DNA of 37,262 nucleotides from a virus. The position numbers and the translations under genes are program-made. The stretch lies in the IMG/VR virus record IMGVR_UViG_3300017917_000781, positions 1 through 37,262 of that record; one strand, given 5' to 3'. Shown piece by piece: positions 1 through 37,262 of this stretch; the first letter of the stretch is position 1, and every line of letters begins with the position of its first letter. The notes beneath the pieces were generated by a model. That model did not search any database and had not been told where the DNA came from. It was given only the letters and a program-made list of their open reading frames with translations.

Positions 1-1085
1 CGTACAAATACTGTGTACTCAATTGTATCCTTCTTTGGCTTGTACTCACGGTTTACAGTGATGTCTCTCTGGAAGCCCCATACACGGTTCTGTGGGAATG
101 TTAGATCAACATATCCTGCAGGATAGTAAGGAACTTCAAGAACATCTACACCAAGAACACGAGTTGTACGTGCATTTCCTAGTGTCTGTGCTCCACCATC
201 AAGGAACTCTTGACGGTTCATCTGAGTGCTACCAATACGATCAGCAAATGCAGAAGAAATAGCATCTGCAAGTGTACCGTTGTTACGAACGATACCAGCA
301 AAAGCGTCAGTACCTGCGTAGAACTTTAGATTGCTCTTAAGTGCACGGTACTTACGTGGCATTGCTAGAAGCAAGCCCTGCATTACTGATGTTGTGTAGT
401 TGTTATCTGAAATTGTTGCAGCATATTCGTGAGCAGCATTTCCTACTGTTCCACGAGTTTGCTTTACGAAACCTGCCATAATTGACAAGAATGCGTCTGA
501 ACCTGTTCCAAGACCATTGATAGCAAGATCTTCAATATCGTTTGCGAATGCGTTTGTCATCAAGCGTACTAGATGATCTTCAAGCGCACCACCTTCAATA
601 TTGTCTTCAAGTGCTTCAGTTGATACTTCCCAGTCAAGACGAATCTTCTTAGTTGTTAGTTCAACCTTTGTAAAAGTAGCGCCAGCATTTGTATAATCTG
701 GTGCGCCTTGTGCAGCAGCACGGATTACACGCTCACCAACGTTAACTTTTTCAATTTCCATGGTGTTTGCTCGCATGGTGACCCGACGGCCATCCTTGGC
801 GAGAACAGTTGCATCCCACACGTAGTCAATAAAACGACGTGCTTGCTCTGGTGCTAGAATACCACCAGCTACTCCTGTTGGGGTTACTGCATTTGCTCCA
901 GTTGTTGAACCGAAAGCTGCAGTGGCAGTGTTACCTAGTTGAGATCCTACAGAAGATCCTGCAGAGTCTAAACCAGTTGCACCACCAACACCTCCAGAGA
1001 CGAATCCGCCCTGAGAGTTAATCTCATTGCCTGCTCCGCCTGATCCTGGATAGTTTTTTTCTAGATTTGTTGTTTGTTCCGACAT
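1..1085 (-). CDS. Major capsid protein, HK97-fold type (3' end outside window)
   Basis: The reading frame starts at ATG 1085 and runs off the left edge, giving about 361 residues without a stop. A strong AGGAGGTG ribosome site lies just upstream of the start. The N-terminus is glycine/alanine/serine-rich and low-complexity. After it come segments typical of phage major capsid proteins: an early APEQARRFIDYVWD stretch, a TMEIEKVNVGERVIR stretch, a conserved LDWEVSTEALEDN-like region, and DIEDLAINGLGTGSD, which resembles the E-loop/spine to P-domain part of HK97-like capsids. It follows portal and prohead protease in the direction of transcription, the classical HK97 order. The shell subunit role is inferred from this context and the motif style. 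The C-terminal end is missing because of the window edge, not a truncation. Confidence 0.88.
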   Translation of the reverse strand, partial: MSEQTTNLEKNYPGSGGAGNEINSQGGFVSGGVGGATGLDSAGSSVGSQLGNTATAAFGSTTGANAVTPTGVAGGILAPEQARRFIDYVWDATVLAKDGRRVTMRANTMEIEKVNVGERVIRAAAQGAPDYTNAGATFTKVELTTKKIRLDWEVSTEALEDNIEGGALEDHLVRLMTNAFANDIEDLAINGLGTGSDAFLSIMAGFVKQTRGTVGNAAHEYAATISDNNYTTSVMQGLLLAMPRKYRALKSNLKFYAGTDAFAGIVRNNGTLADAISSAFADRIGSTQMNRQEFLDGGAQTLGNARTTRVLGVDVLEVPYYPAGYVDLTFPQNRVWGFQRDITVNREYKPKKDTIEYTVFV

Positions 1086-1112
1086 ATTGTTCACCTCCTA
1101 GTGATTTTTACC

Positions 1113-1697
1113 TTAGTTAAATAGGTCGGCATTTGTGAGGAAACGTCCGCCCCATAGGGATTTTTGAATCACTTGTGGTGATTCCTGTACGATCTCGCCT
1201 AGATCGCCAGACTTGCGGAAAGCGGTATCTTGCTCTACAAGATCTACTCGCTTGCCAAACTCGTTGAAGTTATTCTTAAGACCGTTAACATCTTGTGTTA
1301 CGGAATCAAGAGACTTGGTTACTGCTGAAACCTTCTCATTAAGAGATTTGATTGTTGCAGTAAGATCGCCAAAGGCATTTGTAAGAGAATTATTAATTTC
1401 TGAAACTGCCTTAGCAACTTCTTCTTTAACATCTGCAATAGACTTTGCCATTACAGCTTCTGCATTCTCTACATCAACTTCTGTTGCTGTAACAGAAGAA
1501 TCTGCACTAGCGTCATCTGATTTAGCTACAGCAAGCTCTTCAGCTGCTGGTGCCTCTTCAGCGACTGCAGGGGCCTCAGTTGTTTCTGCAACAACTTCTG
1601 GTGCTGCTTCTGCAACTACCTCTGCTGGCTGTGCCTCTGGAGCAACCTCTGAATTTTCAACTACAGCTTCTACTGCTGCTTCTGTTGATTCTGTCAT
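1113..1697 (-). CDS. Nested in-frame scaffold protein (internal start in the protease gene)
   Basis: Inside the protease gene, in the same frame, an ATG at 1697 is preceded by AAGGAGGT (1705-1712) at a 7-base spacing. This is the best ribosome site of the head module. It would yield a 194-residue protein beginning MTESTEAAVEA. That product lacks the catalytic domain and consists only of the Ala/Glu-rich stretch and the coiled coil. The arrangement parallels lambda gene C/Nu3, where the scaffold is translated from an internal start of the protease gene. Sequence shows the start signal; production of a separate scaffold is inference. Confidence 0.6.
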   Translation of the reverse strand: MTESTEAAVEAVVENSEVAPEAQPAEVVAEAAPEVVAETTEAPAVAEEAPAAEELAVAKSDDASADSSVTATEVDVENAEAVMAKSIADVKEEVAKAVSEINNSLTNAFGDLTATIKSLNEKVSAVTKSLDSVTQDVNGLKNNFNEFGKRVDLVEQDTAFRKSGDLGEIVQESPQVIQKSLWGGRFLTNADLFN

Positions 1698-2456
1698 TGG
1701 ATTTACCTCCTTGTTAATCTTAATTGGATTAATGCCTTTAGCACTATCAACTAAGAATTTTATCATTTCTGTATTTTCTTTATCATTTTTTTCTATAAAA
1801 CCAATATTCTGCATTTTATTGCCACTTGTTGGGCTTGTTACAGATTCTTCATTAGATACCATAACGATACCACTTTCTGAATCCCAAAAAACATTTTCAA
1901 TTTCTGTTTTTGATAAATATCCTTCAACAACATTTTGTCCATTTACTTTTTCAATAGAAAGAATATTTGCAAATTGATTTGCTGGATTATCTACAAGAGA
2001 TAACTCATGTAGTTCATAGTTTTTAATTACACGAATTGTTTTATCAATCTTTTCATCATATGCATCATCCCATTTTTTAATGTTTCCACCAATTGAAAAA
2101 CCAGTATAGGTTCCATCAAGAACCTTTTCCCATGCATCTTGTGCACCTTTTGAAACATAAGCTGAAACATAAACACCACTATAGAATTTTTTGTCATTAG
2201 GATCAAAATATTTATCTTCTTTAAAAGAAACGATCTTGCCGACTGCTGATGGCTGATGCATTTCACGAAGGTTTCCACGGAAATTCTTAAATGCCTCTAT
2301 ACTAGACTCTGTTGTAACGATGTCTCCTTGACGATCAACATTGTCAAGAGTTGCAAAACCAGAGACCATACGACGTTCAACGTCTATCTTTCCGATAGGC
2401 ATTGAAAGGCGAACATTGTTGCCTTCAGTAACCCAATGAGCTTTGTTTGTTAACAT
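1113..2456 (-). CDS. Prohead serine protease fused to a scaffold-like tail
   Basis: The first 165 residues match the HK97 gp4-type (peptidase S78) prohead protease. They contain a histidine in REMHQPSAVGKI (H67), a serine in TGFSIGG (S121) and the ELSLVDNPAN segment (about 150-160) that normally supplies the acidic third residue. From about residue 250 the protein becomes an Ala/Glu/Val-rich low-complexity stretch followed by a predicted coiled coil (about 330-420), as expected of a scaffold or delta domain. A protease of this family matures the capsid after assembly by cutting scaffold and capsid N-termini. The gene lies between portal and capsid. A TATAAT box stands 9 bp before the start codon with no Shine-Dalgarno sequence, so a very short or absent leader is likely. 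An internal start with a perfect ribosome site is listed separately. Confidence 0.88.
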   Translation of the reverse strand: MLTNKAHWVTEGNNVRLSMPIGKIDVERRMVSGFATLDNVDRQGDIVTTESSIEAFKNFRGNLREMHQPSAVGKIVSFKEDKYFDPNDKKFYSGVYVSAYVSKGAQDAWEKVLDGTYTGFSIGGNIKKWDDAYDEKIDKTIRVIKNYELHELSLVDNPANQFANILSIEKVNGQNVVEGYLSKTEIENVFWDSESGIVMVSNEESVTSPTSGNKMQNIGFIEKNDKENTEMIKFLVDSAKGINPIKINKEVNPMTESTEAAVEAVVENSEVAPEAQPAEVVAEAAPEVVAETTEAPAVAEEAPAAEELAVAKSDDASADSSVTATEVDVENAEAVMAKSIADVKEEVAKAVSEINNSLTNAFGDLTATIKSLNEKVSAVTKSLDSVTQDVNGLKNNFNEFGKRVDLVEQDTAFRKSGDLGEIVQESPQVIQKSLWGGRFLTNADLFN

Positions 2457-2496
2457 AACTGTTATATTATAGCACTGCTTTATGTATGTTTCTCAA

Positions 2497-4101
2497 CTAT
2501 TGAGACGAACGTCCTTCACCTTGTGCATTTCTTCCAGATATGGTTGTTGTAGAATCAGAATTATTATTTGCTCTTTCTGCATCCCGTCCACGATTTCCTG
2601 CAAGATTTGCTCTAGCATCAGTTGCTTGTCTTGGCGACATAACAAATGGATCATCTCCATCTGGTCGTTGTGGCAAATCTAATTTCTCACGAGCCTCATT
2701 TGGAGTCATCACCTGTGTCTTGACATATCGCTCAATTATTTGAGACTGTGCTATTTCGTCGGTTAAGGTTAGTTCGTTAAACTTAAGCTCTAAAATATCA
2801 GTTTTTTCTTTGATTATTTTATTTACCATTTTTTCAAGATGTCTTTGTGCTGGTCTTGAAACCTGCTCTTTAAATGTACGATCTTGAGCCAATGCTGCTG
2901 CAATTGCTGCGCTATCTGAACCACCAAGCTTAGAAATAGGAACCTGATGTGCAATTAAAATGTCATCACGGTTTTGCTTGCGATACTCTTTAAATGAACC
3001 TTCTTGGATACCATTTTCAATTGGTTCCATATTAAATTCTACCTTGCTTGTGTCTGTATCACCTGGCAAAGGAATATATAAAGTTCTATGAGACTGAGAC
3101 TTTAATCCTGTCTGCAAAAATCTAAACATTTTATCTTCAGCATCAGCAGAAAGCTTTGCACCCTTAAGAGTTACAATATATCTTGGAACTGCTTTATTTT
3201 CAAAATAATCAATGTTATATTGTGATGCTAACTGGTCTCCAATTAGAGATGGAAGCGCAGCAACAATATCTGGCACTCCATAAAATGTATTAAGAGGAGA
3301 GTATTCTTTGATATGAATTATTTCGTTTGGCCTTGGATCTGTGCCCATAGGATTTGCATTTTTTGCTCCAAAGTTTCTAAAATAAACTACCTTTTGACCA
3401 ATAATCTGCACAAAACCATCACGAAGGCGACGAACACGAACAGTTGTTGCTGGAATATGTCCAACATATCCAATTTCTCCAGCAGTAGTTCTTCCTATTT
3501 CAATAAAGCCATTACCAGTTGCCTGAAGGTCCGTATAAACCTTCTCCATTGTTTTTGTAAAACTATCATCATCGTTTAGGCTTTCTAGCCAGTCACGAAG
3601 TTGTATTTTCATTCTTTCAATACGACGACGTGCTCTATCTACTGCACCCTGATCGTCATTCATTTCAAACCTTAAAGTGGTTTTATCTGTTACATCAAAA
3701 CGATATCCAAGACCTACAACATTTTCTACCTTGGCATCAATAGCAGCATGGTTTGCAAATGAAGTATCATAAAAATTAGCTAACTCATACATGTTATATG
3801 GTGGAGTAATTACATCAAATAAACCATAGCCATTTCTATATACCGTGCCAGGGTTAATCTGTTTTGATTCAGCATCTACACCACTTGGAGTTACATTAGC
3901 AGCATTAAGATATGCCTGGTTTGTTTCTGGACTAATATATTTTGATATATTTCTGTTTGTTCTACGACGAAAATTTTGATCAAGACCAGAATAGTCTTTT
4001 AGCTGATCCCAACTTTTATTAAATGGATCTTGAGACTTAAATAAATTATCTTCTTTTGGCTGGGTATTTAAGCCAGCACGAATAAATTCTTCATCACTCA
4101 T
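2497..4101 (-). CDS. Portal protein
   Basis: The start is placed at ATG 4101 (MSDEEFIRAGLN), behind an AAGGG ribosome site and overlapping the upstream gene's stop by 8 bases. A GTG 18 bases further upstream is also open but has no such site. The 534-residue product has the character of HK97/SPP1-like portals. It has a charged N-terminus, a central beta-rich region with YVGHIPATTVRVRRLRDG and NEIIHIKEYSPLNTFYGVPDIVAALPSL, then IAHQVPISKLGG followed by a long helical C-terminal wing (RPAQRHLEKMVNKIIKEK, QVMTPNEAREKLDLPQRPDGDD). The dodecameric portal forms the DNA entry pore at one head vertex. The position just upstream of protease and capsid supports the call. The C-terminal tail is Asn/Arg/Ser-rich and probably disordered. 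Confidence 0.9.
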   Translation of the reverse strand: MSDEEFIRAGLNTQPKEDNLFKSQDPFNKSWDQLKDYSGLDQNFRRRTNRNISKYISPETNQAYLNAANVTPSGVDAESKQINPGTVYRNGYGLFDVITPPYNMYELANFYDTSFANHAAIDAKVENVVGLGYRFDVTDKTTLRFEMNDDQGAVDRARRRIERMKIQLRDWLESLNDDDSFTKTMEKVYTDLQATGNGFIEIGRTTAGEIGYVGHIPATTVRVRRLRDGFVQIIGQKVVYFRNFGAKNANPMGTDPRPNEIIHIKEYSPLNTFYGVPDIVAALPSLIGDQLASQYNIDYFENKAVPRYIVTLKGAKLSADAEDKMFRFLQTGLKSQSHRTLYIPLPGDTDTSKVEFNMEPIENGIQEGSFKEYRKQNRDDILIAHQVPISKLGGSDSAAIAAALAQDRTFKEQVSRPAQRHLEKMVNKIIKEKTDILELKFNELTLTDEIAQSQIIERYVKTQVMTPNEAREKLDLPQRPDGDDPFVMSPRQATDARANLAGNRGRDAERANNNSDSTTTISGRNAQGEGRSSQ

Positions 4102-4489
4102 CAATTGCACCCTTACCATACTTATCTAAGGTTTGCTGGGCTGCATGCCAAGCACCTAAGTCATTCATTGAAGGAATTAAACCTTCTTTAAATCTTTCTT
4201 TTTGCTCAGAATATTCTTCTTCGCTAATTCTTGTTAGACCAGGAACAAATACTGCCGTACCTTCGCCATCATCACCAAAATGCATAGCAGCTTTTTTAAG
4301 ATCTGCTATTTTTGAAATATCTCCTTTTTCAGAAGGAATATTTAAAACTGAGCCAGTATCGTCTGTAAACCATTTTCCATTAGATTTTTTATATACATAA
4401 AGACCCCAGTCATAATGCTTATCTATGACTTTACGACGAACATTTTGTACATACGGCATACCAGTTTTTGGATTAATTAAGGATTCCAT
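4094..4489 (-). CDS. Unknown protein upstream of portal
   Basis: No family is recognised. The start is set at ATG 4489 (MESLINPKTGMPYVQNV) because TATACT lies 7 bases upstream with no ribosome site, the leaderless pattern seen elsewhere in this genome. A GTG two codons earlier is less likely. The 131-residue protein has a basic N-terminus, an aromatic middle (KHYDWGLYVYKKSNGKWFTDD) and a helical C-terminus. It overlaps the portal start by 8 bases, so the two are probably translationally coupled. Its position suggests a head-assembly or portal-associated role, which is only inference. It is too short for a terminase large subunit and lacks ATPase motifs. Confidence 0.7.
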   Translation of the reverse strand: MESLINPKTGMPYVQNVRRKVIDKHYDWGLYVYKKSNGKWFTDDTGSVLNIPSEKGDISKIADLKKAAMHFGDDGEGTAVFVPGLTRISEEEYSEQKERFKEGLIPSMNDLGAWHAAQQTLDKYGKGAIDE

Positions 4490-4507
4490 AACCACAAGTA
4501 TAGCAGA

Positions 4508-7500
4508 TTATACTGGTGTTGAAACAGTGCTTGACCATTCTAGGTCTGAGTAAATTTTTAATTTTTCAGCTCTGTAAACAAGACCTTCTTCATCGTCAAC
4601 GATTATTTTATTTGTTCCAATATATGTTTTATAAATATCTGATGGATTAATACCATAAAACTCTGAGGATCCAATTACCAACATTCCATCCCAGGTATAG
4701 TTATTAAACCAATATTGCCAGTCAAAGGTAGTAACTCCATCTGTCAGAACCTTAAACCACGGCCTTAAGCTTCTGCTTTCAATTTCTTGTAAGCTACTTG
4801 CTTGATAATAGGCAATGTTATTAAATAGCGCTGGTCCAGTAAGATTAATATTACCTAAATAAGAATTATAAATAAGCGATGTTAGAAATGATATGCCTAT
4901 TGCCGACCACTCTTTTAGTGATATTACTGGTTCACGTACTAGATTTCCATTTAAATAAAATGCTACACCGTTATACTCAACACCATTTTCATTTAAAACA
5001 AATATTTTTCCTCTATCTAAATCAGAGCTGTTTGCCTGTAAATAAAATTTTAGTGTTCCATCTTTATGATTTATTTCAAAAATTTCTACTGGTGTTGCAG
5101 AAAAGCTGTCTTGATCATATCTCATCCATAATTGAAATGCACTTACCTTGTATGATGTTGCTAGTTCTTTGTTTATTGGCAAAGATAGTCCACGATTTTC
5201 TAGTATATTTAATTCTCCACGAACCTCTATTCCAGATGTTTTAGTTAAATATAAATACGGAGTGCTTTCTTTATATATGCTGAAAGGATTTTTTGCTTTA
5301 TAGTCATAATATATACCGTTTTTCTTATAAGGCACCAAGTCTACGCCAAATCTTGTTCCAATTGCATTATCTGAATTATCATTTAATACTTGAGAAGCTA
5401 ACTGAAGTTTATTTAATAATATTGGTTTTGATAAAATACCACGACTGTTAAATTCAAGACTATAAACTATTGCTAAATTGTTAAAATCTTCTTGCTTTGT
5501 TGGATATATTAATGTATTATTTAATACTTCAAATCTTGTTGTTTTCCAATTTTCATAATCTGCAACATCTATAATTTTATGTTCGTTTAATGTCTGTTGA
5601 TATGGAAAAGGGGTTGGAATGTTAGCGCCATCAACAACATATTGAAATGTAATAAAACTTTTTATTTGGGCACCAGTAGTATCATAATAATATCCAGTTG
5701 TACCAGATTCTTCAACTAAAGATGTAGTAGTTGGATAACCAATATTAAACTGCAAAAAGTCTAAATCATAAAAATCTTCTCCAGCATTATTTTTAACAAA
5801 TTGACCAAAATATGAGAGTGGAAGATAGTCTTGCCAATAACCAGCAACTCCAATATCTATAAAATATTTGTTATAAGATTCTGAAGGTAAAAATGTATAA
5901 CTTGCGGTATGATCAATAAACTCTTGGCCTAGATTAACTTCAAGAATTCCATCTTCATTAAAACTATCTGATACTTTAGATATATTTGATGCTGTACACA
6001 ATCCAAGAGAATATATTCTTCCAGTAAATGTATAATTTCCAGAATCATCTCCACATACATACATTTTTAAAGCATTTTGATTACCAAAAAATGAACTTAC
6101 ATTCGTTCCAAAAGAATCAGAAATGGTTCTTAGGTTTATTCCAACCGAAAACTCTTGATTAACAGTAATTGGATCAGAAGTAAAAAGCAGTTCAGTTGTT
6201 CCATTAGTGCTTATAGAATAAGTAATTTCATCGGCATCTTTAACGATAGAAAAATAATCTCCATTAATTGGATTATAAACTTTAAAAAGTATTTCCTCTG
6301 ATGATAAATCGTGTGAGCTAAAAACTCCATAAATAGCATCAACTTGGTTTAATAGAACATTAAATTTATTAAAGTTAATATATGAATCTACTGAGTTCCA
6401 AGTATTGTTTGGTCTAAAAGATAAAAATTTATCTGTAAGAACTGGACCAGACTCATTATCTTGTATATTTTGATTATCGTCATATAATTCTTGTAAAGTT
6501 TTATTACCGATAAATATTTCTGGTAAAGAATAATCTGGAGTCCTTAAACTTGTTTGAGTCGTTACTAAATTATCAAAAGTGCCTTGATCCCATTTTGCAA
6601 AATCTGGATAATTATAATTTGCTGTATAGTCTGCAAAAGGATAATCAATAAACGCAGTTGTACCACTATATGCAGAGTTAATTCCTTCTGCAGAAATAAC
6701 ACCCTGGCCATAAACCCACCTGCGTTTTGCTACAGTAACTGGAACCTGATATGAATAAATTGCAACACAGTCAATTTCAAAAGGATTTACATTTGGACTT
6801 GCATAAAATCCAAGCCAATCCTGATTATCTCCATTATTATCAAGCTCTTCTGGCAGTATTAATTCACTAGTATTTATTGATAAAGATAAAACCTCTTCAC
6901 CATTAATAAGTAAAGATGCTGAGTCTCTAATTATACGTATATGAACTAGCATTGGCCTAAACCACTCGCCAACAAAGTGAGACGCAAACTGATTTCCTAT
7001 TACTAAAGTTAAAAATCCATTTTCAACATAAAGTCCATCATCAGATGCAATAGGTCCAAATATTTTAAATGGTTCAGAACTATTTGATGCTACCCGCATC
7101 CAAAACTCAACAGTATAGTCGTTATACTGTCCTTTTTTATTTAAAAATCCTTTTCCTGGAAGTATTAAAGATGCACCCTCTGTTCCTTTTATTCTTGTAA
7201 CTCCACTTGCTCCATAAACTAATGGAATTCCTGTATTTTTACATTGTAGTCCAGCACTAGTCATATAATATCCAGAGTCTTCTGCTATTCCATATGCTTG
7301 TGCTTCTACTGCATCAAGACCACCATAAATACTTATATTTGATGGCACTATAGTTTCTGTTACTCCGTTTAAAGAATATGTATTAAATTCCTCATTCCAT
7401 TGTCCCAAAGTAATTCCATTAAAATAAAACTGATTATCTACTGGTGCTGTTGATCCTTCAATAATTTTTATTTTAAAAACAATTCTTAATTGTGCAGATA

Positions 7501-7972
7501 CATTTGGTATCTCAAATGTTTCAGAAATAAATCCCCATTTTTGATAAAGTGTGCTTGTAAAAGTTTTTAAATTTTGAATTACTTGGGAAGTATCTGGATC
7601 TGTATATTCATATCCTATAGAAACATTTTGTAAAAATATACTATTAGAATAAAAATATGATCCCACTGTAAATGTGCCAAGGTCATCAAGCGTATTAAAA
7701 TTTAATAAGTTTGGACTAACTATTGATGCTTCAAGAGTTTCAGAAACTGGTACATCAACTTCAATTAAAGATAGGGCACTATCTGCAAAAGGTTCTTCAA
7801 GGTATGCTGACTCTAATGTTGCTGTTGCATCTGATAAAGTCCAAGAGCTAGAAATATTACGTTGTGACTCAGAAATTAAACTTTTATAATCAAGTGTATC
7901 GTCTAATGCCCACAAAACCAGTGGGTGCTCAGAGTATATTTTTTCAGCATACAGGTTAGATGGATTTGACAT
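4508..7972 (-). CDS. Large LamG/concanavalin-like virion protein
   Basis: A 1154-residue protein starting at ATG 7972, with an AGGAG ribosome site 5 bases upstream and TATAAT about 16 bases before the start. At least two jelly-roll segments of the laminin-G/concanavalin type can be read. One lies at about residues 250-400 (NDYTVEFWMRVASNSSEPFKIFG, LYVENGFLTLVIGN, WFRPMLVHIRIIRDSASLLINGEEV, LGFYASPNVNPFEIDCVAIYS). Another is near 930-1080 (SAFQLWMRYDQDSFSATPVEIFEI, LKFYLQANSSDLDRGKIFVL). Such domains usually bind carbohydrate. The rest is beta-rich with many Tyr/Asn residues and no transmembrane segment. A long multi-domain protein next to the head genes is most likely a minor tail or receptor-binding component. 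No catalytic motif was seen. It is Asn/Ile/Tyr-rich compared with its neighbours. Confidence 0.75.
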   Translation of the reverse strand: MSNPSNLYAEKIYSEHPLVLWALDDTLDYKSLISESQRNISSSWTLSDATATLESAYLEEPFADSALSLIEVDVPVSETLEASIVSPNLLNFNTLDDLGTFTVGSYFYSNSIFLQNVSIGYEYTDPDTSQVIQNLKTFTSTLYQKWGFISETFEIPNVSAQLRIVFKIKIIEGSTAPVDNQFYFNGITLGQWNEEFNTYSLNGVTETIVPSNISIYGGLDAVEAQAYGIAEDSGYYMTSAGLQCKNTGIPLVYGASGVTRIKGTEGASLILPGKGFLNKKGQYNDYTVEFWMRVASNSSEPFKIFGPIASDDGLYVENGFLTLVIGNQFASHFVGEWFRPMLVHIRIIRDSASLLINGEEVLSLSINTSELILPEELDNNGDNQDWLGFYASPNVNPFEIDCVAIYSYQVPVTVAKRRWVYGQGVISAEGINSAYSGTTAFIDYPFADYTANYNYPDFAKWDQGTFDNLVTTQTSLRTPDYSLPEIFIGNKTLQELYDDNQNIQDNESGPVLTDKFLSFRPNNTWNSVDSYINFNKFNVLLNQVDAIYGVFSSHDLSSEEILFKVYNPINGDYFSIVKDADEITYSISTNGTTELLFTSDPITVNQEFSVGINLRTISDSFGTNVSSFFGNQNALKMYVCGDDSGNYTFTGRIYSLGLCTASNISKVSDSFNEDGILEVNLGQEFIDHTASYTFLPSESYNKYFIDIGVAGYWQDYLPLSYFGQFVKNNAGEDFYDLDFLQFNIGYPTTTSLVEESGTTGYYYDTTGAQIKSFITFQYVVDGANIPTPFPYQQTLNEHKIIDVADYENWKTTRFEVLNNTLIYPTKQEDFNNLAIVYSLEFNSRGILSKPILLNKLQLASQVLNDNSDNAIGTRFGVDLVPYKKNGIYYDYKAKNPFSIYKESTPYLYLTKTSGIEVRGELNILENRGLSLPINKELATSYKVSAFQLWMRYDQDSFSATPVEIFEINHKDGTLKFYLQANSSDLDRGKIFVLNENGVEYNGVAFYLNGNLVREPVISLKEWSAIGISFLTSLIYNSYLGNINLTGPALFNNIAYYQASSLQEIESRSLRPWFKVLTDGVTTFDWQYWFNNYTWDGMLVIGSSEFYGINPSDIYKTYIGTNKIIVDDEEGLVYRAEKLKIYSDLEWSSTVSTPV

Positions 7973-8007
7973 TTTTCTCCTATAGACTTATTATAGCAGG
8001 AGAACAA

Positions 8008-10038
8008 TTAATATAATTTAATTTCACATGCGTCTGTACTACAGTAAGCTTCGCCTTGTGCCTCTAAATTACCAACCCCATCATAAATTGCAGACCAATC
8101 AATTTTAGCAATTTTACCAACATAAGAGTTATACTCTTCTTTAGTAATCTGAGTATATGGCTGTTGAGGATATGTTTCATTTCCCATCGGCAAGAATGAT
8201 ACCGCTTTTAACTCTCCTTCATAAAGATGAAGAGCTGGAGCAACATGTTTTGTTTCTGTTTCTTTATCAAAAGATAATGTTACAGATACACCGTTGTCAG
8301 ACCAATATTTTTGAGCAGTTGCTGCCAAGCCAATTTTTTCAAAAAGACTTACATCTTTTTCAGATCTTGGATGTCCAGACGCTACTGGAAAATATACTAC
8401 TGATGTATTAGCAGATACTAAGTCAGCTTCAATTTTATATCCCGCTGCTTTAAATAAATGAATCATTGGATCTTGATTTCCAAATCTAATTGCACGTAAA
8501 TAAAATGCTCCACCTGGACCCCAATGAACTCCTGGAGTTGCACCAGACAATAATGACACTGAGCCAGATGGCTTAACAGTTGTTACACGAATTGATTCAC
8601 GTACACATAGCCATTCTGAGTAAGAATGATCATATTGACGAATCTTTTTATATCCTTCATCCATCCACTCACGTAATGCAGGCATTCCTTTAGTGTCTGC
8701 AAAAGATGCAATACCAGTCAATGAGGTTCCAATGCGACGATTGCGTTGCATAATTCCATTTGTAATTTGCCAATGAGTTGGTACAAGAGTTACTGTTTTT
8801 CCATATAAATAAGCAAATTTAAGAGTTTTTAAAAAGTCTTCTTTACTTTCATGACGATTTAAATGAACTTCAACTAATGTGCATAACTCATAAGATTCTA
8901 AAGGTTGTTCTGCACAAGGATTGAATCCCATTACACGGTAGTCTTTTCCATCAGATGGATCTGCAAGACGACCATAATTACGAGCAACATCAAGCCAAAT
9001 AAAACCTGGCTCTCCATTGTTAACAATTAAGTCAACATAGTCTTCATATTTTGTTCCGACTTCTGCAGCAATAGAGTTGTTAGACATCCAAGCCCATCCT
9101 GGATTTTCTGGATCAAATGAATTACGGTCTGGAAATATTTCTGCATTTTTTAAATTACTAAAATCTTTGTCTTCTGGCAAACCAAGTGCAAGAGTTGCTG
9201 AACGACGAACATTTCCAGCAACAACGCAGGTACCAATAAGATTAATAATATCTACAATTGCACGAGAATCAAGAGTTTCTCCAGCCCTACCACCAATTAC
9301 TTTACGAATATTTTCATGTAACTTAATTAATGGTTCTGGTCCTGATGCTGTACCGCCAAACCCTTTAATAGGAGCTCCAAGTGGTCTAATAAGGCTATAA
9401 TCAAATAACTGAATATTTTGATTTGGTCTTAAAAATGAGTTTACAAGTAGTCTTACTGACTCAACCCATCCTTCACGAGTATCTGGTATTTCATATGTAA
9501 TGGCAGGTTCTGTTGGAGCATAAATTGATAGATTTTTATCTTGACCAATAGTATCAAACCCTACACCTACGCCTAGCATTAAAGCATCCATAACCCATCC
9601 AAAAAGGGCTCCTGGATCATTTCTGTCAATATCACGAGTAGACACCATAGCACAGTTCTGAAGTGCTGCTGAGTTCTTTTTTGCCATTGTCATTGGTGTT
9701 CCAAATGCCCAAAGTCCACGGCCTGGAGGAGTCCACTTAAGATTAAACATCCTATCAAAGGCTTCTTGTGCAGATTTTTGTGCTTTATTGTCATTCCAAG
9801 GTAGACGGTTTTCTTTAGCATGGTTTTTTTGTACTGAGTACATTCCTTCAATTACCCGCTTGCAAACCTCATACCATCTTTCTTTTGTGCCATCATCCTT
9901 CATTCTTGAGTATGTTCTAATAAAGGTAATCTCACCAAGAGAGTTAGAGCCAGCGTCTGTAAAGCCAAAAGGTGCTGGAATGTCCTTATATTTTAAAACA
10001 AATTCATCTAGCAAACGAAATGAAAAGATATCTGACAT
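8008..10038 (-). CDS. nrdJ: Class II (adenosylcobalamin-dependent) ribonucleoside-triphosphate reductase
   Basis: This enzyme converts ribonucleotides to deoxyribonucleotides for phage DNA synthesis and uses coenzyme B12 to make the thiyl radical, so it needs no oxygen and no second subunit. The 676-residue protein resembles the monomeric Lactobacillus leichmannii enzyme (about 740). Key residues are in the expected order and spacing: C129 (LQNCAMVSTRD), N373-x-C375-x-E377 (FNPCAEQPL), the partner C386 exactly 11 residues after C375, and a C-terminal redox pair C666-x4-C671 (CSTDACEIKLY). The ribosome site is AGAAAGG. A TACAAT box lies near 10102-10107, and the RNA would begin with a small hairpin. 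It sits among virion genes rather than in the early region, which is odd. The AdoCbl requirement implies that the host makes or imports B12. Confidence 0.95.
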   Translation of the reverse strand: MSDIFSFRLLDEFVLKYKDIPAPFGFTDAGSNSLGEITFIRTYSRMKDDGTKERWYEVCKRVIEGMYSVQKNHAKENRLPWNDNKAQKSAQEAFDRMFNLKWTPPGRGLWAFGTPMTMAKKNSAALQNCAMVSTRDIDRNDPGALFGWVMDALMLGVGVGFDTIGQDKNLSIYAPTEPAITYEIPDTREGWVESVRLLVNSFLRPNQNIQLFDYSLIRPLGAPIKGFGGTASGPEPLIKLHENIRKVIGGRAGETLDSRAIVDIINLIGTCVVAGNVRRSATLALGLPEDKDFSNLKNAEIFPDRNSFDPENPGWAWMSNNSIAAEVGTKYEDYVDLIVNNGEPGFIWLDVARNYGRLADPSDGKDYRVMGFNPCAEQPLESYELCTLVEVHLNRHESKEDFLKTLKFAYLYGKTVTLVPTHWQITNGIMQRNRRIGTSLTGIASFADTKGMPALREWMDEGYKKIRQYDHSYSEWLCVRESIRVTTVKPSGSVSLLSGATPGVHWGPGGAFYLRAIRFGNQDPMIHLFKAAGYKIEADLVSANTSVVYFPVASGHPRSEKDVSLFEKIGLAATAQKYWSDNGVSVTLSFDKETETKHVAPALHLYEGELKAVSFLPMGNETYPQQPYTQITKEEYNSYVGKIAKIDWSAIYDGVGNLEAQGEAYCSTDACEIKLY

Positions 10039-10071
10039 AAAAATTTTGCCTTTCTAAACAAAAAATAATAG

Positions 10072-10107
10072 AGTGCTTTGTATTTTATATAGCACTACCT
10101 AATTGTA
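10072..10107 (-). promoter_or_regulatory. nrdJ promoter with 5'-terminal hairpin
   Basis: On the minus strand an extended -10 box (TGC-TACAAT; hexamer at 10102-10107) is followed after 5 bases by the inverted repeat AGTGCT/AGCACT (arms 10091-10096 and 10072-10077, 13-base loop). The start point predicted 7 bases after the -10 box falls at the hairpin, so the mRNA would start with a stem-loop. No recognisable -35 box and no cobalamin riboswitch were seen in the leader. Confidence 0.5.
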
Positions 10108-10177
10108 GCATAAAATTTATAGTATTAAAAATTGATTTAAGCGTATTTTTATAAACATAAAGTTATACTTAAGGTTT

Positions 10178-10202
10178 AGTGCTTTTATTTTATAAAAGTA
10201 CT
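10178..10202. terminator. Hairpin in the gap between fibre gene and nrdJ
   Basis: AGTGCTTTTA and TAAAAGTACT form a 10-bp stem with one G-T pair and a 5-base loop. It lies downstream of the fibre gene ending at 10242. There is no clear U-tract on either strand, so it is a weak terminator candidate. The 203-base gap otherwise holds only AT-rich sequence and the nrdJ promoter. Confidence 0.35.
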
Positions 10203-10241
10203 GTAATAAAAATTTATAACTACTTTGTTTTTTATTTAGTG

Positions 10242-12125
10242 CTATGCACCAATTAACATCATTTCGCTAAATGCTGCTCCAGCTGCTGGAGTTGACCATG
10301 ATAATGCTCCAGAGCCATCTGTAGACAATGTTTGTCCACTTGTTCCGTCCGATGCTGGCAAAGTCCAAATTCTATTTGTACTTACAGTTGATGGAGCTTT
10401 AAATCCAACATAATGAGTTGAATCTGTATCTGCAAGTCTAAGTTCTGCTGTAGCATTAAGAGTGAGTGCTGTTGTTGCTACTGGACTAGATAAAGTTGGA
10501 GAAGATGCAAATACAAGTGATCCAGAACCAGTTTCATCTGTTATTGCAGAAGCAAGGTTTTCAGATGATGGTGTTCCAAGGAATGTAGCAATACCAGTTC
10601 CAAAAGATGTAATTCCTGTACCGCCATTGGCTACGGCAATAGTAGTACCATTCCATGTACCAGATGTAATTGTTCCAAGAGTAGTTATGCTGTCATCGCC
10701 TGTATATGTACCGCCAGCAACTGCTGCCAGTGTAGAATTATAGGCTTGAATGTCTGTGCCAATATTTGCACTAAAAGTTGTACCAGTTAAGGTTAGTCCT
10801 GTGCCTGCTGAATAAGTACCTGCACCAGAAAATTGAGTAAATTCAATATTATCTGAGCCAACAGTTGTAATTACGTTGGTTTGTACGTAACCTGTTTTGC
10901 CATTAGCAGTTCCAGCCTCTACGAATATAAAGTCTCCAGCATCTACCTCTCCTGCTGTATCATAATCAGTTGCACGGTCTGGAGCACCAGATGCTTTAAC
11001 TACATAAATACCGTTTTCTGTTTTATCTGTTTGGTTTTTAACTAAAACACGATTTCCAGTAGCAAGAGTTACGCCATCAAGAGTATCTCCATTTTCAAGA
11101 GCACTTGCTAATGTAATATTTGCAGTTGTAGCAGCCTGCACCGAAGCATGAACGTTAAGTCCTGCAGTAGCAGCATCAACATATGCTTTTGTAGCAGCAT
11201 CCGAATCTGATGTAGGAGTTGCAAGGCTTGTAATCTTTTGACTGTTCATTGAGAATGAACTAGTTGGAGCAGCAAGGTCAGTTACTTTAGAAGTACGAAC
11301 TTGTGTATCAAAATCTGAAATAGTTGAAGCAGTTTGAGTGCCTGTATGGTTAGCACGAGCAAGTGGATCTGTAGCAAGTTTACTTAGTGCAATGGCTGCT
11401 GAAGCATTAATATCTTCGTTAACGATAGTTCCATTTGTAATATCTGAAGAAGTAATAGAGCCTGAAAGATTAAGTTTGCTATATGCAATTGCAGCAGATG
11501 CATTAATATCATCATTTGTAATAGTTCCATCTGCAATCATTGTTGAAGTAATTGTTCCTGAAGGTGCAGAGAATGTTCCAGTAAATGATGCATTATTTGT
11601 TGGAGCCTTAGCATCTATCTGAGTTTGAATTGCTGAAGTTACGCCATTAAGATATCCGATTTCTGTATCTGAAACATCTGCTACACGAGCTTGAATTGTT
11701 GTTGTATCTACTGCTAAGGTTAATGTGTTTGCAGCATCGTTATAAGTTTTTGTTATACCTGTACCTGCTGTAAGAGCAGCATCAATAGCGTCTTGTGAAA
11801 GTTCTGCAATGTCGGATGTTAAGGCAATAGTACCACTTGAATCTGGAAGAGTAATTGTACGATCAGCGGTTGGGTCTGTTACCTGTAAAGTAGTTTCATA
11901 AGAATCAGCGGTAGCACCTTCAAAAACAATGCTTGTACCAAAAGAAGGATTTACAGTAGAGTTAGCATCAATAAAGTAGTCTAGATCTGCCCAATGATTT
12001 GTGCCATCACCAATTTTAAATTTATTTGTGTCTGATTCCCAACCCATTTCACCAGCATTTAGAATTGGATTTGCTGATGTCCATTGCGCTGCAGTTCCTC
12101 TGCGTTGCTGCATTCTGGTTGCCAT
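10242..12125 (-). CDS. Tail fibre protein with Mtd-like N-terminal domain
   Basis: The 627-residue protein begins MATRMQQRRGTAAQWTSANPILNAGEMGWESDTNKFKIGDG. That is the small N-terminal domain shared by many phage fibres, described from the Bordetella phage major tropism determinant. It is followed by degenerate repeats such as DGTITNDDINASAAIAYSKLN and GTIVNEDINASAAIALSKLA, then VTDLAAPTSSFSMNSQKITSLATPT. A domain at about 345-440 (GDTLDGVTLATGNRVLVKNQ, GDFIFVEAGT) is duplicated in the fibre at 12642. Repeats of this type form trimeric fibre shafts. The ribosome site is AAGGAG, with TATAAT 23 bases before ATG. The receptor-binding role is inferred from the architecture. Confidence 0.85.
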   Translation of the reverse strand: MATRMQQRRGTAAQWTSANPILNAGEMGWESDTNKFKIGDGTNHWADLDYFIDANSTVNPSFGTSIVFEGATADSYETTLQVTDPTADRTITLPDSSGTIALTSDIAELSQDAIDAALTAGTGITKTYNDAANTLTLAVDTTTIQARVADVSDTEIGYLNGVTSAIQTQIDAKAPTNNASFTGTFSAPSGTITSTMIADGTITNDDINASAAIAYSKLNLSGSITSSDITNGTIVNEDINASAAIALSKLATDPLARANHTGTQTASTISDFDTQVRTSKVTDLAAPTSSFSMNSQKITSLATPTSDSDAATKAYVDAATAGLNVHASVQAATTANITLASALENGDTLDGVTLATGNRVLVKNQTDKTENGIYVVKASGAPDRATDYDTAGEVDAGDFIFVEAGTANGKTGYVQTNVITTVGSDNIEFTQFSGAGTYSAGTGLTLTGTTFSANIGTDIQAYNSTLAAVAGGTYTGDDSITTLGTITSGTWNGTTIAVANGGTGITSFGTGIATFLGTPSSENLASAITDETGSGSLVFASSPTLSSPVATTALTLNATAELRLADTDSTHYVGFKAPSTVSTNRIWTLPASDGTSGQTLSTDGSGALSWSTPAAGAAFSEMMLIGA

Positions 12126-12162
12126 TACGACTCCTTATTCCTATCCATATTATAACAGATAA

Positions 12163-12621
12163 TTAGTTAAAATTATCTATTGCTATTCCGCCATCCCAAG
12201 TTTCATCCCAAGATGCGGTATTATAAAATCCAGCACTAACTAATTCTCCTGCTTGATAATAATATCCTGCATCTTTAAAAATGCTTACAACCAAACCGCT
12301 TCCATCAATTGCAGTATCATGAATGTGATCCTGCAATGTTTCTGCGTCTTCAAGTGTAGCAATTGCAACCCATTCAGAATTATAATAAACATGAACTCTT
12401 TCTGTTAATGTATCAAGCCATAAATCTCCATTGCTTGGAGATACTGGAGCTGTTCCACTAACAGGAACACTTGGTGAACCTACAGCGTTATCTACATATA
12501 GTTTTGTTGCTGCATGACCATTTTCAGTCGGAGTGGCAACTGAGACTGTTCCTCCAAAAGTACCGCCTTCGGCTACTGCAATGCCGTGCTTTACTCTGAA
12601 GTCTCTATTAGTAGTTGCCAC
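12163..12621 (-). CDS. Small fibre-associated structural protein
   Basis: A 152-residue protein starting with GTG at 12621, behind a GAGGTC ribosome site. Its N-terminus (MATTNRDFRVKHGIAVAEGG) is clearly related to the N-terminus of the next fibre upstream (MATVTKDFRVKAGLVVEGS). It also shares the ENGHAATKLYVDNAV motif typical of fibre shaft-to-head transitions (compare SDAATKAYVDAAT in its neighbour). The middle, GDLWLDTLTERVHVYYNSEWVAI, is common in phage fibre proteins. It is probably a short fibre or fibre-attachment subunit that uses the same docking domain as the long fibre. The exact role is not known. Confidence 0.75.
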   Translation of the reverse strand: MATTNRDFRVKHGIAVAEGGTFGGTVSVATPTENGHAATKLYVDNAVGSPSVPVSGTAPVSPSNGDLWLDTLTERVHVYYNSEWVAIATLEDAETLQDHIHDTAIDGSGLVVSIFKDAGYYYQAGELVSAGFYNTASWDETWDGGIAIDNFN

Positions 12622-12641
12622 TTCCGACCTCTATTCTTTTA

Positions 12642-14528
12642 TTATGCTTCTATGTAAGTTTTGCTTACTTTTACAGAAGTTCCTGATGCTGTACCAGTTA
12701 CTTTCAAGCGAACATTTCCACCGTTATAATCTGCGTCGGTAGTTCCAAGAACAGCATTGCTAAATACATCTGCATACTCTGTTAGATAAACGTTATTGTT
12801 TCCATCTACTGCAACAAGAACTTCAATTACCTCAATGTCGTTATCTTTTTTCATTTGAACGACATACTTAGCACTTGAATATGTTGTAGCAGACCATGAA
12901 TCAATTACTGTTGCTGAATCTGAAGCAGTTCCAGCTGCGGTACCAAGAAGAGCATCTGTAAGAGTTACAGATCCTACTGTTACACCACTAAATGATGGTG
13001 TTGCTCCTGAGTGTAGGTCTTGTGGGCCAGATAGTGTAATCGCACCTGTAGATGCAGATGCACTAATCTGATTAGCTGTGCCAGTGATTGAAAGCACACC
13101 AGTGTTTTCAATTGTGTCAGCATTTACCTGAATACCAGTTCCTGCACCAACATTAAATGTATTACCATCTAATGTCATACCAGCGCCACCAAGATATGTA
13201 CCAGCACCTGAGAACTGTGTAAATACTATTGCATCAGTTCCAATTGTTGCTGGACGATTTGTTTGTACCCAACCAGTTCCAGCATTTACTGTGCCTGCAT
13301 ATACGAATACAAAGTCACCAGAGTCAACCTCTGCTGCTGTATCAAAGTCTGTAGCACGGCTTGGTTGTCCTGAAGCCTGAACTACATAAATACCGTTTTC
13401 AGACTGTGTAGTTTGGTTCTTAACAAGAATACGGTCATTAGTTGCAAGGGTAATTCCATCAAGAGTGTCACCATTCTCAAGAGCATTTGCAAGATTAACG
13501 TTTGTAGTTGTTGCTGCACGTACAGACTCATGAATATGAAGTCCTTCTGCAATTGAATCTACATAACCTTTAGTTGCTGCATCTGTTGAGTTTGTTGGTG
13601 TTCCAAGACCTGTGATCTTGTAGGTAGCCATGCTTACGTCGGCAGTTGGTGCTCCAACAGCGTTAAGTGCAAACTCTGATGGGTCTACAGAAATTGCTCC
13701 TGAAGAATCATCATAATCAAGACCATTACCTACAGAATTACCAATAGCATCTTGTGCTCTTTCGTCTGTAAAGTACTTGTTTGTTGCACCTTCTGAAACA
13801 TCATCTGTTCCAAGAGTACGGGTTCCACCAAGTGAAACTGAAGTACCATTGATAGTAATTGATGAGTTTTCAAGTTTATTATTTGCAATTGATCCTGCAA
13901 GCATTGTGTTTGTTACTGTGGAAGTATCTGCTGCAGTGATTGCAGTTCCAGAAATCTTGGTCTTATCAATTGCTGCGCTTGCATTAATATCAGCATCTAC
14001 AATTGTACCGTCAGCAATCATTGTGCTTGTAACAGTTCCTGTATCACCAGTTGTTACGAAGTTTGCATCTGTAAGTGCTGAGTTGAATTCAGAAGTTGTA
14101 CCTGATACTGTGTTTGAGCCAAGTGCAATTGTTTTATTTGTTAGTGTGTCTGTTGTATCACGAAGAACAACTTGTCCAGTTGCATCTGGAAGTGTGATTG
14201 TTCTATCTGCAGTTGGATCAGTTACTTGTAGTGTTGTTTCATGATCATTTGCAGTTGCGCCCTCAAATAAAATGCTTGCGCCAAATTCTCCGACTGCTTG
14301 TGGTGCTGCCCACTCAATTCCATTTGTGGCACTTGAGTTGGCTGTGAGGATATATCCGTTTGTTCCAGCTGCGAGACGAGTTACAGCGTCTGCGCCTGAA
14401 GCAACTAATAGATCACCTTTTGCATCTACTAATGCTTCTGTTAGAATATCGTGACCATTGACAGTTGCGGTTGATCCTTCAACTACCAGGCCAGCTTTTA
14501 CTCTAAAGTCTTTTGTTACTGTTGCCAT
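12642..14528 (-). CDS. Long tail fibre protein
   Basis: A 628-residue repetitive fibre protein with an AAAGGAG ribosome site. The N-terminal docking segment, DFRVKAGLVVEGSTATVNGHDIL, is followed by AAGTNGYILTANSSATNGIEWAAP and repeats such as STMIADGTIVDADINASAAIDKTK. It carries the same domain of about 100 residues as the fibre at 10242 (GDTLDGITLATNDRILVKNQ, GDFVFVYAGTVNAGTGWVQTN). Its last 90 residues (from about VIDSWSATTYSSAKYVVQMK) are homologous to the C-terminal part of the next protein upstream (14541-14987). That C-terminal domain is frequent in marine T4-like phage fibres. Function as a virion fibre is well supported; the receptor is unknown. Confidence 0.85.
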   Translation of the reverse strand: MATVTKDFRVKAGLVVEGSTATVNGHDILTEALVDAKGDLLVASGADAVTRLAAGTNGYILTANSSATNGIEWAAPQAVGEFGASILFEGATANDHETTLQVTDPTADRTITLPDATGQVVLRDTTDTLTNKTIALGSNTVSGTTSEFNSALTDANFVTTGDTGTVTSTMIADGTIVDADINASAAIDKTKISGTAITAADTSTVTNTMLAGSIANNKLENSSITINGTSVSLGGTRTLGTDDVSEGATNKYFTDERAQDAIGNSVGNGLDYDDSSGAISVDPSEFALNAVGAPTADVSMATYKITGLGTPTNSTDAATKGYVDSIAEGLHIHESVRAATTTNVNLANALENGDTLDGITLATNDRILVKNQTTQSENGIYVVQASGQPSRATDFDTAAEVDSGDFVFVYAGTVNAGTGWVQTNRPATIGTDAIVFTQFSGAGTYLGGAGMTLDGNTFNVGAGTGIQVNADTIENTGVLSITGTANQISASASTGAITLSGPQDLHSGATPSFSGVTVGSVTLTDALLGTAAGTASDSATVIDSWSATTYSSAKYVVQMKKDNDIEVIEVLVAVDGNNNVYLTEYADVFSNAVLGTTDADYNGGNVRLKVTGTASGTSVKVSKTYIEA

Positions 14529-14540
14529 TATTTATCTCCT

Positions 14541-14987
14541 TTAGGCCTTTAGTCCCATACGCAAATAGCGTAGGGTTATAGGTGTTATTCCCCCTACTGG
14601 AACAACAGTTAATGAAACTGTATCTCCAGCCCTTGAGACACTAATGGTGCCAATATTCCCATCATTGTCAATTGTTCCATATTCGCTAACGTTTGTATTT
14701 GATGCGTCAACTAATATGCTTAGTTCTGTAGCATAGTATTTATTTGCACCGCCTGCTACATACTTAAGCGAGATCAAATATTTCATTGCTCTCCACTCAG
14801 AAGCGGTAAAACTATCAAACACGGTTGAGTTTTCAATTCCGTTTATTGTTGTTTCATTATTTCCATCTGTTCCAAGATCTGTTGACCTAGCAGAGGCACT
14901 ATCAATTAAATCTTCATAGTCTTCTTGAGTAGGTCTATCACCAGTTTGAAATTTGGTTTTAACGGTGGGAATTGATACTTTGGCCAT
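14541..14987 (-). CDS. Stand-alone copy of the fibre C-terminal domain
   Basis: A 148-residue protein. From about residue 50 on (STVFDSFTASEWRAMKYLISLK, ATELSILVDASN, EYGTIDNDGNIG, TVSLTVVPVGGITPITLRYLR) it aligns by eye with the C-terminal domain of the long fibre at 12642. The N-terminal 45 residues (KFQTGDRPTQEDYEDLIDSASAR) form a separate helical segment also seen in phage fibre-tip proteins. TATAAT lies exactly 6 bases before the ATG with no ribosome site, so transcription probably starts at the A of the start codon. Likely a fibre tip or an alternative fibre subunit. Confidence 0.75.
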   Translation of the reverse strand: MAKVSIPTVKTKFQTGDRPTQEDYEDLIDSASARSTDLGTDGNNETTINGIENSTVFDSFTASEWRAMKYLISLKYVAGGANKYYATELSILVDASNTNVSEYGTIDNDGNIGTISVSRAGDTVSLTVVPVGGITPITLRYLRMGLKA

Positions 14988-14993
14988 GTGGCT

Positions 14994-14999
14994 ATTATA
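14994..14999 (-). promoter_or_regulatory. Leaderless -10 box (TATAAT, 6 bp before ATG)
   Basis: A perfect TATAAT on the minus strand separated from ATG 14987 by 6 bases. The predicted start point coincides with the first base of the start codon, and no Shine-Dalgarno sequence is present. Confidence 0.65.
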
Positions 15000-15007
15000 T
15001 CATTTTA

Positions 15008-15229
15008 TTACAAGATATAGTTATTAATGCCAATTACTTGTAAACCAATACCTGGCACATTTGAATAAGCTGACGGGATACCAATAGTTGTAAATCTAAC
15101 TCTAAATGGTAAAACCTCATTAATCTTGGTTAAGCGTTGTCCATATGTTATTTTAGTTTTTGGATAGTCTTTTGTAGTTACTTTTTCTATCCTATTTTTA
15201 GAATCATCTAGGATTACTACAGAAGCCAT
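15008..15229 (-). CDS. Small conserved virion-module protein
   Basis: A 73-residue protein. Its start codon overlaps the stop of the upstream gene in a TAATG, so it is translationally coupled to it. The C-terminal half (EVLPFRVRFTTIGIPSAYSNVPGIGLQVIGINNYIL) resembles short hypothetical proteins found beside tail-fibre genes in cyanophages. No catalytic or metal-binding motif is visible and there is no membrane segment. Function is unknown. The context points to a virion or fibre-assembly role. Confidence 0.65.
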   Translation of the reverse strand: MASVVILDDSKNRIEKVTTKDYPKTKITYGQRLTKINEVLPFRVRFTTIGIPSAYSNVPGIGLQVIGINNYIL

Positions 15230-15639
15230 TACGACTCACTATTTGTTACATCTTCAATAATATTCATTGTACCCCGTGCAACTGTCCATACACGACTTTC
15301 ATCGCTTAACTCAATATCAAATATATCGCCAGTTTCTAGTAGTGTTGACTGATTTGCAGTTAAAGATACTGTGAACTCACCAGCTGCATCTGTTTCTGTT
15401 GGTGCTGGAGATAATGTAACAATTAGTTCTGCATCGTCTGTAAAGTCACCTGGTTTTGTATTTGGACGTTTAATTTCCATATCAATGGTCCAGTCACCGA
15501 TAGTTAGTGGATCTTTGTTATCATCTGTAACATAAACACGAAATGATGCGGTATCTCCACGAACAACTGTCCATACAACATTTGGTGGTGTATTTCCAAC
15601 GGAATATGAATTTTGTGCTTGATCTCTAAATGTAGCCAT
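15229..15639 (-). CDS. Beta-sandwich structural protein, WTVVRGD family (paralogue 1)
   Basis: A 136-residue protein with the N-terminal motif VVWTVVRGDTASFRVYV and a later GEFTVSLTANQSTLL and RVWTVARGTMNIIED. It is related to two other proteins in this window (21267-21617 and 22460-22861), which share the RGD[TS]A motif and a similar length. The pattern resembles the N-terminal Ig-like domain of baseplate upper proteins (BppU-like), but that match is only by eye. TATAAT lies 9 bases before the start codon and no ribosome site is present. Downstream genes are tightly packed. Confidence 0.7.
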   Translation of the reverse strand: MATFRDQAQNSYSVGNTPPNVVWTVVRGDTASFRVYVTDDNKDPLTIGDWTIDMEIKRPNTKPGDFTDDAELIVTLSPAPTETDAAGEFTVSLTANQSTLLETGDIFDIELSDESRVWTVARGTMNIIEDVTNSES

Positions 15640-15694
15640 AACTAAATCATTATACCACTAACTAATAACAATTTATTTATTTTTTTATCTAAAC

Positions 15695-15750
15695 TTGACT
15701 TGAAAGGTCAAAGGATGTTATAATTAATACATGCTACCTATTGGTAGCAT
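15695..15750 (+). promoter_or_regulatory. Lysozyme promoter with 5'-terminal hairpin
   Basis: TTGACT (15695-15700), an 18-base spacer and TATAAT (15719-15724) form a strong plus-strand promoter. The predicted start point, 15731, is the first base of a perfect inverted repeat ATGCTACC/GGTAGCAT with a 4-base loop (15731-15750). The transcript would therefore begin with an 8-bp hairpin. The ribosome site AGGAGGT follows just downstream. Confidence 0.75.
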
Positions 15751-15775
15751 TTGTTCTCTAGGAGGTATTTTTACA

Positions 15776-16324
15776 ATGAGAGAATCAAAAGTTTGGCTAG
15801 GGGTATTAATATTAGTTATTGGAAGTACCGTCTTTGCTGGTACAGCCAAGGCTACTAATGAAAATAACTTATTAACTAAACAAGCATTAGATGCTATTGC
15901 CACCAGCCAGGTGGCCTTTTTGGTTTCTAATCAGAAAAAACTAGAAAAATATGAAAATGCTCATGCACTTACAGATGAGCAACTAGTTGATATGTTATCT
16001 GCTGTTGGGTTTAAAGGTAAATCTCTTAGAACTGCTTGCGCTATTGCAAAGGCAGAATCTAATGGACGACCATTAGCCTTTAATGGTAACGTAAAAACTG
16101 GAGATAATTCATATGGCGTATTTCAAATAAATATGCTTGGGGAACTTGGTTCAGATCGCAGGGAAAAATTTGATCTAGACTCAAATGCTGAATTGTTAAA
16201 TCCAGTAGTAAATGCACAGATAGCTCTTCATATGACTGATGGTGGAGAAGATTGGTCTTCTTGGACATCTAAAAACAGCAAGAGATATTTACAATGGTTA
16301 AACAAATATCCGTGTAAAAAATAA
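15776..16324 (+). CDS. Secreted lysozyme/lytic transglycosylase-like protein (endolysin candidate)
   Basis: The start is set at ATG 15776, which has AGGAGGT 8 bases upstream and gives a normal signal peptide (positive N-terminus, WLGVLILVIGSTVFAG hydrophobic core, cleavage likely after GTAKA, residue 26). An in-frame ATG at 15731 coincides with the transcription start but would bury the signal. Residues 85-180 resemble a lysozyme-like/SLT fold: CAIAKAESNGRPLAFNG with probable catalytic E94, then SYGVFQINMLGELG, then a C-terminal WSSWTSKNSKRYLQWL. The likely role is cutting peptidoglycan, either for lysis or as a virion enzyme. The gene stands alone in the plus direction between two minus-strand blocks, with its own promoter and terminator. 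At 182 residues it lacks an obvious cell-wall-binding domain. Confidence 0.8.
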   Translation: MRESKVWLGVLILVIGSTVFAGTAKATNENNLLTKQALDAIATSQVAFLVSNQKKLEKYENAHALTDEQLVDMLSAVGFKGKSLRTACAIAKAESNGRPLAFNGNVKTGDNSYGVFQINMLGELGSDRREKFDLDSNAELLNPVVNAQIALHMTDGGEDWSSWTSKNSKRYLQWLNKYPCKK

Positions 16325-16334
16325 ATAATAAAAG

Positions 16335-16367
16335 AATACCCCATCATTAATTTGGTGGGGTATTTTT
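16335..16367 (+). terminator. Rho-independent terminator of the lysozyme gene
   Basis: AATACCCCA (16335-16343) pairs with TGGGGTATT (16356-16364). The 9-bp stem is followed by a short T run. It lies 11 bases after the lysozyme stop codon and just past the end of the convergent gene, so it may act in both directions. Confidence 0.8.
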
Positions 16368-17070
16368 ATTCATACTTTTTTTCTTTTCTAAAATCATTTC
16401 TATATACGTTAGAAAAAGATGATTTAAATGTAAAGGTTTGAACATTTTTAAATTTGTCTTTTAAACCAGACTTCATTTTCCAATTTTCTCTTTTAAATGG
16501 AATAACTTGTGCAATAGGTGTTCCAGCTGGTATTAAACCTTCAAAATTTTTATCTTTCATTGTAAAAGGAAAATTAATTGGAATATTATAGTCATCAGTA
16601 TCAACAATACCTTCCATTATTGTAAAAACAGAATCTATGTGTGATGGATTTTTTATTAAAACAGAATATCCTTTTGGTGTTTTTATTGACCATGGATTTA
16701 ACCATTTAGGAAACGATAAACCATTTTGCATTGGATGAAGTTCTGCTTGTTCAATTGGATGGAACCCAATTTGATCTGTTTGTGGCCAAGTATATCTATG
16801 AATTTGTTTATCATCATCATCTTTATCTATAAAAACATAAACATCTGAAAATGTTTTTATTATATATCCAGCAGTTATAGAATCAAAAACTGGCATACAT
16901 TTTTTTATAGTCATTGGAATGATGCCTTCATCTGTTGGTTTTTTATTTTCTGAAATATAAGCAGATGTTTTTTTATACCAATCTGGCACAAAGTTTTTTG
17001 CAGGAAGCGGAGCACAGTCTGGATTAACACCAATTGTATCTATAAAAATAATTGTATTTTTTTTAATCAT
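16366..17070 (-). CDS. Paralogous phage protein with dUTPase-like C-terminal motif (copy 1)
   Basis: A 234-residue protein and one of four related copies in this window. Shared landmarks are NFVPDWYKKTS near the N-terminus, IKKCMPVFDSITAGY (about 55-70), PWSIKTPKGYSVLI (about 125-140), EGIVDTDDY (about 153-161), and FEGLIPAGTPIAQVIPFKRENWK (about 177-199). The last three elements follow the order seen in trimeric dUTPases and dCTP deaminases (PxGY, G-[VI]-[IV]-D-[ST]-D-Y, GxxIAQ). A nucleotide-hydrolase-like beta fold is therefore possible, but this is inference. It resembles unannotated proteins of cyanophages. Its ATG overlaps the upstream paralogue's stop by 8 bases. Confidence 0.7.
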   Translation of the reverse strand: MIKKNTIIFIDTIGVNPDCAPLPAKNFVPDWYKKTSAYISENKKPTDEGIIPMTIKKCMPVFDSITAGYIIKTFSDVYVFIDKDDDDKQIHRYTWPQTDQIGFHPIEQAELHPMQNGLSFPKWLNPWSIKTPKGYSVLIKNPSHIDSVFTIMEGIVDTDDYNIPINFPFTMKDKNFEGLIPAGTPIAQVIPFKRENWKMKSGLKDKFKNVQTFTFKSSFSNVYRNDFRKEKKYE

Positions 17071-17767
17071 AGTTTTTTCTTTGCCAAAACATTCTTTTAT
17101 ATTTATCTACAAATAAAGATCTTAATCTATATAGCTTTTCATCAAATTCTATTATATTTTTAGTATTACCCTTTTTAATTTTCCAAGATTCTCTTTTAAA
17201 TGGTATTATTTGTGCTATTGGTGTATTTTTTGGAATAATTCCTGTAAATTTTTTGTCTTTCATTACAAATGGAATGTTAACTTGTGTTGGAAAAACATCA
17301 GTATCAATAACTGCTGGTAATATTTCAAAAACGTTATCTCTATGCATTGGTGGTATTAATAAGCATGAATATTTCTTAGGTGTTGTTATTATCCAAGGTA
17401 ATTTCCATCTTGGAAAATTTTCTCCAACCGTAGCTTTTGGATGCTTATCTGCTTGCTCAAAAAGATGAAAATCAATGCCAAGTCCAGTTGGCCATCTAAA
17501 AACTTGCTCACCCGATTCATTAATATCAACATAAATATCCACATCTAAAATTAACATATACCCAAGATCTATTGCATCCTTTACTGGCATACATTTTTTT
17601 ACTGTAATATTTAATAAAATTGACTTATCAATATCTAATGTTGGACCAATATTATTTGTAAATTCTGATGTATTTTGATACCACTCTGGAACAAAATTTT
17701 TTGCAGGCTGTGGCAAAACATAAACAAAGTCATTAGCAAACTCTGTAAAAGTTATTTTTTTATTCAT
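17063..17767 (-). CDS. Paralogous phage protein with dUTPase-like C-terminal motif (copy 2)
   Basis: A 234-residue paralogue directly upstream of copy 1 and overlapping it. The start is set at ATG 17767 (MNKKITFTEF), which has GGTGGG 7 bases upstream. A GTG 15 bases earlier is open but lacks a better site. Landmarks are NFVPEWYQNTS, TVKKCMPVKDAIDLGY, LPWIITTPKKYSCLL, PAVIDTD and FTGIIPKNTPIAQIIPFKRESWK. The tandem arrangement with copy 1 points to gene duplication within the phage lineage, followed by strong divergence outside the motifs. The C-terminus is Lys/Arg-rich. Confidence 0.7.
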   Translation of the reverse strand: MNKKITFTEFANDFVYVLPQPAKNFVPEWYQNTSEFTNNIGPTLDIDKSILLNITVKKCMPVKDAIDLGYMLILDVDIYVDINESGEQVFRWPTGLGIDFHLFEQADKHPKATVGENFPRWKLPWIITTPKKYSCLLIPPMHRDNVFEILPAVIDTDVFPTQVNIPFVMKDKKFTGIIPKNTPIAQIIPFKRESWKIKKGNTKNIIEFDEKLYRLRSLFVDKYKRMFWQRKNYD

Positions 17768-17793
17768 AAATATACCCACCAATAATTTATTTA

Positions 17794-18048
17794 TTAGTCT
17801 GGTCTAGTAACTCCTGGAATAGACTCAGGATGTTCTGTTAAGATAGGAGGATCCATAGGAACTGGCTCTTCCATTGTTGGTGCAACAAAGATTGTTCCAT
17901 CATATGTCCAAGACAAATCTAAAACTTGTTCTGATATATTGTACTCAACACATGTTTTTCCAGTAAGTTCTTCTGCTAGATCTTGAGAGTCAGCAACAAT
18001 TAAATTTATAATTATGTTGTCACTATCTATGACCGCAAAGTTTTTCAT
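17794..18048 (-). CDS. Small fibre-assembly-like protein
   Basis: An 84-residue protein behind a TAGGAGG ribosome site. The pattern MKNFAVIDSDNIIINLIVADS, then LDLSWTYDGTIFVAPTMEEP, matches a common short phage protein encoded beside adhesins (sometimes annotated as tail-fibre-assembly or hypothetical). The Pro/Glu-rich C-terminus is probably disordered. It follows the fibronectin/glycine-rich adhesin in transcription order, which fits a chaperone or accessory role for that adhesin, though this is not proven. Confidence 0.65.
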   Translation of the reverse strand: MKNFAVIDSDNIIINLIVADSQDLAEELTGKTCVEYNISEQVLDLSWTYDGTIFVAPTMEEPVPMDPPILTEHPESIPGVTRPD

Positions 18049-18073
18049 ATGGTATCCTCCTATCTCTTATATA

Positions 18074-19402
18074 TTATCTTGCGTAAACTAATATTCTTCC
18101 AGAGCTACCAGCACCGCCACCACCTGATGATGAGTTAGCAGAACCGTTAAAGGCTCCACCGCCTCCTCCACCTCCACCGCCACCAGTTCCTCCTGCAGCG
18201 TTTCCAGATGAACCTGCAGATGGGGGTCCATGGCTCGTATTAAATGCTCTTCCTCCGTGGCCTCCGCCTCCACCGTTTGGAGTTCCGCCACTACCTCCAC
18301 CGCCACCGTATCTTTCAGGGCTACCAGCTGGTGCAGCGTTACCGCCACCACCACCGCCACCACCTGATCCACCAAAGCTATAAGATGGAATTCCTGGTGC
18401 ATTTCCTGCAATAGCTGCACGAGAAGTTCCAGTTCCTCCTGAGTTACCGCTTGCCTGTGTTGAAGAGTTACCGCCACCAGCACCGCTTGATCCAGCAACG
18501 TTAACTTCAAGAGTTACGTTAGATGTTACGTTTCCTCCACCGCCACCAGTTGCTCCTGAGTTAGCAGTAATTAAGCTTCCAAAAGATGTTACACCGCCTG
18601 AGCTACCAATTGTAACTGCAAATGTTTGGCCAGCTGTTACAGCATGGTCTTTAAGAATAAATCCTCCACCTGACCCACCACCAGTTCCACCAGTCGGAAC
18701 AGATCCACCACCACCAGCTCCACCAGCACCGTTACCAACAACAGCAATTTGTGTTATTCCAGCTGGAACTGTATAGGTTCCACTGCTAGTAAATGTCTGT
18801 GATAGTGAGTAAGAAGGTAGTGTAGGAGTTACTGAGTTTGATGCTGAAGATTCTGCTGAGTTAAGGGCTGGTGCTTGTGCACGAACTGTAAATGTATATG
18901 AAACTCCACCAGTTAATCCTGTAATACGAATTGGACTTGATGCTCCAGTTGCAGTTATGTTTCCTGGTGTTGATATAACTCTATAGCTTGTTGGAGTTCT
19001 TCCTCCAACTCCTGGCGTAAATGATACATCTGCTAATTGATGTCCTCCAGCAATGCTTGCTGAAACTCCAGTAGGTACAGATGGAAGTAATGTCATAGCT
19101 GTAGAACTACTTGTGTTTGCTGTAGAATTTCCTGTTGTATTTGATGCAACTATTGAATAAGTATAACTTGTATTATCTGCAATACCAGAAGTTTCCATAT
19201 CAATTGGACTTGATGCTCCAGAATTTGTATAATTACCAGGATTTGATGTTACAGTAAATGTTGTTGGAGTTCCACCTTTTTCTGAAAGTGTAAATGCAAC
19301 AACTCCAGTGCTAGAAACGCTATCTATTGTTGGTGGATTAGGTACGTCTGAAATTGGTGTTGTATACTGAGTTTTACTTGTAGACGCTTTAGAAATTGTC
19401 AT
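18074..19402 (-). CDS. Adhesin: two fibronectin type III domains plus glycine-rich tail
   Basis: A 442-residue protein. Residues about 20-190 form two fibronectin type III-like repeats (PPTIDSVSSTGVVAFTL ... TSYTYSIVASNTTGNS, and VPTGVSASIAGGHQLADVSF ... VSYTFTVRAQAPALNS). Next comes a TFTSSGTYTVPAGITQIAVVG strand region, then about 200 residues that are mostly Gly with Ser/Asn/Ala. Glycine-rich polyglycine-II-like tips are known from phage receptor-binding adhesins such as T4-like gp38, and FN3 domains are frequent in phage tail proteins. It is most likely a host-recognition protein. It follows 19405-19743 with a 2-base gap and a weak ribosome site, so coupling is likely. The long glycine stretch explains the repetitive CCACC pattern in the DNA. 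Confidence 0.82.
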   Translation of the reverse strand: MTISKASTSKTQYTTPISDVPNPPTIDSVSSTGVVAFTLSEKGGTPTTFTVTSNPGNYTNSGASSPIDMETSGIADNTSYTYSIVASNTTGNSTANTSSSTAMTLLPSVPTGVSASIAGGHQLADVSFTPGVGGRTPTSYRVISTPGNITATGASSPIRITGLTGGVSYTFTVRAQAPALNSAESSASNSVTPTLPSYSLSQTFTSSGTYTVPAGITQIAVVGNGAGGAGGGGSVPTGGTGGGSGGGFILKDHAVTAGQTFAVTIGSSGGVTSFGSLITANSGATGGGGGNVTSNVTLEVNVAGSSGAGGGNSSTQASGNSGGTGTSRAAIAGNAPGIPSYSFGGSGGGGGGGGNAAPAGSPERYGGGGGSGGTPNGGGGGHGGRAFNTSHGPPSAGSSGNAAGGTGGGGGGGGGGAFNGSANSSSGGGGAGSSGRILVYAR

Positions 19403-19404
19403 GA

Positions 19405-19743
19405 TTAAGAAATTTCCGATCCATATGCTGAAAACGATAGGTTTGCATTTGATGCAAAAACTCTAAGTCTATCTCCAGTAGCAAGAGTTACACCAATAGT
19501 TAAAACAACTGTATCTGCTGCTGCAACTGTTGTTCCATGAACTAAAAAGTGTTTTGCTGCTGCGCTTGAACCAGTATCAGCAGATGGCTGTACTGCAATT
19601 CTAAAAGTTGCAGAACTTGCTGTCTGATTGCACACAGCAATACTTGATACTACTGCTTGGGTTGAAGAAGGAACAGTATAAAGTGTTGTTTCTGTGCTTG
19701 CTGACGGATTAACTTGTCCTAGAATCTTATAGGCTGTTGGCAT
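19405..19743 (-). CDS. Small beta-rich virion protein
   Basis: A 112-residue protein beginning MPTAYKILGQVNPSASTETTLYTVPS, behind a GGGAGG ribosome site embedded in the end of the upstream gene. The sequence alternates polar and hydrophobic residues as in a beta-sandwich (SSIAVCNQTASSATFRIAVQPS, VLTIGVTLATGDRLRVFAS). Similar short proteins occur beside neck or fibre genes in marine phages. There are no catalytic residues, signal peptide or membrane span. The proposed role as a virion decoration or fibre-linker protein rests on context alone. Confidence 0.68.
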   Translation of the reverse strand: MPTAYKILGQVNPSASTETTLYTVPSSTQAVVSSIAVCNQTASSATFRIAVQPSADTGSSAAAKHFLVHGTTVAAADTVVLTIGVTLATGDRLRVFASNANLSFSAYGSEIS

Positions 19744-19746
19744 TTA

Positions 19747-20178
19747 TTATCCTCCCATCATTAAGAACACTTGGGTCATAACATCTGGTGTTTGTTCCCA
19801 TACGGATATTGTACCATTACTTTTTAGATATTTATCTGTTTGTCCAACTGGAGATGGCATAACTGTTGTCCAAGATCCATCTATATAGACCTGTAGCTCG
19901 TTAACTTCGTTACCAATGGCATCTTGCCTTAAAATACAAATAGATCCCTCTGTTGGAGATGTTATTGATGCGTCTCTTGCTGCTGGATTTAAATAATTAT
20001 TGATACCTTTTTTTGCAACCAGATGATCTAAAATTGTTACTGTTGATAAATGTGTATGTGGTCCAGCCCACTCAAATGTACCAGTTGTATCTGTTTTTCC
20101 AGATAACTCATACCATGTATCATCTGCTAAATTATAAATATATCCTGGTTTTCCATCGTAGTTAAATGAAGTTGGCAT
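19747..20178 (-). CDS. Putative fibre/virion protein
   Basis: A 143-residue protein. The start overlaps the upstream stop as TAATG, with AGGTGA as ribosome site. It contains YIYNLADDTWYELSGKTD, TFEWAGPHTHLSTVTILDHLVAKKGIN, ELQVYIDGSWTTVM and SNGTISVWEQTP. The last two are short beta-hairpin modules often found in phage fibres and collar proteins. No enzyme motif is visible. It is part of a tightly packed run from 20657 to 18074 that is probably one transcript. Confidence 0.65.
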   Translation of the reverse strand: MPTSFNYDGKPGYIYNLADDTWYELSGKTDTTGTFEWAGPHTHLSTVTILDHLVAKKGINNYLNPAARDASITSPTEGSICILRQDAIGNEVNELQVYIDGSWTTVMPSPVGQTDKYLKSNGTISVWEQTPDVMTQVFLMMGG

Positions 20179-20657
20179 TAAATCACCTGATCAAAACTAC
20201 TAGTATCACTATTATAAACATACATTTCTAATGGAGCTGTCCCTTTTTTAATCCAAATAACACCATTTGCTAAACCAGTTGATGGTTCTGTTGCGGTATA
20301 TATAGATGTTGCAGATAAATATCCTACTGGTGCAGAAGCATCTTTATCTACCCAAATATATCCATCTGGAATTGTAGCAGAAAATGCTGTAAAAGCTGCT
20401 GAGGTTGGTGCTGTATTAGAAGCTCTTGAAATATCTCTTGCTGCCTCTTCTAAGGTTTCATTATCATCTATTTGTTCTTGTAGGTTGTTTATTGTATAAG
20501 CAATTGACGGATTTAAAAGATTAGCTGGGTTTGTCTCTGCTGTATCAAAATCATAAGACCCATAATGATATGCTTTTAAAGCATCTTGAATATTAGCATC
20601 ATCAATTAACGCTGGAATTTTAGTTGGTACTAAGTTTCCTATATCTTCTACTGCCAT
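20178..20657 (-). CDS. Putative fibre/virion protein
   Basis: A 159-residue protein with an AGAGGTGA ribosome site and TATAAT 17 bases before the ATG, so it probably heads an operon. The N-terminus, DIGNLVPTKIPALIDDANIQDALKAYHYGS, looks like a docking segment. Residues 60-95 form a helical stretch (NNLQEQIDDNETLEEAARDISRAS). The C-terminal half has two DGYIWVDKDASAP / NGVIWIKKGTAP repeats typical of fibre proteins. Function beyond the virion is not indicated. Confidence 0.65.
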   Translation of the reverse strand: MAVEDIGNLVPTKIPALIDDANIQDALKAYHYGSYDFDTAETNPANLLNPSIAYTINNLQEQIDDNETLEEAARDISRASNTAPTSAAFTAFSATIPDGYIWVDKDASAPVGYLSATSIYTATEPSTGLANGVIWIKKGTAPLEMYVYNSDTSSFDQVI

Positions 20658-20691
20658 TGGGTCACCTCTTTAAGATTATACCATTTTTGTT

Positions 20692-21267
20692 CTAAACAAT
20701 AGATATAAATAGATGGACAGTTTTACTTCCAGTAAGTACTGACCAGCTACCACTGCTATATTGTAAAGCATGGAAATTAATGACAAGGTTGGTTCCAGCA
20801 CCAGCTAGGGCTGGTACCTCTAAAGAAGAAGCTATTGGATTGGCTCCTTCAATTTGATACTGAACAGAAAAATTAGATGCTGTTAATGGTGATCCAGTCA
20901 CATTAACTATATTTGAAATTGGAATTGTGATAGATGCATCTCCACTTGTAAAAGAAACTGTTTCTACTGCGGAATATATTGCTGGTTTAATTTTTAAAAC
21001 TTCAACCCATGTATTTCCTCCAGGCTGAGAAATATATTGATACATATATCCATAGTCTACTCCTGGAGAAGTATTTATATACATATCGTTAAGTATCAGA
21101 GTGGTTCCTAATAGAATTCCGCTGGATGTTTGAGAATTTGGATTTCCTGATCCAACAATAATTTTGCTACCACGAGTTCCTTGTGGTCCAATATCTACAA
21201 GAACATCAACGGTATCTGGTGGTCCTAAAACTACAACATCTTCAGTATTTAATAATACATCAACCAT
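20692..21267 (-). CDS. Putative structural protein
   Basis: A 191-residue protein with coupled start (TAATG overlap with the upstream gene). The short N-terminal segment contains VDIGPQGTRGSKIIVGSG, a single collagen-like triplet pair of a kind that often precedes fibre domains. The remainder is beta-rich (YQYISQPGGNTWVEVLKIKPAIYSAVETVSF, ITIPISNIVNVTGSPLTASNFSVQYQIEG). No known catalytic domain. It forms a pair with the RGDTA-family protein upstream and is likely part of the same virion substructure. Confidence 0.65.
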   Translation of the reverse strand: MVDVLLNTEDVVVLGPPDTVDVLVDIGPQGTRGSKIIVGSGNPNSQTSSGILLGTTLILNDMYINTSPGVDYGYMYQYISQPGGNTWVEVLKIKPAIYSAVETVSFTSGDASITIPISNIVNVTGSPLTASNFSVQYQIEGANPIASSLEVPALAGAGTNLVINFHALQYSSGSWSVLTGSKTVHLFISIV

Positions 21268-21617
21268 TATGATTCATCTGCTCCAGAAATATCATCAGTT
21301 ACTGTAATGGTTCCAGTAAGTACTGTATAAATTTCGGATGCACTAGCATCTATTTGAACATCATATACATATGTGCCAGCAACAAGATCTCTACCTACTC
21401 CAGGAAGAATCGTGCAAGTAATTGTATCTGCAGAGCCATCAACTACTGCTTGTGCTTGATACTGTGTTTGATTTTCGCCTCTTGCTGTAGCAATAAAAAA
21501 ATCTGCACTAAAGCCTGTTAAATCAAAAGCGTCACCATTTGCTGTCTTTGGACGTATCACAAATTCGGCGGTATCGCCACGATAGTAATTAAAATTATAA
21601 GAGCCTGGAAATGCCAT
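21267..21617 (-). CDS. Beta-sandwich structural protein, RGDTA family (paralogue 2)
   Basis: A 116-residue relative of the proteins at 15229 and 22460. Shared features are NFNYYRGDTAEFVIRP near the N-terminus, FDLTGFSADFFIAT, and a closing YTVLTGTITVTDDISG. The ribosome site is AGGAGG, and TATAAT lies 17 bases before ATG. Three copies spread over 7 kb suggest repeated duplication of one baseplate or fibre building block. The RGD tripeptide here is part of a structural motif and should not be read as an integrin-binding signal. Confidence 0.7.
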   Translation of the reverse strand: MAFPGSYNFNYYRGDTAEFVIRPKTANGDAFDLTGFSADFFIATARGENQTQYQAQAVVDGSADTITCTILPGVGRDLVAGTYVYDVQIDASASEIYTVLTGTITVTDDISGADES

Positions 21618-21641
21618 TATTCCTCCTAGAACATTATACCA

Positions 21642-22358
21642 TTATGATACGGCAATATATATACCTTTTAAAACTATAGAACATTCAGAATCAGACCTAA
21701 TCTCTGGTTTACCACCAAATGTTTTAACTGCAATATTTGATACAAAAACAGTTTGATTAAAAGAAATATCGTATGTATGTTTATATTTAAGATTTCCTAT
21801 ATATCCAATAGGAGATAAAGAATCACTTACTGAAAATGTTCTTATCCAAAGCTCTGTATTTGTTGAATAGGTTTCTATTTCTAAATCATATCTAATATCA
21901 ACTTTTGATCCTAAATTGAATGCTTTATAGTTTATTTTTCTTGCAGAGTCTGATATAAAAGAAACTGATTTTTTTGGAAGGTACTGCTCAATAGAGTTAG
22001 ACTTATCAATTTTCATAAATAAATCTACCCACCCATCATCATTTCCTCTGTCTGGACCAACCCTTATTTTTTCCATATTAAGACTTTGATAATATGCCCA
22101 TCCAGGATACTGACCAGATGGACTTTCGTACCCCTCTGCTTTTCCTGGCTCTCCTTTTTCGCCCTTTATTCCTTGTGGACCTTGTGGCCCAGGATCACCT
22201 TTATCTCCTTTTAAACCTTGTGGACCTATTGGGCCTTGTATTCCTGGTTCACCTTTTTCACCTTGCATTCCAGGAACAGCAATATACTCAATATCTGGTT
22301 TTTCAACCACCTCTGAATATTTTTTCTTTTTACTTGGGAACTCCATGCTTTTTGCCAT
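21642..22358 (-). CDS. Collagen-like fibre protein
   Basis: A 238-residue protein. Residues 30-72 are 14 uninterrupted Gly-X-Y triplets rich in Pro, Lys, Asp and Glu (start [19 protein letters not shown]). Such repeats trimerise as a collagen triple helix in phage fibres. The N-terminus is basic and the C-terminal 150 residues are a beta-rich head (from about [20 protein letters not shown]). The ribosome site is GGGGG. Charged pairs EKG/DKG within the repeats suit helix stability without hydroxyproline, although a 2OG-Fe(II) oxygenase of prolyl-hydroxylase type is encoded 2.6 kb away. Confidence 0.85.
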
Positions 22359-22370
22359 GTTCCCCCTAAA

Positions 22371-22460
22371 TTACTTTATTTTAGTTTTATATACTTTTTT
22401 GCCAATTTTAACTACTGGCGGAATATTAGTATTGGGAGTTGATATTTTAACTACTGGCAT
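22371..22460 (-). CDS. 29-residue basic peptide
   Basis: A tiny reading frame between the collagen-like gene and the RGD-family gene. Its ATG overlaps the upstream stop as TAATG, and GGGAG lies at ribosome-site distance. The peptide is MPVVKISTPNTNIPPVVKIG followed by a Lys-rich end. It contains a PVVKI repeat spaced by 13 residues. The tight coupling on both sides argues that it is translated. The function is unknown. Confidence 0.5.
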   Translation of the reverse strand: MPVVKISTPNTNIPPVVKIGKKVYKTKIK

Positions 22461-22861
22461 TATAAACTCCCACTAGGACTTACATTACCAAGAACACAGA
22501 TAGTTCCAACTACTGGAGTCCAAATTGTATCTTCTTCTCCACTACCACCAGGAATTGTAACCTGTAAGTCAAATGGTAGTTCTGCTGCTACGCTTTTATA
22601 CTGTGCCCCCCAATTTGTAGTAACCTCTGAAGGTATTGATATTGTGACATAACCCACTTCATCAATTACAGTTAGTGCATCAAGTACCGCACCTGTTGGA
22701 TCGTAAGCGGTAGACAAAAATGTCCAGCCATCAGTATCCCAGGCAGTAACTTCGTCATCTTCAAAAAATTCTATTTTTAATGTTGCACTATCCCCACGAA
22801 CTACTGTCCATTGAATATTTGCTGGCGATGCGCCATATTTTTCTATTGTTGGGGCACACAT
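22460..22861 (-). CDS. Beta-sandwich structural protein, WTVVRGD family (paralogue 3)
   Basis: A 133-residue protein with ANIQWTVVRGDSATLKIEFF near the N-terminus, nearly identical in motif to the protein at 15229. A Gly/Ser/Glu linker precedes DTIWTPVVGTICVLGN. TATAAT (22870-22875) lies 8 bases before the ATG with no ribosome site, so the leader is very short. It is the first gene of a minus-strand run reaching to 16.4 kb. Function as a virion component is inferred from context. Confidence 0.7.
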   Translation of the reverse strand: MCAPTIEKYGASPANIQWTVVRGDSATLKIEFFEDDEVTAWDTDGWTFLSTAYDPTGAVLDALTVIDEVGYVTISIPSEVTTNWGAQYKSVAAELPFDLQVTIPGGSGEEDTIWTPVVGTICVLGNVSPSGSL

Positions 22862-22894
22862 AATAAAAGATTATACCATTAAATAATATAAAAA

Positions 22895-22940
22895 CTGACA
22901 CCTAGACGCAGTGGGGTGGGGGGTAGAATCTAGGTGTCAG
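22895..22940. repeat. 12-bp perfect inverted repeat in a divergent promoter region
   Basis: CTGACACCTAGA (22895-22906) and TCTAGGTGTCAG (22929-22940) surround a 22-base loop carrying the G-rich stretch GTGGGGTGGGGGG. One arm covers the likely -35 position of the leftward promoter; the rightward -10 lies 43 bases beyond the other arm. No T run follows on either strand, so an operator or structured RNA is as likely as a terminator. Confidence 0.7.
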
Positions 22941-22978
22941 CTATTAAATTGTAACATTATTTTATAAATTGTTTGAAT

Positions 22979-22988
22979 ATGATACAAT
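22979..22988 (+). promoter_or_regulatory. Extended -10 promoter for the plus-strand paralogue
   Basis: TG-A-TACAAT (hexamer 22983-22988) lies upstream of the ribosome site GAGGTGG (22997-23003) of the gene at 23009. No clear -35 box is seen, as is usual for extended -10 promoters. Confidence 0.5.
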
Positions 22989-23008
22989 TAAATTGTGAGG
23001 TGGCATAT

Positions 23009-23722
23009 ATGAAAGAAATTATTTTTTATCCAAGATCTGAGTATATTAAAAATATAATTGATCCACCAAGAGTAATTGATTTTCCTGAATGGTTTAAAAA
23101 AATTCCAACATATCAAAAAACAGATATTGCCACAGATAATAAACTTTTTGTTATGAATGGACAAACAAACTTATCTGCTAAATCATGTATGCCTTTTTTA
23201 GATACCTTTACTACTGGTTATTGTTTTGAACTATGGTGTGATATTCAAGTGAGAACAGATGATATTACTGGTGAGAAAATGGTATTTTGGGGAACAACAG
23301 ACATTAATCTTAGTCCAATTGAAAGTAGACCAGATCCTGATACTCCAGTTCTTTCTGGATTTGATCCAATGTTATTTGCATGGAGATCTCATTGGGGTAT
23401 AAAAACACCAAAAGGATACAGTGCTATTTTTACACATCCATTTAACAGAACAGATCTTCCATTTTTTACAAGTACTGGAATCATGGATACTGATGGTTGG
23501 GGAATATGGGGAAACCAACCATTTTCTTTTAGAAAAGATTTTGAAGGTATTATTCCAGCTGGAACTCCGATTATACAAGTAATACCTTTTAAAAGAGATA
23601 ATTGGAAATCAAGAACTGATGATTCTTTAACAGAGTGGGCGAATAAAGAAAATTTAAAAAGCAGAAGCAAATTTAGAGGATATTACAAAAATAAATATTG
23701 GCAAAAAAAGAAATATGAATAA
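23009..23722 (+). CDS. Paralogous phage protein with dUTPase-like C-terminal motif (copy 3)
   Basis: The start is set at ATG 23009 (MKEIIFYPRSEY), behind GAGGTGG at 5 bases; an in-frame TTG further upstream overlaps the promoter. The 237-residue protein shares DFPEWFKKIPTY, SAKSCMPFLDTFTTGY, SHWGIKTPKGYSAIF, STGIMDTDGWG and FEGIIPAGTPIIQVIPFKRDNWK with copies 1 and 2, yet lies on the opposite strand 6 kb away. DTDGW replaces the DTDDY/DTDVF of the others, so the Tyr expected in true dUTPases is not conserved. The C-terminus is rich in Lys/Arg/Tyr. A terminator-like hairpin follows. Confidence 0.7.
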   Translation: MKEIIFYPRSEYIKNIIDPPRVIDFPEWFKKIPTYQKTDIATDNKLFVMNGQTNLSAKSCMPFLDTFTTGYCFELWCDIQVRTDDITGEKMVFWGTTDINLSPIESRPDPDTPVLSGFDPMLFAWRSHWGIKTPKGYSAIFTHPFNRTDLPFFTSTGIMDTDGWGIWGNQPFSFRKDFEGIIPAGTPIIQVIPFKRDNWKSRTDDSLTEWANKENLKSRSKFRGYYKNKYWQKKKYE

Positions 23723-23745
23723 AGTTAACATTTAGAAATTGTTAT

Positions 23746-23766
23746 AAAACTGTTATATACAGTTTT
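23746..23766. terminator. Hairpin between convergent genes
   Basis: AAAACTG and CAGTTTT form a 7-bp stem with a 7-base loop. It ends in TTTT on the plus strand and begins with AAAA, so it could terminate transcription from both sides. The rest of the gap to 23867 is AT-rich without further structure. Confidence 0.55.
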
Positions 23767-23867
23767 GTAAAATTAGGTAAAAATCTATTAACCAATGTGT
23801 ATAATTGAAATATATTAAAGAAAAAACTTTAATCAAGGTTTTTAAGATATCTTATATATTATATATA

Positions 23868-24125
23868 TTATAGTTTAGTAGATTTAGATTTTTTAGAGTT
23901 TTGATTAGCAATAAAGTCAATTAAGATTTCATATAAATGATCAACTTTTTCTACCAATCGCTTATGATCTTCCTCTAGTCTATTGATAGAATCTTTTAGG
24001 CTTGATCCAGAATTTGGTTTTAGTTCATTTAGATAATGCTTTACGAGCCAACGAATACCGCCTGAAACAATTGTTACGATTGTTAAAGTTGTTAAGATTA
24101 ATCCTGCCCAGTCTTGTGGTGACAT
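23868..24125 (-). CDS. Small membrane protein with coiled coil (holin candidate)
   Basis: An 85-residue protein. Residues 5-30 form one hydrophobic segment (WAGLILTTLTIVTIVSGGIRWLV). A charged helix with heptad-like spacing follows (LKDSINRLEEDHKRLVEKVDHLYEILIDFI) and then a Lys/Ser-rich tail. One-span holins or spanin/antiholin-like proteins often look like this, and the gene sits near virion and lysis functions, but no holin family is firmly recognised. TATAAT lies 9 bases before the start codon with no ribosome site, which suggests a leaderless mRNA. Confidence 0.55.
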   Translation of the reverse strand: MSPQDWAGLILTTLTIVTIVSGGIRWLVKHYLNELKPNSGSSLKDSINRLEEDHKRLVEKVDHLYEILIDFIANQNSKKSKSTKL

Positions 24126-24159
24126 AATAAAGAAATTATATCATTATTTGAGATAAAAA

Positions 24160-24675
24160 TTATCCTACTTGATTTACAGTTAAAATTACTGATGGAACTG
24201 ATGGATGTCTATTTGCTCCACTACCAGTTCCAGCTTCTGCTTCTAATTTTATTGTTGTACTATCAGCAGACCACATTAGCTGATAGTAATCATTAGCAGC
24301 AACATCTACAAAAAAATTCCATGCTGCAACATAGTATGGATTATTTGTATTCACAACTGCCTTTGTGTTTGTATCTTCTACTGCTGTACCATTTTTAGCA
24401 AGCCAGATATTTATTGTGCTTCCAGAACCCCCACCACCAGTATGATGTAATTGATCTGAAAATGCTATATTATATTTTCCAGCATGTAAAAAAGTAATCT
24501 TAGAATTATCTACTAATTGAATTCCATTTTCCCAATCAATATTATTAAAAGTATGTGCTTGAATAGATCCATTTGTTCCAGTTTGATCTTGGTTGCTAAA
24601 GTATGATGCTGAAAATGGAGATATTTGAGTAAGCCCAGTATCATCAAAAATAGCAGGATGAGTAAAACGTGCCAT
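24160..24675 (-). CDS. C1q/TNF-like jelly-roll virion protein
   Basis: A 171-residue protein with the strand pattern of C1q-like domains: TGLTQISPFSASYF, ITFLHAGKYNIAFSDQLHHTGGG, STINIWLAKNGTAVEDTNTKA, YYVAAWNFFVDVAANDYYQLMWSAD, and the end VPSVILTVNQVG. Such trimeric domains are frequent in marine phage virions, probably as fibre heads. It starts one base after the stop of the upstream gene (24677) and is likely coupled through GGAG. The oxygenase and the small gene upstream are in the same direction. Confidence 0.72.
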   Translation of the reverse strand: MARFTHPAIFDDTGLTQISPFSASYFSNQDQTGTNGSIQAHTFNNIDWENGIQLVDNSKITFLHAGKYNIAFSDQLHHTGGGGSGSTINIWLAKNGTAVEDTNTKAVVNTNNPYYVAAWNFFVDVAANDYYQLMWSADSTTIKLEAEAGTGSGANRHPSVPSVILTVNQVG

Positions 24676-24676
24676 G

Positions 24677-24955
24677 TTATGGCTCCAAGCTAATTTGAAT
24701 CATAGCAACATTCATAGCGTCAACGGATGAGATTGCATATAAAGCGTCGGGCGATGCCAGTTCAAATGAGATTGAATGATTTGGTAGAATTCTAAATCCG
24801 TAGGATGAAGCGGTAACTCCTTCTCCACCAATATAAATATATCCAGTTGAATTTACATTCTGAAGAGTAATATCCATTCCGCCGTGAGCACCTGGTGGTG
24901 TCAAGCGAATAGCAGTTGAATTGCTAAGTGTTATAAGAGAATGTGATGTTGCCAC
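24677..24955 (-). CDS. Small beta-rich virion protein, leaderless GTG start
   Basis: A 92-residue protein starting at GTG 24955. TATAAT (24962-24967) lies exactly 6 bases upstream and there is no ribosome site, so the mRNA most likely starts at the GTG itself. Sequence: MATSHSLITLSNSTAIRLTP, DITLQNVNSTGYIYIGGEGV, GFRILPNHSISFELASPDALYAIS. This is a beta-rich layout resembling small phage structural proteins. Position next to the C1q-like protein supports a virion role. No known family could be named. Confidence 0.65.
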   Translation of the reverse strand: MATSHSLITLSNSTAIRLTPPGAHGGMDITLQNVNSTGYIYIGGEGVTASSYGFRILPNHSISFELASPDALYAISSVDAMNVAMIQISLEP

Positions 24956-24962
24956 AGTAATA

Positions 24963-25475
24963 TTATACTATATAGTTAAGATTAAGCAGAACCCTACGAT
25001 TCATATCTGTACATGTACTACCAGTATGCAATAAATGTGTTTTAAACCATACTAGCCTATTTCTTACAGATTCTATTTTTGTTCCGTCTTCAAATAATGT
25101 ATACCCATTATTAGTATTTAGGTAAAAAACAGCAGTTCTTTGATTTGGAATTGTTTTATCAAAATCTGCATGATATCCATGTTCAAAAAAATCTTCAGTT
25201 CTTGGATTTAAATTAGCCTTAATTCTTAACCAAGATAAAGGATTAAGTTTTAATGTTATAGGAGCCATTATATTAAAATAAGATGATCTTGGCAAACCTT
25301 CTGAATAAAAAAGATGTATAAGCTGATATTGATTTTTTGCATTATCATCTTCTGGTTTTATTACGCCATTTGTATAATACCATGGAAAGTCATCACCTAG
25401 CATTGTATCTTGAATTGCTTTAAACTCTTCCTCACTTAAAAAATTATCAATAATACCATAATCATCTTTTTCCAT
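24963..25475 (-). CDS. 2-oxoglutarate/Fe(II)-dependent oxygenase
   Basis: A 170-residue protein with the iron-binding facial triad H102-x-D104 (FEHGYHADFD) and H150 (KTHLLHTGSTC). A 2-oxoglutarate-binding arginine lies 10-11 residues later (R160/R161 in MNRRVLLNLNYI). This layout fits the prolyl-4-hydroxylase-like group often carried by cyanophages. These enzymes hydroxylate amino-acid side chains or other small substrates. The substrate here is unknown. It heads the leftward block that contains C1q-like and, 2.6 kb downstream, collagen-like virion proteins, so modification of phage structural proteins is a reasonable guess. AAAGGAG ribosome site; TACAAT upstream. A halogenase is encoded divergently, 96 bases away. 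Confidence 0.85.
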   Translation of the reverse strand: MEKDDYGIIDNFLSEEEFKAIQDTMLGDDFPWYYTNGVIKPEDDNAKNQYQLIHLFYSEGLPRSSYFNIMAPITLKLNPLSWLRIKANLNPRTEDFFEHGYHADFDKTIPNQRTAVFYLNTNNGYTLFEDGTKIESVRNRLVWFKTHLLHTGSTCTDMNRRVLLNLNYIV

Positions 25476-25536
25476 AACATTTTCTCCTTTGTTTAAATTG
25501 TATCATAAAAGTCTTATATATGCAAATTAGTTTTTT

Positions 25537-25546
25537 CTGATATACT
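25537..25546 (+). promoter_or_regulatory. Extended -10 promoter for the halogenase
   Basis: CTGATATACT contains TG-A-TATACT (hexamer 25541-25546). It is followed by GGGTGG about 6 bases before ATG 25571. No -35 box of note. Confidence 0.5.
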
Positions 25547-25570
25547 AAACAAATAGATTGGGTGGAAATT

Positions 25571-27163
25571 ATGATTGTTTTAAATAAAATAGTTATAGTT
25601 GGTGGAGGATCAGCTGGATGGATGTCGGCTGCCTCTATGATTAAAGCATTTCCAGATAAAGAAATTGTAGTTATTGAATCTCCTGACTACCCAATTATTG
25701 GTGTCGGAGAGTCTACTCTTGGCGGTATCACAGGATGGGCCAATTGGATTGGTATTGATGAAAAAGATTTTATGCCAGCAACAGATGCTGTATATAAGAT
25801 GTCTATTAAGTTTACAGATTTTTATAAGAAAGACGCTGGTGGATTCCACTATCCATTCGGTAAAGTATTTTTGGATGGAACAGTAAACGGTCTTAATGAC
25901 TGGTATGTAAAGAAAGCCAAGTTCCCAGAACTAGATGTAGCAGATTATGCTCGTACATTTTTTCCAGCTCTTACTTTAGCAGAACAAAATAAATTATCAT
26001 GGAATGAATCAGGTAAGCTTGGAAACTTTAACTTTAAACAAGATGTAGCCTACCATTTTGATGCTACTAAGTTTGGCCAATGGCTAAAAAATAATTATTG
26101 TATTCCTCGTGGTGTAAAGGTAGTTGCAGATACCGTGACTGATATTGCTACAAATGAAGACGGTATAGAATCAGTAACACTTACAACAGGGGAACAGTTA
26201 ACAGCAGACTTATTTATTGACTGCACAGGTTTTAAGTCAATGCTTCTTGAAGGTACATTGCAAGAACCATGGGATGACTTCTCACACATGCTTCCAAATA
26301 ATAGCGCATGGGCTACACGTATTCCTTATACAGATAAAGAAAAGGAAATGGAGCCTTATACTAACTGTACCGCCATTGAAAATGGCTGGGTATGGAATAT
26401 TCCTTCGTGGGAGCGTATTGGAACAGGGTATGTATTTAGCGATAAATATGTAACACCAGAAGAAGCGTTACAGCAATTTAAGAATCACCTAAGATCAGAT
26501 AAGATGACTATTCATGATCCAAATCGTGACGTAGATTCATACGAATATAAGCATATTAAATTCCGTGTTGGAATTCATAAACGTACATTTGTTAAAAATG
26601 TTGTTGCCATTGGATTTGCTGCTGGCTTTATTGAACCACTAGAATCAAATGGTCTATTTACAGTGCATGAATTTTTGGATAAGCTTATAAAAACTTTGGA
26701 ACGGGGAACAATATCCCAATGGGATAGAGATGCTTACAATATGACAACAAGACGCCAATATCTTGCTTTTAAGGAGTTTGTGGCATTGCATTATGCTCTA
26801 TCAAATAGGACAGATACGCAATATTGGAAAGATATAACAAATAAAACATTTCAGCCAGAAGTTCCAATTTTACAGCCAACATTAGTTACTGGTTTTGCAG
26901 ACCTTGCGGACAGACAGATCAATATTCAACGGCATGATATATTCAGCGGTATACACTGCATTGCAACTGGATTAAATTATTTTCCAGTAAATAAACATAC
27001 AATAAATCGTTGGACACATTTTGATGGAATTAACTATGATGAATATTGTCAAAATACTTGGGATCTTTGGGATGCTTTTCGCAAGACGTGGCAAGAAGAG
27101 GCTGATGAATCTCCGACTATGTACCAATGGCTAAAAGAAAATATACATAATGATAAAACCTAG
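25571..27163 (+). CDS. Flavin-dependent tryptophan halogenase-like protein
   Basis: ATG 25571 is chosen because GGGTGG sits 6 bases upstream; a GTG at 25562 is in frame. The 530-residue protein has the FAD-binding GGGSAGWMSA motif (11-20) and GVGESTLGGI near 48. The ATDAVYKMSIKF segment contains two lysines (K76, K80), one of which should be the catalytic residue equivalent to PrnA K79. The diagnostic WVWNIP halogenase motif lies at 273-278. A late GFAAGFIEPLESNGLF stretch completes the family pattern. These enzymes chlorinate or brominate indole rings with a flavin reductase partner, which is not seen here. Homologues are known from cyanophages with unknown substrate. The membrane-protein gene downstream overlaps by 14 bases. 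Confidence 0.88.
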   Translation: MIVLNKIVIVGGGSAGWMSAASMIKAFPDKEIVVIESPDYPIIGVGESTLGGITGWANWIGIDEKDFMPATDAVYKMSIKFTDFYKKDAGGFHYPFGKVFLDGTVNGLNDWYVKKAKFPELDVADYARTFFPALTLAEQNKLSWNESGKLGNFNFKQDVAYHFDATKFGQWLKNNYCIPRGVKVVADTVTDIATNEDGIESVTLTTGEQLTADLFIDCTGFKSMLLEGTLQEPWDDFSHMLPNNSAWATRIPYTDKEKEMEPYTNCTAIENGWVWNIPSWERIGTGYVFSDKYVTPEEALQQFKNHLRSDKMTIHDPNRDVDSYEYKHIKFRVGIHKRTFVKNVVAIGFAAGFIEPLESNGLFTVHEFLDKLIKTLERGTISQWDRDAYNMTTRRQYLAFKEFVALHYALSNRTDTQYWKDITNKTFQPEVPILQPTLVTGFADLADRQINIQRHDIFSGIHCIATGLNYFPVNKHTINRWTHFDGINYDEYCQNTWDLWDAFRKTWQEEADESPTMYQWLKENIHNDKT

Positions 27164-27434
27164 AGAAATTATATTTGTAACAAAAAAACTTGGTCAAAAA
27201 TCATATTGGAATAAAACTAACATGATAGAGTTTTGGGCTTTTTCAACAAAACTAGCAATTATTTTTCCAGGTCTTTTATTTGGCAAACAGTGGTGGTGGC
27301 TTTTTATTTTTGCTTTAGTTTCTAGTCTGGCGTTAGTTTTTACGTCAACGATAAAAACTTTACCAACTATAATTTATTTTAATATTGGTTGGTCAATATT
27401 GGCAACAGTCGCAATCATCAAGCATTTTGTGTAA
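27150..27434 (+). CDS. Two-span membrane protein
   Basis: A 94-residue protein overlapping the halogenase end by 14 bases. After a basic N-terminus it has two hydrophobic segments, FWAFSTKLAIIFPGLLFG joined to WWWLFIFALVSSLALVFTS, and a last one, LPTIIYFNIGWSILATVAII. No family is recognised. Its coupling to the halogenase suggests a related or co-expressed function at the membrane, which is inference. Confidence 0.6.
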   Translation: MIKPREIIFVTKKLGQKSYWNKTNMIEFWAFSTKLAIIFPGLLFGKQWWWLFIFALVSSLALVFTSTIKTLPTIIYFNIGWSILATVAIIKHFV

Positions 27435-27518
27435 GCCGAAAATAGAGTAGCAAACCACCCATAGACAAATAATGAATGGCAAGCATTCAATATGTCTAGT
27501 CGGATGTAGTATCTATTC

Positions 27519-27547
27519 TTGCTTTTATCCTTGATATGGTATACAAT
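27519..27547 (+). promoter_or_regulatory. Promoter of the endonuclease-like gene
   Basis: TTGCTT (27519-27524), a 17-base spacer and TACAAT (27542-27547) precede the GTG start at 27553 by 5 bases, so transcription and translation probably begin at the same place. The remainder of the 118-base gap holds only a weak 6-bp hairpin (27473-27489). Confidence 0.6.
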
Positions 27548-27552
27548 GAGAT

Positions 27553-28149
27553 GTGCTAGAAACAATCCGAGATATCCTCATACCTGGTTTGACAGAAAAA
27601 CTAAAAGCTCATCATTCAATCTATAGACTTCCATGCACCAGTGAATTTCTAGAAGAACTTATTGCTAACGCTCTATCAGAGTATGGCCTAATAAACGACT
27701 GGCAGCCCAATAGAAGCCATACGGTATCCAAGGATATGTCGTTAGATACAGGCCCATCTATTTCCGTAAAATCGGGGGTATATGCAAATAACACACTAAC
27801 CTTCTCAGGATCACGATTAGGTAAACACGATACCCTAGATAAGATGATTAATCACGTATTAGAGAATAAGGCTGATTATTATGTGTGTTTGGCAAAAGCA
27901 GACCAGGATTGGTCTTCTGTACCGTCGCAAAATGAGATAAAGACTTACTACTTATTTACTTTTGATGCAAATGTATTAACCTATGATTTACCGTTATGGA
28001 ATAAGGTCCAAACCAAATCTGGAGGATATAATTATGTTATGGAATCTATAGGTATGTCGGCTAAGATTAATACGAGTATGTCTTCTCAATTATGGACTAG
28101 TGTGAGTGAGGCGCTTACTGGATCCCCTGCGAAATTGGAAATACAATGA
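27553..28149 (+). CDS. Restriction-endonuclease-like protein (PD-(D/E)XK candidate)
   Basis: A 198-residue protein from GTG 27553. The arrangement is a helix with EFLEELIANALSEYGL (possible first acidic residue), then DMSLDTGPSISVKSG. This looks like the D...(S/E)xK core of type II restriction endonuclease-like folds, and is followed by a positively charged LTFSGSRLGKHDTLDKMINHV helix and the strand ADYYVCLAKAD. It ends with IKTYYLFTFDANVL. No methyltransferase lies beside it, so it is more likely a phage nuclease than a complete restriction-modification system. The stop overlaps the next ATG (ATGA). Family assignment is by motif only. Confidence 0.5.
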   Translation: MLETIRDILIPGLTEKLKAHHSIYRLPCTSEFLEELIANALSEYGLINDWQPNRSHTVSKDMSLDTGPSISVKSGVYANNTLTFSGSRLGKHDTLDKMINHVLENKADYYVCLAKADQDWSSVPSQNEIKTYYLFTFDANVLTYDLPLWNKVQTKSGGYNYVMESIGMSAKINTSMSSQLWTSVSEALTGSPAKLEIQ

Positions 28150-28337
28150 GTGCCAAACCTTGGGATATGATTAATGGTTCTCCTAGAGTATCTGCGGAGA
28201 TAGTTAAACAGAGATTAGATATTTGTGCTACCTGCCCTGCTTTCAAACCATTGACTCAGAGATGTAAAAAATGTGGATGCTTTATGACAATGAAAACTCA
28301 GTTAGAAAAAGCATATTGCCCATTAGGTAAGTGGTAA
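28146..28337 (+). CDS. Small zinc-ribbon protein
   Basis: A 63-residue protein with two cysteine pairs, C27-x2-C30 (CATCPAFKPLTQ) and C40-x2-C43 plus C45 (CKKCGCFM), and a last C58 in YCPLGKW. This C-x2-C ... C-x2-CGC ... CP-GKW pattern recurs in small cyanophage proteins of unknown role. It probably binds one or two zinc ions. The ATGA overlap with the nuclease-like gene means the two are translated together, so it may be a partner of that enzyme. Confidence 0.72.
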   Translation: MSAKPWDMINGSPRVSAEIVKQRLDICATCPAFKPLTQRCKKCGCFMTMKTQLEKAYCPLGKW

Positions 28338-28345
28338 GGTATAAT
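28316..28345 (+). promoter_or_regulatory. Leaderless promoter for the divergent paralogue
   Basis: TTGCCC (28316-28321), an 18-base spacer and a perfect TATAAT (28340-28345) lie exactly 6 bases before ATG 28352. The -35 box lies within the end of the zinc-ribbon gene. Confidence 0.65.
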
Positions 28346-28351
28346 CAATAT

Positions 28352-29110
28352 ATGAATAAAAAACCAATAAATATTTATTTTACAAAAGATCATGAAGCTA
28401 GCGATGAAGATTGGGATTTTTTATATCCACAGCCTAAAACTTTATTTTCAGAATTAGTAAAAGAAAGAAAAGATGCAAAAAATTTAGACTCTTTTATGAT
28501 ATGTCCAGCAGTAGCTCCAAAGTTTAAAAAAATGTTAGTTTTTAATAGCCCAATTAACTCTTCATATCAATATGGAAGAACTGATGATGGGTTTTATATT
28601 AATCCAATTTCACCATTTGATCCATATATAAATGCTTACAACGTAAGAAAAGAAATATTAATAAATAAGCCAACATTTCAAGTTGCCCTAAGTTACTTGT
28701 TTTTTGCAGAAGAACCACTAGATGTATTGTTTTCACCTCCATATTTTCATAAACCACAACACTTACAGTATGGTGCCTGTGTACCTGGAGAATTTGATAT
28801 AGGGCAATGGTTTAGACCTTTTAATTTTGAAATACAAGCTTGGTCTGATTCTGGTGAAATACACATTAAGGAGGGGGAGCCTTTATTCTATGCAGAGTTT
28901 AGAACAGAAAGGCCAATCCTAATGCATAGATTTAATATGACTTCACATCTTCATAAATATAAAAATGCTAATGCAACATCAGCCAAGCTTTTTGGACAAT
29001 TTCAAACTTTAGCTGATAAATATATAAAATTTAAACAGGTTGGATATAGAGAAAAAATTCTTACAGATATTAAAAACAATTTAATTGATGAAGAGCCATA
29101 TAAGTTTTAA
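28352..29110 (+). CDS. Divergent member of the paralogous family (copy 4)
   Basis: The start is fixed at ATG 28352 by the TATAAT box 6 bases upstream; the GTG at 28331 lies inside the promoter. The 252-residue protein is only distantly like copies 1-3. It keeps an aromatic DWDFLYPQPKTLFSELV beginning, a C-P pair (FMICPAVAPKFKKML), and a C-terminal core FDIGQWFRPFNFEIQAWS then EIHIKEGEPLFYAEFRTERPI. This core parallels the DTD and IPAGTPIAQVIPFKR elements of the others. It lacks the KxCMP and DTD motifs, so a different or lost activity is possible. Function is unknown. It converges on the small gene at 29107. Confidence 0.6.
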   Translation: MNKKPINIYFTKDHEASDEDWDFLYPQPKTLFSELVKERKDAKNLDSFMICPAVAPKFKKMLVFNSPINSSYQYGRTDDGFYINPISPFDPYINAYNVRKEILINKPTFQVALSYLFFAEEPLDVLFSPPYFHKPQHLQYGACVPGEFDIGQWFRPFNFEIQAWSDSGEIHIKEGEPLFYAEFRTERPILMHRFNMTSHLHKYKNANATSAKLFGQFQTLADKYIKFKQVGYREKILTDIKNNLIDEEPYKF

Positions 29111-29274
29111 ATACTCCACCAGCCAACAGATCTCCAAGCTTCTGGGTTATCCTTTAGCCATTGTTTATTATAGGCATTTATTGCTTCAAAATCAGGTTCA
29201 TGTGTATTCCGTCCACAAAATGGACAAACCTTTGCATTGACGTATTCATAAATGTGCTTACATTTTTCTTCCAT
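29107..29274 (-). CDS. 55-residue zinc-finger-like protein
   Basis: A small gene found by reading the reverse strand. Its ATG (29274) has a perfect TATAAT (29280-29285) 5 bases upstream and no ribosome site. The protein begins MEEKCKHIYEYVNAKVCPFC and has a CxH...CPxCGR arrangement (C5, H7, C17, C20) that could bind one zinc. The Trp-rich end is NKQWLKDNPEAWRSVGWWSI. It overlaps the convergent gene's stop by 4 bases. The function is unknown. Confidence 0.65.
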   Translation of the reverse strand: MEEKCKHIYEYVNAKVCPFCGRNTHEPDFEAINAYNKQWLKDNPEAWRSVGWWSI

Positions 29275-29295
29275 AATTTATTATAGCAAATAGGA

Positions 29296-29323
29296 TATAA
29301 TAGTTATTCACGATATGGGGGAG
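29296..29323 (+). promoter_or_regulatory. speD promoter and ribosome site
   Basis: TATAAT (29296-29301) lies 16 bases upstream of GGGGGAG (29317-29323), which precedes ATG 29326. It is back to back with the leftward TATAAT at 29280-29285. Confidence 0.55.
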
Positions 29324-29325
29324 CT

Positions 29326-29721
29326 ATGTTATTTCATAAACATTTACTAGTTAATGCTAAGGTTAGACAACCTATTAAGACAGAAGGCGAAGCAATAGCC
29401 TTTTTAGAAAATCTTGTTGATCGTATTGATATGAAAATTATTAAGGGACCTTTTGCATCATATGTTGATAAACCAGGAAACCGTGGACTTACAGCAATCG
29501 TTATGATTGAGACTAGCCATATTGCCTTTCACATATGGGATGAATCTGATCCATCGTTATTGCAGTTTGATTTATATACCTGCGGAGAATTGAATCTTGC
29601 AAATGTACTGGTTGCTCTTGGAGAAACATTTAGTATTCAAGCCTTGGAATATAATTTATTTGACAGAGAACATGGCTTTGTTTTAGAAGCTAGTGGCAGC
29701 TATCCAGAATACATAATCTGA
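29326..29721 (+). CDS. speD: S-adenosylmethionine decarboxylase proenzyme
   Basis: A 131-residue protein of the short prokaryotic AdoMet decarboxylase type. The enzyme decarboxylates S-adenosylmethionine to provide the aminopropyl donor for spermidine synthesis and makes its pyruvoyl cofactor by self-cleavage at a serine. The motif IETSHIAFHIWDESD carries the serine expected to become pyruvoyl (S64) and H69; DLYTCG carries C86. The usual residue before the serine is Glu, whereas here it is Thr after Glu (ETSH), a variation worth checking. No spermidine synthase is seen, so the phage would rely on host enzymes. Polyamines help pack phage DNA. Homologues occur in cyanophages. Confidence 0.88.
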   Translation: MLFHKHLLVNAKVRQPIKTEGEAIAFLENLVDRIDMKIIKGPFASYVDKPGNRGLTAIVMIETSHIAFHIWDESDPSLLQFDLYTCGELNLANVLVALGETFSIQALEYNLFDREHGFVLEASGSYPEYII

Positions 29722-29734
29722 AAAAATTTTCATT

Positions 29735-29763
29735 TTGACAAAATCTGAATATTTTTCTAAGAT
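29735..29763 (+). promoter_or_regulatory. Near-consensus promoter facing the minus-strand operon
   Basis: TTGACA (29735-29740), 17 bases, TAAGAT (29758-29763). No plus-strand gene follows; the transcript would run antisense into the 3' end of the operon ending at 29844. It could make a short RNA. Confidence 0.45.
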
Positions 29764-29793
29764 GTATGATGTGTAATTTAAAAAAATAAATTG

Positions 29794-29830
29794 AAAAAAA
29801 ATAGTGCGACCACACTCAGGAGATCGCACT
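29794..29830 (-). terminator. Rho-independent terminator of the small-gene operon
   Basis: On the minus strand AGTGCGA (from 29830) pairs with TCGCACT (to 29803). The 7-bp GC-rich stem is followed by a run of U residues (29794-29801 is A-rich on the plus strand). It lies 13 bases after the stop at 29844. Confidence 0.85.
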
Positions 29831-29843
29831 TAGTTATTGTTAG

Positions 29844-30026
29844 TTATCTAAGCGGGGCTGTGCCTTGTAGATAGCCGTCAATAGAAAGAACATCACAAGT
29901 AATTTTTACTCTCTGATTTCTTTTTAGATTTTTCTTATACATGTCTATAAAATAATAAACATTTTCCTTAGTAGGTAAATCCATGTCATGAGTCTTGCCG
30001 TTCATGCTAGTTATTGTTAGTTTCAT
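29844..30026 (-). CDS. Small early protein
   Basis: A 60-residue protein (MKLTITSMNGKTHDMDLPTK ... TAPLR) with a GAGGTG ribosome site inside the previous gene, which it overlaps by 20 bases. It is the last gene of a five-gene operon read from the promoter at 30534. Alternating strands and a basic helix (FIDMYKKNLKRNQRVKI) suggest a small compact, perhaps nucleic-acid-binding fold, but no family is recognised. Confidence 0.65.
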   Translation of the reverse strand: MKLTITSMNGKTHDMDLPTKENVYYFIDMYKKNLKRNQRVKITCDVLSIDGYLQGTAPLR

Positions 30027-30135
30027 CTAACACCTCTTTTCTTTCTTGTTCTGTTGCTTTGTGATACCCTGCGAAACTTCCGTGTTTAGCAAGCCACGCT
30101 TTTCTTTGTAATTGTTCTTGTGAATACCCTGCCAT
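30007..30135 (-). CDS. 42-residue early protein
   Basis: MAGYSQEQLQRKAWLAKHGS followed by FAGYHKATEQERKEVLDETN. It is fourth in the leftward operon, with AGGA at ribosome-site distance. It contains two related GY-x5-Q/E segments. Highly charged and probably helical; function unknown. Confidence 0.55.
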   Translation of the reverse strand: MAGYSQEQLQRKAWLAKHGSFAGYHKATEQERKEVLDETNNN

Positions 30136-30137
30136 AA

Positions 30138-30209
30138 TTATCCTAGAAGGACTACACCAACAACCATAATTAGAGTTATAGTTATTGGTAATCCGTATTT
30201 CTCTAGCAT
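30138..30209 (-). CDS. 23-residue hydrophobic peptide
   Basis: The peptide begins MLEKYGLPITITLIMVVGVV and ends in LLG: a short charged start and one membrane span. The start codon follows the upstream stop within one base and the next gene begins 3 bases later, so it fits the operon. The ribosome site is weak. Small single-span peptides are common in phage early operons, but evidence for translation is only positional. Confidence 0.45.
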   Translation of the reverse strand: MLEKYGLPITITLIMVVGVVLLG

Positions 30210-30210
30210 G

Positions 30211-30333
30211 CTAGATAGCCCAATCACTTACACACTCGCAAGGTTCTACATTGTAATCATTGTCATCACCAATGAATACTAGACCCTTGCCGTAGCATGT
30301 GTCGCAATCTATTAGTTGAACTGCGTTTATCAT
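30211..30333 (-). CDS. Small CxxCxGxG zinc-binding protein
   Basis: A 40-residue protein with a DnaJ-type half-finger C10-x2-C13-x-G-x-G (DCDTCYGKGLVF) and a later CxC (PCECVSDW, C32/C34). The same CxxCxGxG ... CEC arrangement recurs in the early protein at 33054, so the two are likely homologues. The ribosome site is AGGTAGG. Second gene of the leftward operon. Function unknown; zinc binding is inferred. Confidence 0.65.
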   Translation of the reverse strand: MINAVQLIDCDTCYGKGLVFIGDDNDYNVEPCECVSDWAI

Positions 30334-30501
30334 TTACTTACCTACCTTTACTTCTTGAACATTTGCGAAGAACTTTATCTTACTAGCGATGTCGCTATCG
30401 TTTAGTTCTTTGATAACTTTGTCAATGTCTTTGATAGATGTTGCTTCGTTATCTATTGAGAGTAGTCTGCTACCCTGCCAAATTGCGTATTTGATTTTCA
30501 T
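30334..30501 (-). CDS. Small early protein heading the leftward operon
   Basis: A 55-residue protein (MKIKYAIWQGSRLLSIDNEA ... VKVGK) with GAAAGG as ribosome site. It has an N-terminal strand, a helical middle (SIKDIDKVIKELNDSDIASK) and a final strand, the look of a small alpha/beta protein. It is the first gene after the promoter at 30534-30555 and is followed without gaps by four more genes ending at the terminator near 29800. No family recognised. Confidence 0.65.
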   Translation of the reverse strand: MKIKYAIWQGSRLLSIDNEATSIKDIDKVIKELNDSDIASKIKFFANVQEVKVGK

Positions 30502-30526
30502 TGTTAGTTTTCCTTTCGTTATTTAC

Positions 30527-30555
30527 TAGGACTATCCTAGCAAGTGGGTCTGACA
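30527..30555 (-). promoter_or_regulatory. Early leftward promoter P1 with TAGGA operator
   Basis: The -10 box TAGGAT (30534-30539) lies inside the palindrome TAGGACTATCCTA (30527-30539). TGTCAG (30550-30555, read on the minus strand) stands exactly 10 bases upstream; no TTGAC-type -35 is present. It drives the five-gene operon ending at 29844. Confidence 0.6.
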
Positions 30556-30564
30556 TTTTGGAGT

Positions 30565-30618
30565 CTTATTTGCTTAGGCTCATTGTGATTTGTATCACAC
30601 TTATTTGCTAAGGCTCAT
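30565..30618. repeat. Two 19-bp direct repeats flush against a CRP-like palindrome
   Basis: CTTATTTGCTTAGGCTCAT (30565-30583) and CTTATTTGCTAAGGCTCAT (30600-30618) differ at one base. They abut the 16-bp palindrome at 30584-30599 with no base between. Read on the minus strand each repeat contains ATGAGCCT and AGCAAATAAG, a possible MSLSK mini-ORF, which is probably chance. Confidence 0.8.
30584..30599. promoter_or_regulatory. CRP/GlxR-like site 1
   Basis: TGTGATTTGTATCACA, a perfect TGTGA-N6-TCACA. Its centre is 52.5 bp from the -10 box of promoter P1. Confidence 0.65.
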
Positions 30619-30642
30619 ACTCTAAATCTTTATTTAATTTTG

Positions 30643-30678
30643 TAGGAGAATCCTATCAGGCTACCTGCCAAAAGTCAA
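30643..30678 (-). promoter_or_regulatory. Early leftward promoter P2 with TAGGA operator
   Basis: TTGACT (30673-30678), 17 bases, TAGGAT (30650-30655), with the palindrome TAGGAGAATCCTA (30643-30655) over the -10 box. No gene follows before P1 and the flush repeats, so the product is either a long leader for the P1 operon or a small RNA. Bases 30502-30705 contain only these regulatory elements. Confidence 0.6.
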
Positions 30679-30699
30679 GCAATGGCACGGCGTGTTGCC

Positions 30700-30715
30700 T
30701 GTGATTTACCTCACA
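30700..30715. promoter_or_regulatory. CRP/GlxR-like site 2
   Basis: TGTGATTTACCTCACA, a perfect match with central TA. Its centre is 52.5 bp from the -10 box of P2. It overlaps the stop codon of the gene at 30706. Together with CACGGCGTGTTGCC just before it, it is repeated at site 3. Confidence 0.65.
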
Positions 30716-30885
30716 CGGTGTAGTGAGGCATAACGCTTTGCGATAAGCGTAGCCTTCTCATAACCATACTGGTCAATGAGTTTAGCGCATTGGCTAATTG
30801 TTAAAGTCCAACTAGGGACAGGATTGTTAATAGATAGGGCAGATGAGCCAAACTCATCAGCAATTTCATTGTAAATAGTGTTCAT
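30706..30885 (-). CDS. Small early protein
   Basis: A 59-residue protein (MNTIYNEIADEFGSSALSIN ... SLHRVR) with AGAAAGG 8 bases before the ATG. The segment SWTLTISQCAKLIDQYGYEKATLIAKRYASLHR is helical and could form a helix-turn-helix-like unit, but no DNA-binding family can be named. It has its own promoter (P3), a conserved leader hairpin and a CRP-like site upstream. The next CRP-like site overlaps its stop codon. Confidence 0.65.
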   Translation of the reverse strand: MNTIYNEIADEFGSSALSINNPVPSWTLTISQCAKLIDQYGYEKATLIAKRYASLHRVR

Positions 30886-30901
30886 TTAATGAACCTTTCT
30901 T

Positions 30902-30918
30902 ATTGAGACTTTCTCAAT
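30902..30918 (-). other. Leader hairpin before the gene at 30706
   Basis: On the minus strand ATTGAGA/TCTCAAT with the 3-base loop AAG precedes the ribosome site AAGAAAGG. It matches, with compensating changes, the hairpin at 31104-31120 in the divergent leader. Confidence 0.55.
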
Positions 30919-30924
30919 TTCTTA

Positions 30925-30960
30925 TAGGAGTATCCTAACACATAAAAGTCAAAAAGTCAA
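30925..30960 (-). promoter_or_regulatory. Early leftward promoter P3 with TAGGA operator
   Basis: TTGACT (30955-30960), 17 bases, TAGGAT (30932-30937). The palindrome TAGGAGTATCCTA spans 30925-30937. It drives the gene at 30706. Confidence 0.65.
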
Positions 30961-30981
30961 GAGCAAACACGGCGTGTCGCA

Positions 30982-30997
30982 TGTGATTTAGCCCACA
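30982..30997. promoter_or_regulatory. CRP/GlxR-like site 3
   Basis: TGTGATTTAGCCCACA, one mismatch to TGTGA-N6-TCACA. Its centre is 52.5 bp from the -10 box of P3. CACGGCGTGTCGC (30968-30980) precedes it, as at site 2. Confidence 0.6.
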
Positions 30998-31011
30998 GGG
31001 TCCCGAGAAAA

Positions 31012-31027
31012 TGTGGTGTAACTCACA
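31012..31027. promoter_or_regulatory. CRP/GlxR-like site 4
   Basis: TGTGGTGTAACTCACA, one mismatch, central TA. Its centre is 64.5 bp upstream of the rightward -10 box at 31084. Confidence 0.6.
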
Positions 31028-31067
31028 GTGGCTTATGTACGGAATGTCCGTTTTGTACACCCTAAAA

Positions 31068-31120
31068 TGTCAGTGGTCTATGTTAGGATTATCCTATAAA
31101 GAAAGTGAGAAACTCTCACT
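31068..31120 (+). promoter_or_regulatory. Early rightward promoter P4, operator and leader hairpin
   Basis: TGTCAG (31068-31073) is followed after 10 bases by TAGGAT (31084-31089), which lies in the perfect palindrome TAGGATTATCCTA (31084-31096). The leader contains AGTGAGA/TCTCACT (31104-31120, 3-base loop), then AAAGAAAGG. The layout is a mirror copy of the divergent P3 leader. Confidence 0.65.
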
Positions 31121-31138
31121 AAAGAAAGGTGGTCTAAA

Positions 31139-31321
31139 ATGACTACACTAACAATTAACAATACATGTAAAACACATGTTCCTAATAAGTCTGCTATCTC
31201 AGATGTAAACGATGAACAGTTTACTTTCTGCGAAGTTTGTGAACAAAACATTGAGCGTTGGTATAACGATACTGACCCTGAGCGTCTACCTATGTGGACA
31301 TCTTGGGTGGTGTCTAAATAA
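31139..31321 (+). CDS. Small zinc-finger-like early protein
   Basis: A 60-residue protein with AAAGAAAGGTGG upstream. C10-x2-H13 (NTCKTHVPN) and C31-x2-C34 (FTFCEVCEQNIERW) form a plausible zinc site. The stop overlaps the next ATG (TAATG). It is the first gene of the rightward early run. Proteins of this size and C-x2-C layout are frequent in actinobacteriophage early regions; the function is unknown. Confidence 0.7.
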   Translation: MTTLTINNTCKTHVPNKSAISDVNDEQFTFCEVCEQNIERWYNDTDPERLPMWTSWVVSK

Positions 31322-31455
31322 TGTCAAAACTTATTTGTTGCTTTTGTGAAAATGTTTATTCAAGCGAAACTAAGTTTTGCGGATTTTGTAATGAGTATAA
31401 AGGTCTAATGACCATAAATGAATTTGAAGAATACTATGGAAAGGTGTCTAACTAA
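31321..31455 (+). CDS. 44-residue zinc-ribbon protein
   Basis: MSKLICCFCENVYSSETKFC, then GFCNEYKGLMTINEFEEYYG. Two cysteine pairs (C6/C9 and C20/C23, with an extra C7) make a compact zinc ribbon. TAATG overlaps on both sides show translational coupling with the neighbours. The function is unknown. Confidence 0.65.
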   Translation: MSKLICCFCENVYSSETKFCGFCNEYKGLMTINEFEEYYGKVSN

Positions 31456-31613
31456 TGAATGACTTTGAAATAAAAAACAATTTGCTAAATGAAATAAAAG
31501 AATTAGCAAATAAAAAATACGGAGTAGAAAATACTTATGCTTCTCTTTGGGGCAGTGCTTCAGCTTTGTTAACTAAAGATCAATTAGAAATAATGAAATC
31601 AGTTTTTAATTAA
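31455..31613 (+). CDS. 52-residue early protein
   Basis: MNDFEIKNNLLNEIKELANK, then a Ser/Ala-rich middle (YASLWGSASALLTKDQ) and a helical end. The start overlaps the previous stop as TAATG. The sequence resembles short helical proteins in phage early operons, with no motif for a known activity. A hairpin follows 7 bases after the stop. Confidence 0.6.
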   Translation: MNDFEIKNNLLNEIKELANKKYGVENTYASLWGSASALLTKDQLEIMKSVFN

Positions 31614-31620
31614 TAAAAAG

Positions 31621-31648
31621 TTTTGCAGTAAATAAAATTGCTGCAAAA
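31621..31648 (+). terminator. Hairpin after the early gene at 31455
   Basis: TTTTGCAG (31621-31628) pairs with CTGCAAAA (31641-31648). The stem is followed by the recurring element AAATCCCGAGCC and then TTTTTG, so it may terminate. It occupies the same place as the conserved 3' hairpins listed below but has a different loop. Confidence 0.5.
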
Positions 31649-31690
31649 AATCCCGAGCCCTTTTTGTACCAAATGTCCGTTTTATGGAAA

Positions 31691-31706
31691 TGTGGTTAAG
31701 ATCACA
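31691..31706. promoter_or_regulatory. CRP/GlxR-like site 5
   Basis: TGTGGTTAAGATCACA, one mismatch. Its centre is 62.5 bp upstream of the -10 box at 31761. Confidence 0.55.
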
Positions 31707-31737
31707 AAAGAATCTTTCGCAGATTCGGCGTGTCGTA

Positions 31738-31766
31738 TTGACTTTTTGAGATTTATCTGATAGGCT
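31738..31766 (+). promoter_or_regulatory. Early rightward promoter P5
   Basis: TTGACT (31738-31743), 17 bases, TAGGCT (31761-31766). AGGC-TT-GCCT over the -10 box is an inverted repeat that parallels the TAGGA-N3-TCCTA operators with altered bases. The 191-base gap 31614-31804 holds this, a hairpin, a GTCCGTTTTATG element and site 5. Confidence 0.6.
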
Positions 31767-31804
31767 TGCCTTAATAAATAATAAAGAAAGGTTGGTATCT
31801 AACT

Positions 31805-31927
31805 ATGGGATACATTGAAATTTTTAGAGTTAATGAGGAAGGTGCTGGATGGGTTGACCTATCTGAGGCTACCCCTTCAGAATTGCTTGACCTAGAAATA
31901 GGCTTATTTCAGGAAGGGGCTTTGTGA
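31805..31927 (+). CDS. 40-residue early protein
   Basis: MGYIEIFRVNEEGAGWVDLS, then EATPSELLDLEIGLFQEGAL. An AAAGAAAGG ribosome site lies upstream. The short acidic protein has an N-terminal strand and a helical end. Its stop codon lies inside CRP-like site 6. No family recognised. Confidence 0.6.
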   Translation: MGYIEIFRVNEEGAGWVDLSEATPSELLDLEIGLFQEGAL

Positions 31928-31938
31928 GGTATCTCACA
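31923..31938. promoter_or_regulatory. CRP/GlxR-like site 6
   Basis: TGTGAGGTATCTCACA, a perfect match with central TA. Its centre is 42.5 bp upstream of the -10 box at 31973. Confidence 0.65.
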
Positions 31939-31949
31939 CCCCTAAATGC

Positions 31950-31978
31950 TTGACTTTTCCCCTAAAAAATGAAATAAT
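31950..31978 (+). promoter_or_regulatory. Early rightward promoter P6
   Basis: TTGACT (31950-31955), 17 bases, AATAAT (31973-31978). The downstream part ATGAAATAATAAAT is shared with the promoter at 35048. Confidence 0.55.
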
Positions 31979-32013
31979 AAATCTAATAAAATAAAGAAAG
32001 GAAGTGGCTAAAA

Positions 32014-32211
32014 ATGGCTAACTTATACACAATAGAACACTTGCTAATTGGCAAGACTTATAACTCAAAAACTTTACGTGGAGAAATCGTATCTGCCGAA
32101 AAGTCTAACCAACCAATTTGGTATGGTGATAACTCTGAGGCTTACCTAGTAAGAGTTTTATCTAATGGCTCCTATAAATACCGCACAGTAGCGGTGAAGG
32201 TTGGTGAGTAA
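32014..32211 (+). CDS. Small SH3/KOW-like early protein (paralogue a)
   Basis: A 65-residue protein with AAAGAAAGGAAGTGG upstream. The pattern LLIGKTYNSKTLRGEIVSAEKSNQ, then YLVRVLSNGSYKYRTVAVKVGE, suggests a five-strand barrel. The proteins at 35110 and 35894 show the same order (Y-x-V/L-G-D/K, a G-x-I turn, a V-x-L-x-NG hairpin), so the three look like distant paralogues. A nucleic-acid or protein-binding role is possible; nothing more can be said. Confidence 0.62.
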   Translation: MANLYTIEHLLIGKTYNSKTLRGEIVSAEKSNQPIWYGDNSEAYLVRVLSNGSYKYRTVAVKVGE

Positions 32212-32330
32212 TGAAACTTCATGAATTCCAAGAATTAGTCAAGAAAGAGCGTGAGGCTCTACGCTTGACAAACGCTGAAAAAATTGCTATTGTAGTTAAT
32301 AACACTAAAGAAAGGACAACTACTAAATGA
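32211..32330 (+). CDS. 39-residue charged early protein
   Basis: MKLHEFQELVKKEREALRLT, then NAEKIAIVVNNTKERTTTK. TAATG overlap with the previous gene and ATGA overlap with the next one make a coupled string. The protein is basic and helical. Its last codons carry AAAGAAAGGACAAC, the ribosome site of the next gene. Confidence 0.6.
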   Translation: MKLHEFQELVKKEREALRLTNAEKIAIVVNNTKERTTTK

Positions 32331-32578
32331 AAAACTATACCGATTACCCTTTTACTTCTAACGGAGTAAATTTTGTTTCTCGCATAAATCATGATTCACC
32401 TTTTGCTAGACAACTTGCTTCACTACCTAAAGAGGTTGTGGATGGCATGAACATTGACGCAGTTACTCAGATGATAGGTGATGCTTCACTTCTAACTACC
32501 GCCGAATTGTTGGCAGAATTAGAAAGAATAAATGAAGGTGCTACGCATGCGTTTATCTTGTTAGGAGCAAACGCCTAA
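32327..32578 (+). CDS. Small early protein
   Basis: An 83-residue protein (MKNYTDYPFTSNGVNFVSRI ... GANA) with AAAGAAAGG inside the preceding gene. A short N-terminal strand part is followed by helices (LPKEVVDGMNIDAVTQMI, LTTAELLAELERINEGA). It overlaps the next gene by one base (TAATG). No family recognised. Confidence 0.65.
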   Translation: MKNYTDYPFTSNGVNFVSRINHDSPFARQLASLPKEVVDGMNIDAVTQMIGDASLLTTAELLAELERINEGATHAFILLGANA

Positions 32579-32769
32579 TGATGACACGAAAAGACTATGT
32601 TCAAACCGCTAACATCCTAAAAGGATTTGCTGATGAAATTCATCCGCAAGTCTTTGAAGATTTAGTGGAAGAATTCGCACAATACTTTCAAGCAGACAAT
32701 GAGCGATTTGATAAAGCACGATTTGAAAAAGCGTGTGGCATTGACGAGATTGGACTAATACCTGTATGA
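32578..32769 (+). CDS. Small conserved phage protein (helical, FxADNxRFD type)
   Basis: A 63-residue protein: MMTRKDYVQTANILKGFADE, then LVEEFAQYFQADNERFDKARFEKACG. The FxADNxRFDxxRFxxACG ending is a pattern seen in many small hypothetical phage proteins. It is a helical protein without catalytic motifs. It is coupled to neighbours by TAATG and ATGA overlaps. Confidence 0.7.
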   Translation: MMTRKDYVQTANILKGFADEIHPQVFEDLVEEFAQYFQADNERFDKARFEKACGIDEIGLIPV

Positions 32770-32867
32770 GCAGAATTCTAACAACAATTGTTCAAATTAT
32801 TTTATTAGTTGCCGTAATTCAATTAACAAAATTAACAATTAAAGATATAAAAGAAAACGGATTTTAG
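32766..32867 (+). CDS. 33-residue single-span membrane peptide
   Basis: MSRILTTIVQIILLVAVIQL followed by TKLTIKDIKENGF. One hydrophobic segment fills residues 4-20 and the end is charged. The ATGA overlap with the previous gene supports translation. The function is unknown. The conserved 3' hairpin follows 12 bases after the stop. Confidence 0.55.
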   Translation: MSRILTTIVQIILLVAVIQLTKLTIKDIKENGF

Positions 32868-32876
32868 TTTTCAAAT

Positions 32877-32900
32877 CCTGAGCAAGATCTAAAACTGCTC
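32877..32900 (+). other. Conserved 3' hairpin B
   Basis: CCTGAGCA starts the element; stem GAGCA (32880-32884) and TGCTC (32896-32900), 11-base loop ending in TAAAAC. It is followed by CACAAAAATCCCGAGCC. The same fold with the same loop end recurs at 35294, 36085 and 37011. Confidence 0.65.
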
Positions 32901-32918
32901 CACAAAAATCCCGAGCCG

Positions 32919-32939
32919 TTATCCACAGGTTTATCCACA
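32919..32939 (+). other. Tandem DnaA boxes (possible replication origin)
   Basis: Two perfect copies of TTATCCACA at 32919-32927 and 32931-32939, 12 bp start to start in the same orientation. They lie in a gene-free stretch (32868-33053) together with two CRP-like palindromes and a promoter. Confidence 0.55.
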
Positions 32940-32940
32940 A

Positions 32941-32956
32941 TGTGAATTAAGACACA
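32941..32956. promoter_or_regulatory. Weak CRP-like site
   Basis: TGTGAATTAAGACACA, one mismatch in the right half. Its centre is 74.5 bp upstream of the -10 box at 33023, which is in helical phase with the other promoters, unlike site 7. Confidence 0.4.
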
Positions 32957-32968
32957 CTTTAAGGAGCT

Positions 32969-32984
32969 TGTGAAATGCGTCACA
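32969..32984. promoter_or_regulatory. CRP/GlxR-like site 7
   Basis: TGTGAAATGCGTCACA, a perfect TGTGA-N6-TCACA. Its centre is 46.5 bp upstream of the -10 box at 33023. Confidence 0.6.
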
Positions 32985-32999
32985 AAACGGCGGGGGGAT

Positions 33000-33028
33000 T
33001 TGATTTTGTCAGCCCTATGGTATAGGAT
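33000..33028 (+). promoter_or_regulatory. Early rightward promoter P7
   Basis: TTGATT (33000-33005), 17 bases, TAGGAT (33023-33028). TGTCAG (33007-33012) stands exactly 10 bases before the -10 box. Confidence 0.65.
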
Positions 33029-33053
33029 AAGATTATTAAAGAAAGGAAATAAA

Positions 33054-33266
33054 ATGGATAAATTAGAATACGCATTACGCACAATTCAGAATTGTGATTT
33101 TTGTAATGGCACAGGTGCTCAGTATTGGCAAAATGGTGAGGACTTTGATTTTGAATCTTGTGAGTGTAATCCCTATGACCTAATTCTAGATGAAGATGGC
33201 TCAGTAATTTGGGATAATGGTTTGCTAAGTGAGCCTGAATTATTCGCAACAATGGAGGCTAACTAA
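33054..33266 (+). CDS. Small CxxCxGxG zinc-binding early protein
   Basis: The start is placed at ATG 33054, behind AAAGAAAGG; earlier in-frame codons fall into the promoter. The 70-residue protein has C14-x2-C17-x-G-x-G (NCDFCNGTGAQYW) and C36-x-C38 (ESCECNPYD). This matches the layout of the tiny protein at 30211, including the CEC. The acidic C-terminus is YDLILDEDGSVIWDNGLL. Probable zinc-binding adaptor; no activity is known. Confidence 0.7.
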   Translation: MDKLEYALRTIQNCDFCNGTGAQYWQNGEDFDFESCECNPYDLILDEDGSVIWDNGLLSEPELFATMEAN

Positions 33267-33267
33267 A

Positions 33268-33567
33268 ATGGGTAGCAACTTCGCAACAGAAATGGCAGAC
33301 GGAACTTTGTCTGATTTAGGTATTCACTTAGATATTGAAACGCAGATAGGTATTCACTTGTCTGCTAATCACTACCCGCCCGTGCCTAAGTCAATGGTTC
33401 AACCTTGTATTGAGGCTATAGATGCCGTCAATGACCTAGGACTATGGAACGCAGAAATACCTATGCCTGAAGGCGTGTCGTATAAAGGTTTGACTACTGC
33501 CCCTGCTTGGGCTATTATTGAACAACACCACCTTGAAGCGTGGCTTATTGAAAGAGAGGAAATATAA
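33268..33567 (+). CDS. Early protein of unknown function
   Basis: The start is set at ATG 33268 (MGSNFATEMADGTLSDLG), with GGAGG about 10 bases upstream in the end of the previous gene. An upstream in-frame start inside that gene is unlikely. The 99-residue protein has a repeated GIHLDIETQ / GIHLSANHY element, the segment VQPCIEAIDAVNDLGLW, and an aromatic/acidic end (PAWAIIEQHHLEAWLIEREE). The N-terminus resembles other short actinophage proteins. No family can be assigned. Confidence 0.65.
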   Translation: MGSNFATEMADGTLSDLGIHLDIETQIGIHLSANHYPPVPKSMVQPCIEAIDAVNDLGLWNAEIPMPEGVSYKGLTTAPAWAIIEQHHLEAWLIEREEI

Positions 33568-33762
33568 ATGGACTACAACTATGTTCTAACTACGGAGTAT
33601 GATGATAACGAAATCATGACTAACCGCATTAGTGGATTTGTTGAGGCTAGTAGAGTGTGGGAAAACTGCGTAGATAGCGGAGATGCTAAAGTCTATGCTC
33701 GCTACACAATGTTAGACCCAACAGGTTCTAGTTATACAAAATCGTTCTATGTAAAAAGTTGA
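33568..33762 (+). CDS. Early protein of unknown function
   Basis: A 64-residue protein (MDYNYVLTTEYDDNEIMTNR ... FYVKS) starting directly after the previous stop, with GAGAGGAAAT as ribosome site. Alternating strands (YVLTTEYDDNEIMTNRI, AKVYARYTMLDPTGSSYTKSFYV) around one helix suggest a small alpha/beta fold. No family is recognised. Confidence 0.65.
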   Translation: MDYNYVLTTEYDDNEIMTNRISGFVEASRVWENCVDSGDAKVYARYTMLDPTGSSYTKSFYVKS

Positions 33763-33775
33763 TACAATGCTAGTT

Positions 33776-33982
33776 ATGGACTATCGCATGGTAGATATTC
33801 TTAATGCTGACCAATTAGAACCTGGTGATCTAATTGGATTAGGCATTATTGGAATTGTTAAAATTATTTCAGTCGCTTCAATTAAAGACGGCTTCTTACT
33901 TGTTATTGAAAACGAATTTAGTGAAAGAGAAGATGTTGAAATAAAAGATGATGAAAAATTTGAGCTGTACATTCTAGAATAA
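33776..33982 (+). CDS. Small beta-rich early protein, probably leaderless
   Basis: ATG 33776 is preferred over ATG 33767 because TGA-TACAAT (hexamer 33763-33768) lies 7 bases before it and there is no ribosome site. The 68-residue protein (MDYRMVDILNADQLEPGDLI ...) has an EPGDLIGLGIIGIVKIISV barrel-like stretch, then FLLVIENEFSEREDVEIKDDEKF. The LEPGDLI ... I-x-I pattern is frequent in small actinobacteriophage proteins. Function unknown. Confidence 0.62.
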   Translation: MDYRMVDILNADQLEPGDLIGLGIIGIVKIISVASIKDGFLLVIENEFSEREDVEIKDDEKFELYILE

Positions 33983-33994
33983 AAATCCCGAGCC

Positions 33995-34015
33995 GTCCGT
34001 TTTGTCCGTTTTACG
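33995..34015. repeat. Tandem GTCCGTTTT element
   Basis: GTCCGTTTT occurs twice in tandem here, followed by ACG. Related copies are at 31046-31056, 31675-31684 and 37055-37074. Here and at 37055 the element lies about 5-20 bases before a -35 box. Confidence 0.6.
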
Positions 34016-34019
34016 CAAG

Positions 34020-34048
34020 TTGATATTTTCTCCAATTTATGATAAGAT
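34020..34048 (+). promoter_or_regulatory. Leaderless early promoter P8
   Basis: TTGATA (34020-34025), 17 bases, TAAGAT (34043-34048), then 6 bases to ATG 34055. No ribosome site is present. Confidence 0.65.
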
Positions 34049-34054
34049 TATTTC

Positions 34055-34186
34055 ATGTGGAAAAAGACAGCAGAACAATTACGCAAACTACAGGAATTAC
34101 GTAGATCTAATGCTGCCACGCCATTAAGGAACAAAAAAGTTTACTCACGAAAAGTTAAGCATAAGAAATTGACAAACCCTCAATAA
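34055..34186 (+). CDS. 43-residue basic early protein
   Basis: MWKKTAEQLRKLQELRRSNA, then ATPLRNKKVYSRKVKHKKLT. Very rich in Lys/Arg and without acidic patches, so it may bind nucleic acid. The promoter geometry fixes the start and implies a leaderless mRNA. No family recognised. Confidence 0.6.
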   Translation: MWKKTAEQLRKLQELRRSNAATPLRNKKVYSRKVKHKKLTNPQ

Positions 34187-34197
34187 AATGTTATTAT
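34169..34197 (+). promoter_or_regulatory. Early rightward promoter P9
   Basis: TTGACA (34169-34174), 17 bases, TATTAT (34192-34197), upstream of AGAAAGGA and the gp88-family gene. The -35 box lies within the end of the previous gene. Confidence 0.6.
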
Positions 34198-34215
34198 AAA
34201 TTCAGAAAGGACCCC

Positions 34216-34932
34216 ATGAAACTAAAACGCTCTAATGATAGGAAAGTAGCCAATGCCGTCTCACCAAATGGAAAAACCCCAACAATTGCAAACACCTTCG
34301 GTCTACCCGCTGGAAAGTCTTACTCATGCCCTAATGCAACTTCCGTATGTTCTAAAGTGTGTTATGCGGGAAAGCTTGAAAAAGTCTACAAAGGAGTAAG
34401 AGACACTCTTCTCCATAATTGGGAATTACTACGCAATGCAGATGAAGATACAATGGTATCTCTTCTCTCTGAAATGATTAATGAGTTTAAGTCTGATTGT
34501 GATAAGCGCAATGCTAAAAAACTATTTCGCATTCACTGGGATGGGGATTTCTTCTCTGATACCTATACCAATGCCTGGAAAATAGTTATCACTAATAATA
34601 CAGATATTCAATTCTGGGTCTATACTCGTGTACCCTCCGCCGCTGCGAAACTGCAGGGAATAGATAACTTATCTCTTTATTTTAGTACAGATAGCGATAA
34701 CAAAGATGAGGCAGTCAAACTATCTAATCAAGGAATAAGATTAGCATACTTAGCAGATACCTTCGCAATTGGGCAAACAGATCTAAAAGAGATGATTGGC
34801 AAGGTAGGCGCAAAGTGTCCTGAGAATAAAAAAGCCATACCGCTAATTGACAAAGAGGGCTCTGCTTGTGTAAAATGTAGTCTATGTGTCTATAACAAAG
34901 CAGACATAGTATTTTCCGCTAAGAAAAAATAA
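34216..34932 (+). CDS. Gp88-family cysteine-rich protein
   Basis: A 238-residue protein with AGAAAGGACCCC before the ATG. It matches the pattern of the actinobacteriophage gene-product-88 family. The N-terminal SCPNATSVCSKVCYAG carries C38, C45 and C49. A central IHWDGDFFSDTYTNAW stretch and FWVYTRV follow. The C-terminal cysteines are C201, C218, C221 and C224 (CVKCSLCVYNKADI). Two cysteine groups could hold a metal or iron-sulfur centre, and the GDFFS-type core recalls radical-SAM-like layouts, but the function of the family is not established. It is the largest gene of this early block. Confidence 0.8.
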   Translation: MKLKRSNDRKVANAVSPNGKTPTIANTFGLPAGKSYSCPNATSVCSKVCYAGKLEKVYKGVRDTLLHNWELLRNADEDTMVSLLSEMINEFKSDCDKRNAKKLFRIHWDGDFFSDTYTNAWKIVITNNTDIQFWVYTRVPSAAAKLQGIDNLSLYFSTDSDNKDEAVKLSNQGIRLAYLADTFAIGQTDLKEMIGKVGAKCPENKKAIPLIDKEGSACVKCSLCVYNKADIVFSAKKK

Positions 34933-34941
34933 AGGAGAACT

Positions 34942-35016
34942 ATGGAAATCCTATTTATCCTATTTGTCCTATTTGCCCTATTATTTGCTGGCATGGGACA
35001 CGGCAACAGAAAATAA
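34942..35016 (+). CDS. 24-residue membrane peptide
   Basis: MEILFILFVLFALLFAGMGH followed by GNRK: one membrane span with a basic end. It has AAAGGAG 5 bases before the ATG, a strong site that supports translation. It lies 9 bases after the gp88-family gene. Function unknown. Confidence 0.6.
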   Translation: MEILFILFVLFALLFAGMGHGNRK

Positions 35017-35047
35017 TCTCAAATAGTGAGATGATGTTATTTTGGAC

Positions 35048-35076
35048 TTGACATTTCCAAAAATAAATGAAATAAT
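35048..35076 (+). promoter_or_regulatory. Early rightward promoter P10
   Basis: TTGACA (35048-35053), 17 bases, AATAAT (35071-35076); the region from AAATGAAATAATAAAT is shared with P6. Confidence 0.55.
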
Positions 35077-35109
35077 AAATACAACAAGCCAAACAAAGGA
35101 GAAATAAAA

Positions 35110-35274
35110 ATGGCAGTAGCAAACGCAAACTATAAGGTAGGAGATACCTACACCACTCAGAAGTCTAAGGAAACAGGCGTTATCAAGGAAATCGTGCCAC
35201 AGGCAAATGGTAATGTTCGTGTAAAGTTAGACCTAAATGGTAAAACTCGCTGGACTACTTGGACAGCAAAGTAA
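35110..35274 (+). CDS. Small SH3/KOW-like early protein (paralogue b)
   Basis: A 54-residue protein (MAVANANYKVGDTYTTQKSK ... TWTAK) behind AAAGGAG. The order YKVGDTYTT, ETGVIKEIV, NVRVKLDLNGKTRWTTW matches the proteins at 32014 and 35894, pointing to the same small barrel. Likely binds nucleic acid or another protein, as inference only. The tandem 3' hairpin element follows directly. Confidence 0.65.
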   Translation: MAVANANYKVGDTYTTQKSKETGVIKEIVPQANGNVRVKLDLNGKTRWTTWTAK

Positions 35275-35320
35275 TTCCTAATACAGGAAAAGACCTGAGC
35301 ATGTCTGCTAAAACTGCTCA
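35275..35320 (+). other. Conserved 3' hairpin C (tandem form)
   Basis: The first stem is TTCCT/AGGAA (35275-35289). The second is TGAGCA (35296-35301) with TGCTCA (35315-35320) and a 13-base loop ending in TAAAAC. The same two-stem arrangement follows the paralogue at 35894. Confidence 0.65.
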
Positions 35321-35321
35321 C

Positions 35322-35350
35322 TTGATTTTCTAAACTAGAAATGCTAGTAT
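35322..35350 (+). promoter_or_regulatory. Early rightward promoter P11
   Basis: TTGATT (35322-35327), 17 bases, TAGTAT (35345-35350), then CAGAAAGGA before ATG 35388. A TAGGAT overlaps the end of the -10 region. Confidence 0.5.
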
Positions 35351-35387
35351 AGGATAAACCCCAAACACCAACAGAAAGGAAAAACAG

Positions 35388-35813
35388 ATGGCTAGAAATG
35401 GCAAATCTATTAGCGTGAAAATCGCTACAACTAAGGTTATCAAAGCCTTAGAAACAAAGTTAGAGAAACTCAAATCTGACTTCGCAAAGCAAGACGAGAA
35501 CGAAGCAAAGTTCCGTAAGGCACAGGAAAAGTGGCAGAAGGAAGTAGGAAAGTGGGCTATTGGACAAATCTCCAAAGCACAAAACTTACGCACCAACTAT
35601 CGCTCTTGGAACAAAACTCTCAATGTTGATTTTGACCTAACTTGTGAGGAAGCAGATTTCCCTAAAGAACCTACACAGGACTACGAACAAATCCACCGCC
35701 ATACTTACAATGAGATGGTAGAGGAAATTGAGAACGCTATCCGTATTCTCAAGATGACCGATGAGGAAGTAGTTTCTACTTCTACATACAACGCTATCGC
35801 AAGATACTTGTAA
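35388..35813 (+). CDS. Coiled-coil early protein
   Basis: A 141-residue protein with CAGAAAGGA upstream. Residues 15-60 are a long charged helix with heptad spacing (TTKVIKALETKLEKLKSDFAK, NEAKFRKAQEKWQKEVGKW). After a short beta segment (TLNVDFDLTCEEADFP) a second helix follows (HTYNEMVEEIENAIRILKM). Similar proteins occur in actinobacteriophage early regions without known function. Codon use is slightly richer in C than its neighbours. Confidence 0.7.
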   Translation: MARNGKSISVKIATTKVIKALETKLEKLKSDFAKQDENEAKFRKAQEKWQKEVGKWAIGQISKAQNLRTNYRSWNKTLNVDFDLTCEEADFPKEPTQDYEQIHRHTYNEMVEEIENAIRILKMTDEEVVSTSTYNAIARYL

Positions 35814-35832
35814 TTAGATGGGGGAAGGGTAT

Positions 35833-35861
35833 TTGACTTCCCCCCTCAAAAATGTTAGACT
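35833..35861 (+). promoter_or_regulatory. Early rightward promoter P12
   Basis: TTGACT (35833-35838), 17 bases, TAGACT (35856-35861), followed by CAGAAAGGA before ATG 35894. Confidence 0.6.
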
Positions 35862-35893
35862 TGTATAACACCAAACAGAAAGGATAAACACAA

Positions 35894-36064
35894 ATGACAC
35901 TTGGCGGATACACTTACCAACTTGGCGACTTGTTCACCACAAGCACAACAGGTATCACAGGTAGAATTAACTCATTCTCACCTATCACCCAAAAAGTTAC
36001 TCGTGTAGGTCTTACCCTTAGCAACGGACAAAAGCGTTTTGCTATGGTAAAAACTAGCAAGTAA
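35894..36064 (+). CDS. Small SH3/KOW-like early protein (paralogue c)
   Basis: A 56-residue protein (MTLGGYTYQLGDLFTTSTTG ... KTSK). YQLGDLFTTSTTGITGRINSF and VTRVGLTLSNGQKRFAMV align by eye with the protein at 35110. Both genes are also followed by the same two-stem 3' element, so gene and 3'-UTR were probably duplicated together. Function unknown. Confidence 0.65.
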   Translation: MTLGGYTYQLGDLFTTSTTGITGRINSFSPITQKVTRVGLTLSNGQKRFAMVKTSK

Positions 36065-36065
36065 A

Positions 36066-36108
36066 TTTCCTGCTAAGGGAAACACCTGAGCAAGTGTTAA
36101 AACTGCTC
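36066..36108 (+). other. Conserved 3' hairpin D (tandem form)
   Basis: The first stem is TTTCC/GGAAA (36066-36082). The second is GAGCA (36088-36092) with TGCTC (36104-36108) and an 11-base loop ending in TAAAAC. Confidence 0.65.
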
Positions 36109-36118
36109 TCCAATTATT

Positions 36119-36159
36119 GTGGCGGGTTTTGAATGTGTAATCATAGCTATTCCCGCCAC
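36119..36159. repeat. 8-bp GC-rich inverted repeat
   Basis: GTGGCGGG (36119-36126) and CCCGCCAC (36152-36159) with a 25-base AT-rich loop. No T run follows. It lies between hairpin D and site 8 in the gene-free stretch 36065-36286, and may be an operator. Confidence 0.55.
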
Positions 36160-36183
36160 GATCTAAAAATGCCCCCGAGATTT

Positions 36184-36199
36184 TGTGATCTAACTCACA
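36184..36199. promoter_or_regulatory. CRP/GlxR-like site 8
   Basis: TGTGATCTAACTCACA, a perfect match with central TA. Its centre is 63.5 bp upstream of the -10 box at 36255. Confidence 0.65.
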
Positions 36200-36231
36200 T
36201 CTCATTATATGAGACTAATTAAGAGGATGAG

Positions 36232-36260
36232 TTGATTTTGTCAGATAGGTTTGGTAGACT
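36232..36260 (+). promoter_or_regulatory. Early rightward promoter P13
   Basis: TTGATT (36232-36237), 17 bases, TAGACT (36255-36260), with TGTCAG (36239-36244) exactly 10 bases before the -10 box. Confidence 0.65.
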
Positions 36261-36286
36261 TAATAAATAACAGAAAGGAACCCCCA

Positions 36287-36559
36287 ATGATAGCAACCGC
36301 TATTGCTTTACAAAACGCAACACAAGAAGCAGTTCATGACGAAATGGTTATGGCTATGGCTTCTGACTTATACCATAACAGAGATACAGATTCAGATACA
36401 TTTGCTAAGATGTTATTTCAATATTCTGCTATGTTGTCCTCAATGACTACTACTCTAGTCACAAATGCCCTGTTGACAGAATCACAATTACATGATTTAC
36501 TTGATACTATTAAAGAAATGGAATCTATGGGAAAGGATATAGATAATGGAAACAACTAA
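36287..36559 (+). CDS. Helical early protein
   Basis: The start is set at ATG 36287, behind CAGAAAGGA; an upstream in-frame start falls in the promoter. The 90-residue protein (MIATAIALQNATQEAVHDEM ... DNGNN) is almost wholly helical and Met-rich (MVMAMASDL, MLFQYSAMLSSMTTTLVTNALL). It ends in an acidic tail. It overlaps the next gene by 14 bases. No family recognised. Confidence 0.65.
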   Translation: MIATAIALQNATQEAVHDEMVMAMASDLYHNRDTDSDTFAKMLFQYSAMLSSMTTTLVTNALLTESQLHDLLDTIKEMESMGKDIDNGNN

Positions 36560-36992
36560 TGAAATCGTAGTGCCTGAACACTACAACGCTAACCAATTGG
36601 TTACCTATAAAGTAATAGAGGGAGATTCAGTTACATTTCCTACTATCAAAGTTAACGAACTAGAATATACACTAGACCGTGCACGAAGTAAAGAAAAACA
36701 ACTTTCAGAACTTAGACTCCAGGTATCAAACTTAGAAGATAAACTTGCAGGCTGGGTTGAGAATGAAGAGGACGCTACCACAATCGTCTCTGAAATTTGC
36801 GATATCTTTGGATTCAATCCAACAAGAGAAATTGAATTTGAGGCCACTGTCCGTATCACTGGAACAGTTGACGTGCCACTTGCAAGCATTGCAGATTTTG
36901 ATATTCAAGACGTTGACTTGAGTATTGATGTTTCTTCTTGGTCACATAATATTGAAACAGATTCAGAAATTGAATATCTAAACACAGTGTGA
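36546..36992 (+). CDS. Early protein with coiled coil and beta domain
   Basis: A 148-residue protein starting at ATG 36546 within the end of the previous gene. Residues 40-70 form a coiled coil (YTLDRARSKEKQLSELRLQV, SNLEDKLAGWV). The second half is a beta-rich domain (REIEFEATVRITGTVDVPLASI, DVDLSIDVSSWS) resembling short proteins from actinobacteriophages. No catalytic residues are visible. The conserved hairpin E follows 19 bases after the stop. Confidence 0.7.
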   Translation: METTNEIVVPEHYNANQLVTYKVIEGDSVTFPTIKVNELEYTLDRARSKEKQLSELRLQVSNLEDKLAGWVENEEDATTIVSEICDIFGFNPTREIEFEATVRITGTVDVPLASIADFDIQDVDLSIDVSSWSHNIETDSEIEYLNTV

Positions 36993-37010
36993 TAGGGGGC
37001 TATCCAAGAT

Positions 37011-37036
37011 CCTGGGCCATGATTTAAAACTGGCCC
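37011..37036 (+). other. Conserved 3' hairpin E
   Basis: Stem GGGCCA (37014-37019) and TGGCCC (37031-37036) with an 11-base loop ending in TAAAAC. Compared with hairpins B-D the stem bases differ on both sides while pairing is kept. CACAAAAATCTCGGGG follows. Confidence 0.65.
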
Positions 37037-37091
37037 CACAAAAATCTCGGGGCGCCCGTTTTGTCCGTTTTAAGATGATTGTTAAGATAGC

Positions 37092-37120
37092 TTGACTTTG
37101 TCAGTCTTGTCTGCTAAGAT
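37092..37120 (+). promoter_or_regulatory. Early rightward promoter P14
   Basis: TTGACT (37092-37097), 17 bases, TAAGAT (37115-37120), with TGTCAG (37099-37104) exactly 10 bases before the -10 box. CCCGTTTTGTCCGTTTTA lies about 20 bases further upstream. Confidence 0.65.
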
Positions 37121-37150
37121 TGTTAAAACAAATAGAAAGGAAATAAATAA

Positions 37151-37262
37151 ATGGCGCATGAATTAGAAACACAAAATGGTGTTGCTTCTTTCGCTTCTTT
37201 CCGTGAGCCTGCTTGGCATGGTCTAGGCACAGTATTCACAGAAGAAAAAAATACAGCAGAAA
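37151..37262 (+). CDS. DUF932/phage-plasmid-like protein, N-terminal fragment
   Basis: ATG 37151 with TAGAAAGGA upstream; the frame runs off the right edge after 37 residues. MAHELETQNGVASFASFREP followed by AWHGLGTVF is the typical beginning of the DUF932 / phage-plasmid-like protein family, with its AWHGLG motif. Members are common in actinobacteriophages and plasmids and have no settled function. The full length is not visible. Confidence 0.75.
   Translation, partial: MAHELETQNGVASFASFREPAWHGLGTVFTEEKNTAE

Follow-up and report, generated by a model that had tools for sequence, protein, structure and literature searches.

What do the short repeated sequences that follow four stop codons in a viral DNA stretch of 37,262 nt (IMGVR_UViG_3300017917_000781, its whole length hereafter called the window) encode, and why do they stand where they do? 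An earlier note, made from the letters of the window alone, read them as hairpins with variable loop bases, a fixed loop end and paired changes in the stem, and listed a terminator variant and an mRNA-stabilising end among the possible functions.

Four copies past stop codons

All four copies were found past the stop codons near 32867, 35274, 36064 and 36992, with the fixed TAAAAC and with the stems described for them, three with GAGCA/TGCTC and the fourth with GGGCCA/TGGCCC (Table 1). When a covariance model of 63 rows, mostly other viruses' sequences and including window copy 3, was run on the window, it picked exactly these four sites (24-39 bits), the next site scoring 7.8 bits. The extra upstream hairpin assigned to two copies is present before copies 2 and 3, and a third one, before copy 4, had been missed. 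Compensatory versions of the copy-2 hairpin occur elsewhere at similar sites (TTCCC/GGGAA, TTAGC/GCTAA and TTACC/GGTAA).

Table 1. Pseudoknot copies, upstream hairpins and preceding reading frames in the window.
Feature	Position	Strand	Spacing or context	Bits	Parts
33-codon ORF	32766-32867	+	stop 5' of copy 1
Pseudoknot copy 1	32874-32900	+	6 nt past TAG 32865-32867	38.1	S1a AAT 32874-32876; L1 CCT 32877-32879; S2a GAGCA 32880-32884; L2 AG; S1b ATC 32887-32889 (2/3 pairs); L3 TAAAAC 32890-32895; S2b TGCTC 32896-32900
54-codon ORF	35110-35274	+	stop 5' of copy 2
Hairpin	35275-35289	+	directly 3' of stop, 5' of copy 2		TTCCT/AGGAA
Pseudoknot copy 2	35291-35319	+	16 nt past TAA 35272-35274	29.7	S1a AGA; CCT; S2a GAGCA; TG; S1b TCT; GC insert; TAAAAC; S2b TGCTC
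56-codon ORF	35894-36064	+	stop 5' of copy 3
Hairpin	36066-36081	+	past stop, 5' of copy 3		TTTCCT/AGGGAA
Pseudoknot copy 3	36082-36108	+	17 nt past TAA 36062-36064	39.1	S1a ACA; CCT; S2a GAGCA; AG; S1b TGT; TAAAAC; S2b TGCTC
148-codon ORF	36546-36992	+	stop 5' of copy 4
Hairpin	36991-37004	+	takes in part of stop codon, 5' of copy 4		GATAG/CTATC
Pseudoknot copy 4	37008-37036	+	15 nt past TGA 36990-36992	24.3	S1a GAT; CCT; S2a GGGCCA (6 pairs); TG; S1b ATT; TAAAAC; S2b TGGCCC

Structure and covariation

We rejected a simple hairpin, as bases of its loop pair with the 5' flank: covariation links the three bases 5' of CCU to the final three of the loop, the supposedly variable ones before TAAAAC. 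The element is, in existence and structure together, almost certainly a compact H-type RNA pseudoknot of 27-32 nt, with the consensus S1a(3 nt)-CCU-S2a(RRRCA)-NG-S1b(3 nt)-(0-4 nt)nnAAAC-S2b(UGYYY). Compensatory changes support both stems, S1 of 3 bp and S2 of 5-6 bp. Among 163 distinct 28-mers that were selected without regard to S1 pairing, Watson-Crick pairs were counted in 160, 157 and 106 at pairs -1, -2 and -3, respectively. The S1 covariation test gave 186 cells with both sides changed versus 61 in shuffles, and 96% pairing versus 29-46% after sliding.

For S2, a search of 2.9 million IMG/VR contigs matched 90 stretches with the compensated pattern and none with the mispaired one. The exact motif pattern matches at least 120 stretches in IMG/VR, and permuted-anchor controls gave no match with both CCT and S1, apart from two instances of the motif itself displaced by one base; the four window copies are therefore not due to chance. 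Further compensated copies, on which the earlier note had made its case for a conserved, covarying 3'-UTR RNA element depend, are thus many, and the S1 and S2 changes across viruses support that element strongly.

The L1 CCU and the L3 AAAC are nearly fixed, whereas S1 varies freely. S2 by itself folds with -3.4 to -10.1 kcal/mol, an energy that covers the nested S2 only and not the pseudoknot. To judge by the sequence, L1 (CC/CCU) would occupy S2's deep groove and L3, which is rich in A, the shallow groove of S1, and such contacts, by analogy with other small triple-stranded pseudoknots, may let a small knot resist unwinding despite its few base pairs.

Placement relative to genes

Start positions are tightly bound to the preceding gene: 88 of 261 non-redundant copies begin 5-9 nt past a same-strand stop, most commonly at 5-6 nt, and a single one at 0-4 nt, while the antisense-strand control gave 5 and 2 copies at these distances. 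The knot thus starts about where the mRNA entry of a ribosome terminating on the stop codon ends. On its other side, the next start codon is rarely closer than 18-20 nt and often lies 20-40 nt downstream. The upstream gene is on the strand of the knot in 177/181 cases, and copies lie between convergent genes in 21 cases versus 4 for divergent ones (p 0.0009), against 159 and 173 such gaps in the same loci. This orientation signal is blurred by stricter gene calls (16 vs 9 at 100 aa; 8 vs 12 at 120 aa), the cut-off exceeding the length of many phage genes.

The genes that precede the knot are of varied types (DUF932, Hsp20, SSB, capsid, tail and HNH), and many copies stand before tRNAs, promoters, the next RBS or convergent genes. 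A tRNA follows at 3-14 nt in 38 copies, and in the window a promoter-like sequence begins soon after copies 2 and 4. A tie to tRNA-Asp or to any one gene was rejected, the 34 tRNA-Asp contexts looking like one actinophage lineage and the upstream genes being diverse. We also rejected a stop-codon readthrough element, since no long open frame continues past the stop; the next in-frame stop is a median of 7 codons away (90th percentile 24).

Distribution among viruses and hosts

The carriers include phages with double-stranded and with single-stranded DNA: tailed phages of several bacterial phyla, Microviridae and one inovirus, so that the element spans two viral realms (Duplodnaviria and Monodnaviria) and is not confined to this phage. 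In Mycobacterium phage Labelle, the knot lies 6 nt past gene 85. Since a 5-kb microvirus, the inovirus and phages of Rho-less cyanobacteria all carry the knot, neither a phage protein nor Rho is required. Cyanophage S-EIV1 has 7 copies, several of them inside stop-to-start gaps of 50-60 nt and one about 20 nt 5' of its SSB gene. Model matches in T4 (18.8 and 17.5 bits) and Syn9 (17.5 bits) have long loops and no AAAC end and were taken as chance, as were pattern matches in Pontibacter, Thermoplasmata and L012, in which S1 or the spacing fails. One exact 30-nt query of E. coli genomes gave no match, a query too strict to exclude divergent copies.

The element is also met in cellular DNA. In one Ignavibacteria type III-A CRISPR array, 5 of 140 spacers contain it and are apparently oriented to target its RNA; acquisition of these spacers from RNA through RT-Cas1 was rejected, as the genome is without RVT_1 and the cas locus is of type III-A. 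Chromosomes of Aminicenantes and Desulfobacterota have the knot overlapping a short ORF's stop codon, with an intrinsic terminator downstream, an arrangement that simple 3' protection leaves unexplained.

Comparison with known elements

Comparison with Rfam 15 gave no family match: there was no gathering-level match in the window, and copies 2 and 3, searched at E up to 10, matched nothing but an unrelated miRNA by chance. A literature text search for sequence strings of the element returned only primer-type matches among the matches listed, and no paper on the element was found.

Recoding pseudoknots such as those of MuLV and BWYV lie 5-9 nt from the decoding site and have an A-rich shallow-groove loop and a C-containing deep-groove loop. 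The present knot shares this spacing and these kinds of loops, but no open frame follows the stop, and tRNAs or promoters come next. The gene 32 pseudoknot of T4 and T2 is likewise a compact H-type structure of phage mRNA with two short stacked stems; it is a gp32-binding 5' operator, 67 nt upstream of a single gene (PMC3014915), whereas our element is found 3' of many kinds of genes and not 5' of a regulated SSB gene, and T4 itself gave only weak model matches that lack the AAAC loop.

The REP and post-Rho 3'-end hairpins of E. coli are thought to stop 3'-5' exonucleases (PMC13289151). Like them, the knot is a structured intergenic RNA past the stops of many unrelated genes, with no U-tract and with few G in the first 9 nt downstream, a feature also reported beyond the trimmed 3' ends that Rho-dependent termination yields in E. 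coli (PMC13289151). The position past unrelated stops is seen directly; continued transcription is suggested by the downstream tRNAs and cistrons. Where these are GC-rich hairpins, the knot is a pseudoknot of about 28 nt with fixed loops; it is phage-borne across many bacterial phyla and also occurs in phages of Rho-less cyanobacteria. Its consensus, N3-CCU-RRRCA-NG-N3-nnAAAC-UGYYY, is not palindromic as that of the REP hairpin is.

Possible functions

Of the functions listed in the earlier note, the mRNA-stabilising end is the one we favour: reasoning from sequence and placement, we give about an even chance to the knot being a barrier to 3'-5' exonucleases at mRNA 3' ends. The knot would stand as near to the stop as is possible without being unfolded by the terminating ribosome, and clear of the next gene's initiation footprint; there it would halt exonucleases such as PNPase and RNase R/II. 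A message tail arising from Rho, from RNase P/E cleavage or from read-through would be trimmed back only to the knot, so that the coding region survives; where a tRNA follows, cleavage by RNase P would put the 3' end at the knot. Its action would resemble that of a REP element or of the hairpin remaining after Rho termination, performed by a pseudoknot and with no need of a phage-encoded partner. Since S2 alone is weak, the strength of the barrier probably rests on the pseudoknot.

A broader reading, somewhat short of an even chance, would make the knot a universal phage RNA device: a triple-stranded pseudoknot shared by two realms and many host phyla, providing exonuclease-resistant 3' ends, placed by ribosome footprints, targeted by the CRISPR systems of some bacteria and adopted in some chromosomal short-ORF cassettes. 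Among prokaryotes it would correspond to the exonuclease-resistant RNAs known from eukaryotic viruses.

The near-fixed loops could instead mark a site at which a putative universal host factor (RNA polymerase, ribosome, RNase or RNA chaperone) is recruited or blocked, CCU and AAAC being contacts and not merely structural. A generic barrier would need far less conservation of its loops, and the breadth of hosts suggests a universal partner. However, compact triple-stranded pseudoknots likewise need fixed loop bases and the placement relative to ribosome footprints equally suits a barrier, and we consider such a site rather unlikely.

Lying between the termination and initiation footprints, the knot might also keep a terminating or scanning ribosome out of the next cistron and so decouple neighbouring genes, for which the narrow gaps of S-EIV1 offer suitable settings. 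This is improbable, because copies before tRNAs, promoters and convergent genes have no next cistron on that message.

We find it slightly less probable still that the pseudoknot is an unconventional transcription terminator that replaces hairpin and U-tract. Like an intrinsic terminator, it puts a stem where a transcription unit ends; positions +4 to +9 show a modest excess of U, and the promoter-like sequences after window copies 2 and 4 would fit. Yet U reaches at most 50% at each of these positions, and the first base after S2 is A in 66% of cases. The claim that no copy ends in a typical U-tract was borne out for all four window copies and extends to relatives, and a terminator scan of 32800-37262 on the + strand found no site. 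Nor is there the stable GC-rich nested hairpin of intrinsic terminators, S2 being weak and the variable bases pairing outside the hairpin. Finally, the knot is used within S-EIV1 operons and just 5' of tRNAs that need transcription.

Least probable of all is a role in stabilising or regulating the downstream gene from its 5' side, for example through a block of RNase J, which the frequent 20-40 nt distance to the next start codon would suit, but the knot keeps its place relative to the upstream stop, copies between convergent genes lack a gene downstream and divergent 5'-UTR positions are rare.

Significance

In phages of bacteria without strong intrinsic terminators, many messages end without a U-tract. 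A 28-nt module shared by tailed phages, microviruses and an inovirus would partly answer how such 3' ends are stabilised, and the small size of the knot makes it amenable to direct structural and enzymatic study. Its spacing from the stop codon would allow the ribosome's mRNA entry to be gauged in vivo. The element would give Rfam a missing family, help to annotate where genes end in viral metagenomes and provide a portable stabiliser of mRNA, while its presence in CRISPR arrays suggests that hosts treat it as a broad phage signature.

A covarying H-type pseudoknot

The four copies of an RNA hairpin with a fixed loop end that the earlier note had reported in the window are all present where it placed them. 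In IMG/VR, at least 120 stretches matched the pattern CCTGAGCA-N3..10-TAAAACTGCTC, which leaves the S1 bases free; a gap length of 5 prevails (131/154), and among the matches listed the three bases 5′ of CCT complement the last three of the gap (ACA/TGT, CAA/TTG, AGT/ACT, CGC/GCG). In 87 distinct sequences, S1 pairs -1, -2 and -3 are Watson-Crick in 100, 99 and 72%, where 50, 37 and 33% are expected, and no other position combination checked for pairing in this set was prominent. A larger set of 163 distinct 28-mers gave 160, 157 and 106 Watson-Crick pairs, respectively; each position shows all four types, and -3 also has U-G/G-U. When we aligned 112 sequences unselected for S1 (alignment A1), two-sided changes were found in 186 cells (61 after shuffling), and paired cells made up 96.3% of the total versus 29-46% when the structure was slid. 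A second alignment (A2), which has S2 variants at 4/5 pairs, was selected for pairing and is thus illustrative only. As read from the sequences, the order S1a-L1-S2a-L2-S1b-L3-S2b is that of a classical H-type pseudoknot, in which L1 would form deep-groove triples with S2 and L3 A-minor contacts with S1.

S2 and the loops are also constrained. In a scan of the whole collection, the compensated S2 pattern CCTGGGCA..TAAAACTGCCC was found in 90 stretches and the mispaired pattern CCTGAGCA..TAAAACTGCCC in none; further compensated S2a forms are AAGCA, GGACA, GAGTA, GAACA, AGGCA, GGCCA, GGGCCA and GACCA. Permuted TAAAAC loop patterns gave no matches apart from one-base shifts of the same motif, and alteration of CCT in L1 gave scattered matches only, except for TCC and a few genuine CCC. 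We rejected TCC as a separate variant: it arises when the motif is read from one base further 5′, through an extra U-A pair closing S2. Base +1 after S2 is A in most copies, and the consensus reads N3-CCU-RRRCA-NG-N3-(0-4)nnAAAC-UGYYY, with A often next. We found no description of such an element in the open-access literature, although one in a subscription journal could be missed.

Distribution in phages and bacterial contigs

The window, a complete 37,262-bp IMG/VR record, carries tailed-phage genes (portal, head protease, class II RNR, tryptophan halogenase, GP88), and one contig (L167) of an Actinomycetota MAG has a similar gene order, which suggests that the host is probably a freshwater actinobacterium. 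The CCCGAGCCGTCCGTTTTGTCCGTTTTA-like repeats of the window, found in the intervals from a gene end to the following promoter-like site, are a possible operator.

We assessed the spread of the pseudoknot by short-query BLAST followed by annotation of the matches. It occurs in phages of Synechococcus, Nostoc, Mycobacterium (Labelle), Arthrobacter (Molivia), Paracoccus, Lentibacter, Lactobacillus, Anoxybacillus and Vibrio, as well as in a crAss-like phage, gut phages, a Microviridae genome and an inovirus, the families given in their records including Autographiviridae, Schitoviridae, Zobellviridae, Kyanoviridae and Crassvirales. S-EIV1 has seven copies according to the covariance model; Lj965 and DSS3phi2 are weak members. 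In the phages found by BLAST, S1 is unlike that of the query yet compensated in nearly all, which provides support independent of how they were found. In bacterial genome contigs 48 stretches match, among them Lactobacillus prophage-like loci, MAG contigs of many phyla and CRISPR arrays; some, in which S1 does not pair, were taken as chance.

Features located in the window and in other stretches (L- and H-numbers are handles of the stretches examined)
Feature	Stretch	Position	Remark
Protein with major-tropism-determinant N-terminal domain (Mtd_N)	window	10242-12125	
Tryptophan halogenase gene	window	25562-27163	Pfam E 3e-105, PHROG 2928
CCCGAGCCGTCCGTTTTGTCCGTTTTA-like repeats	window	33986-34013, 37050-37071	similar bases near 32910
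Promoter-like TTGATT-17-TAGTAT	window	just after copy 2	read from sequence
Promoter-like TTGACT-17-TAAGAT	window	~55 nt after copy 4	
ORF start resembling DUF932 by eye	window	37152-37262	DUF932 is the commonest gene upstream of the pseudoknot on other contigs
Tandem of three pseudoknots	L029	7404-7573	within 170 bases behind one gene
Pseudoknot spacers	L332 (CP054675 1024000-1038800)	6754, 9776, 10898, 11037, 13923	same orientation
Weak match to the pseudoknot in annotated tmRNA of crAss-like phage cr7_1	NC_055895 (H99)	20756-20782	E 4, probably chance
Short ORF with pseudoknot	L125, L132, L146, L148-L152, L155, L163, L165, L168, L171		Aminicenantes/Desulfobacterota chromosomes

Position relative to genes

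Using mechanical gene calls and stops of ORFs of at least 50 codons, we found that the pseudoknot starts 5-9 nt past a same-strand stop in 88 of 261 copies (non-redundant by flanks only) and 0-4 nt past it in one; the antisense-strand control gave 5 and 2, respectively. The spacing has its mode at 5-6 nt and a sharp lower edge. With a stop codon in the A site, mRNA enters the 30S subunit some 5-7 nt further on, so that at 5-6 nt the pseudoknot would be roughly as near to the stop as it can be while staying folded during termination. Where the spacer is 13-28 nt, a second covarying hairpin directly follows the stop in 26/51 copies (2.9 expected), including window copies 2 and 4; copy 3 also has such a hairpin, with a G-U pair.

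With genes cut off at 80 aa, 177/181 pseudoknots share the strand of their upstream neighbour, and convergent pairs outnumber divergent ones at pseudoknots (21 versus 4, p 0.0009) in contrast to all gaps of the same loci (159 versus 173), a difference that weakens when the cut-off is raised, since this removes short genes. The upstream gene is DUF932 in 23/90, the remainder including Hsp20, Gp2.5-like SSB, capsid, tail, HNH and peroxidase genes. Downstream, start codons bearing an SD are seldom closer than 18-20 nt, a tRNA begins within 3-14 nt in 38 copies, and the sequence is G-poor without a U-run.

A group of chromosomal loci does not fit this arrangement. In Aminicenantes and Desulfobacterota MAGs and in Desulforadius, a conserved small ORF (for example MKRFTVPRIAHCAEGCRHSS*) has a stop codon that overlaps the pseudoknot or lies closely before it, and in several cases an intrinsic terminator comes next. 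The peptides (16-25 aa, MKRFTVPRIAHCAEGCRHSS-like and MRWMFPHATHCSACGS-like) have no fitting family in Pfam or NCBIfam. Since a terminating ribosome would hold the pseudoknot open there, it may have another role at these loci.

CRISPR spacers carrying the pseudoknot

In the 2.4-Mb Ignavibacteria genome CP054675, the model matches five sites and no others. All five lie in a single 141-repeat CRISPR array, each in a different one of its 140 spacers, and share one orientation. Random sampling at the pseudoknot density of the window would give an estimated ~0.2 such spacers in 140, and only one of the five was the search match, the other four being unneeded to find the locus. The adjoining Cas1, Csm1/Cas10, Csm2, Csm4, RAMP and Card1 genes make the cas locus type III-A. 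If the array is oriented by its repeat end ATTGAGAC and by the direction of the cas genes, its crRNAs would be complementary to the pseudoknot RNA, as targeting of RNA requires. The spacers suggest that the pseudoknot occurs in transcribed RNA of phages infecting this host. One further such spacer was seen in Poribacteria (L169/L334), and in Melioribacter (L128) one pseudoknot adjoins a single repeat-like sequence.

Proposed mechanism

The position of the pseudoknot ties it to the upstream gene, and the diversity of these genes rules out gene-specific autoregulation. No dedicated phage protein can be required, given that a 5-kb microvirus carries the pseudoknot, and its presence in cyanophages excludes a need for Rho, which is absent from cyanobacteria (PMC13289151). 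Termination is made less likely by copies that precede tRNAs or lie within operons. The process left as common to all hosts would be 3′-5′ exonucleolytic decay. Rho-ended E. coli transcripts have hairpins without a U-tract followed by G-poor, C-rich sequence, their 3′ ends being interpreted as products of trimming as far as a stabilising structure, and REP elements lend stability to 3′ ends but do not terminate transcription (PMC13289151); the G-poor sequence without a U-run behind the pseudoknot is similar. Together with decay shared by all hosts, these parallels suggest that the pseudoknot is most likely a barrier to trimming, predicted to act where the coding region ends.
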